Below, one piece after another: positions 1 through 64,000 of a stretch of 64,000 bases of DNA. Position 1 is the stretch's first letter; each line of letters opens with the position of its first letter. The DNA is taken from positions 1,612,001-1,676,000 of the forward strand of contig NZ_CP099993.1 in the NCBI RefSeq assembly GCF_024138125.1, in the 5' to 3' direction. The notes under the pieces are model-generated. The model was not told the DNA's origin. It saw only the letters and a program-made list of their open reading frames with translations, and did no database searches. The translations under genes and the position numbers were made by a program. The DNA comes from Halorussus salilacus (GTDB lineage Archaea > Halobacteriota > Halobacteria > Halobacteriales > Haladaptataceae).

Positions 1-2233
1 TCTCGCCGTCGAGGTACGTCGAGCGCGCGGTCATCTCGACGCCGTTGACCGTCACGCGGAGGCCGACCTGCGCGCCACCGCCCGAGTTGCCGACCGTCAC
101 CTCGCGCATGTCGTTGTCGCCCTGCGGAATCGAGTCGGGGAACGCCCCCCACTCGACCGCGATTCGGGGGAGGTCGCGCGTGCTTTCGAGGACGCGCTCG
201 GCGACCCCCTCTGAGAGTCCCGAACCGGCGAGGCCGTCGATGCCCGCCTCGCGCACGTCGGCGGGCGTGGCGAGTCCCTCCTTGGCGAGCTTGCTCGCGC
301 GGCCCGACCCCACGCCGTCGATGGCGGTCAGGCCGACCGCGTCGCCGCTGACGCCGTGGTCGATACGCGCCTCGACCCGGCGCGCGAGGTTGGCGGCCGC
401 CGGTCGGTCGAAGCGGTCGAGGAACGCCCGGAGCGCCGCCAGCAGGCGGAGCGCGTTCCGGGTGATGACCCACGCGTCGCTCCGGAGTTCGCCCGGCGTG
501 GTTCCGGTCATGCTCGACCGGAGGATGGCCAGCACCTTGCGCGCGCCGGGGTCCATCTCGGCGGTCTGCTGGCCCACGAGGACCGAACTCACCGCCTCGC
601 GCTCGGACTGGCGAGCGCTCACGCTGTCGAACTCCGCGGCGCTCGCCACGGTCCGGAGCACGTCGGCGGCCTCGATGTCCTCGCGCTGGGCGAGGTCGTG
701 GAACTCCTCGGCGGTGTCGAGCCGGAGGTAGAACTTCGAGGCGAGCCGACCCAGCGGCGTGGCCGACACGCCGAGGTCGTCGCCGATGTCGACGAAGCCG
801 CGGGTGTCGAGGCGGTCGAGCGCCGACCGCACCCGGTCGCGCAGGTCGTCCCGAACGTCGTCGAGGCCGTACTCGTCGGGCTTGGCGCGGGCGCGAACGT
901 AGTAGAACGTGGTTTCGAGCCAGTCCATCACGTCGCCGAGGTCCCGGATGGTCCCCATCGCGATCTCGGCGTTGAGGTGGGCGTCGAGGTCTTCGGCGAG
1001 TCGGGACTCGATCTCCTTTCCCTCCCGGAGGAGGCGGCGGTACTTGTCGGCCTCCGAGCGGTCGGCGACGACCCAGCCGTAGCCCACGTCGTCGTACTCG
1101 GGTCGGCCCGCGCGCCCGAGCATCTGGAGGACGTCGAGGGGACTCATGTCGACCTCGCCTTCGAGGGGGTCGTGGAGCTTCGTGTCACGCAGGACGACGC
1201 ACCGCGCGGGGAGGTTGACCCCCCACGCGAGCGTGGAGGTCGAGAACAGGAGCTGTATCTTGTCCTGCTTGAACCACTCCTCGACCCGGTCCTTGTCGTT
1301 CTTCGAGAGGCCCGCGTGGTGGAAGGCCACGCCGTCGAGCACCGACTTCCGGAGGGTCTCGTTGTCGAGTTCCTTGGTCTCGGTGTGGAAGTCGTAGTCG
1401 CCGCGCGCGCCGACCGGGATGTCGCGCTCGGCGATTTCGTCGCGGGATTTCTTGGCGGCCTGCACGGTGTCCTGTCGCGAGGAGACGAACACGAGCGCCT
1501 GCCCGCCGTCGCGGATGTGGGGTTCGGCGAGGTCGAGCGCCCGGTAGAGCCGCCGGTACTTGTCGGCGAAGGAGTTGTCGCCGTGGGTGTAGGTCTCGAC
1601 CCCCGAGTGGAGGTCGACCGGCCGGTAGTCGTCGCCGAACTCGAAGGTGGTCTCGGGCGGGGCGTCGAGCCACGCCGCCACGTCGCCGACGTTGGGCATC
1701 GTCGCCGAGAGCGCGACCACGCGCGGGTCGGTGAGTCGTCGGAGCCGCGAGATGGTGACTTCGAGGACGCTACCGCGCTTCTCGGAGTCGAGCAGGTGGA
1801 CCTCGTCGATGACACAGCAGTCCACGTCCCGGATGAAGGCGTAGCGGCGCGAGTCGTGCTTGCGGGTGGCCGAGTCGGTCTTCTCGGGGGTCATCACGAG
1901 GATGTCGGCGCGCTCGGCGCGCCGGGGGTTCAAATCGCGCTCGCCCGTGACGACGTACACCGAGTAGCCCAGTTCCTCGAAGCGCTCCCACTCGCTCTCC
2001 TTCTCGTTGGTGAGCGCGCGCATCGGCGCGACGAACAGCGCGGTGCCGCCCGCCTGCAGGGTGCGACAGATGGCGAGTTCCGCGAGCGCGGTCTTGCCGC
2101 TGGCGGTCGGCGCGCTCGCCACCACGTTCTCCTCGGTGTCGAGGAGGGCGGGCAGGACCTCCCGCTGCATCGAGTTGAACTCCTCGAACGGGAACGCCTC
2201 GGCGAATTCGGGGACGACCTCCGCGACTTGCAT
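1..2233 (-). CDS. Ski2-family ATP-dependent helicase (Hel308-related), 3' end outside window
   Basis: About 744 codons are visible from an ATG at 2233 and the frame stays open to the left edge, so the C-terminus is missing. Seen: Walker A APTASGKT near residue 41, a DEVH box near 143, the motif SATMP near 176, and a motif VI-like LGRAGRPEYD. A helix-hairpin-helix-like stretch (AIDGVGSGRASKLA) lies near the visible end. These are superfamily 2, Ski2/Brr2/Hel308-type features, known for unwinding branched DNA or RNA. It differs from the clear Hel308 at 38.7 kb, so this organism has two paralogues. It lies downstream of the HAD and ferredoxin genes on the same strand, separated by a strong hairpin. 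Family is secure; the exact substrate is not. Confidence 0.9.
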   Translation of the reverse strand, partial: MQVAEVVPEFAEAFPFEEFNSMQREVLPALLDTEENVVASAPTASGKTALAELAICRTLQAGGTALFVAPMRALTNEKESEWERFEELGYSVYVVTGERDLNPRRAERADILVMTPEKTDSATRKHDSRRYAFIRDVDCCVIDEVHLLDSEKRGSVLEVTISRLRRLTDPRVVALSATMPNVGDVAAWLDAPPETTFEFGDDYRPVDLHSGVETYTHGDNSFADKYRRLYRALDLAEPHIRDGGQALVFVSSRQDTVQAAKKSRDEIAERDIPVGARGDYDFHTETKELDNETLRKSVLDGVAFHHAGLSKNDKDRVEEWFKQDKIQLLFSTSTLAWGVNLPARCVVLRDTKLHDPLEGEVDMSPLDVLQMLGRAGRPEYDDVGYGWVVADRSEADKYRRLLREGKEIESRLAEDLDAHLNAEIAMGTIRDLGDVMDWLETTFYYVRARAKPDEYGLDDVRDDLRDRVRSALDRLDTRGFVDIGDDLGVSATPLGRLASKFYLRLDTAEEFHDLAQREDIEAADVLRTVASAAEFDSVSARQSEREAVSSVLVGQQTAEMDPGARKVLAILRSSMTGTTPGELRSDAWVITRNALRLLAALRAFLDRFDRPAAANLARRVEARIDHGVSGDAVGLTAIDGVGSGRASKLAKEGLATPADVREAGIDGLAGSGLSEGVAERVLESTRDLPRIAVEWGAFPDSIPQGDNDMREVTVGNSGGGAQVGLRVTVNGVEMTARSTYLDGE

Positions 2234-2357
2234 CGTTGGGTTCACGGGGTTGGTGGGAGAAAGGCGTTTCTCTATCGGAACGACGCTTCCGGGAGTCCGG
2301 ACGGGCGCGACTCCGAGACCCACCGCGAGGTGAACAGGACTCCGAGACCCACCGCGA

Positions 2358-2394
2358 GGGCGGGCAGGACCCGCGGTGCGGGTCCCGCCCGCCC
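2358..2394 (-). terminator. GC-rich hairpin between the ferredoxin-fusion and helicase genes
   Basis: Arms of about 17 nt (GGGCGGGCAGGACCCGC pairing with GCGGGTCCCGCCCGCCC, one small internal mismatch) enclose a 3-nt loop. It lies 35 nt beyond the ferredoxin-fusion stop codon. There is no T-tract, so it may be a 3'-end stabilising stem rather than a true terminator. Just before it on the plus strand, a block containing GACTCCGAGACCCACCGCGA is directly repeated (about 2309-2360). Confidence 0.45.
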
Positions 2395-2428
2395 AATCGG
2401 TCGCCCCTCTGTCGGCCCCTCCCCGCGG

Positions 2429-3163
2429 TCAGTCCTGAGCGTGTTCGAAGGGACCGGGCGGCAACCGGAGTTCGTCGAGGTCGGGCAGGTACTTGACGTT
2501 GTAGACGACCTGCATCGTCTCGGCGGTCGGCGTCCCGATGCACGAGAGCCGGATTCCGCGGTCGAGGAGGTCCGGCGGGAGGATGTGGTTCGAGGGCATC
2601 GAGAGGTCGCCGTCCAGCACCGCGACCGCGCAGTTCGCGCAGGCCCCGCCCCGGCAGGAGTACGGCCAGGTGAAGCCGCCGTCCTCGGCGGCTTCGAGGA
2701 GCGGGTCGTCGGCGTCGACCGTGATGCGGCCGTAGTCCGGCGGTTCGAGGTCGGCGTCGGCCGCCTTCTCGAACAGGTCCTCGTCGTCGAGGCTCCACCC
2801 CCGGTCGTCGAGGACCTCGTAGTTCAGGAACTCGACGCGGGACTCGGTCGGCTCCTGTTCGACCCGTGCGTCCGAGCGCTCGCGTCGCTCGCCCACCTCG
2901 TCCCGGCGTCGGGTCTCGGCCCGCTCGCGGGCACGTCGTTCCGCTTCGGTCTCGGTCTGAACGCTCTCCTCGGGGTCGTCCTCGCGGGGCGGCGGAACGT
3001 CGCCCGACGAGAGTCGGTCGTAGGCCTCCCGGACCGCCTGGAACTCCTCGGCGGTGCCGCCGTGGTCCGGATGGGCCTCCTTCACCCGGCGCTTGTACGC
3101 GCGCTTTATGTCCTCGTCGTCGGCGTCGCGGTCGATTCCGAGGACCTCGAACGGCGATTCCAT
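2429..3163 (-). CDS. J-domain / [2Fe-2S] ferredoxin fusion protein, 244 aa
   Basis: Residues 1-60 form a DnaJ J-domain with the HPD motif (AHPDHGG near residue 32). A charged Arg/Glu-rich linker of about 60 residues follows. The C-terminal half is a plant-type [2Fe-2S] ferredoxin with the cluster loop CRGGACANC and a fourth Cys in SCIGTP. J-domains stimulate Hsp70 ATPase; the ferredoxin domain should carry electrons or serve as an iron-sulfur acceptor. The fusion suggests chaperone-assisted cluster handling, but that is inference; similar fusions are familiar in haloarchaea. The gene starts 4 nt after the HAD stop codon, so the two are probably co-transcribed. Probably cytosolic: no signal peptide or TM segment. 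Confidence 0.92.
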   Translation of the reverse strand: MESPFEVLGIDRDADDEDIKRAYKRRVKEAHPDHGGTAEEFQAVREAYDRLSSGDVPPPREDDPEESVQTETEAERRARERAETRRRDEVGERRERSDARVEQEPTESRVEFLNYEVLDDRGWSLDDEDLFEKAADADLEPPDYGRITVDADDPLLEAAEDGGFTWPYSCRGGACANCAVAVLDGDLSMPSNHILPPDLLDRGIRLSCIGTPTAETMQVVYNVKYLPDLDELRLPPGPFEHAQD

Positions 3164-3167
3164 CGGG

Positions 3168-3818
3168 TCAGGCGTCGCCCAGTAGCGTCTCGCGCAGTCG
3201 TCCGGGCGACTCGGCGACCGCGTCGGCGGCCGAGAGGTCGAGGTCGGCGTCCGACCGGTTCGGGAAGCCGACGACCGCCATCCCCGCGGCCGTCGCCGAC
3301 TCGACTCCGTTCTCGGAGTCCTCGACCGCGACGCACTCGGCGGGGTCGACGCCCACCCGCTCGGCGGCGTACTCGTAGACGCCGGGGTCGGGCTTGCTCG
3401 CGCCGTCTCGCTCCTCGGCGCTGACGACCTCGTCGAACGACTCCCGGAGGTCGAACCGGTCGAGCACTCGGTCTATCCAGCCGTGGGGCGACGACGAGAC
3501 CAGCGCGAGAGCGCGGCCCTCCTCGCGGAGGTCGGCTGTGAGGTCGCGAAAGCCGTCCATCAGTTCGACTCGCTCGCCGTATATCTCGCGGGCGGCCTCC
3601 TCGTAGCGCTCGACGAACTCCGCCTTGCTCGCGGTGGTCTCGTATCGGTCGTCGAGGTAGTCGTATATCTCCCGGAAGTTCATCCCGGTGGTCTCCTCGA
3701 CGGCGGGCGACCCGGCGACGACGGCGGGGAGGATTTCGTCCTCCTCGAGTTCGACCCAGTAGCGTTCCGAATCGACGATGACACCGTCCATGTCGAACAG
3801 CACTGCTTGCGGTTGCAC
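3168..3818 (-). CDS. HAD-superfamily hydrolase (beta-phosphoglucomutase-like), 216 aa
   Basis: Motif I is LFDMDGVIVDSE at the extreme N-terminus; motif II Ser lies in LVSSSPHG; motif III Lys is in ASKPDPGVY; motif IV acidic residues are in AVEDSENG. This is the classical HAD fold with an N-terminal helical cap (subfamily I), normally a small-molecule phosphatase or phosphomutase. I chose the GTG at 3818 because it puts the nucleophile Asp near residue 10, as usual; an ATG 126 nt upstream would overlap the divergent gene and add a non-conserved tail. It is first of a tight pair with the J-domain/ferredoxin gene. Substrate cannot be read from sequence. Confidence 0.88.
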   Translation of the reverse strand: MQPQAVLFDMDGVIVDSERYWVELEEDEILPAVVAGSPAVEETTGMNFREIYDYLDDRYETTASKAEFVERYEEAAREIYGERVELMDGFRDLTADLREEGRALALVSSSPHGWIDRVLDRFDLRESFDEVVSAEERDGASKPDPGVYEYAAERVGVDPAECVAVEDSENGVESATAAGMAVVGFPNRSDADLDLSAADAVAESPGRLRETLLGDA

Positions 3819-3927
3819 GGGTCGAACGTGGGGCGCGACCGAAATAGGCCTTCGGTGAGCGGGCTTCGATGGAGGAGCAGTTGGCTGGTCCGAGGGTTCA
3901 AGTACGAGAACGGGACCAACCCGGCCC

Positions 3928-4770
3928 GTGACCGAATCCGTCAACGTCTACGCCGGAGAGTGCACGATAACCCACCACACCGAGACCGACTCGCGGAGCC
4001 AGCGCGGCCGGGTCGTGGTCGTCCACAAGCCCGACGGGACCGTCCTCGTTCACGACGCGGCGGGGTATCAGCCGGTCGAGTGGCTCACCCGCGCCGACGC
4101 GGTCCACCGCGAGCAGGGCCCCGACGGGGCGTTCGCGCTCGTCGCCGTCGACGGCGACGAGCGCCTCCGGGTCGAGAGCCACGGCAGGGGGGCACGAGCG
4201 AGCCACGACGCCACCGCCGCGGGCACGCCTGCGGGGACGTGCCCCCGTTGCGACGGCGTCCTCGTGCGCGCCCGGAGCGCGGTGACCTGCCTCGACTGCG
4301 CGAGCGAGTACGGCATCCCCCGAGACGCCGCCCTTCTGGATTCGACCTGCGACTGCGGCCTGCCCCGGATGGCGGTCGAGCGCGGCGCGCGCTTCGAACT
4401 CTGCGTCGACCGGACCTGCGAGGACCTCGACGCCGCGGTCGGCGAGCGGTTCGACCGCGAGTGGTCGTGTCCCGACTGCGGCGGCGACCTCCGGGTCCTG
4501 CGCGAGCGAACCCTGTTTCTGGGCTGTGAGAGCTACCCCGACTGCGAGGAGACGTTCGCGCTCCCCGACCGGGAAGTGGTCGGCGACTGCGAATGTGGCC
4601 TCCCGACGGTCGAGGCCGAGGGCGAGCAACCGCGGTGTCTCGACGCCGACTGCACCGAATCGGCGTCCGGCGACCCGCGGTCGCCGGACGCCGATTCGGG
4701 GGGAGGTCCCGACGCCGATTCGGGGGGAGGTCCCGACGCCGGGTCTGCCGGGACACCGGAGGTCCTTTGA
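3928..4770 (+). CDS. NucS-N-domain-like protein with topoisomerase-type C4 zinc fingers, 280 aa
   Basis: The first ~80 residues (RGRVVVVHKPDGTVLVHD ... YQPVEWL) resemble the N-terminal domain of the NucS/DUF91 nuclease family. The catalytic C-terminal nuclease domain is not seen. Residues ~100-245 hold several Cys pairs (CPRCDG, CLDC, CDCG, CPDCGG, CECG) and a block, FLGCESYPDCEETFALP, typical of topoisomerase C4 zinc ribbons. A DNA- or RNA-binding role is likely; catalysis is doubtful. The tail is a low-complexity DADSGGGP repeat from a 24-bp DNA duplication. The start is a GTG with no ATG nearby. endA begins 23 nt downstream, so the two probably form an operon. Divergent from the HAD gene. 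Confidence 0.8.
   Translation: MTESVNVYAGECTITHHTETDSRSQRGRVVVVHKPDGTVLVHDAAGYQPVEWLTRADAVHREQGPDGAFALVAVDGDERLRVESHGRGARASHDATAAGTPAGTCPRCDGVLVRARSAVTCLDCASEYGIPRDAALLDSTCDCGLPRMAVERGARFELCVDRTCEDLDAAVGERFDREWSCPDCGGDLRVLRERTLFLGCESYPDCEETFALPDREVVGDCECGLPTVEAEGEQPRCLDADCTESASGDPRSPDADSGGGPDADSGGGPDAGSAGTPEVL
4687..4743 (+). repeat. 24-bp direct repeat inside the zinc-finger gene
   Basis: The unit GACGCCGATTCGGGGGGAGG plus TCCC occurs twice in tandem and is followed by a partial third copy. Because 24 is a multiple of three, the reading frame is kept and the repeat codes for DADSGGGP twice. Looks like recent replication slippage in a disordered tail. Confidence 0.85.
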
Positions 4771-4793
4771 CGCCGGGAACCGGAACCACGACC

Positions 4794-5918
4794 ATGGACG
4801 GACGCCTGAGAGACGGCGAGGTCGTGGTCGGCGGCGACGCCCGCCAGCGCTACTACGATTCGAGCGGGTACGGCCGCCCGCTCGACGGCAACCGGATCGC
4901 ACTCTCGCGGGTCGAGGCCGCCTACCTGCTGTTCCGCGGCGACCTCGACGGAGTCGTGCGAAGCGCGACGGAGAGTCGGACGGAGGTCGACGACGAGCGG
5001 ATGGACTTCCGGGCGTTCCTCGCGACCGCGGGCGACGAGATCGCGACGCGGTTTCTGGTCTACACCGACCTCCGCGACCGGGGGTTCTACCTCTCGCCCG
5101 CTCGCGAGGGCTGGGTGAGCGCACCCCGGTCGGACTCGGACTTCGTGGTCTACCCGCGGGGAAAGGGTCCGTGGGACGGCGAGGTGCGCTACCGGATACG
5201 AGTGGTCGGCGAGCGCGAGGCGGTCCCGGCCGAGGACCTCGGCGACGTGGTGCTGGCGGTCGTCGACGAGGAGAGCGAGATCACCTACCTCGAAACCGAC
5301 CGCGCCGACCTCCGGGGCACGTCGGGCACCGACCTCCCGCAGGGCGTGTCGGCCGACCTGCTGGCCGACCGCGTGCTGGTCTGGGACGCCCCCGAGACGC
5401 TCCACCACCGGGGGTTCTACGGCCAGCCCCTCGACGGCCGCGACGCGAACCGCGAGACGCCGGGCGCGCTCCAGCTGTCGCTTGTCGAGGCGGCCTACCT
5501 CGCGGGCGAGGGCGTCCTCGAACTGGAATTCGGCGACGGGACCGGCGAGAGCGGCCGGAGTATCGAGGCCGAAACCGGAGGCGACGCCGAAGCCGTCGGC
5601 CAGCGCGGCCGCGCGGTCGAGGGCGAGCGGTTCGACCGTCGCCTGCGGGTCTACCGGGCGCTACGCGAGCGCGGGGTCGTCCCCAAGACCGGCTTCAAGT
5701 TCGGGGCGGATTTCCGGACCTACGCCGACGTGGAATCGGTCGACGACCTCGGCCACTCCGAGTGCCTCGTCCGGGTGCTCCCGGCCGACCACGCGTTCGC
5801 CCCGCGGGACCTCGCGCTCGACGTGCGCCTCGCCCACGGGGTGCGAAAGCGGATGGTGTTCGCGCTGGTCGACGGCGACGCCATCTCGTGGCTGTCGGTC
5901 GGGCGGTTGACACCCTGA
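4794..5918 (+). CDS. endA: tRNA-splicing endonuclease, fused two-repeat type, 374 aa
   Basis: Removes introns from precursor tRNA (and rRNA) at bulge-helix-bulge motifs. Two related halves are visible: each carries a YDSSGYGRPLDG / RGFYGQPLDG-like block followed by SRVEAAYLLFRG / SLVEAAYLAGEG, marking the duplicated (~350-aa) haloarchaeal form. The C-terminal half has the catalytic-type residues: Tyr in FRTYADV, His in LGHSECLVRV and Lys in GVRKRMVFAL. The N-terminal half lacks this set, as expected for the structural repeat. An ATG at 4794 gives a normal length and leaves 23 nt to the upstream gene. A strong perfect hairpin follows the stop codon. The rRNA stems in this window are probable substrates. 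Confidence 0.96.
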   Translation: MDGRLRDGEVVVGGDARQRYYDSSGYGRPLDGNRIALSRVEAAYLLFRGDLDGVVRSATESRTEVDDERMDFRAFLATAGDEIATRFLVYTDLRDRGFYLSPAREGWVSAPRSDSDFVVYPRGKGPWDGEVRYRIRVVGEREAVPAEDLGDVVLAVVDEESEITYLETDRADLRGTSGTDLPQGVSADLLADRVLVWDAPETLHHRGFYGQPLDGRDANRETPGALQLSLVEAAYLAGEGVLELEFGDGTGESGRSIEAETGGDAEAVGQRGRAVEGERFDRRLRVYRALRERGVVPKTGFKFGADFRTYADVESVDDLGHSECLVRVLPADHAFAPRDLALDVRLAHGVRKRMVFALVDGDAISWLSVGRLTP

Positions 5919-5997
5919 GAGGCCAGCGCCCGCGATTCCGCGCGAATCCGTCGCCCTCCACGGATTCTCGGCCCTCCACGAGTTCCCCCTGCGAGTC

Positions 5998-6032
5998 GGG
6001 ACCGGTCGCCGACAGCGTCGGCGACCGGTCCC
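5998..6032 (+). terminator. Perfect 16-bp inverted repeat followed by a T-tract, after endA
   Basis: GGGACCGGTCGCCGAC and its exact reverse complement are separated by AGC. A run of five T residues lies at 6056-6060. Placed 80 nt after the endA stop codon and upstream of trpS, it is a good terminator candidate. It could also be a regulatory stem in the trpS 5' region. Confidence 0.6.
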
Positions 6033-6115
6033 GACGCCGTCACCGAAGCGAACCCTTTTTGCGCCGACGAGTACCTACAACGGAATAGATTGGCTCGTAG
6101 CCAGTCGGTGCCGAC

Positions 6116-7801
6116 ATGACCGATGACGAACTCGCCCACGAGACCGAGGTATCGTCCGACGACCACAGCCGCGCGTCGGGCGAGAACTGGCGCGAGCACG
6201 ACGGTTCGTCGTCGTCGGTCCCGACCGACGGCGTCTCCGAGTCAGGCGACTCGGAGGCTCGTCGGGCACTGCCCGACGGCGGCACGGACGCGGAGGGAGC
6301 CGACGGGACGACCCTCGACCCGTGGGGGTCGGCGACCGTCTCTGACTACCGTAAACTGTTCGAGGAGTTCGGGATCGAGGAGTTCGACGAGGTGCTTCCC
6401 GAAGTGTCCGACCCCCACTACCTGATGCGCCGGGGAGTCATCTTCGGCCACCGCGACTACCGCAGAGTGGCCGAGGCGATGGCGAACGGCGAGCCGTTCG
6501 CCGCGCTCTCGGGGTTCATGCCGACCGGCGACCCTCACATCGGGCACAAGCTGGTGTTCGACGAGATAATCTGGCACCAGCAACAGGGCGGGGACGCCTA
6601 CGCGCTCATCGCCGACCTCGAAGCCCACAGCGCCCGCGGGATGACGTGGGACGAGATAGACGAGCACGCTCGCGACTACCTCCTGAGCCTGCTGGCGCTC
6701 GGGTTCGACCCCGAAGAGGGGACCCTCTACCGCCAGTCGGGCGACCGCGACGTGCAGGATCTCGCGTTCGAACTCGGGTCGCACGCCAACTTCTCCGAAC
6801 TGGAGAACATCTACGGCTTCTCGGGCGAGACCAACGTCTCGCACATGCAGAGCGTCGTGACACAGATGGCCGACATCCTCTACCCCCAACTGGCGGAACC
6901 GAAGCCCACGGTCATCCCGGTCGGTCCCGACCAGGACCCCCACGTCCGGCTCGCGCGCGACCTCGCGGCCCGGACCCGGTTTTTCGGCGTGACGAAGGCG
7001 TACGCCAGCTTCGAGGCCGACGCCGAGGAGCGCGAGCTCCTCGCGGCGGCCCACGCCGCGCTCTCGGACGAAGCCGAGGAAGCAGGGAGCGACGTGGTCC
7101 GATGCGAGGACGCGGCCGACTGGCTCGAAGACGAGATGGCGGCCGACGACGCGCGCGCGAGTGCAGTCGAGAAGCTCCGGGAAGCGGGCAAGGAGCCCCT
7201 CCGTCCCCGGGTCCGGTTCCTCGACCGGAACGCGACCGACGAGGCGTTCGAGGCGCTCATCGACGCGGTCGAGGGCGACAAGCGCGTGTTCGACGAACAC
7301 GTCGATTCGTTCGACCTCACCCGGGAGGCGGCCGAGGAGCTCGCCCGGGAGGTCGAACTCGACCACGGCGGCTACGGCTTCGTCGCACCCTCCTCGATAT
7401 ACCACCGGTTCATGACCGGGCTGACGGGCGGGAAGATGTCCTCGTCGGTCCCCGCGAGCCACATCAGCCTGCTCGACGACCCCGAGGACGGCTACGACAA
7501 GGTGAAGGCCGCGACCACCGGCGGCCGCGAGACCGCCGAGAAGCAACGCGAACTCGGCGGTCGGGCCGACGAGTGTCCCGTCTACGAGCTCTACGCCTAC
7601 CTGCTGGCGGGCGACGACGACGAGTTCGCCAAGCAGGTCTACGACGAATGCGTCGGCGGCGACCGACTCTGTGGCGACTGCAAGGAGCAGGCCGCCCAAC
7701 TCATGAAGGGGTTCCTCGCCGACCATCAGGAGAAGCGCGAGGAGGTCGAAGACCTGCTGGAGCGGGCCGACATCGACCTCGACAGCGACCGCAAGCGGTA
7801 G
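6116..7801 (+). CDS. trpS: Tryptophanyl-tRNA synthetase, 561 aa
   Basis: Class I aminoacyl-tRNA synthetase charging tRNA-Trp. The HIGH motif appears as PHIGHK at residues ~140-145 after GFMPTGD, and the KMSKS motif as GKMSSSVP near 439-446. An acidic, Ser-rich N-terminal extension of about 70 residues precedes the catalytic domain, and a low-complexity Glu/Ala-rich insertion lies in the middle (about residues 300-350); both are common in halophile enzymes. The tail contains CVGGDRLCGDCK, a conserved feature of archaeal TrpS. Starts with an ATG and stands alone between an endA-linked hairpin and a small membrane-protein gene. Confidence 0.96.
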   Translation: MTDDELAHETEVSSDDHSRASGENWREHDGSSSSVPTDGVSESGDSEARRALPDGGTDAEGADGTTLDPWGSATVSDYRKLFEEFGIEEFDEVLPEVSDPHYLMRRGVIFGHRDYRRVAEAMANGEPFAALSGFMPTGDPHIGHKLVFDEIIWHQQQGGDAYALIADLEAHSARGMTWDEIDEHARDYLLSLLALGFDPEEGTLYRQSGDRDVQDLAFELGSHANFSELENIYGFSGETNVSHMQSVVTQMADILYPQLAEPKPTVIPVGPDQDPHVRLARDLAARTRFFGVTKAYASFEADAEERELLAAAHAALSDEAEEAGSDVVRCEDAADWLEDEMAADDARASAVEKLREAGKEPLRPRVRFLDRNATDEAFEALIDAVEGDKRVFDEHVDSFDLTREAAEELAREVELDHGGYGFVAPSSIYHRFMTGLTGGKMSSSVPASHISLLDDPEDGYDKVKAATTGGRETAEKQRELGGRADECPVYELYAYLLAGDDDEFAKQVYDECVGGDRLCGDCKEQAAQLMKGFLADHQEKREEVEDLLERADIDLDSDRKR

Positions 7802-7875
7802 CTCCGTCCCGGCTTCTCTCGGTGTCCCGACCCGTCCCGTAAAGAGTTAACCGAGTGGGGCGAAATCACTCCGAC

Positions 7876-8076
7876 ATGGCAACCACAGCTACGGACACGC
7901 TGGAACCGCTCGGAATCGGCCTCGGCGCGCTCCTCGTTCTCGTCGGAATCGCGACGCTGGTGGGCACGCCGTGGGCGCACAAGTCAGGCGGCCTGTTGCT
8001 CGCGGCCGGACAAGTACTCGGGGCAATATCGGCGGTCGCTATCGGTGCCGGACTGGCGTGGATCGCAAGAAAGTGA
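7876..8076 (+). CDS. Small two-TM membrane protein, 66 aa
   Basis: After a short polar N-terminus the protein has two hydrophobic segments (IGLGALLVLVGIATLVG around residues 13-31 and LLLAAGQVLGAISAVAIGAG around 40-60) and ends in a positively charged WIARK tail. It resembles the many small haloarchaeal membrane proteins of unknown function. The ATG at 7876 is preferred over an in-frame start seven codons earlier because it lies closer to a conventional leader. Convergent with the next gene, only 6 nt between stop codons. Confidence 0.7.
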   Translation: MATTATDTLEPLGIGLGALLVLVGIATLVGTPWAHKSGGLLLAAGQVLGAISAVAIGAGLAWIARK

Positions 8077-8082
8077 GGACGG

Positions 8083-8898
8083 CTACTTGGGCGGCAGGAA
8101 CGCGAGCGCGATGAGCAACATGACTGTGATGATGCTCAGGATGACGATTCCCCACAGGCCCGCGATGCGCTCGTTGAACTGGTTCTGGGCCTCGATCTGA
8201 TTCTGGTACTCCTGTGTCTCGGTCGAGAGGAGGAGTTCGGTTCCGCCGTCACCCGCTCGCATATGCGCCACGTACGTCTGGGTGTCGTCCTCGGGACCGA
8301 GCGATATCTCGTCACCCGGAGTCATCAGGACCTCCTCCGGCTGGGGTGCGGTCCAAGTGAGTTCGGCGGCTTCGGTCGTGACGTTGTTCACCGTCGTCTC
8401 GTTGCCCTCGTACTCGAACGTGTCGCCCTCGGAGAACTCGCGGGTCTCGGGGTCGGGGTACTCGCGGTCCATGTACTCGTCGACCGGCACGAGCGTCCTG
8501 TTCTCGCCCTCGCCCTCGACGACGTACTCGGTCTCGTTGACGGTGGTCGTCGAGACGTTGTCGTCGAGTTCGATCTCCTCGCGGAGGGTCACGTCGTCGG
8601 GGTCGGACTCGTTCGGGATGAGCACCCGGTAGGTGGTGTTCTCGAGCTCGGTGGTCGAGTTGTTCTCCCACATGGTCGAGTGGCGCGCAGACTCGTTCGT
8701 CCACGTCAGCACGCCCTCGGCCTCCGCCAGGGAGTCGACCGTGTACTGGCGGTCGTTGACTGTCAGGTCGTCTCCTTCGGTGTACGTCTCGCCCTCGAGG
8801 TCGATCTCGGGCTGTTCGGCCGCGCCGATGAGCGCGTACGACCCAGCAGCGATCACGAGGAAGAGGGCGACGTACACCGTCGCCGAGCGTCGTTGCAT
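8083..8898 (-). CDS. Membrane-anchored extracytoplasmic protein of unknown function, 271 aa
   Basis: An N-terminal hydrophobic helix (VYVALFLVIAAGSYALIGAA, residues 8-27) and a C-terminal TM helix (LWGIVILSIITVMLLIALAFL, ~247-267) flank an acidic ~210-residue domain. The domain has many N-glycosylation sequons (NES, NNS, NTT, NVS, NET, NRT, NVT), which supports an external location. It contains two related modules beginning with EGD, each followed by a V-N/T-rich beta-strand pattern (EGDDLTVNDRQYTVDS and EGDTFEYEGNETTVNN), suggesting an internal duplication. Function unknown. Starts at ATG 8898, divergent from the cyclo-ligase gene. Confidence 0.78.
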   Translation of the reverse strand: MQRRSATVYVALFLVIAAGSYALIGAAEQPEIDLEGETYTEGDDLTVNDRQYTVDSLAEAEGVLTWTNESARHSTMWENNSTTELENTTYRVLIPNESDPDDVTLREEIELDDNVSTTTVNETEYVVEGEGENRTLVPVDEYMDREYPDPETREFSEGDTFEYEGNETTVNNVTTEAAELTWTAPQPEEVLMTPGDEISLGPEDDTQTYVAHMRAGDGGTELLLSTETQEYQNQIEAQNQFNERIAGLWGIVILSIITVMLLIALAFLPPK

Positions 8899-9033
8899 AT
8901 CAGAAGCCGACGGACGCGCGCCGTTTAACGATTACTCTTTGCCCGAGACTCCGCCGGGGAGTTCGATTCCGACCGATGCGAGGCCGACCCGTAGCGCACA
9001 ACCCTCTTTGGACCCGGTTCCCTATCCCGACGC

Positions 9034-9747
9034 ATGGACAAAGCAGACCTCCGCGAGCGCGTCTGGGACCGACTCGAAGACGAGGGGCTCGCCCGGTTCC
9101 CGTTTCCGCCCCACGGCCGAATCCCGAACTTCGCGGGGGCCGAGGACGCCGCCGACCGCCTCGCGGAGACCGACGCGTGGAACGCCGCCGACGCGGTCAA
9201 GGCCAACCCCGACGCGCCCCAGTTGCCCGTCCGCCGACGCGCGATTCGAGAGGGCAAGACGGTCTACATGGCCGTGCCGCGTCTGCGCGACGAGGAGCCC
9301 TTCTACGAACTCGACCCGGAAGAGATTCCGCCCGAGGAGTACGACCGCGCGCCGACCGTCTCGCACGTCGAGTCGTACGCCCGCCAGGTGGGACCCGAGG
9401 AAGTCCCGGCCGTCGACCTCGTCGTCTCCGGGAGCGTCGCTGTCACCGAATCGGGCGCGCGGGTCGGCAAGGGCGAAGGGTACAGCGATCTCGAATACGC
9501 GGTCCTCCGAGAGCTGGCGCTGGTCGGTGACGAGACGACCGTCGCGACCACGGTCCACGACGTGCAAGTGGCCGCCGAGGACATCGTCGTCGAAGCTCAC
9601 GACGTTCCGATGGACCTCGTCGCGACGCCGACTCGGACGATTCGCACGGAAACGGAGTACGAGCGTCCCGAGGGGGTGGACTGGGAGGCGTTGTCCGAAG
9701 AGCGAATCGACGAGATGCCGGTGTTACAGAACAAGCGTCTCGACTGA
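9034..9747 (+). CDS. 5-formyltetrahydrofolate cyclo-ligase-like protein, 237 aa
   Basis: Family members convert 5-formyl-THF to 5,10-methenyl-THF with ATP. The diagnostic block GKGEGYSDLEYAVLRELALV (residues ~147-166) and the preceding VSGSVAVTESGARV are present, and VYMAVPRLRD near residue 70 matches the N-terminal sugar-phosphate-isomerase-like fold. Archaeal members are divergent from the bacterial enzyme and may act in a different C1 or thiamine-related role, so I call it cyclo-ligase-like. Single gene, ATG start, upstream of the minus-strand tRNA-Cys. Confidence 0.85.
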   Translation: MDKADLRERVWDRLEDEGLARFPFPPHGRIPNFAGAEDAADRLAETDAWNAADAVKANPDAPQLPVRRRAIREGKTVYMAVPRLRDEEPFYELDPEEIPPEEYDRAPTVSHVESYARQVGPEEVPAVDLVVSGSVAVTESGARVGKGEGYSDLEYAVLRELALVGDETTVATTVHDVQVAAEDIVVEAHDVPMDLVATPTRTIRTETEYERPEGVDWEALSEERIDEMPVLQNKRLD

Positions 9748-9975
9748 AAGGCAACGAGCGGCCTGCTTCTGCGCAAGCAAAGCAAGCGCAGGGTCGTCGG
9801 CGCTCGCGTTCCGACGGTGCGCCCACGAGGAGTAATACCGCAAACGAGGGAGCGAGAGCGAGCGGCGAAGCCGCGAGCGCGCGACCGAGTGAGCGGCTCT
9901 TCTTACGAGGAGAGGTGGCCGTAGCGCTCGAACGAAGTGAGAGCGCGAGGACATCCGACGAAGTAAAACGGTGCA

Positions 9976-10051
9976 AGCCAAGGGCCGGATTTGAACCGGC
10001 GGTAGGCGGCTCTGCAGGCCGCTGCGTTCGGCCGGACTCTGCCACCTTGGC
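9976..10051 (-). tRNA. tRNA-Cys (GCA)
   Basis: On the minus strand it reads GCCAAGGTGGCAGAG... with a matching acceptor CCTTGGC and discriminator T. The anticodon loop CTGCAGA gives anticodon GCA. The T-loop GGTTCAAATCC is canonical; CCA is not encoded. It is the distal gene of the rRNA operon, the usual place for tRNA-Cys in haloarchaea. Confidence 0.96.
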
Positions 10052-10134
10052 GCACGTCGTCCTATTCGCTCGGTGAGTTTAAATATAGCGGTCCTCGGCG
10101 GAGACCGCCGGAAGGACCGCAATAAATACGGAAA

Positions 10135-10166
10135 CCCCACGGCCAGCGCGTACGCTGGCCGTGGGG
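10135..10166 (-). other. Perfect 14-bp inverted repeat between 5S rRNA and tRNA-Cys
   Basis: CCCCACGGCCAGCG is followed by CGTA and its exact reverse complement. It lies directly downstream of the 5S gene on the transcribed strand, so it is either a 5S 3'-end processing stem or an attenuating terminator in front of tRNA-Cys. Confidence 0.6.
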
Positions 10167-10184
10167 TGAATGAAGTATGAATGG

Positions 10185-10306
10185 GAGGCGGCGAACCGGC
10201 TTTCCCAGAGGGTCGCCCACTCCAGTACTCACTGGAACGCAGGCGGGCTTAACTTCCGTGTTCGGGATGGGTACGGGTGTCAACCCCGCCGCTATGGCCG
10301 CCTTAA
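10185..10306 (-). rRNA. rrf: 5S rRNA
   Basis: Recognised from the minus-strand start TTAAGGCGGCCATAGCGG, the conserved ACCCATCCCGAACACGG, and the 3' arm GGTTCGCCGCCTC that pairs with the 5' end. Length about 122 nt. Ends are set by the terminal helix and may be off by 1-3 nt. Confidence 0.95.
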
Positions 10307-10362
10307 CGCCGACTCGCGGAATCGAACCGCGAACAGTGTCCAACGTCGGTAGTTCGATGTAC

Positions 10363-10410
10363 TGACGACCGTGTGTCCGTGCAATCCAGTTAGCGCCTGG
10401 ACTCGATTTC
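10363..10410 (-). other. 23S processing stem, 3' arm
   Basis: Two blocks, 10363-10389 and 10397-10410, are complementary to 13390-13416 and 13369-13382 on the other side of 23S (26 of 27 and 14 of 14 positions). They are separated by a 7-nt unpaired segment on each side. This is the bulge-helix-bulge-like geometry cut by the EndA endonuclease during archaeal pre-23S excision. Confidence 0.85.
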
Positions 10411-10419
10411 TCGAGTACA

Positions 10420-13345
<2,926 letters not shown>

Positions 13346-13368
13346 GGATAATGTCACTGTGACCCGAT

Positions 13369-13416
13369 GAAATCGAGTCCAGTGGACGCCTGGATTGCAC
13401 GTACACACGGTCGTCA
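13369..13416 (-). other. 23S processing stem, 5' arm
   Basis: Pairs with 10363-10410: GAAATCGAGTCCAG, a 7-nt bulge TGGACGC, then a 27-nt helix with one mismatch (plus-strand letters). Located upstream of 23S in the transcript, between tRNA-Ala and the 23S 5' end. Confidence 0.85.
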
Positions 13417-13558
13417 TCGCCACGTCCCGGTGGTCGTCGGGAGCGTGCATCGAACCCTTCCTACTCGCGCTTTCACGGAGTAGTGCATCGGTCGTTTCGG
13501 ACTTGAACGTTCCGTTGCACCCCACTTAAGGGGAGCGGTTTCGTTCCGGTCCGATACA

Positions 13559-13630
13559 TGGACCCACTGGGATTCGAACCCAGGGCATCCTCCTTGCAAA
13601 GGAGGCACTCTACCACTGAGCTATGGGCCC
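13559..13630 (-). tRNA. tRNA-Ala (TGC)
   Basis: Minus strand reads GGGCCCATAGCTCAGTGG..., with anticodon loop TTTGCAA giving TGC, T-loop GGTTCGAATCC and a seven-pair acceptor stem containing one G-U pair. No encoded CCA, no intron. It lies in the 16S-23S spacer as in most haloarchaea. Confidence 0.97.
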
Positions 13631-13659
13631 ACCTCCCCGGACGGGGAGGGTGTATCGTC

Positions 13660-13674
13660 AGCCCTGGCAGTTCG
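13660..13674 (-). other. 16S processing stem, 3' arm
   Basis: AGCCCTGGCAGTTCG (plus strand) is exactly complementary to 15356-15370 upstream of 16S. The pair can bring the ends of pre-16S together as the bulge-helix-bulge stem used for excision. Confidence 0.8.
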
Positions 13675-13777
13675 AAGGTGCCCGACCACCGAATCGGTCG
13701 AGGTCGTCGAGGACCCTCCGTGTCCGTCGCGAAGACGGACGGGTGTGGGCCACCCGGTGTGGGTGGTCCCGTGCGTT

Positions 13778-15249
<1,472 letters not shown>

Positions 15250-15355
15250 GGTTGCCGAGTTCCGAAGAACTCGGTGGGTCTCTGGCGGAAGCAACTGAAT
15301 GCTATATGGTCCGTCAGTTCGACGACCCCGATCCGAATCGTTGGACGGGTGTCAC

Positions 15356-15370
15356 CGAACTGCCAGGGCT
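15356..15370 (-). other. 16S processing stem, 5' arm
   Basis: CGAACTGCCAGGGCT (plus strand) is the exact reverse complement of 13660-13674 downstream of 16S. It sits about 107 nt upstream of the mature 16S 5' end, between the leader and the gene. Confidence 0.8.
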
Positions 15371-15552
15371 AACATCAGATTCCATCGTGTACGGCGTACC
15401 GCAGGGGTGGAATCCTCATTTCCTTCGGACCTGAGCGTATGCTTCGACAGGGTTTAAACCCATCGAAGCCCGTCGGCCCGAGATCGCGGAACGAGTTGAA
15501 CGCTCCGCAAATCACGTCGAGTCTTTCTCCGCATCACGGTTCAAGACGCCCC

Positions 15553-15872
15553 GATTATTTAAGCGCGTCGGACCGCGTTTGTCCTTCGGCGGGAAGACCC
15601 CCGAAGGAACGTTCACATCCAATCCGAGTACCCTGTTACACTTAAGGGCACCGGATTGTGTCCGAGGCGTTCGCCCCGAATCGGGGGACGCCGTCGACAT
15701 TCCATCCGAGTGCCCCAATACACTTAAGCACATTGGATTGGGCTTATCTCGGGAATCGGCCGAGACGCCTTAAGAAGGCGTCGATTCTCGCCGTCTCCCG
15801 GAGGCCCGAACCGCGGGACCTCGTTCGCATTCTGCAGAAAGCCCGGGTTACACTTAAGGTCGTCGGACCGAA
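15553..15872 (-). promoter_or_regulatory. rRNA operon promoter array, four repeats
   Basis: Four related boxes are seen on the plus strand: GATTATTTAAGCGCGTCGGA at 15553, GTTACACTTAAGGGCACCGG at 15635, AATACACTTAAGCACATTGG at 15717 and GTTACACTTAAGGTCGTCGG at 15847. Read on the minus strand, each has a CTTAAGTGTA-type TATA element preceded by a TCCGA/TCCAAT-like element. Spacing is about 82, 82 and 130 bp. Tandem multiple promoters upstream of 16S are known in halobacteria. The most 16S-proximal copy is the most divergent. The 290 bases between array and 16S hold the leader and processing arm; no gene is seen. Confidence 0.8.
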
Positions 15873-16164
15873 CCGAGTTCGAGGTGTCATGGCGTGTCAG
15901 ACTCCGCTGTAAGCGCGGAGTTGGCCGAGGCTCCCGAGTGGTCGAGAGGACGAAGTCGTGTCACGCGGGAGGAGAACGAACCGTTCATCCTGCGCATCGT
16001 GCGCGACGTCGCGGCGTGTGTAGCCCGCGCGAATGCACGTACAAACAGAGCGGATAATAATCCTGCTATCCTGCTACAACGGTTTTCGCATGGGTTTCGC
16101 GGGCGCACGCGCGAGACTACTGACCGATGTGCGAAAAACGAAGGAAGGTCGAGTACCGACCGGC
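15873..16164. other. Non-coding stretch between rRNA promoters and the MC1 gene
   Basis: About 290 bases with no convincing reading frame. It holds a short inverted repeat near 15901-15921 (ACTCCGCTGTAAGCGCGGAGT). The MC1 gene ends at its right edge. It may contain the upstream activating region of the rRNA operon. Confidence 0.5.
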
Positions 16165-16473
16165 TTACTCATCGAGGTGTTCGATACCCTGCTTCGAGAC
16201 GTTAGCCTCGGTGATCTCGTCGGGCATCCAGTCGGGCTTGTCGTCGGGAGCGGTCTCGTTCCACGCCCAGCCCTCGTAGATGTGTACCTTGTCGGTGCCC
16301 TTCTCGCGGAGTCGGATCTCGGTTCTGTCGGCCGATTCCTCGGAAGAGGCGGGGTCGAGCCGTCGCGCCGCCTTGAGTGCGGCCTGCCGGGGAGTGTTCC
16401 CAGAGAAGACGCTCGATTCGTCGCCCTGACCCTCGCGCAGTGCAAAGTTTCGCTTACCGTCTTCACGTACCAT
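16165..16473 (-). CDS. MC1-family non-histone chromosomal protein, 102 aa
   Basis: Small DNA-bending architectural protein. The sequence from MVREDGKRNFALR through SVFSGNTPRQAALKAARR to HIYEGWAWNE matches the MC1 family over its full length, including the Trp-containing DNA-binding arm; the tail EANVSKQGIEHLDE is typical of haloarchaeal members. I prefer the ATG at 16473 because family members begin MVRED and a GGAGGA ribosome site lies 7 nt upstream. A second in-frame ATG at 16488, almost at the predicted transcript start, would add MEEKI and could be used leaderlessly. Monocistronic, next to the rRNA promoters. Confidence 0.95.
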   Translation of the reverse strand: MVREDGKRNFALREGQGDESSVFSGNTPRQAALKAARRLDPASSEESADRTEIRLREKGTDKVHIYEGWAWNETAPDDKPDWMPDEITEANVSKQGIEHLDE

Positions 16474-16510
16474 GATTTTCTCCTCCATGCCAACCCAGCA
16501 CAGGACCCGT

Positions 16511-16520
16511 TATAAATATA
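16511..16520 (-). promoter_or_regulatory. TATA box of the MC1 gene
   Basis: TATAAATATA (plus strand; TATATTTATA on the coding strand) lies about 25 nt before the predicted transcript start near 16490. Strong AT element in a GC-rich genome, fitting a highly expressed chromatin protein. Confidence 0.75.
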
Positions 16521-16684
16521 TCGCCGATATGAGTCGTTTTCATCGAAACTATTATATGTGGAGTTCCCGCTGTCGGGTGGTTTCTCGGAGATTCGCGCAG
16601 ACTGCGCGGTTCCAACCGCGAAGCGTAAGTTATCCGAGTTCGTACGGGTCTCAAACGCGGTTCGCAGTGGGCCGGTAGAAAACA

Positions 16685-16696
16685 CTTAAGTATAAT
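16685..16696 (+). promoter_or_regulatory. TATA box of the AbrB-like / pyrD unit
   Basis: CTTAAGTATAAT lies 31-42 nt upstream of the ATG at 16727, suggesting a leader of about 10 nt. It resembles the rRNA promoter boxes upstream. Confidence 0.65.
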
Positions 16697-16726
16697 CTAG
16701 GGCGAAGCTACGCATAGGATACCGCG

Positions 16727-16924
16727 ATGGTACGGAAAAAGAAGCTCAGCCCGAGTGGCGCGAAAGGCGAGGACGGGGAGTATCACAACGTCCATATCAA
16801 TCTGCACGAGGACGAGCTGGCCGTCGCGGGCATGGACATCGGTGACGAGGTGTTCGTTCGGGTCCGCGAGGACAAGATCATCATCCAGAAGGCCGACAAG
16901 GACGAGGTCGAACACGAGTTCTAA
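16727..16924 (+). CDS. AbrB/SpoVT-like small DNA-binding protein, 65 aa
   Basis: The block LHEDELAVAGMDIGDEVFVRVREDKIIIQKAD matches the swapped-hairpin AbrB fold (L..DEL...G...GDEV.V....D.III). A Lys-rich N-terminus (MVRKKKLSP) could help nucleic-acid contact. Such proteins are often regulators or antitoxin-like DNA binders; no toxin partner is adjacent. It precedes pyrD by 45 nt on the same strand and probably shares a promoter, so a link to pyrimidine genes is possible but unproven. Confidence 0.75.
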   Translation: MVRKKKLSPSGAKGEDGEYHNVHINLHEDELAVAGMDIGDEVFVRVREDKIIIQKADKDEVEHEF

Positions 16925-16969
16925 CCCGAACGTGAGGACTTTTACCGGCTCCGTCGGGGTGAACGTACG

Positions 16970-18031
16970 ATGACCGCCTACGAGCTACTGAAGCCGTTTC
17001 TCTTCTCGCTCCCGCCCGAGACGGCTCACAACGCGGTACACACGGGACTTCGAGCCGTCCAGAACACCCCGATAGCCGACGTGCTCGCGGCTCTGTACCG
17101 CGTCGAGGACGACCGTCTCCGAGTCGAGGCGTTCGACCAGTCGTTTCCCAACCCGGTCGGCGTCGCCGCGGGGTTCGACAAGAACGCGCAGGTGCCGTCG
17201 GCGCTCGCCAGCCTCGGCTTCGGCGCGGTCGAGGTCGGCGGCGTCACCGCCGACCCCCAGTCGGGCAACCCCCGCCCGCGGATGTTCCGCCTGCGCGAGG
17301 ACCGCGCCATCGTCAACCGCATGGGCCTGAACAACCACGGGGCCGACGCAGTCGGTGACCGGCTCACAGGCGTGGCCCCGAGCGTCCCCGTCCCCGTGGG
17401 CGTCAACCTCGCGAAGACCGAGCACGTCGACACCGAGGACGCTCCCGAGGACTACCGCTACACCTACGAGCGGGTCGCCGAGGGCGGCGACTTCTTCGTG
17501 GTCAACGTCTCGTGTCCCAACTCCGAGGGGTTCCGCGACCTCCAGAACCGCGACTCGATGGAAGCCATCCTGACCGAACTCCTCGACGCGGGCGCGAGTC
17601 CCCTGCTCGTCAAGCTCTCGCCCGACCTCCCGGACCCCGCGGTCGAGGACGCGCTCGACCTCGTGAACGAACTCGGCCTCGACGGCGTCATCGCCACGAA
17701 CACCACGACCGACCGGCCCGACACCCTTCGAAGTCACAACCGCGCGGAGGACGGCGGCCTCTCTGGCGAGCCCATCGAGTCGCGCGCGACCGAGACGGTC
17801 CGGTTCGTCGCCGAGCGGACCGACGTGCCGGTCGTCGGCGTCGGCGGCGTGTTCACGGCCGAGGACGCGTATCGGAAGATTCGCGCGGGCGCGCACGCGG
17901 TCCAACTGTACACGGGGCTGGTCTACCGCGGCCCCTCCATCGCCCGCGACATCAACGAGGGACTGCTCGAACTGCTCGACCGCGACGGCTTCGACTCGGT
18001 CGAGGACGCGGTCGGCGCGGATTTGGACTGA
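16970..18031 (+). CDS. pyrD: Dihydroorotate dehydrogenase (quinone type), 353 aa
   Basis: Fourth step of de novo pyrimidine synthesis: oxidises dihydroorotate to orotate with FMN. Family features of class 2: the N-terminal helical segment (AYELLKPFLFSLPPETAHNAVHTGL) for membrane/quinone docking, NPVGVAAGFDKNAQ, GFGAVEVGGVTADPQSGNPRP, NRMGLNNHG, NVSCPNSEG with the catalytic Ser region, VIATNTTTDR, and VVGVGGVFTAEDAYRKIRAGA for FMN phosphate. Normal length. Follows the AbrB-like gene by 45 nt. Convergent with pheT. Confidence 0.97.
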   Translation: MTAYELLKPFLFSLPPETAHNAVHTGLRAVQNTPIADVLAALYRVEDDRLRVEAFDQSFPNPVGVAAGFDKNAQVPSALASLGFGAVEVGGVTADPQSGNPRPRMFRLREDRAIVNRMGLNNHGADAVGDRLTGVAPSVPVPVGVNLAKTEHVDTEDAPEDYRYTYERVAEGGDFFVVNVSCPNSEGFRDLQNRDSMEAILTELLDAGASPLLVKLSPDLPDPAVEDALDLVNELGLDGVIATNTTTDRPDTLRSHNRAEDGGLSGEPIESRATETVRFVAERTDVPVVGVGGVFTAEDAYRKIRAGAHAVQLYTGLVYRGPSIARDINEGLLELLDRDGFDSVEDAVGADLD

Positions 18032-18084
18032 GAGAAGCGGATTTTCGGCCATCTCGCCTTCCGAGCGGCGCGCGCGAGCAACGC

Positions 18085-18176
18085 GCGCGAGGGACGAGTA
18101 GCGCAGTGAAACGAGCAACGCAGGAGGCTGGGGAGGCCCGAGGTGCGGTCCTTCTCGGTGACGGGAGTAGCTAGCG
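18085..18176 (+). repeat. Dispersed intergenic repeat, copy A
   Basis: Lies between convergent pyrD and pheT. It shares with copies at 38436-38575 (opposite strand) and 55658-55770 the ordered blocks CGCGCGAGGG, CGAGTA.C.CAG, GAG.AACGCAG, GG.TGGGGAGG, TGCGGTC and AG.TAGCTAGC. This is the shortest copy: it lacks the central hairpin of copy C. No reading frame is conserved among copies. Confidence 0.75.
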
Positions 18177-18273
18177 TCTCCGTGGTGACATCCGAAGCGG
18201 AGGTTCGGACACCGAAAAGAGAAGAACTCCGCAAGGAGAACTTAGAGCCCGAAAGGCCAGAATCTCGAAACCG

Positions 18274-20016
18274 TCACTCCAGCGCGTCGAGGCGGAACTC
18301 GAAGGCCGCCACCGGCAGTTCGAGGTCGTGTTCCACGAGCACTTCGGGATGGACCTCTCCGACGACGCCGACCGCCTCGCCGTCCAGCACGACAGCGGCC
18401 GCACGGCCGTCGATGAACGACGGGTGGTCGGTCGCGGGCGTCTCCAACTCCACGTCGAAGTTGCGCGCGATGGCTTGCAGGCGGGCCTTCGCGTCCTCGT
18501 AGGAGGCGTCGTGGCGCGCGAGCACCCCGGCGACCGACCGGTGTTCGGCGACGCCGGTGTTCTCGCGCTCGTCCACGCGGGCGGCGAGACCGATTTCGGC
18601 GAGGTCCTGGGGGTACGCCCGGTGGGTGTTGTTCTCCAGCACCATCATGAGCGAGGGGAGCGCCCACGTCCGGAGCATGGTGTAGTCCTCGCTGTAGGGT
18701 TCGAGGATGGTGGCGGGCTCGTCGGCTCCGACCGCGTCGGGGGTCGCGCCGTCCTCGTCCGGCCGCGCGATTCCCATCCGGTCGAAGTTCTCCTCCTCGC
18801 TGATCATGTGGAAGTTGAGCAGGTCCTCGAAGCCCAGACCCACCAGCACCTCGCGCGCGGCGTCTTCGAGCTTCGAGCGGTCGTGGCGACCGCCGACCGT
18901 CCCCACGTCGGGGTAGCGCGGTTCGAGATCGTTGAAGCCGTAGGCCCGGCCCACGTCGTCGACCACGTCGAGGGGGTGGAGCACGTCCACGCGGTAGGGC
19001 GGCACCTCAACCTCGTAGGCTATCTCGTCGTCGCCGACCTCCTCGGTCTCGGCGTCGAGGCCCGACCGCTCCAGCAGGTCGACCACGCGCTCGGCGCTCA
19101 GGTCGACCCCGAGCATGCTCTCGATTCGCTCGTGGGTCACTGTCTTCTGTTTCACCTCGAAGTCGGGGCGGACCAACGTTCGGTCCAGATACTCGACCTC
19201 GACCTCCTCGACCGTCGCGCCGCGGGCGTCGAGCGCGTAGCAGATGATGTTGCACATGTGGTCGATGGTCCACTGGTCGGTGCCCGTGAGTTCGACGAAC
19301 AGGTCCCGCGAGTCGGTCGAGACCTCGGTCCGGCGGCCGTTGATGACCGGCGGGAACGAGAACAGTCCGATGTCGTCGTAGATGGCGGGGTAGCGGTCGT
19401 ACTCGGCGACGAGGTCGGCGTAGGTCTCGCCCGTGGGATGGGCGCGCAGGACCTCGTCGGGCGTCATCTCGGCGTCCGAATCGAGGGGAACGAACCGGTC
19501 GCCCTCGGGGTCGATTCCCCGGTAGGTGATGGAGTTACCGGGTTCGGCGCGCTCCTCGGTGACGGCTTCCCCCTTCAGCATCGTCAAATCGTGGATGCCG
19601 ATGGCTCCCTTCGCGCGCTTGCGCCCCATCGTGGCGTGGAGCTTCTCCTGCAGTTGGATGAGCGAGTCGAGGGCCTCCTCGTCCAGATTCACGCCCCGAA
19701 TCACCGCACCCGTGACGTAGGGGCGCTCGTCGGGCACCGACTCGTCGACCTCGATGGTCCAGTCGGCGTCGTTGGTGGCGGGGACGTACACGCCCCTGTC
19801 GTCGCCGTAGTGGTAGCGAAGCGACCGCGCCACCCCCTCGACCGAGAGGCGGTCGAGGCGGTCGGGCGCGAACTCCAACTGGAGGTCGCCCTCCTCGGTC
19901 CGGCCCTCGAACTCCAGTCCGAGACCGAACATGTCGTCTATCAGTTCGTCGTCCGATTTCTCGTCGTGGCCGGTCAGTTCCCGGAGTTCGTCGGGGTTCA
20001 CGTCTACGACTGGCAT
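18274..20016 (-). CDS. pheT: Phenylalanyl-tRNA synthetase beta subunit, 580 aa
   Basis: Archaeal-type beta chain (B3/B4, B5 and catalytic-like core domains, without the bacterial N-terminal EMAP module). Characteristic stretches: VTGAVIRGVNLDEEALDSLI, MGRKRAKGAIGIHDL, LFSFPPVINGRRTEVS, EVEVPPYRVDVLHPLDVVDDV and ALPSLMMVLENN. It forms the alpha2beta2 enzyme with PheS and carries the editing site for Tyr-tRNA-Phe. Its ATG overlaps the pheS stop codon by one base (TGATG), indicating translational coupling. Confidence 0.97.
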   Translation of the reverse strand: MPVVDVNPDELRELTGHDEKSDDELIDDMFGLGLEFEGRTEEGDLQLEFAPDRLDRLSVEGVARSLRYHYGDDRGVYVPATNDADWTIEVDESVPDERPYVTGAVIRGVNLDEEALDSLIQLQEKLHATMGRKRAKGAIGIHDLTMLKGEAVTEERAEPGNSITYRGIDPEGDRFVPLDSDAEMTPDEVLRAHPTGETYADLVAEYDRYPAIYDDIGLFSFPPVINGRRTEVSTDSRDLFVELTGTDQWTIDHMCNIICYALDARGATVEEVEVEYLDRTLVRPDFEVKQKTVTHERIESMLGVDLSAERVVDLLERSGLDAETEEVGDDEIAYEVEVPPYRVDVLHPLDVVDDVGRAYGFNDLEPRYPDVGTVGGRHDRSKLEDAAREVLVGLGFEDLLNFHMISEEENFDRMGIARPDEDGATPDAVGADEPATILEPYSEDYTMLRTWALPSLMMVLENNTHRAYPQDLAEIGLAARVDERENTGVAEHRSVAGVLARHDASYEDAKARLQAIARNFDVELETPATDHPSFIDGRAAAVVLDGEAVGVVGEVHPEVLVEHDLELPVAAFEFRLDALE

Positions 20017-21524
20017 CAGTGTAGCACCTCCGTCTCGCGGAGCAGGTCGAGGTCACACAGCGTCCCGTGAACGTCTCGGATGTCCTCGAAGCCGTACATC
20101 AGCATCAGCAGGCGTTCCAGCGCAAGCCCCCACGCCATCACGTCGCAGTCGATGCCCAGCGGTTCGAGGACCTCCTCGCGGAACATCCCCGAGTTACCGA
20201 TCTCGACCATCTCGCCGGTGGTCGGGTGGGTCCCGAACAGCTCGAAGCTCGGCTCGGTGTAGGGGTTGTAGTGGGGCTTGAACTCGATGTCGGTGATGCC
20301 GAACTGGGCGTAGAACTCCTCGAAGGTGCCCATCAGGTCGCGGACCGAGAGGTCCTCGGCCATCACCCAGCCCTCGATCTGGAAGAACTCCAGCAGGTGG
20401 GTCGGGTCGAGGGTGTCGTTGCGGTAGACCTTCTCGACGCTGAAGAAGCGCTGGGGCGGTTCGAGGTCGCCCTCGGCGTACCCCGAGAGGTACCGCATCG
20501 ACAGCGAGGTGGTGTGGCCCCGGAGCGCGATTGCTCGCGCGAAGTCCTCGGACCACGGCGAGTGATACCCCTCGCCGTCCTCGCCGACGCCGTTCATGTG
20601 GGCGTCGTGGACGCGCTCGACGAGGTCCTCGGGGAGGTCGCCGATTTCGGTCGGGTTCGAGAGGGCGAACCGGTCCCAGTGGGTCCTCGCGGGGTGGTCC
20701 TGTGGCATGAACAGGCAGTCGTTTATCCAGAAGTCGGCGTCGGCGTGCGGACCCTCCATCTCCTCGAAGCCCATGCCGACGAGGGTGTCTTTCACGCGGT
20801 CGGCGGTCTGACGGAGGATGTGGGTCTTGCCGCCGTCGACGCGCTCGGCGTCGGCCTCGACGTTGTACTCGGCGAACTCCACGTCGCGCCACTCGCCGGA
20901 GGTCAGCATCTCGGGGGTGAGTTGGCCCACCGTCTCGGCGACCTCGACGCCCTCCATCAGCGCGGTCACGCCCTCGTCGGTGAGGGTGACCGCCCGCGCC
21001 GTGGACTCGGCGCGCTCGACCAGCCCTCTGCTCTCCAGTCGGTCGAGGACCTCCTCGTCGGCGACCGAGTCGCCCGCGTCGAGGTCGGCCAGCGCCGCGG
21101 CCTCCGCGTCACTGTCGGGGTCGGCGTCGGGGTCGGCGGTTATCTCGCCGCTCTCGATGGTCCCGTAGCCCTTCCGGGCGTAGTTCGAGAGCGCGATGTC
21201 GACCTGCGGGCCTTCGAGTCCGGACCGACCGATGACCTGCCCCATCTGGGCGGGGTCCTCGTCGGCCCCTGCGTCCACGGCGGCCTCGTAGAGCCGGACC
21301 TCGGGGAGACCCTCCTCGACGTACTCGCGGGCTTCGTCGGTGAGCGCCACCGTCTCCTCGACCGATTCCTCGACCGACACCAGCCCTTCGTCTTCGAGTT
21401 CGAACACCGCGCCCGTGACCGTCTCGGGCTTGCTGTCGGTCTCGTCGGCCAGTCGCTCTATCGTCCGTGCGTCGTTCGCGCTCGCGGCTTCCAACACCGC
21501 GGCCTGTGATTCTGGTAGTTTCAT
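20016..21524 (-). CDS. pheS: Phenylalanyl-tRNA synthetase alpha subunit, 502 aa
   Basis: Catalytic chain. The N-terminal ~200 residues are archaeal-type winged-helix modules (LPESQAAVLEAASANDARTI...). The class II core follows: motif 2 in FFSVEKVYRNDTLDPTH, ligand-binding HPARTHWDRF, FKPHYNPYTEPSFELF, and motif 3 in AWGLALERLLMLMYGFEDIR. An acidic patch rich in Asp and Pro (ITADPDADPDSDAEA) interrupts the N-terminal part. ATG start; first gene of the pheST operon. The upstream region holds a long palindrome. Confidence 0.97.
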   Translation of the reverse strand: MKLPESQAAVLEAASANDARTIERLADETDSKPETVTGAVFELEDEGLVSVEESVEETVALTDEAREYVEEGLPEVRLYEAAVDAGADEDPAQMGQVIGRSGLEGPQVDIALSNYARKGYGTIESGEITADPDADPDSDAEAAALADLDAGDSVADEEVLDRLESRGLVERAESTARAVTLTDEGVTALMEGVEVAETVGQLTPEMLTSGEWRDVEFAEYNVEADAERVDGGKTHILRQTADRVKDTLVGMGFEEMEGPHADADFWINDCLFMPQDHPARTHWDRFALSNPTEIGDLPEDLVERVHDAHMNGVGEDGEGYHSPWSEDFARAIALRGHTTSLSMRYLSGYAEGDLEPPQRFFSVEKVYRNDTLDPTHLLEFFQIEGWVMAEDLSVRDLMGTFEEFYAQFGITDIEFKPHYNPYTEPSFELFGTHPTTGEMVEIGNSGMFREEVLEPLGIDCDVMAWGLALERLLMLMYGFEDIRDVHGTLCDLDLLRETEVLH

Positions 21525-21912
21525 CGTGCGCGTATGCTCTTGGTGGCTACATCCCTGTGCGGCGGTTTATCGCTTCTGAAAGCGCGGTCGCGGGCCGCAA
21601 TTGCGGCCCGCGACCGCGCCCGAGCGGTTTCGTCCCGGTCGGGGTCGCCCCCGGTCGGAAGTTCACCGACTCGCTCAGGCCGCGAAGAAGAAGCCGAACC
21701 CCGTGCTGTCGTGGCGTGGCTGACGCGCGCTACCGCCGGTCCGGGGTTCGGATGGCATGTTCGGGACTTGTGCGCAATCGTTCAAAAACGTTGCGGGGTA
21801 TGGGTGAGTTTCACGTTACCGACTGAAACCGAACAGAGAAGCGACGAATTTGGGGGAGAATCGATCTTACTCGAAGTAGACCGAAGTCGTGTTACCGTCT
21901 CACGGATGGCAG
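21525..21912. other. Gene-free region upstream of pheS
   Basis: About 390 bases. It contains the pheS promoter area, a 38-bp perfect palindrome at 21582-21619 and a transition from high to low GC near 21820. A 144-codon plus-strand frame here has no halophile-like composition, and I do not consider it a gene. Confidence 0.5.
21582..21619. repeat. Perfect 38-bp palindrome
   Basis: GCGCGGTCGCGGGCCGCAA is followed immediately by its exact reverse complement, no loop. It lies 58 nt upstream of the pheS start on the template side. It could form a cruciform or a strong RNA hairpin; possible terminator, insertion scar or operator. Confidence 0.85.
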
Positions 21913-22455
21913 TTAGAGAAGCTCAAGGAGTTGTACGGTTCCGATACCGACAACGATTGAGTAGGTGAAGTTGACCAGCGTCCCGGCAAGATAGTACGTG
22001 GTGTTTTGAGTCGCGGTATCCTCTCGTCTCACCCACGACTTAGCGGCAAAAATGATACTCAATGCAGTATACTCACCAGCAATAACGAGCGATAGAATCA
22101 GGATATTTTCGAGGCGGCCGATCAGCCAGCCGGTGTCCTCTTCGATATCGGAGTCACTTTCGAGAGCCTGTCCAGTAAATATCCGCCATACTTCCTCACG
22201 GGAATTGGATGCTTTCTCGTTCTCCGTCCGTGTTTCACCGCCCTCAGCGCGCCCTATCGCTATTCCCGTGAATCGCGTTAGGCAGTACGTCACGACGGCA
22301 GTACTCGTTCCGAGCAGTAGGCCATAGACGCCCACGAACAGAGCCGTCCTCGTTCCGAGAAAGACAAATAGAATGAGCGCAACGATTCCGAGGATAGTTG
22401 CCAGAATATCGGTAGCGATTCGACGACGTGAGAGGTGCCGCACTTCTTCAGTCAT
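21913..22455 (-). CDS. Four-TM membrane protein paired with the SatD-like gene, 180 aa
   Basis: Predicted TM helices lie at about residues 15-35, 38-62, 115-137 and 152-176; a polar Glu/Ser-rich cytoplasmic loop occupies about 68-110. The C-terminal block TGWLIGRLENILILSLVIAG...FAAKSWVR...YYLAGTLVNF recalls, from memory, the C-terminal part of bacterial DUF3307-type membrane proteins, which also sit next to satD genes; this needs a profile search. The ATG overlaps the upstream stop codon by 8 nt (ATGACTGA), so the two proteins are translationally coupled. Codon use is much more AT-rich than in neighbours, suggesting lateral transfer. Function unknown; a membrane partner or effector of the SatD-like protein is plausible. 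Confidence 0.8.
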   Translation of the reverse strand: MTEEVRHLSRRRIATDILATILGIVALILFVFLGTRTALFVGVYGLLLGTSTAVVTYCLTRFTGIAIGRAEGGETRTENEKASNSREEVWRIFTGQALESDSDIEEDTGWLIGRLENILILSLVIAGEYTALSIIFAAKSWVRREDTATQNTTYYLAGTLVNFTYSIVVGIGTVQLLELL

Positions 22456-23089
22456 AGATAGCTGTTAACGCTTTTCTGAGTGTACCTCTGATTCTCAGTC
22501 GTCGCGTATAATTCGAACGATGTAACGCGTTGGAAACGGCCTGCTGTTGAAGTCCCAGTTCCTCACCTGCCTTAGATTGCGTACCGTGACGTTCGTACGC
22601 GAGAATCACCTCTACTTGCCGGTCCGTGAGGTTCTCCCGTTCAAGTAATAAAAGATTGAGAGCGCTTGATACTAATCCATCACATTCGGTGCCCGTATCG
22701 ACACCCACGTATAATTCGTTTTCCTCTACTTCGTCTAAAAGCGCACTAGCGAGATGGAACGCGGGGCCATCCATCTGGGCGACCGTTTCGCAGTCGGCCC
22801 CAATATCAATATCCCCGCCCGCGATAGCAAAGCGGGCAGACGATGGGTGTATTCGGTCAAGTATAGCCGATAAGATATCTGGAAGAGGGGATAGTTCCGT
22901 GAGAACACACCCGAACTCATCGATGCCTTTCATCTGTGTAAATGGGGTCGATATACTCTCTCTCTCAGAATCGTTCACGAAATCGAATGCATCGATGAGA
23001 GTTGACTCGAATTCTCGTCTGTTTTCGATTTTTCGGGAGTCGATGACGTCGGCCAGAACGACGTACTTCGTATTCTCGGATTCACGCAT
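22448..23089 (-). CDS. SatD-family protein with C-terminal helix-turn-helix, 213 aa
   Basis: The N-terminal ~140 residues follow the SatD pattern: VVLADVIDSRKI (residues 9-20), MKGIDEFGCVL, RFAIAGGDIDIG and MDGPAFHLASALL. These positions mirror class III nucleotide cyclases: the metal-binding Asp in the LFADI-type strand, the GDEF-like turn, the R.GI..G strand and the D.G...N.A helix. The C-terminus (LTDRQVEVILAYERHGTQSKAGEELGLQQQAVSNAL) is a sigma-region-4/LuxR-like HTH. The ATG at 23089 is chosen for a GGGGA ribosome site 9 nt upstream; a TTG at 23116 is also in frame. AT-rich codons, own promoter, coupled to the membrane-protein gene. Cyclase activity is inference only. Confidence 0.85.
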   Translation of the reverse strand: MRESENTKYVVLADVIDSRKIENRREFESTLIDAFDFVNDSERESISTPFTQMKGIDEFGCVLTELSPLPDILSAILDRIHPSSARFAIAGGDIDIGADCETVAQMDGPAFHLASALLDEVEENELYVGVDTGTECDGLVSSALNLLLLERENLTDRQVEVILAYERHGTQSKAGEELGLQQQAVSNALHRSNYTRRLRIRGTLRKALTAIYD

Positions 23090-23126
23090 CGGTTCTCTTC
23101 CCCAACTAGGTAACAATCGAATATAG

Positions 23127-23153
23127 TTGTATTGGAATATTACAATTCTATAG
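23127..23153 (-). promoter_or_regulatory. Promoter and possible operator of the SatD-like unit
   Basis: On the coding strand a TCTATAGAA TATA box (about 23146-23154) lies about 60 nt before the ATG at 23089. Beside it is an imperfect dyad, TTGTA...TACAA spaced by 9 nt (23127-23145), at the expected transcription start, where a bound HTH protein would block initiation. Autoregulation by the SatD-like HTH is a guess. Confidence 0.45.
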
Positions 23154-23268
23154 ACTTGTTCTAGCGGTCGGCAGAGCTTCGACTACCAGCGATTCAGGAC
23201 TCGCTGTCTCTACGTATTACAGCCGAGTTTCGGCGAACGTACAGCGACTGGCGCGGCCAAAAGTGGTC

Positions 23269-24450
23269 TCAACCCAGATTTTCTTGCAGTATCTCCAGCG
23301 TCTCCTCGCGGTCGTCCCAGTCCACGAACACCGCGACGCTGGTCGCGCTGGTGATGAGGTCGTGGATGTTGATGTGGGCCTCCGAGATGGGGTTCACGAG
23401 CCCCTCGATGACCCCCGGCTGGTTCGGGAACTCGCCGCCGGTCACCCGGACGACCGCGACGTCGTCGTCGACGGTGACGCTCGACAGCGACTCCTCCTCG
23501 ATGACCTCTCGATGGAGGATGTTCTCGGCGCGCTCCGCGACGTCCTCGTCGACGTAGAAGGTGATGGAGTCCATCCCACTCGCCGCGGCATCGATGTTGA
23601 TGTCGCTGTCAGCCAGCGCCATCGAGAGGTCGGCGAGGATGCCCGGTCGGTTCCGGATTGCCCGGCCCGCGACCGTGAGGCAGGCCAGCGGCTCCTCGCG
23701 CATGTCGATGAGGTTCTCGAACTCGCCGATGATGTCGGTGCCGCCCGCGAGCAGGTCGCCGTGCTGGTAGTGGACCACCCGGACGTCGAGGCCCTCGTCC
23801 TTGTACGAGAGCGCGCTGGGCGCGACGACCTCCGCGCCGCGGAACGAGAGGTTCCGAAGCTCGTCGACCGATATCTCGCCGACGTTGCGCGCGCCCTCCA
23901 CGACGTGGGGGTCGCCGGTCATGACGCCCTCGACGTCGGTGACGATGACGACCTCGTCGGCGTCCACGTAGTTGCCGAGCATCACCGCGGTGGTGTCCGA
24001 CCCGCCCCGGCCGAGGGTGGTGACGTTGCCCTCGGCGTCCTCGGCGAGGAAGCCGGTCACGATGGGGACCACCTCGTCGAGTTCCGCGGCGAGTTCGGCC
24101 GTAGCGGCTCTGGTCCGCTCGGCGTCGACCTCGCCGTGTTCGTCGGTGAAGATGGGCCAGCGGTCGCTCCCGGGTTCGACGAACACCGCGTCGACGCCCC
24201 GAGCGGCGAGCGCGGCCTTGAGCATCCGGACGCTGGTCCGCTCGCCCATGCTGACGATCTCGGCGCGGTCTGGGTCGGCCGCGTCGAACTGGATCTCGTC
24301 CAGTAGCTCGTCGGTGGTGTTGCCCATCGCGCTGGCGACGACCGCGATCTCGTGGCCCTCCGCGACCGCGTCGGCCACCGAGTCGGCCGCGCGGTTGATT
24401 CGGTCGCCGCTTCCGAGGCTCGTGCCGCCGAACTTCGCGACTACGCGCAT
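23269..24450 (-). CDS. lysC: Aspartate kinase with two ACT domains, 393 aa
   Basis: Phosphorylates aspartate at the head of the Lys/Thr/Met pathway. N-terminal amino-acid-kinase domain: VVAKFGGTSLGSGDRI, SMGERTSV, TTLGRGGSDTTAVMLG and VEGVMTGDPHVVEGARN. From about residue 245 there are two ACT regulatory domains (LTVAGRAIRNRPGILADLSMAL and VVRVTGGEFPNQPGVIEGLV), implying feedback control by an amino acid. It is shorter than most bacterial enzymes but normal for haloarchaea. ATG start; monocistronic. Confidence 0.95.
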   Translation of the reverse strand: MRVVAKFGGTSLGSGDRINRAADSVADAVAEGHEIAVVASAMGNTTDELLDEIQFDAADPDRAEIVSMGERTSVRMLKAALAARGVDAVFVEPGSDRWPIFTDEHGEVDAERTRAATAELAAELDEVVPIVTGFLAEDAEGNVTTLGRGGSDTTAVMLGNYVDADEVVIVTDVEGVMTGDPHVVEGARNVGEISVDELRNLSFRGAEVVAPSALSYKDEGLDVRVVHYQHGDLLAGGTDIIGEFENLIDMREEPLACLTVAGRAIRNRPGILADLSMALADSDINIDAAASGMDSITFYVDEDVAERAENILHREVIEEESLSSVTVDDDVAVVRVTGGEFPNQPGVIEGLVNPISEAHINIHDLITSATSVAVFVDWDDREETLEILQENLG

Positions 24451-24624
24451 GCTACCACCTGCGAGCTACCGGTCCCCCACATGCGACTAGTGAACATAGA
24501 GGTGGGTAACTCTGGAGCGCAGATAACTGCTTTCATGTTCAGAAAGTTTGCCAGGGGAAACGGGAGTCGCCGGGGGAAACGGGAGTTGGCGGGAGAAACG
24601 AGAGCCGACACGGTCCGGTCGGGC

Positions 24625-25890
24625 TCACCCCTCGTCGGGGCGCGTCTCGGCCTGCTGGCGGGGCGGGCCGGAGTCGGGACCCGTGTCGCCGTCGCCCCCG
24701 TTCGGTCCGGGGCGGTCACGAGGTCGCTCGTGGGACTGCCCGCGAGGTCGCTCGCGACCGCCGCCCTCGTAGGTGTCGCGCATCTCCTGTATCGGGTCGA
24801 ACGTGACCAGTCCCTTCCCCGCGGTGAACTCGTAGGCGACCCACTCGGGAATCGAGAGGACACCGTTCATCTTCCGGATGCGGAGTCGCTTGATGAGCGT
24901 GTCGTCGACGATACCGCCGTTCATCTGCATGTCCACGATGCCGTCGACCGCGTAGCCGAGGTCGTGGGGGAACGTCTGGTCCTCGTGGGCGAGGGTCGCG
25001 CCCGCGAACACCGGGACGAACCGGCCCTTGCACACGTCGGCGCGGACGTCCTTCACGCAGTCGTAGGCCCGAATCGGCTGGACCAGCGACCCGAACTCGG
25101 TCAGCGAGTCGACCGCGACGAACCCGCGGTCGCTCATTCCGAGCGCTTCGAGACAGCTGTCGAGCTTGTTCTGGAGTTCGCTCACGTCGCCGGGGTCCCG
25201 AACGGTCTCGGTCACCCCGCGGGTGATGCGGTGGATGTGGCGGTTCCACTCGTTCATCCGCTCGAACATGCGGTCGCGGTCGCTCACCCGGTAGGTGAAG
25301 CAGTCGAGGACGTGGAGCTGACCCGATTCGAGGTACGGCAGGACGTTCCAGTCGAGCGAGAGGAACCCCTCGACCACCGAAATCGGCGGCTGGGTGAAGG
25401 TGATGACCACCGCGGGTTCGCCGCGTTCGAGGGTCCGCCAGACGAGTTCGGTCAGCAGGGCGTCGTCGCGCGCGCCCTCGTCGTTCGACACCAGGACGAA
25501 CGAGTTCCGGGGAAACCCCTGCGGGAGGAACCGGTCGAGCCCGGAGACCCCGGTCCGAATCCGGCGGAAGCCGTGGTACTCGGTGAACACCCGGTCGTTC
25601 TCGGCCATCGCGTCCCGGCACGCCCCAGAGCAGAACTCGTAGGTCCGGTCGCCGTGGTCCAGCGTCTCCCTGCCCTTCGAGAGCGGGAGGCGACAGAAGT
25701 CACAGAGACCGGGGTCGGTCGCGTCCGAGTCGGACGCGTCCGAGTCGGTCGAGTCGCGGGTCTTCGCGTCCGAGTCGCCCGCGGGCGACTCGGACGCGCC
25801 GGAATCACTCGGGGGTGACTCGACGGCCTCGGAGTCGTCGGAACCGGGGTCGTCCGGGTGGGGGGCGTCTGAACCATCCGTGCCATTCAT
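24625..25890 (-). CDS. RecA-superfamily (KaiC/RAD55-like) protein with N-terminal metal-binding motif, 421 aa
   Basis: Layout: an acidic disordered N-terminus (DSDATD-type repeats, residues 1-55), a treble-clef-like Cys cluster CDFCRLPLSKG...FCSGACRDAM, then a ~250-residue RecA/KaiC-like domain starting at TGVSGLDRFLPQGFPRNSFVLVSNDEG. The usual Walker A Gly-Lys-Thr/Ser is absent there; the loop reads SNDEGARD, so ATP binding is doubtful. The Walker B-like strand is GFVAVDSLTEFG. Similar proteins are common in haloarchaea, often near signalling genes, with unknown roles. The tail is Gly/Arg/Pro-rich. The start at 25890 removes a non-conserved 11-residue extension. Confidence 0.8.
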   Translation of the reverse strand: MNGTDGSDAPHPDDPGSDDSEAVESPPSDSGASESPAGDSDAKTRDSTDSDASDSDATDPGLCDFCRLPLSKGRETLDHGDRTYEFCSGACRDAMAENDRVFTEYHGFRRIRTGVSGLDRFLPQGFPRNSFVLVSNDEGARDDALLTELVWRTLERGEPAVVITFTQPPISVVEGFLSLDWNVLPYLESGQLHVLDCFTYRVSDRDRMFERMNEWNRHIHRITRGVTETVRDPGDVSELQNKLDSCLEALGMSDRGFVAVDSLTEFGSLVQPIRAYDCVKDVRADVCKGRFVPVFAGATLAHEDQTFPHDLGYAVDGIVDMQMNGGIVDDTLIKRLRIRKMNGVLSIPEWVAYEFTAGKGLVTFDPIQEMRDTYEGGGRERPRGQSHERPRDRPGPNGGDGDTGPDSGPPRQQAETRPDEG

Positions 25891-26026
25891 ACCCACGACA
25901 TGGGGACGAGAGGTGAAAAGCACCCGTGCGTTCGGGGACCGCCGCCGGGAATCGACGCACTCGCGAGGGCGTCGCCGACCCGACGCCCCCGCGAGCTTTA
26001 ACTAATCGGTCCTCGAAATGTGAACA

Positions 26027-26509
26027 ATGCGCGTGCGAGATGCGGTCGAAGACGACGGGGAAGCGCTCGGCGACCTCGCCGACGCTCCCGCGGAGGTGAT
26101 GCGCAACGTGGTCCACGACCGGACGGTCCGCGTGGCCGAGCGCGAACCGGACGACGGGCCCGGAGACGAAACCGAAGCCGAGGCCGACGCCGGGACCGGG
26201 ACCGGAGCCGACGGGGAGGGAATCGGAGCCGACCGGCCGGAGGTCGTCGGATTCGTCGGGTTCGACGCGATGCCCGGGACGGTCCGAGTGACCTACCTGC
26301 GCGGGTCGCGTGCCGCGCGCGAGCGCCTCCTCGAAGAGCCAGTTCGGTTCGCCCGCAAGGAGGGGATGGCTGTCGAGGTGCTGGTCCCCGAGAGCGAGAC
26401 GGAGACGACCCGAGTGGTCGAAGAGGCCGGATTCGAACCGACGGGGGACGGGCCGCGGTTCGACGGCGGCCGGACGCTGAAGTACCGCCTCGACCCGCCT
26501 GCGGGGTGA
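26027..26509 (+). CDS. GNAT-like acetyltransferase-fold protein, 160 aa
   Basis: The start MRVRDAVEDDGEALGDLADAP resembles the first strand-helix of GNAT enzymes, and the end ARKEGMAVEVLVPESETETTRVVEEAGFEPTGDGPRF matches the usual last helix and strand (VEEAGFE). The acetyl-CoA pyrophosphate loop Q/RxxGxG/A is not seen, and the centre is replaced by an acidic Asp/Glu/Gly run of ~25 residues. Either a divergent or an inactive member. ATG start, single gene, followed by an ORB-like element. Confidence 0.65.
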   Translation: MRVRDAVEDDGEALGDLADAPAEVMRNVVHDRTVRVAEREPDDGPGDETEAEADAGTGTGADGEGIGADRPEVVGFVGFDAMPGTVRVTYLRGSRAARERLLEEPVRFARKEGMAVEVLVPESETETTRVVEEAGFEPTGDGPRFDGGRTLKYRLDPPAG

Positions 26510-26547
26510 ACCGAGGTTCGGCCGCCCCCGTCGCGTTCCGCCCCGAT

Positions 26548-26569
26548 ACCCCTCCGTTTCGGGTGGAAT
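26548..26569 (-). promoter_or_regulatory. ORB-like element outside the origin
   Basis: Plus strand ACCCCTCCGTTTCGGGTGGA; reverse ATTCCACCCGAAACGGAGGGG. It matches the two central origin ORBs except for GG in place of AA. Located in the 104-bp gap between the GNAT-like gene and the DP1 stop codon, 5 kb from the unwinding element. Confidence 0.7.
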
Positions 26570-26613
26570 CGCGGTATCGAGGCCCACGGCTGGACCGCCG
26601 GAGTAGCGACCCC

Positions 26614-28187
26614 CTAACTGAACCGCCGGACGGTCATGTCGAGCGTGTCGAGGTCGAGGATGGGCGCGAACCCGGCGTCGGGGTCGATGTTGACCGACTT
26701 CTGGAAGTCGGTCTGGGCCTGCCAGCACCCCGAGTTGACCGCGAGGACGTTGTGGTACTTGCCCCACCCGAGCTTGTGGACGTGACCGGTGTGGAACACG
26801 TCCGGGACCGACTCCATCACGAGATAATCGCGCTCCTCGGGAGCGAGCCGGGTCTTGCCGCCGAACTGGGGCGCGACGTGGCGCTTCTTCAGGAGCTGGT
26901 ACATCGCCTTGTGGGGTTGCTCGTAGCTGGCCTTCTCGTCGGGGAGTTCGGCGATGACCTCGTCGAGCGAGACGCCGTGGTACATCAGGATGTCGACCCC
27001 CTCGACGGTCACCGTCGAGGGGTTGCCCGTGATCTCGGCGTCGTGGGCCGACATGATGTCCCGAAGTTCCTCGTCGAAGCCGGGTTGGGGTTCGGCGAGT
27101 CGCACCGCGTCGTGGTTGCCCGGAATCATCACGATATCGAGGTCGCCGGGCACCTCCTTGAGGTACTCCGAGAACCGCTCGTACTGGTCGTAGAGGTCGA
27201 CGATGTCGAGTTCCTCGTCCTGATTCGGGTAGACGCCGACGCCCTCGACCATGTCGCCCGCGATGAGCAGGTACTCGACCGCCTCGGCCTCAGGGGTGTG
27301 GAGCCAGTCGGCGAACCGCGACCACGCGTCGGCCATGAACTCCTGACTGCCGACGTGAACGTCGCTGACGAGCGCGGCCTGTACGTGGCGGTCGGCGGTC
27401 GAGGGCTGGTAGGTCCGGGGCACGTCCGGGAAGTACAGCGAATCGACGAACAGGATGCCGTCGCCGTCGCCGTTGTCGTCCGAGAGCGTGCCCTCGACCG
27501 CGATGACCTCGTCGAACAGGAGTTCGTCGACCGCGTCGGCGAACTCCCGGTCTTTCATCACGAGACACGGGAAGGTCCCGCTGGTGTCCTCCAACTCGAT
27601 GAGCCAGTGGCCGCTCGCGGTCGAGCGGATGTCGCTTATCATCCCGACGATTGCGGTCTCGCCCCCGCCGGGCATCTTCTGGACCGCGGAGGCGGGTCGG
27701 GCGTTGACCCGCCCGCGCAACTGCTTCGAGAGGCGCTGGAACCGGTCGCGGAACACGTCGACGAAGTCGTCGTACTCGCCGGTCCCCGTGCTCTCGCCGG
27801 TCACGTCGCCAGCAATCGCGAGCGACCGCGCCTCGAAGTCGGGGTCCCGAACCGACTCGTCGGGGCGCGTCACGTCCCGCGGGGCGTCGGTTTCCACCCC
27901 CTTCGTTTCTCCTGCACTCCCATCTTCAGTCTCCGATTTCCCCCCATTTTTTGCTCCAGTAGAAACGGAGCTATCGGAGCCGTTCCCGTCCCGCCCCGCC
28001 GCGTCGAGGACGCCCCGGACGTGGTCGGCCGAGAGCTTCAGCGCGTCCTCGGGCGCGCGCTCGACCGCGGCGTCGAGCGCGCCCGCGGGGTCGTCGGCCC
28101 CGCGAGCAGGGTCACCGCCTCCGGGTCGGCGTTGAAGCCGCGGCTGGTGAGTTCGCGGGCGATGCGGACCCGGGTCTCCATCGGCAC
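26614..28187 (-). CDS. polB: DNA polymerase D small subunit DP1, frame interrupted near the N-terminus
   Basis: The body carries an OB fold and the calcineurin-like nuclease motifs SDVHVGSQ, AGDMVEG, PGNHDAVR, MYHGVS and HTGHVHKLG, all intact, so 3'-5' proofreading exonuclease activity is expected. The N-terminal residues METRVRIARELTSRGFNADP...LLA lie in a different frame (ATG 28181, or GTG 28187 giving MPMET). The join is at a run of four G residues (28098-28101, minus strand); a fifth G, or a -1 slip, would fuse LLA to GADDPAGALDAAVE and give about 522 aa, normal for the family. Could be an assembly error, a true mutation or recoding. Partner DP2 is not in this window. Divergent from the signal peptidase gene. 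Confidence 0.88.
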
Positions 28188-28244
28188 GTTCTCCACATTT
28201 CGGGGCCGAATCAAAAGCGTGCCGGACCGGCGCGGGCGGGCGGG

Positions 28245-28271
28245 CGGTGGCGCGCCGACGGCGCGCCACCG
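28245..28271. repeat. Perfect 13-bp inverted repeat in a divergent promoter region
   Basis: CGGTGGCGCGCCG, one spacer base, then the exact reverse complement. Centred between the DP1 start (28187) and the signal peptidase start (28398). Candidate operator or cruciform. No GC-rich hairpin is needed here for termination because both genes point outward. Confidence 0.6.
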
Positions 28272-28397
28272 CGAGTGCGAAGCGGCGTGAACGTGAAGCG
28301 ACGCGAGACGAACCGCGAAAACGAACGCACGCGCGGGACCCGGAGATTCGCACGAGACCCGGAAAATTGACATCCACCGAACGGTAACGTGAGTGCG

Positions 28398-29222
28398 ATG
28401 AGTTCTCCCCGAGACGACCCCTCGTCGGGCGACGCGGACGAGGACGACGGCGAGCGGGCCGACGACGGCCCCCGCGAACCGTCGGACCGGCGGTCCGACG
28501 GTTCGCCTCAGCGTTCCACCGATACGTCGCCCCGTTCGGAGGGTTCACCGCCTCGCTCCGACGGGGGCGAGCGGGCCGACGAACCCACCGGCCCGCTCGC
28601 GCCGATTCGTCGGTTCCGCCGGAGCGACAACGGGGCGGTCGTGTTCGTCCGCGAGATGTTGAGTAGCGCGGCCATCGTCCTCGCCATCGGTCTCCTGCTG
28701 TTCGCCATCAGCGGCGTCTGGCCGCCGATGGTCGCCATCGAGAGCGGGAGCATGGAGCCCCACATGCAGAAGGGCGACCTCGTGTTCATCATGGACGACG
28801 GCCGTCTCGTCCCCGACGCCGCGCAGGGCGACACCGGCGTCGTGACCCACGAGGCCGGAGCCGAGGCGGGCTACGAGCAGTTCGACGAGCCCGGTGACGT
28901 GATAATCTACCAGCCGGACGGGCGGAGCTACGAGACGCCCATCATCCATCGCGCGATGTTCTGGGTCGACGAGGGGGAGAACTGGTACGACAGGGCCGAC
29001 GAGGACCACGTCCCGCAGGGGACCGACAGTTGCGAGGAGCTGTCGAACTGCCCGGCACCCAACTCGGGATTCATCACGAAGGGCGACGCCAACCCCTACT
29101 ATGACCAGTCGCGCGCGATGGGAATCAGCGCCCCCGTCGAACCGGAGTGGGTTCGCGGCACCGCCGAGGTCCGGGTGCCGTACCTCGGGTGGATTCGACT
29201 CTACTTCTCGGGCGCGGCGTAG
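28398..29222 (+). CDS. Signal peptidase I (S26B, archaeal/ER type), 274 aa
   Basis: Cleaves Sec signal peptides at the outer face of the membrane. A ~75-residue disordered acidic tail rich in Ser/Asp/Arg precedes the TM anchor (FVREMLSSAAIVLAIGLLLF, ~83-102). The catalytic Ser is Ser118 in ESGSMEPHM, the His is His184 in PIIHRAMFW and an Asp is Asp230 in ITKGDANP. A Ser-His-Asp set, rather than Ser-Lys, marks the archaeal/eukaryotic class. A GTG at 28389 could add three residues. Located beside the origin as in other haloarchaea. Confidence 0.95.
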   Translation: MSSPRDDPSSGDADEDDGERADDGPREPSDRRSDGSPQRSTDTSPRSEGSPPRSDGGERADEPTGPLAPIRRFRRSDNGAVVFVREMLSSAAIVLAIGLLLFAISGVWPPMVAIESGSMEPHMQKGDLVFIMDDGRLVPDAAQGDTGVVTHEAGAEAGYEQFDEPGDVIIYQPDGRSYETPIIHRAMFWVDEGENWYDRADEDHVPQGTDSCEELSNCPAPNSGFITKGDANPYYDQSRAMGISAPVEPEWVRGTAEVRVPYLGWIRLYFSGAA

Positions 29223-29297
29223 CGACTCCGCTCCCCCTGCATTTCGCGTGGAGGCGGTCGCAGAACGCGGTCAGTTGTCGGGTGTCAGGGAACGCAG

Positions 29298-30788
29298 TCA
29301 GTTGTCGAACCGGGCCTGAACGAACGGCTGGACGTTCTCGATGTCGCCGAGCCGCGAATCGGACATCAGGACCGCCTCGGTCTCGTCGATGGGGACCGAC
29401 AGGGAGATTTCTTTGGTCCGGCCGTACCGGCCCTTCGAGACGACCACCGCGTTGACGATGCCGAGCATGTCGAGTTCGCTGATGAGGTCGGTCACCCGCC
29501 GCTGGGTCAGCACGTCGGCGTCTATCTCCTCGCAGAGGCGCTTGTAGATGTTGTACACCTCGCCCGTGTTGATGTTGTGGACGCCGTTCTTCTCCAGCGA
29601 GATGATGGAAAAGAGGACGAGCTTCGACTGGGTGGGGAGGGTGCGGACCACCTCGACCACCCGGTCGAGTTCGATCTTCTCCTGGGCCTTCCGGACGTGC
29701 TTCTCGTTGACGCCCTCGGCCTGGTCGCGCTCGGCGAGTTCGCCCGCAGTCCGGAGCAGGTCGAGCGCGCGCCGGGCGTCGCCGTGTTCCTGGGCGGCGA
29801 ACGCCGCGCAAAGCGGGATGACGTCGTCGCTGAGCGCGTCGGCCTTGAACGCCACGTCGGCGCGGTGCTGGAGGATGTCCCGGAGCTGGTTGGCGTCGTA
29901 GGGCGGGAAGACTATCTCCTCCTCTCCGAGCGAGGACTTCACGCGCGGGTCGAGGAAGTCGGTGAACTTCAGGTCGTTGCTGATGCCGATGATGGACACG
30001 CGGGAGTTGTCGAGTTCGGAGTTCATCCGCGAGAGGTTGTACAGGGTGTCGTCGCCCGACTTCTCGACCAGCTTGTCGATCTCGTCGAGCATGATGACGA
30101 CCACCCGCTCCTCGTAGTCGACCGCGTCGAAGAACGTGCTGTAGACGCGGTCGGTCGGCCACCCGGTCATGGGGACCGACTCCATCTCCTCGCGGTCGGA
30201 TTCGAGCGTCTCGATTCGCTCGTCGACCCCCTCGGGCGCGTCGAACTCGGTGTCGGCGAGCCGAGTCGGGTCGGCCGCCGCTTCCTCTTGGAGGGTCGCG
30301 AGTTCGTCGACGCGGTCGTCGACGAACTCGCGGTTGCTCTCGATGAACTTGTTCGCGAGCTGGGCGAGCACGCGGTACTGGGTGTCGGTCACCTCGCAGT
30401 TGATGTACTCGACGTTGCAGGGCACGTCGTACTTCTGGGAGGTCGATTCCAGTTCCTTGCTCACGAACTTCGCGCTGGCGGTCTTGCCCGTCCCGGTCTT
30501 GCCGTATATCAGGATGTTCGACGGCGTCTCCCCCCGCAGGGCCGCGACCAGAATCGTCGCCATGTTGTTGATCTGGTCCTTCCGGTGGGGAAGCTCGTGG
30601 GGGGTGTACGACGGCCGGAGGACCTCCTTGTTCTCGAATATCGGTTCACCCGACAGCAGGTCGTCGAACAGCCCCTGGTCGTCCTCCTCGTCGTCGAGGA
30701 TGACGTCGTCCAAATCGACGTTGTCGAAGCTACGGTCGGGGCTGACCTCGACTGCGTCGTCGGCCGGTTGCGTGTTTTCGTCAGACAT
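29298..30788 (-). CDS. orc1: Origin recognition protein Orc1/Cdc6, 496 aa
   Basis: AAA+ initiator that binds ORB elements and loads MCM. Acidic N-terminus of ~50 residues; Walker A in YGKTGTGKTASAKF (~residues 95-108); Walker B IMLDEIDKL; sensor 1 IIGISNDLKF; sensor 2 region GDARRALDLLR; a C-terminal winged helix (LTQRRVTDLISELDMLGIVNAV). A charged insertion of ~75 residues (DDRVDELATLQEEAAADPT...) between Walker A and B is typical of the haloarchaeal origin-1 initiator. ATG at 30788 chosen; an ORB begins 13 nt upstream, so autoregulation is likely. Its neighbours (gene-free origin, GTPase trio) mark the main chromosomal origin. Confidence 0.97.
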   Translation of the reverse strand: MSDENTQPADDAVEVSPDRSFDNVDLDDVILDDEEDDQGLFDDLLSGEPIFENKEVLRPSYTPHELPHRKDQINNMATILVAALRGETPSNILIYGKTGTGKTASAKFVSKELESTSQKYDVPCNVEYINCEVTDTQYRVLAQLANKFIESNREFVDDRVDELATLQEEAAADPTRLADTEFDAPEGVDERIETLESDREEMESVPMTGWPTDRVYSTFFDAVDYEERVVVIMLDEIDKLVEKSGDDTLYNLSRMNSELDNSRVSIIGISNDLKFTDFLDPRVKSSLGEEEIVFPPYDANQLRDILQHRADVAFKADALSDDVIPLCAAFAAQEHGDARRALDLLRTAGELAERDQAEGVNEKHVRKAQEKIELDRVVEVVRTLPTQSKLVLFSIISLEKNGVHNINTGEVYNIYKRLCEEIDADVLTQRRVTDLISELDMLGIVNAVVVSKGRYGRTKEISLSVPIDETEAVLMSDSRLGDIENVQPFVQARFDN

Positions 30789-30800
30789 GCGTTCGTGTCG

Positions 30801-30821
30801 ACCCCTCCGTTTCAGGTGGAA
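30801..30821 (-). promoter_or_regulatory. Origin recognition box (ORB), orc1 promoter side
   Basis: Plus strand ACCCCTCCGTTTCAGGTGGA; reverse TTCCACCTGAAACGGAGGGG. Only 13 nt upstream of the orc1 ATG, so Orc1 bound here could limit its own expression. Confidence 0.85.
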
Positions 30822-31053
30822 GACGCGCGGCGCGATAGTAGATTCCGACGAAACCGACCGACAGAGCCGGGAAGTCGGAGGCGAGAAGTCGCGAGCGCGT
30901 CCAGTTGATGCAGGAGAACCAAAGGTCCAGCAGGGTATTAAACTCTTTCTTCTTTCCTGCAAAGCGAGTGAAAGGGCGTGAAACGGCCGAGAAACGGTCG
31001 GAAAGCCGTGATTTCCGCGGCGTTGGGAACGCGAGAGATGGTTCGAGGGGAGT

Positions 31054-31222
31054 TTGGGGGGTGGTTCGGAGATAGTTTAGGGGGTGGTTCGAGGGGGGTT
31101 CTGGGGGTTCTGGGTGGGTTCTGGGGGTTCTGGGGGTTCTGGGTGGGTTCTGGGGGGTTCTGGGTGGGTTCTGGGGGTTCTGGGTGGGTTCTGGGGGGTT
31201 CTGGGGGTTCTGGGATGGTTCG
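31054..31222 (+). repeat. G-rich tandem array in the origin
   Basis: Twelve copies of GGTTCTGGG, separated by 0-2 extra G or T bases, follow a degenerate start with GGTGGTTCG units. Runs of four to six G occur throughout, so one strand could form stacked G-quadruplexes. G-rich strings near ORBs are known in haloarchaeal origins, but an array this long is notable. Confidence 0.9.
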
Positions 31223-31537
31223 GAGTTGTCGAAAGCAATTCGAAGAGCTACGAATCGGTCTCGACTGATATCCAGACGTATCCGGCTTCTGGGTGTCGGA
31301 TATCCGATGGACGAGGGTGTGATTTCGATTGCGGTGGCGTCGCATCGGCGAACCGCAACGTTTCGAGTGGACTGATCCGGATGGATGGCGCAGACGAGGG
31401 ACGGTCGGATGAGAACCGGTCGGTCGACCGGGAGCAGGCCGGTCGATGGGATTCTATCAACGACCAAATCGCGATTTGCGAGCGACGGAGTCTCGTCCGG
31501 GTAACGGGTCGAGGGGACTGCTTCGCCTCGACCCGTT

Positions 31538-31605
31538 TCACGAAGCCGTGGTCACGAAGCCGTGGTCACGGAGCCGTGGTCACGAGGTCATGGTCACGAG
31601 GTCAC
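31538..31605 (+). repeat. 14-bp tandem repeat in the origin
   Basis: About four and a half copies of TCACGAAGCCGTGG, with later copies diverging to TCACGAGGTCATGG. Lies about 60 bp outside the left central ORB. Confidence 0.8.
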
Positions 31606-31663
31606 ATTCCGAATTCGTGCTTTCCGAAGTCGTGGTTGTGTTTCACTCGCAAGGGTGCCCCCC

Positions 31664-31685
31664 ACCCCTTTGTTTCGGGTGGAAT
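31664..31685 (-). promoter_or_regulatory. ORB, left of the unwinding element
   Basis: Reverse strand ATTCCACCCGAAACAAAGGG followed by G, then a G-string extending outward (GTGGGGGGC). Matches the right-hand copy at 31844 over 21 of 22 bases in inverted orientation. Confidence 0.93.
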
Positions 31686-31718
31686 GGGAGAGAGGTGGGT
31701 CGGGGGAGGTGTCTCTAG

Positions 31719-31800
31719 TTACACCAAACCTTTATAATAATAGCGCAGAAACAATATCCGCAAACTATTCTTCATACTTAGTTTGGATGGTGTTACCGTT
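31719..31800. other. Predicted DNA unwinding element
   Basis: An ~80-bp AT-rich tract (for example CCTTTATAATAATAGCG and CAAACTATTCTTCATACTTAG) in otherwise GC-rich DNA, between inverted ORBs. Its own edges form an imperfect inverted repeat (TTACACCAAAC ... GTTTGGATGGTGTTA). Confidence 0.88.
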
Positions 31801-31843
31801 GGAATTAGAACCGTGTCCTCCACCACCCCCCGCCTCCCGACCC

Positions 31844-31865
31844 GTTCCACCCGAAACAAAGGGGT
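31844..31865 (+). promoter_or_regulatory. ORB, right of the unwinding element
   Basis: GTTCCACCCGAAACAAAGGG followed by a G-string GTGGGGGTG. Inverted relative to 31664, the arrangement expected for Orc1 bound on both sides of the melting site. Confidence 0.93.
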
Positions 31866-32022
31866 GGGGGTGTCCCGTTTCCCTTCGTTTCCGATGCCCA
31901 GAGAACCCTCCTCCGAATCCTTCCCGAACGTTCGCTAGCTTCTCCGTGGTCCGATTCGAACGGTAACATCATCGTCTCTTCACTTCCGACGAACCCATCC
32001 CTTCTCGCACGTTCATCCCTCG

Positions 32023-32043
32023 ACCCCTCCATTTCAACTGGAG
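32023..32043 (-). promoter_or_regulatory. ORB, distal right
   Basis: Plus strand ACCCCTCCATTTCAACTGGA; reverse TCCAGTTGAAATGGAGGGGT. Slightly more divergent than the central pair. Confidence 0.78.
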
Positions 32044-32097
32044 CGTGCCAACGTCGCTCGTGGTGTTCCACCACATGCTCCACTGTTCTCCGTCGTC

Positions 32098-32210
32098 GAT
32101 TCGAGTCGACTCAAGTCGACTCGAATCGACTCGGATCGACTCGGACTGACTCGCGTTCGCCGACCGACCGTCTCACCGACCGACCGTCTCACCGACCGAC
32201 CGTCTCACTG
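32098..32210 (+). repeat. Two adjacent tandem arrays at the right edge of the origin
   Basis: First, about five copies of a 10-bp unit (CGACTCGAAT variants, 32098-32153); second, three copies of a 16-bp unit, CGACCGACCGTCTCAC (32160-32210). Both lie between the distal ORB and the GTPase promoter. A TATA-like GTTTAAGT follows at about 32287. Confidence 0.85.
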
Positions 32211-32370
32211 ACCACTCCAAAAGCGCCACCAACGTTCTTTCCGAACTCCCGGAATCGTCATTTTTCCCGAGAGGTGTCTGACGTAGGTTTAAGTGGGTAG
32301 GGTAATGTTGTACGCGCAACAGCCCCCGTGTCGGTAGTCTTAACCGAGCGCAGGGGTCTGGGAGGAAAGG

Positions 32371-33012
32371 ATGGGACTGTTCACGGATCTCAAAGACAGC
32401 ATATCCCGCGTCACTGATAACTTGTTCTCCGCGCAGGAGCCGAAGCGAATCGGTATCTACGGCCCGCCGAACGCCGGAAAGACGACTCTCGCCAACCGAA
32501 TCGCCCGCGACTGGACCGGCGACGCGGTCGGCCCCGAGAGTCACATTCCACACGAAACGCGCCGGGCCCGGCGCAAGGAGAACGTCGAAATCGAACGCAA
32601 CGGCAAGACGGTAACCATCGACATCGTGGACACGCCCGGCGTGACGACGAAGGTCGATTACGAGGAGTTCCTCGACCACGATATGGAGAAAGACGACGCC
32701 GTCCGGCGCTCGCGCGAGGCGACCGAGGGCGTCGCGGAGGCGATGCACTGGCTCCGCGAAGACGTGGACGGGGTCATCTACGTGCTCGACAGTAGCACCG
32801 ACCCGTTCACGCAGGTAAACACCATGCTCATCGGCATCATCGAGAGTCAGGACCTCCCGGTCCTGATTCTCGCCAACAAGACCGACCTCGAGGATTCGAG
32901 CGTCCAGCGCATCCGCAACGCCTACCCCCAGCACGAGACGATTCCGCTCTCGGCGCTGGAGGGCGACAACATGGACGAAGTGTACGAGAAGATAGCGGAG
33001 TACTTCGGGTGA
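32371..33012 (+). CDS. Era-like GTPase of the origin-associated cluster, 213 aa
   Basis: P-loop GTPase: G1 GPPNAGKTT (residues 31-39), G3 DTPG (87-90) and G4 NKTD in LILANKTDLED. After G3 a segment VDYEEFLDHDMEKDDAVRRS marks the archaeal subfamily always found next to DUF2073 and a zinc-ribbon gene near orc1; these are called origin-associated proteins (Oap) in haloarchaea, but I am not certain of the letter. Role unknown; a link to replication or ribosome biology is suggested only by context. ATG start; 4 nt before the next gene, so a three-gene operon. Confidence 0.92.
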   Translation: MGLFTDLKDSISRVTDNLFSAQEPKRIGIYGPPNAGKTTLANRIARDWTGDAVGPESHIPHETRRARRKENVEIERNGKTVTIDIVDTPGVTTKVDYEEFLDHDMEKDDAVRRSREATEGVAEAMHWLREDVDGVIYVLDSSTDPFTQVNTMLIGIIESQDLPVLILANKTDLEDSSVQRIRNAYPQHETIPLSALEGDNMDEVYEKIAEYFG

Positions 33013-33016
33013 TCTC

Positions 33017-33421
33017 ATGCCGGAAGTGAAAGGGGACGGACCCAACGACGGGGGCGGCGGTGGCGGCGTCCAGATAGACCTCATCGGGGCCGACCGGATG
33101 GCCGAGATGGCCTCGATGGAGAAGATCCGGATGATACTCGACGGCGTCCGCGACGGCAACATCGTCATCCTCGAAAAGGGACTGTCGCCCGACGAGGAGA
33201 GCAAGCTCATCGAGGTCACGATGACCGAGATCAGTCCCGACGAGTTCAACGGCATCGAGATCGAGACCTACCCGCGCTCGGAGACCGCAGACCAGAGCTT
33301 CCTCGACCGGCTGATGGGCAAGGAGTCGACCGCGAAGCTCACCGTCATCGGCCCTGCGAACCAGATAGAGACCCTCCACAAGGACGAGAACCTCATCAGC
33401 GCGCTCGTCTCTCGGAAATAA
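33017..33421 (+). CDS. DUF2073 protein, origin-associated cluster, 134 aa
   Basis: A Gly-rich start (GGGGGGVQIDLIGADRMAEM) leads to the conserved DUF2073 core: MEKIRMILDGVRDGNIVILEKGLSPDEESKLIEVTM and EFNGIEIETYP. No TM segment or known catalytic motif. Partner of the upstream GTPase in nearly all archaea having both. Its stop codon overlaps the next ATG (TAATG). Confidence 0.9.
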   Translation: MPEVKGDGPNDGGGGGGVQIDLIGADRMAEMASMEKIRMILDGVRDGNIVILEKGLSPDEESKLIEVTMTEISPDEFNGIEIETYPRSETADQSFLDRLMGKESTAKLTVIGPANQIETLHKDENLISALVSRK

Positions 33422-34314
33422 TGCCCCACCAGTGCACCGACTGCGGCCGGACGTTCGCCGACGGCTCGAAGGAGATGCTCTCGGGCTGTCCCGACTGCGG
33501 CGGGAACAAGTTCCAGTTCCTGCCCGCGAGCGCGGCCGCGACCGACTCCGGGGCCGGTCCCGAAACCGGGGCCGGACCCGAAACCGGGGGGTCGGCGGGA
33601 GGCACCGCCCCGAAGAAGGCACCCGAAGAGCCGACTCCCTCGCCGAGTTCGGGGCCGCGCTCGGAGTCGAGCGCCGGTCGCGGCCCGCGGTCGCGGCCCG
33701 CGACCGGCGACGCGTCTGCTGGACCCGAAACCGAGGGCGGCGACGCCAGCGCGGTCGACCGCGCGGCCGCGACCGTCCGGGACTGGGTGCGCTCTGGCAC
33801 GAGCGACGACGACTCCGGCGAACCGCCGACCGATAGCAGCGAGTCGCGCGCCGACCACTCCGAATCACGTCCGTCAACCGACGGCTCGACTCGAAACGAC
33901 GCGCCCGGGAGCCGACCCGTCGCGCCGGAGGACACCGCGCAGGCCAACGCCCGGAGCGACGTGGTCAGCGAGGCCGAACTCCCGGACAGATCGCACGAGG
34001 CCGAACTCCCGGACAGATCGCAGGTGGACTCGCCCGCATCCGGGACTCGGGCCGACTCCACGGGACAGACGACCCCCGCCGACCCACCGGCCGACGGCGA
34101 GGTCGTCGACACCCCGAGCGGGGAGTCACCGGGGCTGAAAGAGCTCCGCGAGGAACTCAACAGCCAGTTCGAGAGCATCCGCATCGTCGAACCCGGCCAG
34201 TACGAACTCAATCTGATGGAGCTGTACGAGCGCGAGGAGTACATCATCGCGCTCAAGGAGGACGGCAAGTACGTCATCGAGGTTCCGGACGGGTGGGAGA
34301 CGCCCGACCGGTAG
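33421..34314 (+). CDS. Zinc-ribbon protein with long disordered linker (origin-associated), 297 aa
   Basis: An N-terminal zinc ribbon CTDCGRTF...GCPDCGGNKF (residues 5-32) is followed by ~190 residues of low-complexity acidic/Ser/Pro sequence, then a conserved C-terminal domain (SIRIVEPGQYELNLMELYEREEYIIALKEDGKYVIEVP). Only the two ends look conserved. The linker contains in-frame duplications, GAGPETG and a 27-bp repeat coding AELPDRSHE/AELPDRSQV (33977-34027), evidence of slippage. Last gene of the GTPase-DUF2073 operon. Function unknown. Confidence 0.88.
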   Translation: MPHQCTDCGRTFADGSKEMLSGCPDCGGNKFQFLPASAAATDSGAGPETGAGPETGGSAGGTAPKKAPEEPTPSPSSGPRSESSAGRGPRSRPATGDASAGPETEGGDASAVDRAAATVRDWVRSGTSDDDSGEPPTDSSESRADHSESRPSTDGSTRNDAPGSRPVAPEDTAQANARSDVVSEAELPDRSHEAELPDRSQVDSPASGTRADSTGQTTPADPPADGEVVDTPSGESPGLKELREELNSQFESIRIVEPGQYELNLMELYEREEYIIALKEDGKYVIEVPDGWETPDR

Positions 34315-34426
34315 GGTGGGGACGCCCGACCGGGAGAACTCCGACGAGCGCTCACCCCCGGGGACCGGCAAACCGCACGGCGTTGCCAAGATTGTTTACG
34401 TTCCGCCTCTCAACCCCACGTAATCG

Positions 34427-35905
34427 ATGTTCGACGACGCGAAGCGCCGGGCGCGAAGCGTCGCGTTCCTCTTTCCGGCCGCGCTGGCGCGCCTCGGCCT
34501 GCTCGACCGCGAGAAGGGCGAGGAGGCGTTCGACCTCGCGGTCCCCGTGATGGTCACCGGCGGGATGCGGACCCTGCTCCGGGTCGCCGACTTCTTCATG
34601 GTGGGGCGCGCGCTCGGCGACGAGGCGGTCGCGGCGCTCGAACTCGGATTCCAGTACTTCTTCATCCCCTTCGGCCTCTCGCTCGGACTCACCAGCGGCA
34701 CCATCAGCGTGGTCTCGCGGTTCGAGGGCGCGGGCGAGCGCGCCAGCGCCAACTTCGCGGTCAAGCAGTCGCTGTGGCTCGCGCTCGCGATGGCGATTCC
34801 CATCACCGCGGCGACGTGGGTCTACGCCGAACCCATGATCGCGTTCCTGACCGACGACCCCCGGACCATCGAACTCGGCGCGGTCTACCTCCGGATTATC
34901 ATGCTCTCGGTCTCGTTCCGGTTCTGGAGCATGATTGCCGCCCGCGCGCTCGCGGGCGTGGGCGACACCCGGACGCCGATGTACATCCGGCTACTCACGC
35001 TCCCGACGAACATCGGCCTGAACGCGGTCCTCATCTTCGGGTTCGGCCCGTTCCCCGAACTCGGGGTCGCCGGGGCCGCGTGGGGGACCGCGGTCGCCAA
35101 CACCCTCGCGGCGGTGCTGTTCACCGGGGCCCTCCTCTCGGGAAGGTACGCGATCCGACTCCCGCTGGGCGGCAAGCAGTGGGACTGGTCCATCGCCGCC
35201 GAAATCGTCCGCGTGGGGCTCCCGCTCGCGGGCACCCGCCTCGCGCGGACCTTCGGCCGGTTCCCGTTCCTGCTGGTGCTGACGACGCTCGGCACTCCGG
35301 TGGTCGCGGCATACGCCATCGGCCGCCGGGTGATGTTGCTCGCGTTGATGCCCGCGTGGGGATACTCGACGGCCTCCAGCACGCTGGTCGGCCAGTCCAT
35401 CGGTGCCGGGAACGACGAGGCGGCCGACGAGTACGGCTGGCAGACCCTCCGAATCGCGCTCGCCACCCAACTGTGCATCGCGGCCGTGCTGGTCGCGGCG
35501 GCCCGACCCCTCGCCGTCTCCTTCGGCACCGAGCACGTCGGCCTGACCGTCGAGTTCATCCGGGTGTTCGGTATCGGGGTCGCGGCGTTCAGCGTCTCGC
35601 GCACGATGCGGGGCGGCCTCCGGGGCGCGGGCGACACGCGCTGGCCCTTCTACGGCACCGTCGCGGGGAGCTACCTGTTCAAGCTCCCGGTCGCGTTCCT
35701 CGCGGTCGCGCCCGGCGCGGTGCTGTTCTCGGTCGGGGGCTGGAACTTCGCGCCCGGTCTCGGTCTCGGCCTGCTGGCGGTCTACGTCGCCATCGTCGGC
35801 GACATGTACATCCGGGCGGTGGTCAACGTCTTCCGGTTCTGGACCGGCGAGTGGAAGCGGGTCGCCCGCGAGTCGGGCGTCGGCGCCGGGACCGGTGCCG
35901 ACTGA
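34427..35905 (+). CDS. MATE-family multidrug/organic cation efflux transporter, 492 aa
   Basis: Twelve hydrophobic helices in two similar halves. Characteristic segments: FDLAVPVMVTGGMRTLLRVADFFMVGRALGDEAVAALELG at the start and AGTRLARTFGRFPFLLVL opening the second half; SFRFWSMIAARALAGVGDTRTPMYI and VSRTMRGGLRGAGDTRWPF are the paired loop motifs. Probably a Na+ or H+ antiporter exporting cationic compounds. ATG start at 34427 with a soluble N-terminus of ~25 residues. Stands alone after the origin-associated operon. Confidence 0.94.
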   Translation: MFDDAKRRARSVAFLFPAALARLGLLDREKGEEAFDLAVPVMVTGGMRTLLRVADFFMVGRALGDEAVAALELGFQYFFIPFGLSLGLTSGTISVVSRFEGAGERASANFAVKQSLWLALAMAIPITAATWVYAEPMIAFLTDDPRTIELGAVYLRIIMLSVSFRFWSMIAARALAGVGDTRTPMYIRLLTLPTNIGLNAVLIFGFGPFPELGVAGAAWGTAVANTLAAVLFTGALLSGRYAIRLPLGGKQWDWSIAAEIVRVGLPLAGTRLARTFGRFPFLLVLTTLGTPVVAAYAIGRRVMLLALMPAWGYSTASSTLVGQSIGAGNDEAADEYGWQTLRIALATQLCIAAVLVAAARPLAVSFGTEHVGLTVEFIRVFGIGVAAFSVSRTMRGGLRGAGDTRWPFYGTVAGSYLFKLPVAFLAVAPGAVLFSVGGWNFAPGLGLGLLAVYVAIVGDMYIRAVVNVFRFWTGEWKRVARESGVGAGTGAD

Positions 35906-35946
35906 GCGCCAGACTGGAGGGTCAGACCGAGCGCCAAACTGGAGGG

Positions 35947-35953
35947 TTTTAAG
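35947..35953 (+). promoter_or_regulatory. TATA box of the 30-aa / 256-aa gene pair
   Basis: TTTTAAG lies 24-30 nt upstream of the ATG at 35977, so transcription should begin at or within a few bases of the start codon (leaderless). It is preceded by an 18-bp direct repeat, GAGCGCCA.ACTGGAGGGT, at about 35906-35948. Confidence 0.65.
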
Positions 35954-35976
35954 CGCTCGCGCCCGAACGACCGGAC

Positions 35977-36069
35977 ATGAGCACGGCAACCAAGATCGTG
36001 GTCGGAACGCTGGGAATCACGACGGTCCTCGCGGTCGCTGTACTGGTCAACCTCTGGCTGCTCGCGTGA
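35977..36069 (+). CDS. Tiny single-TM protein, 30 aa
   Basis: Reads MSTATKIVVGTLGI... and ends in NLWLLA: a polar start and one hydrophobic helix (about residues 7-30). GC-rich third positions and a well-placed TATA box support translation. Its stop overlaps the following ATG (TGATG), so it can couple translation of the downstream gene. Function unknown. Confidence 0.65.
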   Translation: MSTATKIVVGTLGITTVLAVAVLVNLWLLA

Positions 36070-36839
36070 TGTTCGAGGAACGGTCGCTCTCCGGGGAGGT
36101 GGCGGGGGTTCGCGAGCGCCACGCACCCGACGCGCTCGTCCTCGACTGCGCGAGCGACTTCGAGACGCTCCCCCCGGCGCAGGCCGAGGACCTCGGCCTG
36201 CTCGCCGACTCGCTCGCACCCCTGTCGTACCCCGAGGAGTGGCTCCCCGAGGACGCCCCGGAACTCCTCCGGCGCTTGGCCTCGACCGACTTCACGGTCG
36301 GGATGCCCGGCGACGGGAGCGTGGCGTGGACCCGCCAGACCGTCCCGCCGACGGTGTTCGTGAAGGCCCGCGTGCAGGGGTCGCCCGAGGACTTCGTGGA
36401 CTTCCTCCTCGCGGAGGCGCTCGTCGAGGTCGGCACGGACGAACCCGAGCACTTCTTGGGGTTCTTCGGCGAGCGCTACCGGGACCTCGATTCGGCGCTC
36501 CCGTTCGACTCGGGGAGCGTCTACCAGATAGCCGCCGCGCTGTACGACGCCTACCTCGGCCTCCACACCCGCGAGGTCTTCGCCGACTGGGCCGACGACC
36601 GCCCCCGCCTGTTCGAGGCGTGGCGGGACGCGGGCGAGCGCATCGAACCCCGACTGGAGGGGCTTCCCTCGGCGATGGCCCGCGACGAGACCGACTTCGC
36701 CGACGCCGCGGAGTTCGCGTGTAGCGCGGTCAAGCACGGTCTCGAACTCCCCGCGCCGTTCGCGGCGCTCGACACCGAAGCCTATCGCGACCACGGACCG
36801 GCCTACGCGGTCACATGGGCGGAGAAGACGTTCGCGTGA
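36069..36839 (+). CDS. Conserved haloarchaeal protein of unknown function, 256 aa
   Basis: Acidic, all-helical-looking soluble protein without Cys-rich or nucleotide-binding motifs. Notable segments: VLDCASDFETLPPAQAEDLGLLADSL, FTVGMPGDGSVAWTRQTVPPTVFVKAR and DSGSVYQIAAALYDAYLGLHTREVFADW. I do not recognise the family. The ATG at 36069 is chosen because it overlaps the stop of the 30-aa gene and halophile-like codon use starts here. Confidence 0.8.
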   Translation: MFEERSLSGEVAGVRERHAPDALVLDCASDFETLPPAQAEDLGLLADSLAPLSYPEEWLPEDAPELLRRLASTDFTVGMPGDGSVAWTRQTVPPTVFVKARVQGSPEDFVDFLLAEALVEVGTDEPEHFLGFFGERYRDLDSALPFDSGSVYQIAAALYDAYLGLHTREVFADWADDRPRLFEAWRDAGERIEPRLEGLPSAMARDETDFADAAEFACSAVKHGLELPAPFAALDTEAYRDHGPAYAVTWAEKTFA

Positions 36840-36898
36840 GGCCGTGACTCACACAACAGTTTTGACCCTGAGTAGTGAATCCGTACTCGGTGGGTCCT

Positions 36899-37003
36899 AT
36901 GAGCAAGTACTGGGAGCTTCGCGGAGAGGACCGCGGTTGGGAGGAACAGCTCTACCCCGACGCCACCGACGAGGACGGCGTCGAGGCGTGGTCGACCGAG
37001 TGA
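36899..37003 (+). CDS. Small acidic protein, 34 aa
   Basis: MSKYWELRGEDRGWEEQLYP followed by DATDEDGVEAWSTE. Too short for most gene finders, but it is acidic, Trp-rich (three Trp) and GC3-rich, like real halophile genes. The last codons are part of a 19-bp tandem repeat that continues after the stop. No homology assigned. Confidence 0.5.
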   Translation: MSKYWELRGEDRGWEEQLYPDATDEDGVEAWSTE

Positions 37004-37061
37004 CTGCGAATCGACCGAGTGACTGCGAATCGACCGAGTGACCGCGAATCGACCGAGTGAC
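36990..37061 (+). repeat. 19-bp tandem repeat spanning a stop codon
   Basis: About 3.7 copies of GACTGCGAATCGACCGAGT (one copy has GACCGCG) start in the final codons of the 34-aa gene. The remainder of this gap to 37294 is non-coding, with degenerate CTCCGGTCGAAACGA repeats and an ORB-like site. Confidence 0.85.
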
Positions 37062-37241
37062 TGCGCGAGCGGTCGGACATCGGATTCTACTGTCGTCGTG
37101 ACCCGACAGCGACGCGTCTCCGATGGTCTCGGCTCGGCTCGATTCGGCTCGACTCGTGCGCTCCGGTCGGACACGACTCGCGCGTTCCGGTCGAAACGAT
37201 TCGTTCGCTCCGGTCGAAACGACGGGATTCGACCCGAGCGA

Positions 37242-37262
37242 ACCCCTCCGTTTCGACTGGAT
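37242..37262 (-). promoter_or_regulatory. ORB-like element outside the origin
   Basis: Plus strand ACCCCTCCGTTTCGACTGGA; reverse TCCAGTCGAAACGGAGGGGT. Immediately downstream of the ferredoxin stop codon (37295), about 5.4 kb from the unwinding element. Confidence 0.65.
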
Positions 37263-37294
37263 GGGACGCCCCTTCGGGCCGGTAGTCTTGTTAC

Positions 37295-37540
37295 TCAGGG
37301 AATCAACTGCTCGCCGTCGTCGTCGTAGACCGCGATGGCGTCCACCGGGCAGACCCGCGCGGCCATCTTCGCGTCGAACTCGGCGTCCTCGGGAATCTCG
37401 CGGACGAACACGTCCTCGTCTTCCTCCTCGGAATCCCGGAGGTCGGCCTTGCCGTCGTCGCGGTTCTCCTCGAAGGCGTCCCACTCGGCGGTACACTGGA
37501 ACATCCCGGTGCAGGTGTCGCGGTCGAACTCGATTCGCAT
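37295..37540 (-). CDS. Single-cluster [3Fe-4S]/[4Fe-4S] ferredoxin, 81 aa
   Basis: Cluster ligands: DTCTGMFQCTAEW near the N-terminus and ARVCPVDAIAVYDD near the C-terminus, so only three Cys are in the usual positions (C-x5-C ... CP). This spacing is typical of [3Fe-4S] monocluster ferredoxins used with P450s or dehydrogenases. A strongly acidic middle (DSEEEDEDVF) is the usual halophile insertion. ATG at 37540 chosen because it gives the standard MRIEFDRDTC start. Confidence 0.88.
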   Translation of the reverse strand: MRIEFDRDTCTGMFQCTAEWDAFEENRDDGKADLRDSEEEDEDVFVREIPEDAEFDAKMAARVCPVDAIAVYDDDGEQLIP

Positions 37541-37582
37541 GCCTCGACGTTTGCGGGGTACCCTCAAAGCGATGGCGGAGTC

Positions 37583-38335
37583 TCAGGAGACGTACTCGGA
37601 GAGCGCCTCGGCGGTCGGGCCGAGGAACTCCGTCAGTTGTTCCTCGCGCTCGACGCCGGACTCCCACTCGTCGGGGGTCAGGTGATCGCCGATTTCGTGG
37701 ACCACGGCCGCGTCGGCACCACGGTACTCCGCTACTGCGAGCATCGCGGCGGCCTCCATCCCGAGCGAGAGGACTCCTTCATCGGCGTAGTGCTCGATCT
37801 CCGGGACGGTTTCGCGGTAGTAGGCGCTAGTCGTCCACGTCGGACCACGGTGGGTCTCGACGCCCGCGGCCGAGAGCGACTCGTCGAGCGCATCGACCAG
37901 TTCGGGCGTCGCCCGCACCTCCTCGTCCGGCGAGAGGTAGTGATACGAGACGCCCTCGTCCCGAATCGCCCGCGTCGGAAGGATGGCGTGGTTAGGCGGG
38001 ATGGATTTCTGGAGGCAACCACAGCCGCCGAGAATGCAGACGACTTCGGCCCCGGCCGCGATGACGTTCTCCGTAACGGTCGCGGTCATGGGCGACCCGT
38101 AGCCAAAGTTTCCGACGAACCCGACGTCGTCGTTCAGCAGGTGGACCTCCTGACTTCTGACGACGTTTATCGACTCGTCTGCTCGGTCCACGACTTCCTC
38201 GTGAAGCACGTCTTGGAAGCCGATTATGACGGCTGGCGGAACGTCTGGGAGACCCTCGCCCTGCTCTTCGACCGCCTCCGCGGGCGAGAACAGGGCGTCG
38301 GCGTCGTACTTATCGCCGAAATTAGGGATGGGCAT
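37583..38335 (-). CDS. Nucleoside phosphorylase-family protein (uridine phosphorylase-like), 250 aa
   Basis: Features: [35 protein letters not shown] (phosphate/ribose region of the NP-I fold), [16 protein letters not shown], and [23 protein letters not shown], in which ME is the ribose-binding signature. Expected to cleave a nucleoside with phosphate; base specificity not determinable. The ATG at 38335 ([11 protein letters not shown]) is preferred to one 26 codons upstream. Divergent from hel308, with a dispersed repeat between. Confidence 0.85.
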
Positions 38336-38435
38336 GCTCGGACGTGGTCGGTCGCTGGGAAATGTTTTCTGGTGGTGTGACTCCGATTCACGCAGTTCGC
38401 TTAGTCCCACCATTCCGCCTGACTTGGAGTCGAGA

Positions 38436-38575
38436 AGTCGCTAGCTACTCCGTCACCTATGAGACCGCACCGCGACCGCAGGCCACACGCCTCCCCAACC
38501 GACTGCGTTTCTCGGGCCTGCCGTGGGCAGGCCCTGCGATACTCATCCCTCGCGCGTGTCGGCGTGGGCCAAACA
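38436..38575 (-). repeat. Dispersed intergenic repeat, copy C
   Basis: On the minus strand it carries the same ordered blocks as copies A and B: CGCGCGAGGG, GAGTATCGCAG, AAACGCAGTCGGTTGGGGAG, TGCGGTCGCGGTGCGGTC and GGAGTAGCTAGCG. Uniquely, an 18-base hairpin, GCCTGCCCACGGCAGGC, is inserted after the CAG block. Sits in the 350-bp divergent gap upstream of hel308; no gene in this gap other than the 21-codon leader. Confidence 0.75.
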
Positions 38576-38651
38576 GCGCCCCACGCCAGCACGCGCCGAG
38601 TGGTCGGTCCACTATCGAAACTCCCCGCATCCACCTCACGCCCCGACCCGA

Positions 38652-38660
38652 CAGTTTAAA
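38652..38660 (+). promoter_or_regulatory. TATA box of the hel308 transcript
   Basis: CAGTTTAAA lies 27-35 nt upstream of a short ATG reading frame at 38687, fixing the likely start of transcription a few bases before that ATG. Confidence 0.6.
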
Positions 38661-38686
38661 CCACAGGACGCGCCAAAGGCGGGGTA

Positions 38687-38752
38687 ATGAGTACGTTCGT
38701 CTCCCTACCGGTCGCCTCTCCGCGAACCTTCCTCCGGGGGCGGTCGGCGTGA
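38687..38752 (+). CDS. 21-codon leader ORF overlapping the hel308 start
   Basis: [20 protein letters not shown] then Ala and stop. The TGA overlaps the hel308 GTG as GTGA. Because the TATA box predicts a transcript starting almost at this ATG, ribosomes would meet this frame first. Its composition is not acidic, so it is more likely a coupling or regulatory leader than a functional peptide. Confidence 0.45.
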
Positions 38753-40986
38753 CCGTGGACATCTCCGACATCCCCGACCTCCCAGAGGGAGTCCCCGAGC
38801 ACTTCCGCGAGCAGGGAATCGAGGAGCTGTATCCTCCCCAGGGCGAGGCGGTCGAGGCCGGAATCGCCGACGGCGAGAGCGTGGTCGCGAGCGTCCCGAC
38901 CGCGAGCGGCAAGACCCTCATCGCCGAGTTGGCGATGCTCACCAGCGTCGCCCGCGGCGGGAAGGCCCTCTACATCGTTCCCCTGCGCGCGCTCGCGAGC
39001 GAGAAACGGGCCGAGTTCGAGGAGTTCGAGGAGTACGGCGTCTCCGTGGGCGTCTCGACGGGCAACTACGACAGCGACGGCGACTGGCTCGCGAGCAAGG
39101 ACATCATCGTCGCCACCAGCGAGAAGGTCGACTCGCTGGTCCGCAACGGCGCCCAGTGGGTCGACGACCTGACCTGCGTGGTCGCAGACGAGGTCCACCT
39201 CGTCGACGACTCGTCTCGCGGGCCCACGCTGGAGGTCACCCTCGCGAAGCTCCGGAAGCTCAACGAGGACCTCCAGACCGTCGCGCTCTCGGCGACGGTC
39301 GGCAACGCCGACGAGATAGCCGAGTGGCTCGACGCCACCCTCGTCGACTCGACGTGGCGACCCATCGACCTCCGGAAGGGCGTTCTCTACGGGCAGGCGC
39401 TCCACTTCGACGACGGCTCGAAGACCCAGATATCGCGGGGCAACGAGAAGGCGACCGCGGCGCTCGTGGAGGACACCCTGACCGACGAGGGGTCGAGCCT
39501 CGTCTTCGTCAACTCCCGGCGGAACGCCGAGGCCGCCGCCCGGCGGCTCTCGGACGTGACCCGCGATTACCTCACCGACGAGGAGCGCGGGAAACTCCGC
39601 GAGGTCGCCGACGAGATTCGAGACGAGAGCGACACCCAGACCAGCGACGACCTCGCCGACGCGGTCGAGAAGGGGGCGGCGTTCCACCACGCGGGCCTCG
39701 CGAGCAAGCACCGCGCGCTGGTCGAAGACGCGTTTCGCGACCGACTCGTCAAGGTCATCTCCGCGACCCCGACCCTCGCGGCGGGGGTCAACACGCCCTC
39801 ACGGCGGGTCATCGTCCGCGACTGGCGACGCTACGACGGCGACGTCGGGGGCATGCAACCGCTCGACGTGCTGGAGGTCCATCAGATGTTCGGCAGGGCG
39901 GGCCGACCCGGCCTCGACCCCTACGGCGAGGCGGTTCTCATCGCAAACGGCCACGACGAACTCGACGAGCTGTTCGAGCGCTACGTCTGGGCCGACCCCG
40001 AACCGGTGCGCTCGAAGCTCGCGGCCGAGCCCGCGCTCCGGACCCACATCCTCGCGACCGTCGCCTCCGGGTTCGCCGACACCGAGGACGAACTCGTCTC
40101 GTTCCTCGAACGCACCCTCTACGCGACCCAGACCGACGAGACCGGGCGGCTCGAAGCCGTGACCGACAACGTCCTCGAATACCTCGAACGAAACGAGTTC
40201 CTCGAACGCGAGGACGGTGGGCTCCGAGCGACCGGACTCGGCCACCGCGTCTCACAGCTCTACGTCGACCCCATGAGCGCCGCCGAGATAATCCACGGCC
40301 TCCGGGACGCCGACCGCAGGCCGACCGCGCTCGGCCTCTACCACCTCGTCGCGCGCACGCCGGACATGTACGAGCTCTACCTCCGGTCGGGCGACCGCGA
40401 GGAGTACACCGAGCTCGCATACGAGCGCGAGACCGAGTTCCTCGGGTCGATGCCCTCGGAGTTCGAGGACCACGCGTTCGAGGACTGGCTGTCGGCGCTC
40501 AAGACCGCCCGCCTGCTCGAAGACTGGGCCTCCGAGTTGGACGAGGACGAGATTACGGAACGCTACGGCGTCGGGCCGGGCGACATCCGCGGCAAGGTCG
40601 AGACCGCCGAGTGGCTCCTCAACGCGGCCGAGCGACTCGCGGGCGAACTCGACCTCGAATGGGGGCCTGCGATCCGGGAGGCCAGAAAGCGCGTCGAGTA
40701 CGGCGTCGCCGAGGAACTGCTCGACCTCGCGGGCGTCCGGAACGTCGGCCGCAAGCGCGCCCGGCGGCTCTACGAGGCCGGAGTCGAGTCCCGGGCCGAC
40801 CTCCGGGAGGCCGACAAGTCGGTCGTCCTCGGGGCCCTCCGGGGCCGTCGGAAGACCGCCGAGACCATCCTCGAAAACGTCGGCCGGAAGGACCCCGACC
40901 TGACCGGGGTCGAGGGCGAGGCGAGCGCCGAGACCGCGAGCACCGACGACGGGAGCGGCCAGCAGAGCCTGGGTGACTTCGAATGA
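38749..40986 (+). CDS. hel308: ATP-dependent DNA helicase Hel308, 745 aa
   Basis: Ski2-type 3'-5' helicase acting on stalled forks. Seen: Q-like motif [12 protein letters not shown], Walker A PTASGKT (50-56), DEVH, SATVGN, motif [12 protein letters not shown], and motif [16 protein letters not shown]; then winged-helix, ratchet and C-terminal HhH domains ([20 protein letters not shown]). The final QQSLGDFE fits a PCNA-interacting (QxxLxxF) motif. Start is a GTG ([14 protein letters not shown]) since no in-frame ATG is nearby. cgi121 follows 22 nt downstream, an arrangement seen in other haloarchaea. Confidence 0.96.
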
Positions 40987-41008
40987 CGGCGGGAGGCGGT
41001 GACCGAGA

Positions 41009-41563
41009 ATGAGGCTGGTCGAGGGCCGCGCCGACATCGACGACCTCGACGCCTTCCTCGCCGACCTCGGCGAGGTCGGCGAGGAGTTCGACTGCGCGGT
41101 CCAGGCGTTCGACGCAGACCTCGTGGTCGGCGTCGACCATCTCCGGACCGCGGTCGAGCGCGCCGACCGCGCGCTCGACCGCGGCGAGAACGTCGCCCGC
41201 GACCCCGCGGTCGAGATACTGCTGTACGCGGCTGGCCGCCGTCAGATTAACCGCGCCCTCGAAATGGGCGTTGACGAGGGCGAACACGACGTGGTCGTGG
41301 TCGCCCACGGCCAAGCGGAGGCGAGCGACGAGGCGGGCGCGGCCGACGCCGTCCGGGGGCTACTCGCGCCCGTGGAGACCGCGCCCGCGTCCTCGGACGC
41401 GGGCGCGGTCTCCACGGACCGAGGCCCCGTCTCGGCCGACCGCATCGACCGCGAGGCGGTCCGGGAGTTCTTCGACGTGAGCGAGGCCGAACTCGACGCG
41501 ACCGACGCGAGCCTCGCGGATCTGGTCCGCGAGCGCGTCGCCCTGCTCGACGTGGAGAAGTGA
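41009..41563 (+). CDS. cgi121: KEOPS complex subunit Cgi121, 184 aa
   Basis: Part of the KEOPS complex making N6-threonylcarbamoyladenosine in tRNA; Cgi121 binds the tRNA 3' end. Recognised from ARDPAVEILLYAAGRRQINRALEMGVDEGEHDVVVVAHG, the central signature, and the C-terminal REFFDVSEAELDATDASL. A 30-residue Ala/Ser/Thr insertion (VETAPASSDAGAVSTDRG) between core strands is not conserved. ATG start, 22 nt after hel308; probably co-transcribed. Confidence 0.92.
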   Translation: MRLVEGRADIDDLDAFLADLGEVGEEFDCAVQAFDADLVVGVDHLRTAVERADRALDRGENVARDPAVEILLYAAGRRQINRALEMGVDEGEHDVVVVAHGQAEASDEAGAADAVRGLLAPVETAPASSDAGAVSTDRGPVSADRIDREAVREFFDVSEAELDATDASLADLVRERVALLDVEK

Positions 41564-41671
41564 CTCTGAGGAAGGGTAGATGCTGGTTCGCGACGCAACA
41601 CGAAAGTAGGGTAGCCGACGTTTCTTCGCGCCCGCCGCGACTTGCCCGGGGAGTCAGGGAGCAGGTCTACC

Positions 41672-41812
41672 CTACTGTGACTCCGTGCGGGTCAACCGTC
41701 GATACGCGATGTACAGCCCGATCAGAGCCGTCGCCAGTTCGGCGGCGACTTTCGTCAACTGAAGGGCCGTCATCGCTTCGACTGCGACCACGACGGGGTA
41801 AGACGCGGTCAT
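41672..41812 (-). CDS. Short single-TM protein, 46 aa (possible fragment of a small membrane-protein family)
   Basis: Reads MTASYPVVVAVEAMTALQLT followed by KVAAELATALIGLYIAYRRL and a polar end. One TM helix is likely at about 22-38. The end resembles the first helix of a larger haloarchaeal membrane-protein family, so it could be a truncated copy. A GGTGA ribosome site lies 8 nt upstream but is locked in a 7-bp hairpin (41819-41840). The surrounding 557 bp between cgi121 and 42121 hold nothing else convincing; AT-rich promoter-like sequence is at 41870-41910. Confidence 0.45.
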   Translation of the reverse strand: MTASYPVVVAVEAMTALQLTKVAAELATALIGLYIAYRRLTRTESQ

Positions 41813-42120
41813 CGCTTCGTCACCGCACTACCACGGTGACATCGAACAGGAACCGAAGGAGAAAGAAAAGTGTTTCTCTTCGACTATTTAGGTAATATCG
41901 ACTCACTTCATCTGAGTATCGAATCGGATTCGGAAAACCGGCGATGAGTCTCTGTAGCTCGTTTCCGGGAAAAGGGCATCATGTGCGTACGATGACGCAA
42001 CGATGCCACGTCTTACCCGGTTGGGAGTAGTATCCGGCCGCTAATATGCTTTCCCCTCGTCGCGGCGACGACCCCGGCGTAGCCAGCAGGGTTACGGAAC
42101 TCAAGGCCCTATCGGAATCC

Positions 42121-42501
42121 ATGGCCGACTACGACCCCGACGCCGAGAGCGAGCAACGCCACGCCCGCGAGCGCCAGCGCGAGCGGACCGAGTCGGTCGA
42201 GAGCATGCTCGGGGAGGCCGGGCGGATGCTCGGCGAGCACAAGTACCCCGCCACGAGCGAGGAGCTGGCGACCGAGTACGGCGACCAGCAACTCGACCTG
42301 GCGAACGAGACCGAGTCGCTCGGGAGCGTCTTCGACCGACTCGTCGACGAGCGCTTCGAGTCGGCCGACGAGGCCCGCGAGGCGGTCTACAACGAGCTCA
42401 CCGGCGAGGCCGCAGGTCCCGAGGAGTACAACGACCAGCGCGACCTCGGAGCGTTGGACGAGGAAACCACGGACGACGGGTCGTACGTGAGCGAAAACTG
42501 A
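42121..42501 (+). CDS. DUF5789-family haloarchaeal protein, 126 aa
   Basis: The core ESMLGEAGRMLGEHKYPATSEELATEYGDQQLDLANETESLGSVFDRL, followed by FESADEAREAVYNELTGEAAGPEEYNDQRDL, matches my memory of DUF5789. Soluble, highly acidic, helical; function unknown. The ATG at 42121 (MADYDPDAESEQ) is preferred because an earlier in-frame ATG adds a non-acidic stretch. Followed by an ORB-like site and a 280-bp gap without genes. Confidence 0.8.
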   Translation: MADYDPDAESEQRHARERQRERTESVESMLGEAGRMLGEHKYPATSEELATEYGDQQLDLANETESLGSVFDRLVDERFESADEAREAVYNELTGEAAGPEEYNDQRDLGALDEETTDDGSYVSEN

Positions 42502-42523
42502 TGGGTCCGAGCGCTACGGAAGT

Positions 42524-42545
42524 CTCCAGTCGAAACGAAGGGGTT
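42524..42545 (+). promoter_or_regulatory. ORB-like element outside the origin
   Basis: CTCCAGTCGAAACGAAGGGG, then TT. Same core as the 37242 element in opposite orientation. About 10.8 kb from the unwinding element. A second GAAGGGGTTTAAATC string follows at about 42575, lacking the rest of the box. Confidence 0.6.
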
Positions 42546-42780
42546 AAATCGGAGGACGGAACCGGATTCTCCGAAGGGGTTTAAATCCCGGTACGTCCAC
42601 CTCGACTGCGCTCTTCGGCGTTCGAAATCCGACTACTTGATAGTTCCGATTCGCGCCCGAAGTCGCCCGCGCGGAAACGACCCCATACCGCTCGACCCCG
42701 CGAGGACGCTCGTCGTTACCGACTCACCGGGCGCGTAAACCGGCGCATAACAAAACTCGGGGGCGCGGAAATCACCGGCG

Positions 42781-44085
42781 ATGACGAGCATCGCCATCGT
42801 CGTGCTGGACACCCTCCGGGCCGACGCGTTCGAGGAGGCGTTCGACTGGCTCGACGGCCGCCGGTTCGCGAACGCCTACTCGACCTCCCACTGGACCGTG
42901 CCCGCCCACGCGTCGCTGTTCACAGGCCGGTACGCCAGCGAGGTCGGCGTCCACGGCAAGTCGCCGACCCTCGACTGGGAGGGGACGGTGCTGCCCGAGG
43001 CCCTCCGCGACGCGGGCTACCGGACCCGCCTGTTCACCGGCAATCCCCAGATATACCGGTACGACGGTTGGGACCGCGGCTTCGACCAGCGCGTCAATCA
43101 GGCGAGCCTCGGCCTCGTCGGCGACGTATTCGACTGGGGGACCTTCGGACACGAGTCCGAGCGGTCGGGCCTCGCGCTCTACCTCGAAGGCCTCCTCCGG
43201 TGTCTCGTCGGGGACTGCGCGACGCTCCCGTCGCTCCGAGAGGGCTACCGCCTGTTCACCAACTCCTCGGCCTACGGCGGGGCCGAGGGCCTCCGCGAGC
43301 GGGTCCGGGCTACCGAGTTCGGCGACGACGAGTTCCTGTTCGCCAACGTCATGGACGCCCACACTCCGTACTACCCGCCCGACGGCGGCGACCCGGTGGT
43401 CGTGGTGGCCGCCGACGCGCTCGCGGGCTCGGTCGAAGACCCCGACCGAATCCGGCGGGCGTACCGGACCGGAGTCGAGTACCTCTCGAAGGTCTATCGC
43501 GACATCTACCGCGAACTCCGCGAGGACTTCGACTACGTGGTCACGCTCTCGGACCACGGCGAACTCCTCGGCGAACGCGGCATGTGGAACCACTCCATCG
43601 GTCTGGACCCGGAACTGGTCCGAGTCCCGCTCGTCGTCAGCGGCGACGACGTGGACGACGGGACCTGCGAGGCAGTCGTGAGCCTGCTCGACGTCCACCG
43701 GACGGTCGCCGACCTCGCGGGACTCCCGGACGCCGTGGCCGATTCGCGGGGCCAGAATCTCCTCGACGACCCCGAGGCCGTCCCGCGACTCACCGAGTAC
43801 CACGGATTGGTCCCGTTCCACGACGACCAGTTCGAGCGCAAGGGAGTCGCCGACCTCGCCGAGCGCTACGACCGGCCCCTAGACGGCTTCGTCGCTCCGA
43901 ACGGCTTCTACGGCTACGAGACCCACACCGAGGGATTCCGGTCGGTCGGCGACCCGCCGACCGACGACCCCGAGGCGCAGTTGCGCGAGTTGGTGGGCGA
44001 AATCGACCGCCGGGAGGTGGACCGCGAGGAGATGTCGGTCCCCGAGGACGTGCAGGACCGACTGGAGGACCTGGGGTACGCCTGA
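42781..44085 (+). CDS. Sulfatase/alkaline-phosphatase-superfamily hydrolase with Thr nucleophile, 434 aa
   Basis: N-terminal metal site VVLDTLRADAF; nucleophile region HWTVPAHASLFTGRY; second metal site in VVTLSDHGELLGERGMWNHSIGLDPELVRVPLVV. In true sulfatases the nucleophile is a Cys/Ser matured to formylglycine in C/S-x-P-S/A-R. Here the position is Thr and the Arg is His (TVPAH), so a formylglycine sulfatase is unlikely; a phosphodiesterase or phosphoglycerol-transferase-like activity fits better. No signal peptide, so cytosolic. ATG start; AT-rich CATAACAAAACTC upstream may be its promoter. Confidence 0.88.
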   Translation: MTSIAIVVLDTLRADAFEEAFDWLDGRRFANAYSTSHWTVPAHASLFTGRYASEVGVHGKSPTLDWEGTVLPEALRDAGYRTRLFTGNPQIYRYDGWDRGFDQRVNQASLGLVGDVFDWGTFGHESERSGLALYLEGLLRCLVGDCATLPSLREGYRLFTNSSAYGGAEGLRERVRATEFGDDEFLFANVMDAHTPYYPPDGGDPVVVVAADALAGSVEDPDRIRRAYRTGVEYLSKVYRDIYRELREDFDYVVTLSDHGELLGERGMWNHSIGLDPELVRVPLVVSGDDVDDGTCEAVVSLLDVHRTVADLAGLPDAVADSRGQNLLDDPEAVPRLTEYHGLVPFHDDQFERKGVADLAERYDRPLDGFVAPNGFYGYETHTEGFRSVGDPPTDDPEAQLRELVGEIDRREVDREEMSVPEDVQDRLEDLGYA

Positions 44086-44165
44086 GATCGGCGACAGTTC
44101 CCGTGTCGGCTCGGAATACCGACCGTACCGAGAATTTATGCCCTTCCGACGGCGTGGTTGTAGCC

Positions 44166-44666
44166 ATGAGCGACGCCGACGAAGCATCCGCGCCGGGGAA
44201 CCGTATCGGTGCGGTCGAGCGAATCCACGTCGCGCCGGGCATGGGCGGCGACCCCGAATCTCGGGAGTCGGTCGAGGCGGTGGCCGACCGCGGTCTCGAA
44301 GGGGACCGCTACTTCGAGGGCGAGGGCATCTACAACGAGCGCGACGACCTCGACCCCAGCGACGTCACGCTCATCGAGGCCGAGGCGCTGGACGCCGCCG
44401 CGCGGGACTACGACGTCGACCTCGCTCCCGGCGCGCACCGACGAAACCTCACGACGCGAGGCGTCGCGCTCAACCACCTCGTCGGCGAGCGCTTCCGGGT
44501 CGGCGAGGCGGTCCTCGAAGGCACCGGCCTCTGTGAGCCCTGTTCCTACATGGAGCGGGTCGCCGACCAGCCCGACGCGATGACGGCGCTCGAACACCGG
44601 GGCGGACTCGACGCCCGAATCGTCGAGTCCGGGCGTATCGCCGTCGGCGACGACGTGGTCTGGTGA
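44166..44666 (+). CDS. MOSC-domain protein, 166 aa
   Basis: MOSC domains bind molybdenum cofactor-related sulfur groups. Matching parts: VERIHVAPGMGGDPESRESVEAVADRGLEGDRYF, SDVTLIEAEALDAAARDY, HRRNLTTRGVALNHLVGERFRVGEAVLEGTGLCEPC and the invariant Cys within it. Length equals stand-alone MOSC proteins (YiiM-like). ATG at 44166, short acidic leader. Ends 65 nt before the drop in GC that marks the next block. Confidence 0.93.
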   Translation: MSDADEASAPGNRIGAVERIHVAPGMGGDPESRESVEAVADRGLEGDRYFEGEGIYNERDDLDPSDVTLIEAEALDAAARDYDVDLAPGAHRRNLTTRGVALNHLVGERFRVGEAVLEGTGLCEPCSYMERVADQPDAMTALEHRGGLDARIVESGRIAVGDDVVW

Positions 44667-44731
44667 GCAGGGAGAGGAGATCGAAAGAGCGTCGTCGTGA
44701 CTCTCGGTTCGGATTACGGAGAAACGTCGAG

Positions 44732-44743
44732 TAGTCCCATCAG
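44732..44743 (+). repeat. 12-bp partial repeat of the tRNA-Gln 3' end
   Basis: TAGTCCCATCAG matches the tRNA-Gln end TAGTCCCACCAG at 45932-45943 in direct orientation, 11 of 12. It lies where GC falls. Possible attachment-site scar, but short enough to be chance. Confidence 0.3.
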
Positions 44744-44778
44744 AAATGATTAGCTTGAGATTTGAATCCTTATCTCTG

Positions 44779-45428
44779 CTAAGCTAGTGAAAACCAATCT
44801 TCTACGTCTTCATAGAACGACTGCAGTTTGTCTGTGTGGAATTGGCCAATGAAGCACAACGGATACTTTTGCTCGTTATCGTTCGTGTGCTGGAGGAATC
44901 GCTGTGGGTCAGTGAGTCCACTTTCCCGGATAAACGCGCTGTTATCAAACTCGATATGATACCCTGCAAATTCTCCTAATTCACCTACCTTCTCGAAGGT
45001 CAGACAAGAGAACCCTCCGTGTTGAAAATCAGTTCTTAGTCCTCTTAGAAACTCAGTTTCCGACCGTAGTACGATTCTCCGGTTCCACCACTAGCCGGAG
45101 TAAATGAACCACTAGTGAGTTCTATTCCGTCTTCAGTATGTTGGTTGAAGAGAACCTTTACGGTCTCGTTGAATGAATAGAGCGAAGAGAGATAGTTGTG
45201 AAGTAAGCGGAGAACTTCAAAACCAGCATCCTGCTTCGAATCTTCGGGGCAGATATATAGGGGATTAGTCTTGAGTTCGCCGTCAATGTACTGGTCGACC
45301 TGGTAATAATTTTGGTCGAGTACCCGCTTTGCGGCTTTGAGACGAGTAGTAGCTGGCTGAGATAGGGAGCTACTTGGCGTTAATGCACTTCCGTAGAGTG
45401 CCTGTAGTTCATACTCATATCCGCCCAT
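44779..45428 (-). pseudogene. Frameshifted gene of unknown function in a low-GC block (~220 aa if joined)
   Basis: The first part (ATG 45428 to a stop at 45045, 127 aa) reads MGGYEYELQALYGSALTPSS... and contains LRLLHNYLSSLYSFNETVKVLFNQ. From about 45083 a second frame stays open to 44779 without a good start codon (SETEFLRGLRTDFQHGGFSC ... EDVEDWFSLA). Both parts have the same AT-rich codon use, so one ancestral protein has probably been split by an indel near 45050-45083. No family recognised. Likely foreign, next to tRNA-Gln. Confidence 0.65.
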
Positions 45429-45468
45429 ACTGAGAAGCTAGTAGTCGCGACTGAACCGAAAGTAGTGC

Positions 45469-45579
45469 CTATTCATCGTTGAAACGGACCGCACACAACG
45501 CGTCCTCAGCGGTATCAACATCACCCTCGGCCGCGAAAGCAACATCCTCGGCTGTCGGGATGTCGTTGGATTGCTTCAT
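45469..45579 (-). CDS. Small acidic protein, 36 aa
   Basis: MKQSNDIPTAEDVAFAAEGD followed by VDTAEDALCAVRFNDE. It lies 40 nt upstream of the frameshifted gene on the same strand and probably shared its transcript. Size, acidity and position would fit an antitoxin-like or leader protein, but this is only context. An AT-rich TATA-like GTTTATGG lies about 35 nt upstream. The rest of this block (45580-45931) shows no convincing gene. Confidence 0.45.
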   Translation of the reverse strand: MKQSNDIPTAEDVAFAAEGDVDTAEDALCAVRFNDE

Positions 45580-45931
45580 ACGTCAAAAGTTTATCTACCT
45601 TTCACCATAAACTTTCGTGTTGGCTTTCTCGACACGTTCCAGTACTTTCTATGGCAGGACGACCACCGCTTCCAAATGTAAATTCCTGCCCTCTAATTTT
45701 ATTTCTATTACATAAATTGTGGATTATCGAGCTAACCGGACGAGAGAGCCGACATCGCTGAGAGTTCCGGCTCCCGCCGAATTGGAGAACAGTAGCGTTC
45801 CAGTTCGGGGTGACAGCTGTGACGAGAAGGCATCGTCTCGCCTCTCCGTCTACAACAAGACTACATATATTCTTGGTTGGATAGGTAGTAGAGTGACGAC
45901 ATTTGAGAGAAGATTCGAACCGTTTGGGTCA

Positions 45932-46004
45932 TAGTCCCACCAGGATTCGAACCTGGGTCGAAGCCCCCAGAAGGCTTCAGGATTGGCCACTACCCCATGG
46001 GACT
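45932..46004 (-). tRNA. tRNA-Gln (CTG)
   Basis: Minus strand reads AGTCCCATGGGGTAGTGG..., anticodon loop TTCTGGG gives CTG, T-loop GGTTCGAATCC, acceptor AGTCCCA/TGGGACT and discriminator A. No intron. Its 3' end faces the low-GC block at 44.7-45.9 kb, as expected for an integration target. Confidence 0.95.
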
Positions 46005-46145
46005 GCGCACCCTACCGTACTTTCCGGGTGCATGTAAGCGTTGCGCGTTCGCCCGACTTTGCGAGTCGTTCGCACTCGAACCGCCGGGTCAGACGACCGT
46101 GCATAAAACAACACCTACTTTAGCACGAACTACGCACATTCGTGT

Positions 46146-46742
46146 ATGTACATCGGACGGTTCCTCATCGTCGCCCCTGACGTGGCGGCCTACCGCGTCT
46201 CCTCGCGGTCGTTCCCGAACCGGCAGGTAATCGAGCGCGACGGCGCGCTCACGGTCGCGCCGACCGACGATGCACCCGAGACCGACAACCCCTACATCTC
46301 GTACAACTGCGTCCGGCGCGCCGCGAGCGGCGCGCCGGACGCGGCAGTCGTCGGGAACGGCTCGCACGTCGACCCCATCACCGAGAAGCTCGAACTCGGC
46401 TACCCCGCCCGTGACGCCCTCGCAGAGAGCCTGCTCGCGCTGGACTACGAGAAGGACGACTACGACACGCCCCGCATCGCGGGCGTGCTCGAAGGCGGCC
46501 CGGACGAAACGGCCTCTATCGGCATCGTCCGGAAGGACGCCCTGCTGGTCCGCGAGGTCGCGGAACCGACCCTCGTGGCGACCTACGAGAAGGACGCGCC
46601 CGAGGCCGTCGCGTTCGACGCCGAGACGGCCGCCGAGGCCGCCCGCGAGGCGTACGACCTCGACTTCGAACACGCGGTCTGTGCGGCGGGCGTCGCCCGG
46701 ACCGACGAGGGCTTCTCGTTCGCGGTCGAGAACGGGAACTAA
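46146..46742 (+). CDS. purO: IMP cyclohydrolase, archaeal PurO type, 198 aa
   Basis: Last step of purine synthesis: FAICAR to IMP. The start [27 protein letters not shown], then [10 protein letters not shown] and [25 protein letters not shown] match the PurO family, which replaces bacterial PurH cyclohydrolase in many archaea. Normal length. ATG start preceded by AT-rich sequence. The phosphoesterase gene follows 25 nt downstream. Confidence 0.95.
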
Positions 46743-46767
46743 GTCGCGGGCGTCCGAACGTCCGGCC

Positions 46768-47427
46768 ATGAAGGTCGGGGTCCTGTCTGACATCCACTCG
46801 AACGAGGTCGCGCTGGAAGCGGTGCTCGCCGACGCGGACGACGCGGAGGCGTTCGTCTGCGCGGGCGACGTGGTCGGATACAATCCGTGGCCCGCCGAGT
46901 GCGTCGCGGTAGTTCGCGAACGCGGGATTCCGACGGTGATGGGCAACCACGACCGGGCGGTCGCCACCGGGACGGCGTTCCGGTTCAATTCGATGGCGAA
47001 GGCCGGGGTCGAACACGCCCGGCAGCGACTGTCCGAGGACCAGCGCGGGTGGCTCGCCGCCCTCCCCGACGAGCGCCGCGAGTTCGACGGCCGGGTGAAG
47101 GTCGTCCACGGCCACCCGAACGACCCCGATCACTACACCCACCCCGAGGAGTTCTCGGCCGACCTCCTCGGCGACGAGGACGTGCTGATACTGGGCCACA
47201 CTCACGTCCAGCACCACGAGGTGTACGACGAGGGAATCGTGATGAACCCCGGGAGCGTCGGCCAACCCCGCGACGGCGACCCGCGCGCGGCCTACGCAGT
47301 CCTCGACTTGGACGACCTCACGGTCGAGCAACGGCGGGTCGAGTACGACGTGGAGGAAGTCCAAGAGGCCGTCGAGGAGGTGGGGCTTCCGAGTCGGATC
47401 GCCAGCAGGCTCTCGGACGGCCGGTAG
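46768..47427 (+). CDS. Calcineurin-like metallophosphoesterase (YfcE/MJ0936-like), 219 aa
   Basis: Metal-binding motifs in order: SDIHSNEVAL (7-16), AGDVVGYNPWP, MGNHDRAV, VHGHPND and LGHTHVQH, all intact. This subfamily hydrolyses cyclic nucleotides or phosphodiesters in vitro; the substrate here is unknown. ATG start, 25 nt after purO, likely the same transcript. Ends 35 nt from the convergent mdh stop. Confidence 0.92.
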   Translation: MKVGVLSDIHSNEVALEAVLADADDAEAFVCAGDVVGYNPWPAECVAVVRERGIPTVMGNHDRAVATGTAFRFNSMAKAGVEHARQRLSEDQRGWLAALPDERREFDGRVKVVHGHPNDPDHYTHPEEFSADLLGDEDVLILGHTHVQHHEVYDEGIVMNPGSVGQPRDGDPRAAYAVLDLDDLTVEQRRVEYDVEEVQEAVEEVGLPSRIASRLSDGR

Positions 47428-47462
47428 TCGCGAAAAATCGGAGTCGGACGCCGCGGCGGCGA

Positions 47463-48377
47463 CTACGCTATCTTCTCGTACTGCTCGGAGAGCTTGTCTG
47501 CGGCCTCGCCGAGCTGTTCGCGCTCGAACTCGGTGAGGTCCCACTCGACGACCTCCTCGACGCCGTCGCTCCCGAGCTTCAGGGGGACGCCCAGCGCCAC
47601 GTCGTCGTGGCCGTACTCGCCGTCGAGCTTGATGGAACCCGGGATGACCTCGCCGGTGTCGCGGACCACGGCCTCGACCATGTGGCCGACGCCGGTCGCG
47701 GGACCCCACTCGGTCGCGCCCTTCTTCTCGATGACGTTCATCGCGCTCTCCTGCAATTCGCCCAGAATCTCCTCCTTCTCGTCGTCGTCGAACTCGGGGT
47801 CGTTGCCGTTGACGCGGACCTTCGAGAAGACCGGTACCTGCGCGTCGCCGTGTTCGCCGAGGATGGTCGCCTCGACGTTCCGGACCGGTTCGTCGAAGCG
47901 CTGGCCGAGGACGTAGCGGAACCGCGCGGAGTCGAGTCGGCCGCCGAAACCGATGACTTGCTCGCGCGAGCGCTCGCCGACCTCGTAGAGGTGGCGGTTC
48001 AGCAAGTCGACCGGGTTCGAGGTCGTGACGGTCACGAAGTCGTCGTTGTACTCCGCGAGCGACGAGCCGATGTCCTCCATGATCGGCGCGTTGTCGCCCG
48101 CGAGGTCGATGCGGGTCTGGCCGGGCTGGCGGGGGATTCCGGCGGTGATGACCACCACGTCCGAGCCCTCGGTCGCCGAGTAATCGCCCTGCCGGACCGT
48201 GGTGTTCGCGTCGTAGGCCGCCCCGTGGTTCACGTCGGCGGCCTGCCCGACGGTGTCTTCCTCCTTGTCCGGGATGTCGACGAGCACCAGTTCGTCGGCC
48301 ACGTCCCGAAGCGCGATGTTGTACGCCGCCGCGGCCCCGACGGTTCCGGCCGCGCCGACCACGCTGATCTTGGTCAT
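47463..48377 (-). CDS. mdh: Malate dehydrogenase, LDH-like type, 304 aa
   Basis: Converts malate and oxaloacetate with NAD(H). Rossmann loop [18 protein letters not shown]; substrate region [19 protein letters not shown] with Arg residues distinguishing malate; [18 protein letters not shown]; catalytic His in [13 protein letters not shown]. Acidic surface; length matches the well-studied haloarchaeal tetrameric enzyme. ATG start. Probably monocistronic. Confidence 0.97.
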
Positions 48378-48543
48378 GCCACGTAGAACCCCGCCCGCAA
48401 ATCGGTTAAGCGCTTCGAAACGTCCGAAAAATGACGGATGAGCGATGTTCGACGGCGGTTCACCGCCTCGCGGTCACGTCACCCACTCGCCTCGGCTCGC
48501 GACGAACACGACATTTTTCGGCCGTCGGCCCCAAACGGGGCGT

Positions 48544-49218
48544 ATGAGCAGTGACGACTCGGGATTCGACAAGGAGGCCGAGCGAGAGAAGCTCCGCGAG
48601 AAGTACGAGAAGGACAAGAAGGACCGCGAGAGCACCCAGCGGATGAGCGAACTCCTCCTCCAAGGTGCGACCATGACCGGCAAGCACTGCGGCGACTGCG
48701 GCGACCCCATCTTCCGATACGACGGCCAGGAGTTCTGCCCGACCTGCCAGCGCGAGGTCGAGCGTGACGCGGCCGCCGAATCTGACGACGACATCGACGC
48801 CGACGCGACCACGGCGGCCGACTCCGGGGCCGAGGTCGAATCCGGCGCGGTCGACTCCGACGCCGACGGACCCCGCGTGGAGATAAACGACGTTCGGGTC
48901 GCCGACCGACACGCCGACAGGTCGGACCTGCGCGACCCACCGTCTCGGACCGGCCGCCGGACCGACGACTCGCGTGGTTCGGGCGGCTCGCCCGGCGCTG
49001 ACCGCCCCGGTGGGGCCCACGACGACCCGACTCGCGCCCGCGGGCGCGAGTCGGGCGAGGCCGACCTCGCGACCGCCCGCGCGTCGCTGGTCCGGACGCT
49101 GACCGACCTCGCCCGCCGCGCCGAGGAGACCGACGACGTGGCCCGAACCCGCGACCTGCTCGCGGCGAGTCGGGAGGCCGCCGAGGCGCTCGCTGCGCTC
49201 GACCGAGCGAACCGCTGA
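48544..49218 (+). CDS. Sjogren-syndrome/scleroderma autoantigen 1-type zinc-ribbon protein, 224 aa
   Basis: Residues 1-60 contain MSELLLQGATMTGKHCGDCGDPIFRYDGQEFCPTCQ, the signature of the p27/SSSCA1 family with a four-Cys zinc ribbon. A long acidic disordered region follows, then a C-terminal helical segment (LATARASLVRTLTDLARRAEETDDVARTRDLLAAS). The family is widespread in archaea; molecular role unclear. ATG at 48544 chosen because the conserved block begins shortly after it. Confidence 0.9.
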   Translation: MSSDDSGFDKEAEREKLREKYEKDKKDRESTQRMSELLLQGATMTGKHCGDCGDPIFRYDGQEFCPTCQREVERDAAAESDDDIDADATTAADSGAEVESGAVDSDADGPRVEINDVRVADRHADRSDLRDPPSRTGRRTDDSRGSGGSPGADRPGGAHDDPTRARGRESGEADLATARASLVRTLTDLARRAEETDDVARTRDLLAASREAAEALAALDRANR

Positions 49219-49255
49219 GCGGTTCGCTCGGTCCCGGAGAGGGGTGGAATCTCGG

Positions 49256-49513
49256 CTATCGCTCGGTCGTTTCGCCCGGTGGCGAGCGCGCCCGCGACGA
49301 GAACGCGTCGGGGGTGACCGGTGCCGCCTGCATTCGCGCGAACAGGAGTTCGATGTCCCGCGTCTGGTCGGTGTCGCCGGTGTCGTGCTGTGGTTCGCCG
49401 TACATCGACTGCTCGTCGAACCTCGCTCCGCGTTCGTGGCAGGGCTCGCCGTACAGCCGTTTCTCGTCGGCGGTACCCGAAGCGTCGTCCGTGGAGGGGT
49501 ATTCGAGCGTCAT
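49256..49513 (-). CDS. Small hypothetical protein, 85 aa
   Basis: Acidic and GC3-rich: MTLEYPSTDDASGTADEKRL followed by two related units, LYGEPCHERGA and MYGEPQHDTGD. No TM segment or known motif. Chosen over overlapping plus-strand frames because its composition is halophile-like. Convergent with the zinc-ribbon gene. The 200 bases upstream of it before the hef stop hold no other gene. Confidence 0.6.
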   Translation of the reverse strand: MTLEYPSTDDASGTADEKRLYGEPCHERGARFDEQSMYGEPQHDTGDTDQTRDIELLFARMQAAPVTPDAFSSRARSPPGETTER

Positions 49514-49712
49514 TTACTCGGTACCTGAACGACGATGCCACCGCCCTTAACTCGTGAGCGCCGTTCGGCACCGTTTTGCCCGAAAACGGGAGATTAAACG
49601 GTAGCTAACGCGTAGTAAGGTATCATTTCTCATGCCGATGGTGGTCGGGAAACCCAGTGGTAACGACCGAATTGGCCGACGGTTCAGAACGGTTCATCCG
49701 CCGCGAGCGCGG

Positions 49713-52193
49713 TTACTCGTCGTAATCGCTCCCGACGACCTCGCGGATGCGCTCGGCGGTGATCTCGCCGACGCCCTCGGCCTCCATCAGGTCGTCCTTC
49801 CGAGCGGTCATCACGGCCTCGACCGTCTTGAACTCCGTCAGCAGGGAACGGGCGGTCACCGGTCCGATGTCGGCGATGGAGGCGACCACGTACTCCTGTT
49901 GCTCGGCCAGCGTCTTGCTCTGCTTCTCGCCGTGGACCGACACCTCGCGGTCGTCGACCTCCTGCTCGCGGGTGGCGACCACCTCCAGCAGGTCGGCGGT
50001 GTCGTCCTCGTCGCGGGTCCGGAGGACGCTCGCGCCGAAGTCGACCGCCAGCGACGACAGCGCCCCGCGGATGGCGTTGGGGTGGACGTTGCGCTCCTCG
50101 TAGAGGCCCTCGCCCTCCAGAATCAGGATGGGCCGGGCGTAGTGGCGGGTCGCGTCACCCAACTGCTCGAACAGCGAGCGGTCGCCGCCGGTCAGGGTGT
50201 CGAGGAAGTCGCTGACCGACTTTCGCTCGACGACGACCCGGTCGCTGAGGACGTAGTCGCCGACAGCCAGCGTTTCGAGGCGGGTCTCGATTCCCTCGCG
50301 GGTCGAGAGGTCCCGGGCGATGGTCGAGTCGAGTTCCCGCTGGTCGGCAACGATCTCGACCGTCCCCTCGTCGGGGCGGGCGGTGGCGACGACGCCGTCG
50401 TCGCCACCGCCCGTTTCGGTCGCGTCGGCCGTTCGAGTGGCGTCGGCCGTTTCGCTCCCCGCGCTTGCCCCGTCGTCCGAGTCGCTCGCGGCGAACGACT
50501 CCAGACCGGGTTCCACGTCGGAATCGGGACCACTCTCTGAGTCGCCACCGGCGGGTCCGGCGGGACCGTCGGTCCCGCCGGACCCACCCGACCCACCGGG
50601 ACCGCCGTCGAAGTCGGCCAGTCGTCGCTGGGAGTCGTCGAGTTCCTCCTCGACCTCGTCGGCGACCCCCTTCAGCTTCCGGAGTTCGTCCTCCATCTCG
50701 TCCTCGCGGCGCTTGGATATCCAGAAGTACGCCTCGTCGCGGGTGTCCTCCGCGAGCAGGACCGCGACCTTCCCCTCGGCCTGTCGGCCTGTCCGGCCCT
50801 TGCGCTGGATCGACCGGATGGCCGTGGGGACGGGTTCGTAGAACAGCACGAGGTCGACCTCGGGCACGTCGAGTCCCTCCTCGGCGACCGAGGTCGAGAC
50901 CAGCACCTCGAACTCCCCGCCCCGGAACCGGTCGAGGGTCTCCTGTTGCTGTTTCTGGGTCATCCCGTCGCTTCCCTCCTTGTCCCCCTGACCGACGAAC
51001 CGCTGGGTGTCGAAGTGCTGGCCGAGGAACTCGGTCAGCGCCTCGGCGGTGTCCCGGGACTCGGTGAACACGATGACGCGCTCGCCGCCCTCGATGCCGA
51101 GCGTTTCGGCGATGCGGATGCGCGCCCGGGAGTACTTCGGGTGGAGGCCGTCGTACTCCTCGGCCCGGCGCATCGCCTCCTTGACCTTGGGTTCGCTCAC
51201 GAACCGCTGGCTCGCCTTCGACGCGCCCGAACTCCGGGCGGCGTTGCGCTGGCGCTCGAAGTACCGCCGCAGCGCCTCGACGCTCTGGGTCTCGACGTAG
51301 GTCACCGCGGTCCGGAGCTTCCGAATCTCCGCGAGCGCCGACATCCCCTTGAAGCCCTCCGACTGGTCGTTGTCGATGAGCTGTTGGAGCTGGGCGCGCA
51401 TCTTCTTGATGTCGGTCTCCGAGAGGTCGGCGCTGGTCTTGCGCGTGACCCCGAGTTGCTTGAGCTTCCCGAGTCGGTCCTCGACGACCTCGTTGAGGGC
51501 GTCGCGAATCTCCAGAATCTCGTCGGGCAGTTCGACCCGCTCCCACTCCACCTCGGTGTCGTGGGTGAACTCCGACACGTCGCTGTCGTCCTCGGTCATC
51601 ACCTCGACGTTCTGGATGCCGAGGTTCTCGCACACGTCCAGAATCTCCTCCTCGTCGCCGCCCGGCGAGGCGCTCATCCCGGTCACGAGTGGGTCGGCGG
51701 CGTCCTGATGGTACCGTTCGGCGATGTAGTTGTAGGCGTAGTCGCCGGTCGCGCGGTGGCACTCGTCGAAGGTGAGGTGAGTCACGTCGCGGAGGTCGAC
51801 CCGGCTTCCCACGAGGTCGTTCTCGACGACCTGCGGGGTCGCGATGACGACCTGCGCGCGCTTCCACAGTTCTGCGCGGTCGTCGGGACTCACCTCCCCG
51901 GTGAACATCGCGATGTCGTCGTCGGGAACGTCGAGGGCCTCCCGATAGAAGTCGGTGTGTTGCTGGACGAGGGGCTTCGTCGGCGCGAGGAACAGGCTCT
52001 TGCCTCCTGCGTCGGCGAGTCGCTCGGCGGTCACCAGCAGGCTCACGGTCGTCTTCCCCAACCCCGTGGGGAGACAGACGAGGGTGTGGGCGTCCTTGGC
52101 CGACCCTGCCAACTGTAGCTGGTACATCCGCCGCTCGATGAACTCCGGAACCAGGAGTTCGTGGTCCACGTACTGCTCGCCGGTCGTCGCCAT
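49713..52193 (-). CDS. hef: Hef helicase-nuclease (XPF/FANCM family), 826 aa
   Basis: Processes stalled forks; it is the archaeal relative of FANCM and XPF. Helicase: Walker A LPTGLGKTT (41-49), FDECHRA, MSASPGG and motif VI QRKGRTGRQ. A low-complexity Gly/Asp/Ser/Ala linker (~residues 530-615) joins it to an ERCC4 nuclease domain with the catalytic VERKSVSDF motif, then tandem helix-hairpin-helices (IADIGPVTARSLLTEF and AEGVGEITAERIREV). All active-site residues are present. ATG start at 52193; single gene between small proteins and the dolichol-kinase-like gene. Confidence 0.97.
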   Translation of the reverse strand: MATTGEQYVDHELLVPEFIERRMYQLQLAGSAKDAHTLVCLPTGLGKTTVSLLVTAERLADAGGKSLFLAPTKPLVQQHTDFYREALDVPDDDIAMFTGEVSPDDRAELWKRAQVVIATPQVVENDLVGSRVDLRDVTHLTFDECHRATGDYAYNYIAERYHQDAADPLVTGMSASPGGDEEEILDVCENLGIQNVEVMTEDDSDVSEFTHDTEVEWERVELPDEILEIRDALNEVVEDRLGKLKQLGVTRKTSADLSETDIKKMRAQLQQLIDNDQSEGFKGMSALAEIRKLRTAVTYVETQSVEALRRYFERQRNAARSSGASKASQRFVSEPKVKEAMRRAEEYDGLHPKYSRARIRIAETLGIEGGERVIVFTESRDTAEALTEFLGQHFDTQRFVGQGDKEGSDGMTQKQQQETLDRFRGGEFEVLVSTSVAEEGLDVPEVDLVLFYEPVPTAIRSIQRKGRTGRQAEGKVAVLLAEDTRDEAYFWISKRREDEMEDELRKLKGVADEVEEELDDSQRRLADFDGGPGGSGGSGGTDGPAGPAGGDSESGPDSDVEPGLESFAASDSDDGASAGSETADATRTADATETGGGDDGVVATARPDEGTVEIVADQRELDSTIARDLSTREGIETRLETLAVGDYVLSDRVVVERKSVSDFLDTLTGGDRSLFEQLGDATRHYARPILILEGEGLYEERNVHPNAIRGALSSLAVDFGASVLRTRDEDDTADLLEVVATREQEVDDREVSVHGEKQSKTLAEQQEYVVASIADIGPVTARSLLTEFKTVEAVMTARKDDLMEAEGVGEITAERIREVVGSDYDE

Positions 52194-52282
52194 TCGGGAA
52201 TGTGTTCGTCGTCAAGTGGTTAAAGGGTTCGCCTATCGGGGTGAAAGTGAAATCCGGCGGCGTACCGACGCCGTTCCGGCGC

Positions 52283-52867
52283 TCAGAACGTCACCTCGGG
52301 GGCGTACTGCAACCCGAAGTACATCACGACCGCCGCGCCCACCGGAATCGTGAGATTGTCGTCGATGACGTAGCCCGCGATGACCGGCTTCGCGCCGTCG
52401 GCCAGCGTCGCCGCGAGCGCGCCGAGCGCGGCGGTCACCAGCGGGAGCCCCGAGAGGCTGGCGATGAGCAGACACACCCCGAATGTGAGCGCGAGGGTGT
52501 GGGCGGCCTTCACGCCCAACTCGCCGGACCCGACGTAGCCGCTGATGGGGTCGGCGATGGTCAGCATCAGCATCGCGGGAATCGCCACCCGCGGCTCGAA
52601 CAGGAGGGCGGCCGCGGTCATCCCGAACATGTAGAGCGCGTAGCCCGCGATGTTGTCCTGCTCGTACTCGCGGGTGAGCTCGTCGAAGATGCGCCAGTCG
52701 AGACCGACGAGGAGCCGGACCCCTTCCAGCGCGAGCGCGGCGACCGAACTCACCACGAGCAGGAGCTGTAACTGCTCGTAGCTCGCCAGGTCGAGCAGGT
52801 ACAGCGCAGGGTAGCCGGTGCCGCTGGCGTGGACGAGTCGGCGCTTGATCTCGCTGCCCACGGTCAC
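52283..52867 (-). CDS. Dolichol kinase / CTP-dependent lipid kinase-like membrane protein, 194 aa
   Basis: The opening RRLVHASGTGYPALYLL and the later TIADPISGYVGSGELGVKAAHTLAL and GALAATLADGAKP match the SEC59/dolichol kinase-phosphatidate cytidylyltransferase superfamily, in which Asp residues in the loops bind CTP-Mg. Six or so TM helices. It may phosphorylate a polyprenol for glycosylation or recycle phytol/geranylgeraniol; not resolvable. Its ATG overlaps the glyS stop by four bases (ATGA). Last gene of the CBS-glyS-kinase operon. Confidence 0.82.
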   Translation of the reverse strand: MTVGSEIKRRLVHASGTGYPALYLLDLASYEQLQLLLVVSSVAALALEGVRLLVGLDWRIFDELTREYEQDNIAGYALYMFGMTAAALLFEPRVAIPAMLMLTIADPISGYVGSGELGVKAAHTLALTFGVCLLIASLSGLPLVTAALGALAATLADGAKPVIAGYVIDDNLTIPVGAAVVMYFGLQYAPEVTF

Positions 52868-54621
52868 TGCTCGGGCGCGGCGGCCTCGAGGTCCGCGAAG
52901 GTGGTCTCGCCGGTCCGGAGGTCGCCGAGCAGGTCGGGCAAGTCCTCGACGGGAACCCTGACCTGCTCGGTCGAATCGCGCTCGCGGAGCGTGACGGTGT
53001 CGTCATCGAGGCTGTCGTAGTCCACCGTGACGCAGAACGGCGTGCCGACCTCGTCCTGCCTGCGGTAGCGCCGACCGATGTTGCCCGAGTCGTCGTAGCT
53101 CACGTCGAGGCCCTCCGCGCGGAGGTCGGCGGTGATCTCGCGGGCGAGTTCGCCCATGCCGTCCTTGTCCATCAGCGGGAAGACGCCGACGAAGGTGGGT
53201 GCGACCTCGGGTTCGAGGGCGAGACGCGTCCGCGTCTCGCCCTCGACCTCGTCGACCTCGTAGGAGTGGACCAGCACCGTGTAGACCGCCCGGTCGATAC
53301 CGATGGAGGGTTCGACCACATGAGGCATGAGGTGTTCGCCGGTCTCCTTGACCTCCTCGACCGAGAAGCCGGTCTTCTCGGTCGGAATCGTGTACTCTTC
53401 ACCGCCGACTTCGACGGTGACTTCCTCGCCCTCGAACGCCGAGCGCTCGCGCTCGGCGAGCGTTTCGAGCGTGTCGGCGATGTCTCCGGCCTTCCCGCCG
53501 AACTCGGGGCCGAGGTAGCTCATGTCGGGGTCGACCGTGGCGCGCTCGACCACCTTCGGTTCGTCGTACTGCTTGAAGACGGTGAAGTCGTCGTCGGAGT
53601 ATTCGTCGTGCTTGCTGAGGTCGTAGTCGCTGCGGTAGGCGAACCCCGCGAGCTCGTACCAGTCGCCGTCGATCTCGCCCTCGGCGTCCCAGCAGTCGGC
53701 GGCGTAGTGGGCCAGTTCGCCAGCGAGGTGCTGGCGGAACCGGAACCGGTCCATGTCGACGCCGATGGACTCGTACCACTGCTTGCCGACGCCGAGGTAG
53801 TACGCGACCCACTCGTGGACGAGGCCCTCCGCGACCGCCTCGCCGACGGTCGTCTCGACGTACTCGCCGCTCTCGCCGTCCTCGCCGCCCTGTTCGTCGG
53901 CGGGGTACAGCGTGAGTTCCACGTCCTCGACCCGCTCCAGCGGGGGTTCGTCTTCGGTCGGGTCGATGAAGTGTTCGACCTCGGCCTGCGTGAACTCCCG
54001 GGTCCGGATGAGCGAGTTCCGCGGCGAAATCTCGTTCCGGTAGGCCTTGCCGATCTGGGTGATGCCGAACGGGAGCTGGTTCCGGGCGTATTCGGCGAGC
54101 TGGGGGAACTCCACGAAGATGCCCTGTGCGGTCTCGGGCCGGAGGTAGCCCGGCGAGGAGCTACCCGGGCCGATGTTGGTCTCGAACATCAGATTGAAGT
54201 CCTCGACCGGCTCGCCCGCCAGTTCGGCGTCGCAGGTGGGACACCGGAGGTCGTGCTCCCGGATGAGCTCCTCGACCTCCTCGATTGGGTAGCTCTCGGC
54301 CTCCTCGATGTCGGTCGCGTCCTCGATGAGGTGGTCGGCGCGGTGGCTCTCGCCGCACTCGGGGCACTCCACGAGCATGTCGTCGAAGGTGTCGAGGTGG
54401 CCCGACGCCTCGAAGACGGCCTCGGGCATCACGGTCGGGGCGTCGATCTCGCGGTGGCCCTCCCGGACGCCGAACCGCTCGCGCCACGCGTCCTCGACGT
54501 TCTGCTTGAGGGTCGCGCCTTCCGGACCGTAGGTGTAGAAGCCCGAGACGCCGCCGTACGCCCGCGCCGACTGGAAGAAGTAGCCCCGCCGCTTGGCGAG
54601 TTCCACGAGGTCCCGGCTCAT
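52864..54621 (-). CDS. glyS: Glycyl-tRNA synthetase (eukaryotic/archaeal alpha2 type), 585 aa
   Basis: Class II synthetase charging tRNA-Gly. Motifs: FFQSARAYGGVSGFYTYGPEGATLKQN, a zinc-site pair CPECGE...CPTCDAE, motif 2 YRNEISPRNSLIRTREFTQAEVEHF, and motif 3 PSIGIDRAVYTVLVHSY; C-terminal anticodon-binding domain from ~residue 465. ATG at 54621 (MSRDLVELAKRRG) overlaps the upstream stop by four bases. Translationally coupled to both neighbours. Confidence 0.97.
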   Translation of the reverse strand: MSRDLVELAKRRGYFFQSARAYGGVSGFYTYGPEGATLKQNVEDAWRERFGVREGHREIDAPTVMPEAVFEASGHLDTFDDMLVECPECGESHRADHLIEDATDIEEAESYPIEEVEELIREHDLRCPTCDAELAGEPVEDFNLMFETNIGPGSSSPGYLRPETAQGIFVEFPQLAEYARNQLPFGITQIGKAYRNEISPRNSLIRTREFTQAEVEHFIDPTEDEPPLERVEDVELTLYPADEQGGEDGESGEYVETTVGEAVAEGLVHEWVAYYLGVGKQWYESIGVDMDRFRFRQHLAGELAHYAADCWDAEGEIDGDWYELAGFAYRSDYDLSKHDEYSDDDFTVFKQYDEPKVVERATVDPDMSYLGPEFGGKAGDIADTLETLAERERSAFEGEEVTVEVGGEEYTIPTEKTGFSVEEVKETGEHLMPHVVEPSIGIDRAVYTVLVHSYEVDEVEGETRTRLALEPEVAPTFVGVFPLMDKDGMGELAREITADLRAEGLDVSYDDSGNIGRRYRRQDEVGTPFCVTVDYDSLDDDTVTLRERDSTEQVRVPVEDLPDLLGDLRTGETTFADLEAAAPEQ

Positions 54622-55466
54622 CGGAGCGCCTCCAGCAGATTGATGTCCCGGACGATGCCGGTGAGCTGGTCGCCGCTGACCAGCGGAATCTGCTCGATGT
54701 CGTGGCGCAGCATCATCCGGGCGGCCTCCTTCGCGGTCTTGGTCCGCGAGACGGTCACAACGTCCTCGGTCATGAACTCGCCGACCGGCGCGGCCGGAAT
54801 CTCGACGTTCCGGGTGGGGAGGTAGCGCTTCCCGACCGCCTTGATCGACTCCCACTTCCAGTCGGAGTCCTCGTCGGCGATGGAGTCGCCGGTGTCGTCC
54901 TCGCCCTCGACCACCCTGGCGACCTCGATGATGTCGACCTCGGTGAGGACGCCGTCCATCTCTCCCTCCTCGCCGAGGACGACCGCGTAGGGGAGGTTCG
55001 CGTAGTAGAGTTCGCGCTCGGCGACCGTCAGCGGCACCTCGACGTAGGTGGTGTTCACGTCGCGGGACGCCAGCTCCCCGAGTTCGGTGTCCCCATCGGC
55101 GTCGCCGTCGGCGATTGCCCGGACCACGTCGGTCACGGTGACGATGCCTTCGAGTTCGCCGTCCACCACAGGAACCCGCCGAGTCCCCTCCTCGACCATC
55201 AGGTCGGCGACCTCCTCGATGGTCGCGTCCTGAGTCGTGGTCGGGACCTCGCGCATCAGAATCGCGAGCTGGTCCTCGTCGGGGTTCTCGATGAGGTCGT
55301 CTCGGGAGATGAGCCCGCGGAACTGTTCGCCCTCGTCGGTCTCCTTGACCACGGGGACCGAGGAGAACGACCGTTCCTGCAGGTATTCGAGCACGTCGTC
55401 GCGGGTGCCCGGAAGTCCCACGGTGACGACCTCCGAGCGTGGCGTCATGGCTTCGCCGACGTTCAT
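54618..55466 (-). CDS. Four-CBS-domain protein, 282 aa
   Basis: Two CBS pairs: VGEAMTPRSEVVTVGLPGTRDDV and LMREVPTTTQDATIEEVADL in the first, LASRDVNTTYVEVPLTVAEREL and VGEFMTEDVVTVSRTKTAKEAARM in the second. CBS pairs sense adenosine nucleotides or related ligands. No fused catalytic or channel domain, so it probably regulates a partner; the operon with glyS is conserved in haloarchaea but unexplained. ATG at 55466. Confidence 0.93.
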   Translation of the reverse strand: MNVGEAMTPRSEVVTVGLPGTRDDVLEYLQERSFSSVPVVKETDEGEQFRGLISRDDLIENPDEDQLAILMREVPTTTQDATIEEVADLMVEEGTRRVPVVDGELEGIVTVTDVVRAIADGDADGDTELGELASRDVNTTYVEVPLTVAERELYYANLPYAVVLGEEGEMDGVLTEVDIIEVARVVEGEDDTGDSIADEDSDWKWESIKAVGKRYLPTRNVEIPAAPVGEFMTEDVVTVSRTKTAKEAARMMLRHDIEQIPLVSGDQLTGIVRDINLLEALR

Positions 55467-55657
55467 GTTCGGCGCGTACGTGTTGGGCCTTCTTGTAGTC
55501 TACGAAGCGAACACTCGTAGTGACGGGAAATTTGGACCGGGAGTACGCGGTGGTCGTCGGTCATTGAAATCGGTTTAGAGCGAACCAAACCACGACGCGC
55601 TCGGTGGGACACCAATCCCGGCGCGCGCTGGCGCGGCCCGTCAGTGGCCGCGCCGAA

Positions 55658-55770
55658 CCGCGCGAGGGCCGAGTAGCACAGCGAAGCGAGCAACGCAGGC
55701 GGTTGGGGAGGACGAGGTGCGGTCGCGGTGCTGTGCGGTTTCTCATTGGTGGAAGCAACAGCTAGCTTCG
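55658..55770 (+). repeat. Dispersed intergenic repeat, copy B
   Basis: Shares with copy A long identical stretches: CGCGCGAGGG, GAGTAGCACAG, CGAGCAACGCAGG, TTGGGGAGG, ACGAGGTGCGGTC and a terminal CAGCTAGC. It lies in the intergenic region upstream of the CBS gene. Downstream of it, GC falls abruptly (from about 55770). Confidence 0.75.
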
Positions 55771-56375
55771 TATTATTTTCCGATAGGTGCGCGCGTCGTT
55801 GTGAAGTCGAATCTCAGTGAGTTACTCGTCGTCTCTATATTGGTCTAGTAGCAATTCAGGCTCAAAATTCGAACTCAATAGAAGAATAAGAATAGGCACA
55901 ACATCGGCATCAATGTTTACGACGAAGTCTACACTCATTCACTGGTCACCCATTTTTTTGAGTTGTATCGACCGTCTTCGTTTTCTCTCGCACTCATAGC
56001 TTACATTAAGACTGAAAAACGCATTATATCTGGGTGGAAAATAAGGGTGGAACAATAAAGCAGATGTACTTCGAACCACTTAAACTCCGTTTCTCCGGGT
56101 CAGAGAGGCTCAAAGCGCAAAGTACTGTTAGACCACTACGGTCCACACGACTAACGCATGAACACAACGTGAAATCCCGCCAAATCCGGCGAGATTCTCA
56201 AAAGGCCCTACACCCCGGTTTTAGAACTTCACAAGCCAGAAATCACGTTACGATACTGGAAGTAGTATTTATATCCATCCGCCAAATACCGGCGGAACAC
56301 TCGACTTGGAAAAGTACCTAAAGTGAGGGAAGACCTGCCCGAAACGTCCCTGAAACAATAGCTTTCGCGCAGTGA
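55771..56375. other. Low-GC block without a convincing gene
   Basis: About 600 bases of AT-rich sequence. It contains two tiny overlapping minus-strand frames (described separately), inverted GCC/GGC motifs (CGCCAAATCCGGCG and CGCCAAATACCGGCGG at about 56178 and 56280), and a TATTTATATCC string near 56270. The longest plus-strand frame (56034-56321) is not halophile-like. Looks like decayed foreign DNA. Confidence 0.55.
55822..55997 (-). pseudogene. Two overlapping tiny ORFs (20 and 38 codons), possible gene remnant
   Basis: The first frame (ATG 55997) reads MSARENEDGRYNSKKWVTSE and then stops; a second ATG (55938) overlaps that stop as ATGA and reads MSVDFVVNIDADVVPILILL to 55822. The start of the first resembles the N-terminus of small haloarchaeal regulators. 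A TATA-like GATATAATG lies about 26-34 nt upstream of 55997, giving a leaderless-style promoter. Either a truncated regulator or a genuine mini-operon. Confidence 0.3.
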
Positions 56376-56957
56376 CTACTCCGAGTCGTCCCCGTCCGAA
56401 TCGACCTCGAACTCCACGCCGTAGCCCGTGTACTTCTCCGGATTCGGGAAGAACTTCTCCACGTCCTCGTGGCGGAACGACCCCAAATGCGTCTTGTCGA
56501 GCTTCTGGACGTGGGTGTACATCTCGTCTTCCTTAATCGCGTTCTTCACGAGCCCGGCCGCGTGGCGCACCTCGAAGTTACCCGCGATGAGGATCGCCTG
56601 CTCGCTCTCGGGGTCGAGCAGCTGGGTCACGATGAAGACCCGGCCCTGCATCTCGTTGCGGAACACCCGGTACTTCGGGAACTCCCCGCGCTCGAACGCG
56701 CGCTCGAACTCCTCGGCCTCGTTGCCCGGGACGACGTAGACCAGACCGAACCGGTCGCTGTCGCCCACGTCCGGGTTCGTCGGCGCGGTGTGTCCTGCGC
56801 CGATGGTGACGACGTCCCAGCCCTCGTCGGCGAGGTCGTCGGCCATCGCCTTCATGTCGTCGAGCGTTCGTTGCCACGCGTTCTTGTGAACGCTGGCGCT
56901 GGCCGATATCTGCTCGGCGTAGTCCGGTTCGTCGTCCCCGGCCCCAGTTTCTGGCAT
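56376..56957 (-). CDS. Conserved haloarchaeal protein of unknown function, 193 aa
   Basis: Soluble acidic protein. Conserved-looking parts: NAWQRTLDDMKAMADDLADEGWDVVTIGAGHTAP, DRFGLVYVVPGNEAEEF, FRNEMQGRVFIVTQLLDPESEQAILIAGNFEVRHA and LDKTHLGSFRHEDVEKFFPNPEKY. The pattern suggests an alpha/beta domain; no catalytic motif recognised. ATG at 56957, own transcript, 46 nt downstream of the 149-aa membrane protein stop. Confidence 0.82.
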   Translation of the reverse strand: MPETGAGDDEPDYAEQISASASVHKNAWQRTLDDMKAMADDLADEGWDVVTIGAGHTAPTNPDVGDSDRFGLVYVVPGNEAEEFERAFERGEFPKYRVFRNEMQGRVFIVTQLLDPESEQAILIAGNFEVRHAAGLVKNAIKEDEMYTHVQKLDKTHLGSFRHEDVEKFFPNPEKYTGYGVEFEVDSDGDDSE

Positions 56958-57003
56958 GTGTACGGCTGTCTATCTACTCGCGGTAAAACTTGTCGTTCGG
57001 CGG

Positions 57004-57449
57004 TCAGACGCCTACGCCGAACACCGTCTCCATCACGAACGACCACGCCAGCACCGCGATACTCGCGATGAACAGCTTCGCGGCCACCGACAGCCGCTCG
57101 TCGGGCGGGAGCGAGTACCGCGACACCGGCGGAATCCGCTGGACGACCGACTGGAATCGGGTCTCGCCTCGTCCGCCGACGACCGTCCCCGACTGCTCGT
57201 TGCGGGTCACCTTTATCTCGCCGTCCTCGGTGCTTTCGGTTCCCCACGGCGGGTCGGGCCGCATCTGGAACGTCCCGTAGCCGAACAGCAGGAGGCCGAC
57301 CACGAACATCACGAACTTCGCGGTCACAAGCCCGCCGCCGACCGCGAAGCCGACCGCCGCGCCGCCGACGAACACGACCGCCGCGACCGCGATGGCGTAC
57401 GTCACGGCGTCGAGGGCCTGCCGGGCGCGGTGCGAGGCGGTCGAGGACA

Positions 57450-57453
<4 letters not shown>
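57004..57453 (-). CDS. Membrane protein of unknown function, 149 aa
   Basis: Three to four TM helices: [26 protein letters not shown] (two close helices to about residue 58 with [14 protein letters not shown]) and [24 protein letters not shown] at the C-terminus. A polar loop carries [26 protein letters not shown]. The ATG overlaps the ABC-transporter ATPase stop by four bases, so it is the last gene of that operon. Function unknown. Confidence 0.8.
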
Positions 57454-58777
<1,324 letters not shown>

Positions 58778-58781
<4 letters not shown>

Positions 58782-59860
58782 CGTTCGCTCACCTCGTCCG
58801 TGTCACCGCGTCGCTCGTGTAACTCGACCGCTTCCTCCCCGGAGACGTCTTCGGGGTACAGCAGGCAAGCGGCGGTGTGGTCCTCGGCCTCGGCGTTGAC
58901 GTCGAGGAGTTCGGGATGGACCCGGGTGCAGTCGTCGAACGCCTTCGGACACCGGGGTTCGAACCGGCAGTAGGTCGCGGGTTCGTTGGGGGTCGGCACG
59001 TCGCCCTCGATGGTTTCGAGCCGCTCGGCCCCGGGCTGGTTGCCCGGAATCGAGTTCAGTAGCCCCTCGGTGTAGGGGTGACGGGGGTTCTCGAACAGCT
59101 CCTCGACCGGCGCGCTCTCGATGATTTCGCCCGCGTACATCACGTTCACGCGGTCGGAGACCTCCGCGATGACGCCCATGTCGTGGGTGATGAACATGAT
59201 GGCCAGATCGCGCTCCTCTTGGAGTTCGTCGAGGAGTTCGAGGATCTGGGCTTGGATGGTCACGTCGAGCGCGGTGGTCGGCTCGTCGCAGATGAGCAGT
59301 TCGGGGTCACACGCCAGCGCCATCGCGATGACGGCCCGCTGGCGCATCCCGCCCGAGAACTCGTGGGGGTACTCCTTGACCCGCCGCGAGGCGTCCGGGA
59401 TGCCGACCGCTTCGAGGAGGTCGATGGCCTCCTCGGTGGCCTCCGCGCCCTGCAGGTCCTGATGGAGCCGCAGGGCCTCCTTGATCTGGTTGCCGACCGA
59501 GTAGACCGGATTGAGGCTCGTCAGCGGGTCCTGGAACACCATCGCGATGTCCCCGCCCCGAATCTGGCGGTACTGCTTCTCGGTCTTCTCGGTGAGTTCC
59601 TCGCCGTCGAACCGGATGGAACTGCCCTCCAGCACGCGGCCGGGCGTGTCGACCAGCCCCATGATGGAGCGGGCGGTGACGCTCTTTCCCGACCCCGACT
59701 CGCCGACGATACCGACCGTCTCGCCCCGCCGGATGTCGAAGCTGATGCCGTCGACCGCCCGGATGGTCTCCTTGTCGGTGAAGAACGCGGTCTGGAGGTC
59801 CTCGACCGAGAGCAGAGCCTCGCTCTCGGGTCGGGTCTCGGTCGCTTCGCTCTGGGACAT
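58778..59860 (-). CDS. Oligopeptide-type ABC transporter ATP-binding protein, first ATPase (DppD/OppD-like), 360 aa
   Basis: Walker [15 protein letters not shown], signature [17 protein letters not shown], Walker [19 protein letters not shown], and the oligopeptide C-terminal signature [20 protein letters not shown]. Pairs with the following ATPase as a heterodimer. ATG at 59860 overlaps the permease stop by one base. Confidence 0.96.
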
Positions 59861-61254
59861 CAGGCACCACCTCCGGTACCCGCGGCGGCCTCAGTGCCGC
59901 TGTCGCTGGCCCCTTCGCTCTGCGGGTCGATGGCGTCGCGGATGCCGTCGCCCAGCGCGTTGAACGCGGTCACGACCAGCACGATCATCACGCCGGGGAT
60001 GAACGAGATGTGCCACGACGCGGTGGTGACGTACGACTGGCCCATGTCGATGGCGCGGCCCCACTCGGGCGTCGGCGGGCTGATGCCGAGTCCGAGGAAC
60101 GACAGGCCCGCGACGCCGACGATGATGCCGCCCAGACTCATCGACGCGTACACCAGCAGGTAGCCGACGATGTACGGTGCCATGTGCTTCTGCATGGTCA
60201 CCCGCGGCTTCTGACCGAAGCTCTTGGCGGCGTCGATCCACTCCTGTTCGGCCACCTGGAACGCCGGACCACGCACCGCGCGCCACAGGATTGGCCACCC
60301 GGTCCCCGCGAAGATGAGGGCCAACAGGAAGCCGCCGTTGTATATCTTCGATATCCACGACCCCCCGAGCACCACGGATAGGAGCATCACGAACAGCAAC
60401 CGCGGGAGCGACATTATCGAGTCGCCCGTGATGACGACCGCGAGGTCGACCAGCCCCTTGTAGTAGGCGGTCAACAGCGCGAACGACGCGGCGATGAAGC
60501 CGCTGAGGCCGATGGACACCAGACCGATGAACAGCGATACCCGCGCTCCGGCCGCCATGAAGGTAAATAAGTCCTTCCCGCTCGGTATGGTGCCGAACGG
60601 ATGGAACCGGCCGAAATCGTCGTACTCCATGGGTCCGACGTTCCGGTCGGAGGTCCCCTGCGAGCGGGCTCCGAGGTTCGCCTGACCGACGGTCACGTTC
60701 TCCAGCTCGCCGTCCTCGTAGTACTCGACGTGGTAGGAGTACGGGTCCGAGATGGTCCGCTCGACCGTCGTGGGACCGAGCGCCGGTGCGAACACCGCCA
60801 TCACCACGAACATGAAGACGATTATCGCGCCGAACTGGCCCCAGCGGTGGCCCCGAAGCCGGTCGATCATGTCGTCGCGCGGCGTCCAGTCGGCGTACCG
60901 GTAGTGCTTCCGGAAGACGAAGTATCCCCGCCAGCACCACCAGACGACGATGAACGCGTACAGGTAGACGAGGAAGACCCGGACGCCCCACGCCTGACCG
61001 GCCGAGAGGCCCATGAACGTCTCCTCCCACACTCCGGAGGGAGTCTGGTAGCCGTTGTTCGGAATGACGTCGCGTGAGAGCAACGTCGGGATGTCGACCG
61101 GCGAACCGAACAGCCCCGTCACGAAGTTGACGACGGCACCGGCCTCCAGCGCGAACAGCGCCAGCGCACCGGCCAACCACCGAGTCGCGGGTCCGGGATT
61201 CTCCTGGATGCGTTCGATGATCGTTGCGTCCTCATCGTCGTTGACTCGGCTCAT
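59860..61254 (-). CDS. Oligopeptide-type ABC transporter permease (DppC/OppC-like), 464 aa
   Basis: Binding-protein-dependent transport domain: LFIGLVSIGLSGFIAASFALLTAYYKG, then EWIDAAKSFGQKPRVTMQKHMAP (EAA-type loop contacting the ATPases) and GLGISPPTPEWGRAIDMGQSYV. A long N-terminal part with two extra TM helices and an external domain (TVERTISDPYSYHVEYYEDGE) makes it larger than bacterial DppC (~300 aa), as in other haloarchaea. Start ATG at 61254 has GGAGGTG 8 nt upstream; a GTG at 61263 is also in frame. Confidence 0.94.
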   Translation of the reverse strand: MSRVNDDEDATIIERIQENPGPATRWLAGALALFALEAGAVVNFVTGLFGSPVDIPTLLSRDVIPNNGYQTPSGVWEETFMGLSAGQAWGVRVFLVYLYAFIVVWWCWRGYFVFRKHYRYADWTPRDDMIDRLRGHRWGQFGAIIVFMFVVMAVFAPALGPTTVERTISDPYSYHVEYYEDGELENVTVGQANLGARSQGTSDRNVGPMEYDDFGRFHPFGTIPSGKDLFTFMAAGARVSLFIGLVSIGLSGFIAASFALLTAYYKGLVDLAVVITGDSIMSLPRLLFVMLLSVVLGGSWISKIYNGGFLLALIFAGTGWPILWRAVRGPAFQVAEQEWIDAAKSFGQKPRVTMQKHMAPYIVGYLLVYASMSLGGIIVGVAGLSFLGLGISPPTPEWGRAIDMGQSYVTTASWHISFIPGVMIVLVVTAFNALGDGIRDAIDPQSEGASDSGTEAAAGTGGGA

Positions 61255-61255
61255 A

Positions 61256-62287
61256 TCAGGCACCTCCGTCGTAACCGACTCGCGGGTCGATTATCGTGTA
61301 CAGCAGGTCTTGGATGATGTTGATGATCACGACCAGCAGGATGAAGATGAACATCAGCGACCCGACCAGTGGCATGTCGCCGTTCTTGATGCCCTGGAAG
61401 AACAGGAAGCCGAGCCCGCTGATGTCGAACACCGTCTCGACGAGGACCGACCCGCCGATCAGGAGGAACGCCTCCCCGGTGATGATGGGCACCAGCGGGA
61501 TGAGGGCGTTCCGGAAGATGTGCTTCCACACCAGCGAGCGCGGCGGCACGCCCTTCGCCTTCGCCGTCTCGACGTAGTTGGAGTTGACGGTCTCCAGCAC
61601 GGCCGTGCGGCCGATACGCATCTCGTTGCCCATCGACGCCGACCCCAGCACGATGGCCGCGGGCGCGATCTTCTTGAGCGCCGGAACGAACGCGTCGGGA
61701 CTCGTCAGTAGCGTCCAGAGGTTGTCGGGCAACGGCGGTGGTCCCGTCACGTTGGTCGCGACGAGCCAGTTCTCCCAGTCGAACCCGAACAGAATCTTCT
61801 CGGACTGCGAGAGGACGCTCATCAGGATGACCGCCAGCCAGAAGTTCGGCATCGCGCGCCAGACGATACCACCGAACGACGCGACGTAGTCGCTGAACGT
61901 GTTCGGGTTCAGTCCGGCGTAGAAGCCGAGCGGAATCCCGATGAAGATGGCGATGAGCACCGACCAGAAGCCCAGCCAGATGGTTCTGGGGGCGTATCCG
62001 AGCACGAGTTCGTACACGCTCGTGTTCGGCTGGACGACCCACGACTGACCGAGGTCGAAGGTGAACAGCCGAACCATGTAGTCGATGTACTGTTGCCACA
62101 GCGGTTGGTTCAGCCCGAGTCGGTTCTCGATGGCCTCGTACGCCTGCGGGTCACCCTGTGGTCCGAGAATCGCCGACACCGGGTCGAGCGGCCCGGCACG
62201 GATGACCAGGAAGGTGATCGAGGCCCCGAACACGAGTATCGGGATGGACAGTAGGACTCGCTTCGCGAAGTACCGCCACCTGCTCAC
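61256..62287 (-). CDS. Oligopeptide-type ABC transporter permease (DppB/OppB-like), 343 aa
   Basis: Opens with the family start RYFAKRVLLSIPILVFGASITFLVIRAGPLDPV; EAA-loop NYVETAKAKGVPPRSLVWKHIFRNALIPLVP; C-terminal IQDLLYTIIDPRVGYDGG. Six TM helices. First permease of the operon; its stop codon is one base before the next ATG. The 198-bp gap upstream separates it from the binding-protein gene and may hold a promoter or stabilising 3' end. Confidence 0.96.
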   Translation of the reverse strand: MSRWRYFAKRVLLSIPILVFGASITFLVIRAGPLDPVSAILGPQGDPQAYEAIENRLGLNQPLWQQYIDYMVRLFTFDLGQSWVVQPNTSVYELVLGYAPRTIWLGFWSVLIAIFIGIPLGFYAGLNPNTFSDYVASFGGIVWRAMPNFWLAVILMSVLSQSEKILFGFDWENWLVATNVTGPPPLPDNLWTLLTSPDAFVPALKKIAPAAIVLGSASMGNEMRIGRTAVLETVNSNYVETAKAKGVPPRSLVWKHIFRNALIPLVPIITGEAFLLIGGSVLVETVFDISGLGFLFFQGIKNGDMPLVGSLMFIFILLVVIINIIQDLLYTIIDPRVGYDGGA

Positions 62288-62485
62288 GGCGAACCACCGC
62301 CGCGGTCGCGGCTACGCGCGTCGGATTGTACGTGTTTCCCAAACTGGACCGCGCACATGCGTGATGAATTTGGGGGACCTCTCATTATGTCTTGCGCTTT
62401 GTCGCGTGAACACTCGTCTCACTCTACCGAGCACCGTCGCTTCCCAACCCGTCGAACGCACCGATAAAAGGAACTCAGTCGGTCG

Positions 62486-64000
62486 TCAGTTGTCGCGCTC
62501 GCCGAGCTCGACGTTGTTGTACATCTGGCGGCTGTATCCGCCACCGCCGAACTTGGGCACGTCGACCCAGTCGTAGCTGAACCGCTCGTCGAGCTGGTGG
62601 TAGGTCGGGAGCATCGCGACGTCCTCCCAGTTGGCCTCCTCCATCTGGACGTAGGCCTCGGCGCGTGCCTGCTCGTCCTCGTCGGTCGGCGCGAGGTTGT
62701 CCTGAACCGTCGCCCACGCCTCCTCGGCGGAGCTGGCCGCGTCGGTGTCGGCCCAGTTGACGTAGGAGATGGGAGCGTCCTTCGACGTGTCGGTCTGTGG
62801 CGGGTTGAGCAGCTGCAGGAAGTTGTCGGGTGCGGGCCAGTCCATCACCCAGCCGAGCGAGTAGGCTTCGAGGTTGCCGCTGCGACCGCGCTCCAGCAGG
62901 GTCGAGAACGGCGCGCTCTCGACTTCCATGTCGATGTACGCGCTCGTGAGCTGGTCACGCAGGAGGACGGCGACGTCCTCCCAAGTGTCCGAGGACTCGT
63001 AGACCGTCATGGTGAACTCGTAGCGCTCGCTGTCGCTGTAGCCAGCCTCCTCCATGACCTGGCGGGCCTTGTCGAGTTGGGTCTCGTTGTAGCCGTAGGG
63101 GTAGTTCTCCTCGGCGTGAGCGTCGTACTCGGGCGCACCGCCGGGGTAGGCGTTCGGCGGCGTCAGGTGGAACGCGGGCGTCCCGCGGTTCTTGAAGATT
63201 TCCTCGACGACCTGTTGCTGATTCATCGCGTACGCGGCGGCCTGCCGCGCGGGCTTCTCGACCGAGTCGGTGTTGAAGCCGACGTAGAAGGAGTTGATGG
63301 TCGAGACGGCCTCGTAGTTCAGCGTGGCGTCGCTGTCGGTCGGACCGTACGTCCCGGTCTCGCGGCCGAGGTCGTCGGTCTCCTCGACGCTGACCTTGTC
63401 GGGGTCGTACTGGGACGTCTGAAATTCACTGAACAGGTCGGCGTTCTGGTTGACGACAGAGTAGGTGTACTTCGCGTTGCCGTCCGAGGAGATGTTCCAG
63501 TGGACGCCGTCGATGCTGGCGGCGTCGCCGTGGTAGTCGTCGTACGCGGTGACGATGCACTCGGTGTCGGACTCCCATGTGTCGAACTCGAAGGGACCGG
63601 CACCGACCGGGCTCTCGGTGGCGAACTCGCTGTGTTCCATCTCACCGTCGTAGCCGTCGATGTCGCCGAGGATGCCCTCGGGAATCGCGGCGAACGACGT
63701 GTACGCCAGCATCGGGAGCGTGGCGTGGAACGGTCCGTCGAGTTCCATCTCGAGGGTGTAGTCGTCGGTCGCCTCGACCGCTATCGACTCGGGCTCGTAG
63801 TTGCCGTCGCCGTCGGTCTCGTGGACGACGCCGATGGAGTCGAGGATGAAGTACGCACGGCTGGAGTTCTCGGAGGCCGCGAGGCGCTCCCAGGAGTAGA
63901 CGAAGTCATCTGCGGTGACCTCGTCGCCGTTGTGGTAGGTCACACCTTCCTTCAGCGTGAAGGTGTAGGTCGTGTAGTCGTCGGAGACCTCGTAGTCGTC
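62486..64000 (-). CDS. Oligopeptide-type ABC transporter substrate-binding protein, 5' end outside window
   Basis: 505 codons in an open frame up to the right edge; the signal peptide and lipobox are outside. Family-5 solute-binding features: LKEGVTYHNGDEVTADDFVYSW near the right edge, VGAGPFEFDTWESDTECIVTAYDDYHGDAASIDGV, INSFYVGFNTDSVEKPARQAAAYAMN and GWVMDWPAPDNFLQLLNPP. Probably binds peptides. Acidic, extracytoplasmic. It precedes the two permeases and two ATPases: a complete importer (binding protein, two permeases, two ATPases). Confidence 0.95.
   Translation of the reverse strand, partial: DDYEVSDDYTTYTFTLKEGVTYHNGDEVTADDFVYSWERLAASENSSRAYFILDSIGVVHETDGDGNYEPESIAVEATDDYTLEMELDGPFHATLPMLAYTSFAAIPEGILGDIDGYDGEMEHSEFATESPVGAGPFEFDTWESDTECIVTAYDDYHGDAASIDGVHWNISSDGNAKYTYSVVNQNADLFSEFQTSQYDPDKVSVEETDDLGRETGTYGPTDSDATLNYEAVSTINSFYVGFNTDSVEKPARQAAAYAMNQQQVVEEIFKNRGTPAFHLTPPNAYPGGAPEYDAHAEENYPYGYNETQLDKARQVMEEAGYSDSERYEFTMTVYESSDTWEDVAVLLRDQLTSAYIDMEVESAPFSTLLERGRSGNLEAYSLGWVMDWPAPDNFLQLLNPPQTDTSKDAPISYVNWADTDAASSAEEAWATVQDNLAPTDEDEQARAEAYVQMEEANWEDVAMLPTYHQLDERFSYDWVDVPKFGGGGYSRQMYNNVELGERDN

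What the first reader, a model, noticed from the sequence alone, without database searches (positions are those of the whole stretch)
26614..28187. Single-base frameshift at a G-run near the N-terminus of polymerase D subunit DP1
The N-terminal 27 residues and the remaining ~495 residues of an essential replication gene are in different frames, joined at four consecutive Gs (28098-28101). Adding one G restores a continuous, family-like sequence. Every nuclease motif is intact. An essential gene should not be broken, so this is either a homopolymer sequencing error or a recoding (-1 slip) site; an internal start would drop a normally conserved N-terminus.
Basis: partly seen in the sequence, partly recalled or inferred. 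Interest (0 to 1): 0.55.

Follow-up and report, generated by a model that had tools for sequence, protein, structure and literature searches.

The report
Missing base in polymerase gene assembly
A gene for a DNA-copying enzyme of a salt-loving archaeon looks broken near its start because one letter is missing, most likely through a sequencing or assembly error, since the relatives that could be compared have the gene unbroken there and this genome sequence has the same kind of break in other, unrelated genes.

Summary
polD1 (DP1, PolD small subunit) is on the minus strand, start GTG 28187, stop 26616-26614. The frame changes by one missing base at GGGG 28101-28098. The first frame stops 19 codons later; the other 495 codons are in another frame.

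The break is private to this genome. All 97 other loci that could be tested have both parts in one frame (about 91 distinct). In the family search 26 of 27 other genomes match over the N-terminus in one open frame, and the 27th gave no match. No second copy was found in this genome.

In 864 kb of this genome, six more genes (FAU-1/DUF402, two adjacent TrkA_C-type genes, CobS, CobQ, a small membrane protein) are split with the same sign. Five are continuous across the equivalent point in every relative locus compared, the sixth in 6 of 8. Nothing marks the polD1 site as a recoding site.

Best reading: an uncorrected single-base deletion in the assembly. A recent real mutation rescued by an internal GTG is the main rival; programmed frameshifting is very unlikely. 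No reads were available, and flagged breaks are about as frequent in sampled relatives, so the call is inferential.

The parts
28098..28187 (-). polD1 5' part, frame A: GTG start (28187), ATG (28181), N-terminal residues up to ...VTLLAG (last codon GGG 28100-28098)
28098..28101 (-). GGGG at which one base is missing relative to all testable relatives; shared by frames A and B
28038..28040 (-). TGA that ends frame A when read without a shift
26614..28101 (-). polD1 main part, frame B (495 codons from GGG 28101-28099 plus stop): rest of the N-terminal domain, linker, OB-like region, phosphoesterase/nuclease domain
26773..27375 (-). Metallophos (PF00149) match, nearly full length (profile 4-190 of 191)
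   Evidence: converted from residues 392-592 of the 644-aa open frame that begins at 28548
27895..27897 (-). first in-frame GTG after the break (427 aa product), candidate internal start under the real-mutation rival; a CTG lies at 28041

Best explanation
polD1 is an ordinary, intact haloarchaeal DP1 gene in the organism. The assembled sequence lacks one base in a G/C-rich stretch (at or beside GGGG 28101-28098), a consensus error that splits the reading frame on paper only. Shown: the break, its absence in all testable relatives, and same-sign breaks in other genes of this genome. Inferred: that the base is present in the cell, since reads could not be inspected.
For: Private to this genome: 97 of 97 testable other loci carry the N-terminus and the nuclease part in one open frame (L018 is cut by a contig end; about 91 distinct), and so do 26 of 27 other genomes in the family search (the 27th, G015, 62% complete, gave no match). 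One polD1 locus was found in G000. Protein similarity to relatives continues on both sides of the junction, each in its own frame. polD1 deletions were not recovered in Halobacterium NRC-1 (0 of 40 colonies; PMC1906834, passages), so a true knock-out is unlikely. In 864 kb of this genome (window plus 40 stretches) 12 junctions were flagged (8, 4), and 7 including polD1 proved to be split genes when compared with relatives. Relatives continuous across the equivalent point: FAU-1/DUF402 17 of 17, TrkA_C-type genes A and B 14 of 14 each, CobS 11 of 11, CobQ 8 of 8, small membrane protein 6 of 8. All 7 have the same sign, one base missing (or two extra), in 6 of them at or near runs of 3-5 G or C.
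Against: No reads or second assembly of this strain were available. Flag counts are not clearly higher than in relatives (12 in 864 kb here; 3 in 393 kb of five relatives, 6 in 400 kb of G002; those nine were not tested against homologues), so this assembly is not shown to be unusually poor. G/C 5-mers are not depleted. CobS, CobQ, the TrkA_C-type genes and the membrane protein could be real mutations in dispensable genes, and the membrane-protein break could be a real 17-base tandem duplication. The exact place of the missing base depends on the alignment in several genes, most of all in TrkA_C gene B, whose linker aligns poorly. The missing polD1 base need not lie in a homopolymer.
Confidence: 0.88

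Rival explanations
1. A genuine, very recent single-base deletion fixed in the sequenced culture. Viability is kept by starting translation inside the gene, most simply at GTG 27897 (427 aa) or GTG 27873 (419 aa), which gives a DP1 without its N-terminal domain but with the OB and nuclease domains.
For: In-frame GTG codons exist at 27897 and 27873, in a stretch that varies among relatives. In P. horikoshii residues 1-72 form a separate folded domain and 73-200 are unfolded (PMC4187176, passages). A P. abyssi construct of residues 144-622 crystallised (PMC4996933, passages).
Against: The N-terminus is present in all testable relatives. DP1(1-200) binds DP2 and PCNA in P. horikoshii (PMC4187176, passages). 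Both pieces still resemble relatives, so the event would have to be recent. Several same-sign breaks in one genome suggest a common technical cause.
Confidence: 0.09
2. Programmed or frequent -1 ribosomal slippage at GCG GGG CC: peptidyl-tRNA-Gly slips from GGG 28100-28098 to the overlapping GGG 28101-28099 and goes on with GCC 28098-28096.
For: The P-site codon can re-pair perfectly one base back. A stable hairpin begins about 12 bases downstream (centroid structure). -1 frameshifting is known in archaea, and in the Sulfolobus fucosidase case the other Sulfolobales genes are full length, the shift being seen in two strains of one species (PMC8211752, passages), so lack of conservation alone does not exclude it.
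Against: No X-XXY-YYZ heptamer: only one tRNA can re-pair. The spacer of 12 lies outside the 5-9 nucleotides given in PMC8211752 (passages). 519 in-frame NNG GGG sites occur in 191 long reading frames of a 464-kb sample of this genome, 22 of them with a downstream fold at least as stable. The fold is not unusual for its composition (z -0.91, 34 of 200 shuffles as good). A relative without any shift folds more stably (L003, -41.1 against -39.5 kcal/mol). Codon 28 is variable across haloarchaea. Unrelated genes of this genome break in the same way.
Confidence: 0.02
3. polD1 is a decayed pseudogene and another polymerase subunit replaces it.
For: Only the frame break.
Against: One polD1 locus and no second copy found. 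The remaining 495 codons form one open frame, and the matched stretches are 85-91% identical to the other Halorussus genomes. The gene is essential in Halobacterium NRC-1 (PMC1906834, passages).
Confidence: 0.01

Closest known systems
DP1 / PolD small subunit, haloarchaeal type (NCBIfam NF003116, DNA-directed DNA polymerase II small subunit)
   Same: Score 907 bits against a cut-off of 425 for the long frame; nearly full phosphoesterase domain; N-terminal segment recognisable.
   Different: The first 29 profile positions are in another frame because one base is missing in the assembly.
Programmed -1 frameshifting as in Sulfolobus solfataricus fucA (PMC8211752, passages)
   Same: A -1 shift would be needed to join the parts; relatives hold an uninterrupted gene.
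   Different: No slippery heptamer, no conserved signal, and other unrelated genes of the genome carry the same type of break.
Single-base deletion errors at short G/C runs in genome assemblies (artefact class, from general knowledge)
   Same: One base missing, G/C-rich context, several genes affected, all with the same sign.
   Different: Read-level proof is missing here, and the sequencing platform of this genome is unknown to me.

Membership tests
DP1 (NF003116) | Whole-protein score above the curated cut-off | tested here: met
   907.4 bits, cut-off 425
DP1 (NF003116) | Calcineurin-like phosphoesterase domain complete | tested here: met
   PF00149 profile 4-190 of 191, PF04042 2-202 of 210; individual catalytic residues were not assigned by a tool
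DP1 (NF003116) | N-terminal domain continuous with the rest in one frame | tested here: not met
   Frame break at 28101-28098 as assembled; attributed to a missing base
Programmed -1 ribosomal frameshifting | Slippery heptamer that allows P- and A-site re-pairing | tested here: not met
   Only GGG to GGG can re-pair; the preceding codon GCG would face CGC
Programmed -1 ribosomal frameshifting | Downstream stimulatory structure at 5-9 nt | tested here: inconclusive
   Hairpin present at about 12 nt, z -0.91, as stable in a relative without a shift
Programmed -1 ribosomal frameshifting | Shift or signal conserved in related genes | tested here: not met
   0 of 97 testable loci shifted; codon 28 variable
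Programmed -1 ribosomal frameshifting | Full-length product shown experimentally | not testable with these tools
   Needs proteomics or a reporter
Assembly/consensus indel error | Absent from close relatives | tested here: met
Assembly/consensus indel error | Other unrelated genes of the same assembly broken in the same way | tested here: met
   6 further breaks of the same sign in 864 kb; one of them may be a real tandem duplication
Assembly/consensus indel error | More breaks than in comparable assemblies | tested here: inconclusive
   12 flags in 864 kb here, 3 in 393 kb and 6 in 400 kb of relatives, the latter nine unchecked
Assembly/consensus indel error | Reads contradict the consensus | not testable with these tools
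   No reads held

The most novel reading that the evidence does not exclude
An essential replication gene of a haloarchaeon is translated through a single-tRNA -1 slip at GGGG, helped by a GC-rich hairpin, so that the level or N-terminal composition of DP1 depends on slippage. It would be the first recoding of a replicative polymerase subunit in archaea that I know of (recall; one search found no paper with its four terms, and one search listed four papers, seen as titles and abstract starts, with passages of one, PMC8211752).
Probability: 0.02. Interest if true: 0.65.

Novelty: not a real feature. Interest (0 to 1): 0.07.

Why it matters
Mainly as a caution. A gene-finder would call this genome's polD1 truncated or a pseudogene, and likewise CobS, CobQ and FAU-1, although the organism may well have them whole. 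Searches for recoding or gene loss in this genus should screen for such same-sign single-base deletions first.

Tried and rejected
Recoding at GGGG: rejected for lack of a heptamer, the ordinary fold, the commonness of the same contact in other genes, and no conservation.

A second, intact polD1 copy elsewhere in the genome: none found.

A natural start after the break: the 16 Halorussus homologues have GTG at the position of 28187 and share the N-terminus.

I then required the stop of the upstream frame to lie more than 10 bases inside the next segment, which left 8; the 11 dropped had the upstream stop close to the beginning of the next segment, as at ordinary gene ends. Of the 12 flagged in all, 5 were not counted as breaks: L110 13367 (repetitive C-terminal tail, judged by eye), L119 12735 and L196 2144 (ordinary stop/start pairs), L102 19267 (a short remnant of a molybdopterin-oxidoreductase-like gene, other sign, judged by eye), L198 13064 (Gly-rich, other sign, not examined further). 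Window 32371-34314 switches frames twice but holds three normal neighbouring genes.

A direct comparison of the window with reading frames from five relatives showed only the polD1 break, but those frames covered 43,166 of the 64,000 bases.

Homopolymer spectra did not separate this genome from relatives: G/C 5-mers per 100 kb are 164 here, 165 in G009 and 78-116 in the other four.

In one search the three stretches taken from relatives were misplaced; one search replaced them. One search was too loose and was replaced. One search gave no usable row for L006; its other three rows stand, with counts too small for a test of selection. One search (NCBIfam on FAU-1 and TrkA_C pieces) gave no families. 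Paper searches on Halorussus and on homopolymer errors in haloarchaea were seen as listings and did not identify the strain or its platform. The four papers cited were seen as passages only.

Full report
The finding. The gene on the minus strand at 28187-26614 is polD1, the small (DP1, proofreading) subunit of archaeal polymerase D. NCBIfam NF003116 scores 907 bits against a cut-off of 425, Pfam finds a nearly complete metallophosphoesterase domain, and the six distinct solved chains matched by sequence are all named DNA polymerase II small subunit. Frame A runs from GTG 28187 through GCG 28103-28101 and GGG 28100-28098, then 19 more codons to TGA 28040-28038. Frame B is open from GGG 28101-28099, GCC 28098-28096 to TAG 26616-26614. 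GTG is the likely start: 16 of 16 Halorussus homologues have GTG there, while the ATG of this genome is ATG in only 3 of them. A codon-usage model without homology also switches frame at this place.

Relatives. The genus is Halorussus: four contigs of the genus search have the same lengths as records titled Halorussus; the window's own record is not named. Of 99 loci, L001 is this genome and L018 is cut by a contig end; the other 97 all have the N-terminal motif and the nuclease part in one open frame. Six of the 97 repeat a genome already counted (L020-L023 repeat L002, L003, L007 and L005; L014/L019; L054/L055), which leaves about 91. The motif match was loose (up to 8 or 11 substitutions); a re-scan with the 18-residue motif found best matches of 0-8 substitutions in the same open frame in all 97, the weakest four having 7 or 8. 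One search kept only the best 80 of 191 related stretches. In the family search (28 genomes), 26 of the 27 other genomes match over residues 1-59 or 1-60 of the query in one open frame of at least 504 codons. G015, 62% complete, has no match. G000 is the only one with two pieces in two frames. No second polD1 was found in G000.

What is missing. Against four relatives (L002, L003, L017, L006) the alignment needs one gap in this genome, between GGG and GCC. The lost base is the wobble base of that Gly codon; in 16 Halorussus genes the codon there is GGG 8, GGC 4, CGG 2, GGA 1, GGT 1. A shortened G-run is likely but not certain. Both pieces remain similar to relatives: codons 1-27 differ from L002, L003 and L017 at 9, 8 and 11 codons, of which 4, 5 and 5 are synonymous; these counts are too small to test selection.

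Does the rest of this genome show the same? I took 40 stretches of 20 kb from contig 1 and, with the 64-kb window, ran the frame model over 864 kb. It was trained on the window and the first 20 stretches. 12 same-strand junctions were flagged under the final criterion (8, 4; a looser first pass printed 19 in 464 kb). With relatives as reference, seven are split genes. polD1 is one. The FAU-1/DUF402 protein (L108 about 17990; the name FAU-1 is recalled) has one part matching profile 2-35 and the other 40-68 of PF04167, and 17 of 17 relatives are continuous across that point, although G015 and G016 have the gene divided elsewhere. Two neighbouring genes at L114 about 13819 and 15280, one with a TrkA_C match and the other similar to it, are continuous in 14 of 14 relatives each (three further genomes gave no match). 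CobS (L192 about 15613) has profile positions 1-112 in one frame and 115-206 in the other and is continuous in 11 of 11 relatives that have it. CobQ (L192 about 10020) is continuous in 8 of 8 relatives with a close homologue (weak hits in other genomes were not compared). A small membrane protein (L118 about 12564) shows the joined form in 6 of 8 relatives, one by both motifs and five by reading the printed frame; the other two gave no motif match. The L118 break sits in a tandem repeat and may be a real 17-base duplication. All seven have the same sign, as if one base had been lost or two gained. Near the break lie GGGG (polD1, CobQ), CCCC (FAU-1), CCCCC (CobS, L114 13819) and GGG (L114 15280). 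The exact position is alignment-dependent, above all in L114 13819.

Controls and limits. The same scan flagged 3 junctions in 393 kb of five relatives and 6 in 400 kb of G002. I did not test those nine against homologues. So frame breaks seem to be a general background of these assemblies, and I cannot say that this one is worse than its neighbours. The frequency of G/C 5-mers is not reduced. The argument rests on privacy, sign and the essential nature of polD1 (0 of 40 deletions recovered in Halobacterium NRC-1; PMC1906834, passages), not on an elevated rate.

Could it be recoding? A -1 slip would restore the protein, and peptidyl-tRNA-Gly could re-pair GGG with GGG one base back. But there is no heptamer, and 519 in-frame NNG GGG sites occur in 191 long frames of the 464-kb sample, 22 of them followed by a fold at least as stable. 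The hairpin starts about 12 bases downstream, has z -0.91, and is surpassed in stability by L003, which has no shift. A caution: in the one archaeal case for which I saw details, Sulfolobus fucA, relatives are also full length (PMC8211752, passages), so absence in relatives alone is not proof. The other split genes make a polD1-specific device unnecessary.

Could it be a real mutation? In P. horikoshii the first 72 residues fold on their own and residues 73-200 are unfolded, while DP1(1-200) binds DP2 and PCNA (PMC4187176, passages). A P. abyssi protein of residues 144-622 crystallised (PMC4996933, passages). A protein starting at GTG 27897 or 27873 could therefore fold. This is the main rival, at about 9%.

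Verdict. A correct observation with an ordinary cause: most probably a missing base in the assembly (88%). Reads over 28050-28150 would settle it.

Noticed in passing
L108 about 17990 (G000:C1 about 1217990): FAU-1/DUF402 gene split by one missing base near CCCC; 17 of 17 relatives are continuous across that point.
   Followed up: yes
L114 about 13819 and 15280 (G000:C1 2150001-2170000): Two adjacent related genes, one with a TrkA_C match, both split with the same sign; continuous in 14 of 14 relatives each.
   Followed up: yes
L192 about 10020 and 15613 (G000:C1 1110001-1130000): CobQ and CobS, cobalamin genes about 5.6 kb apart, both split with the same sign; continuous in 8 of 8 and 11 of 11 relatives compared.
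   Followed up: yes
L118 about 12564 (G000:C1 2750001-2770000): Small membrane protein gene split within a 17-base tandem repeat; a real duplication or a base lost from an 18-base repeat.
   Followed up: partly
L102 about 19132-19405: Short remnant that looks by eye like the start of a molybdopterin oxidoreductase, out of frame and cut off.
   Followed up: no
L156 (G016) and L157 (G015): FAU-1 is divided at other positions in these two relatives, so private frame breaks occur in other assemblies too.
   Followed up: no
L215 18588, L219 5017 (G002); L133 692 (G017): Junctions flagged by the frame model in relatives that look by eye like further split genes.
   Followed up: no
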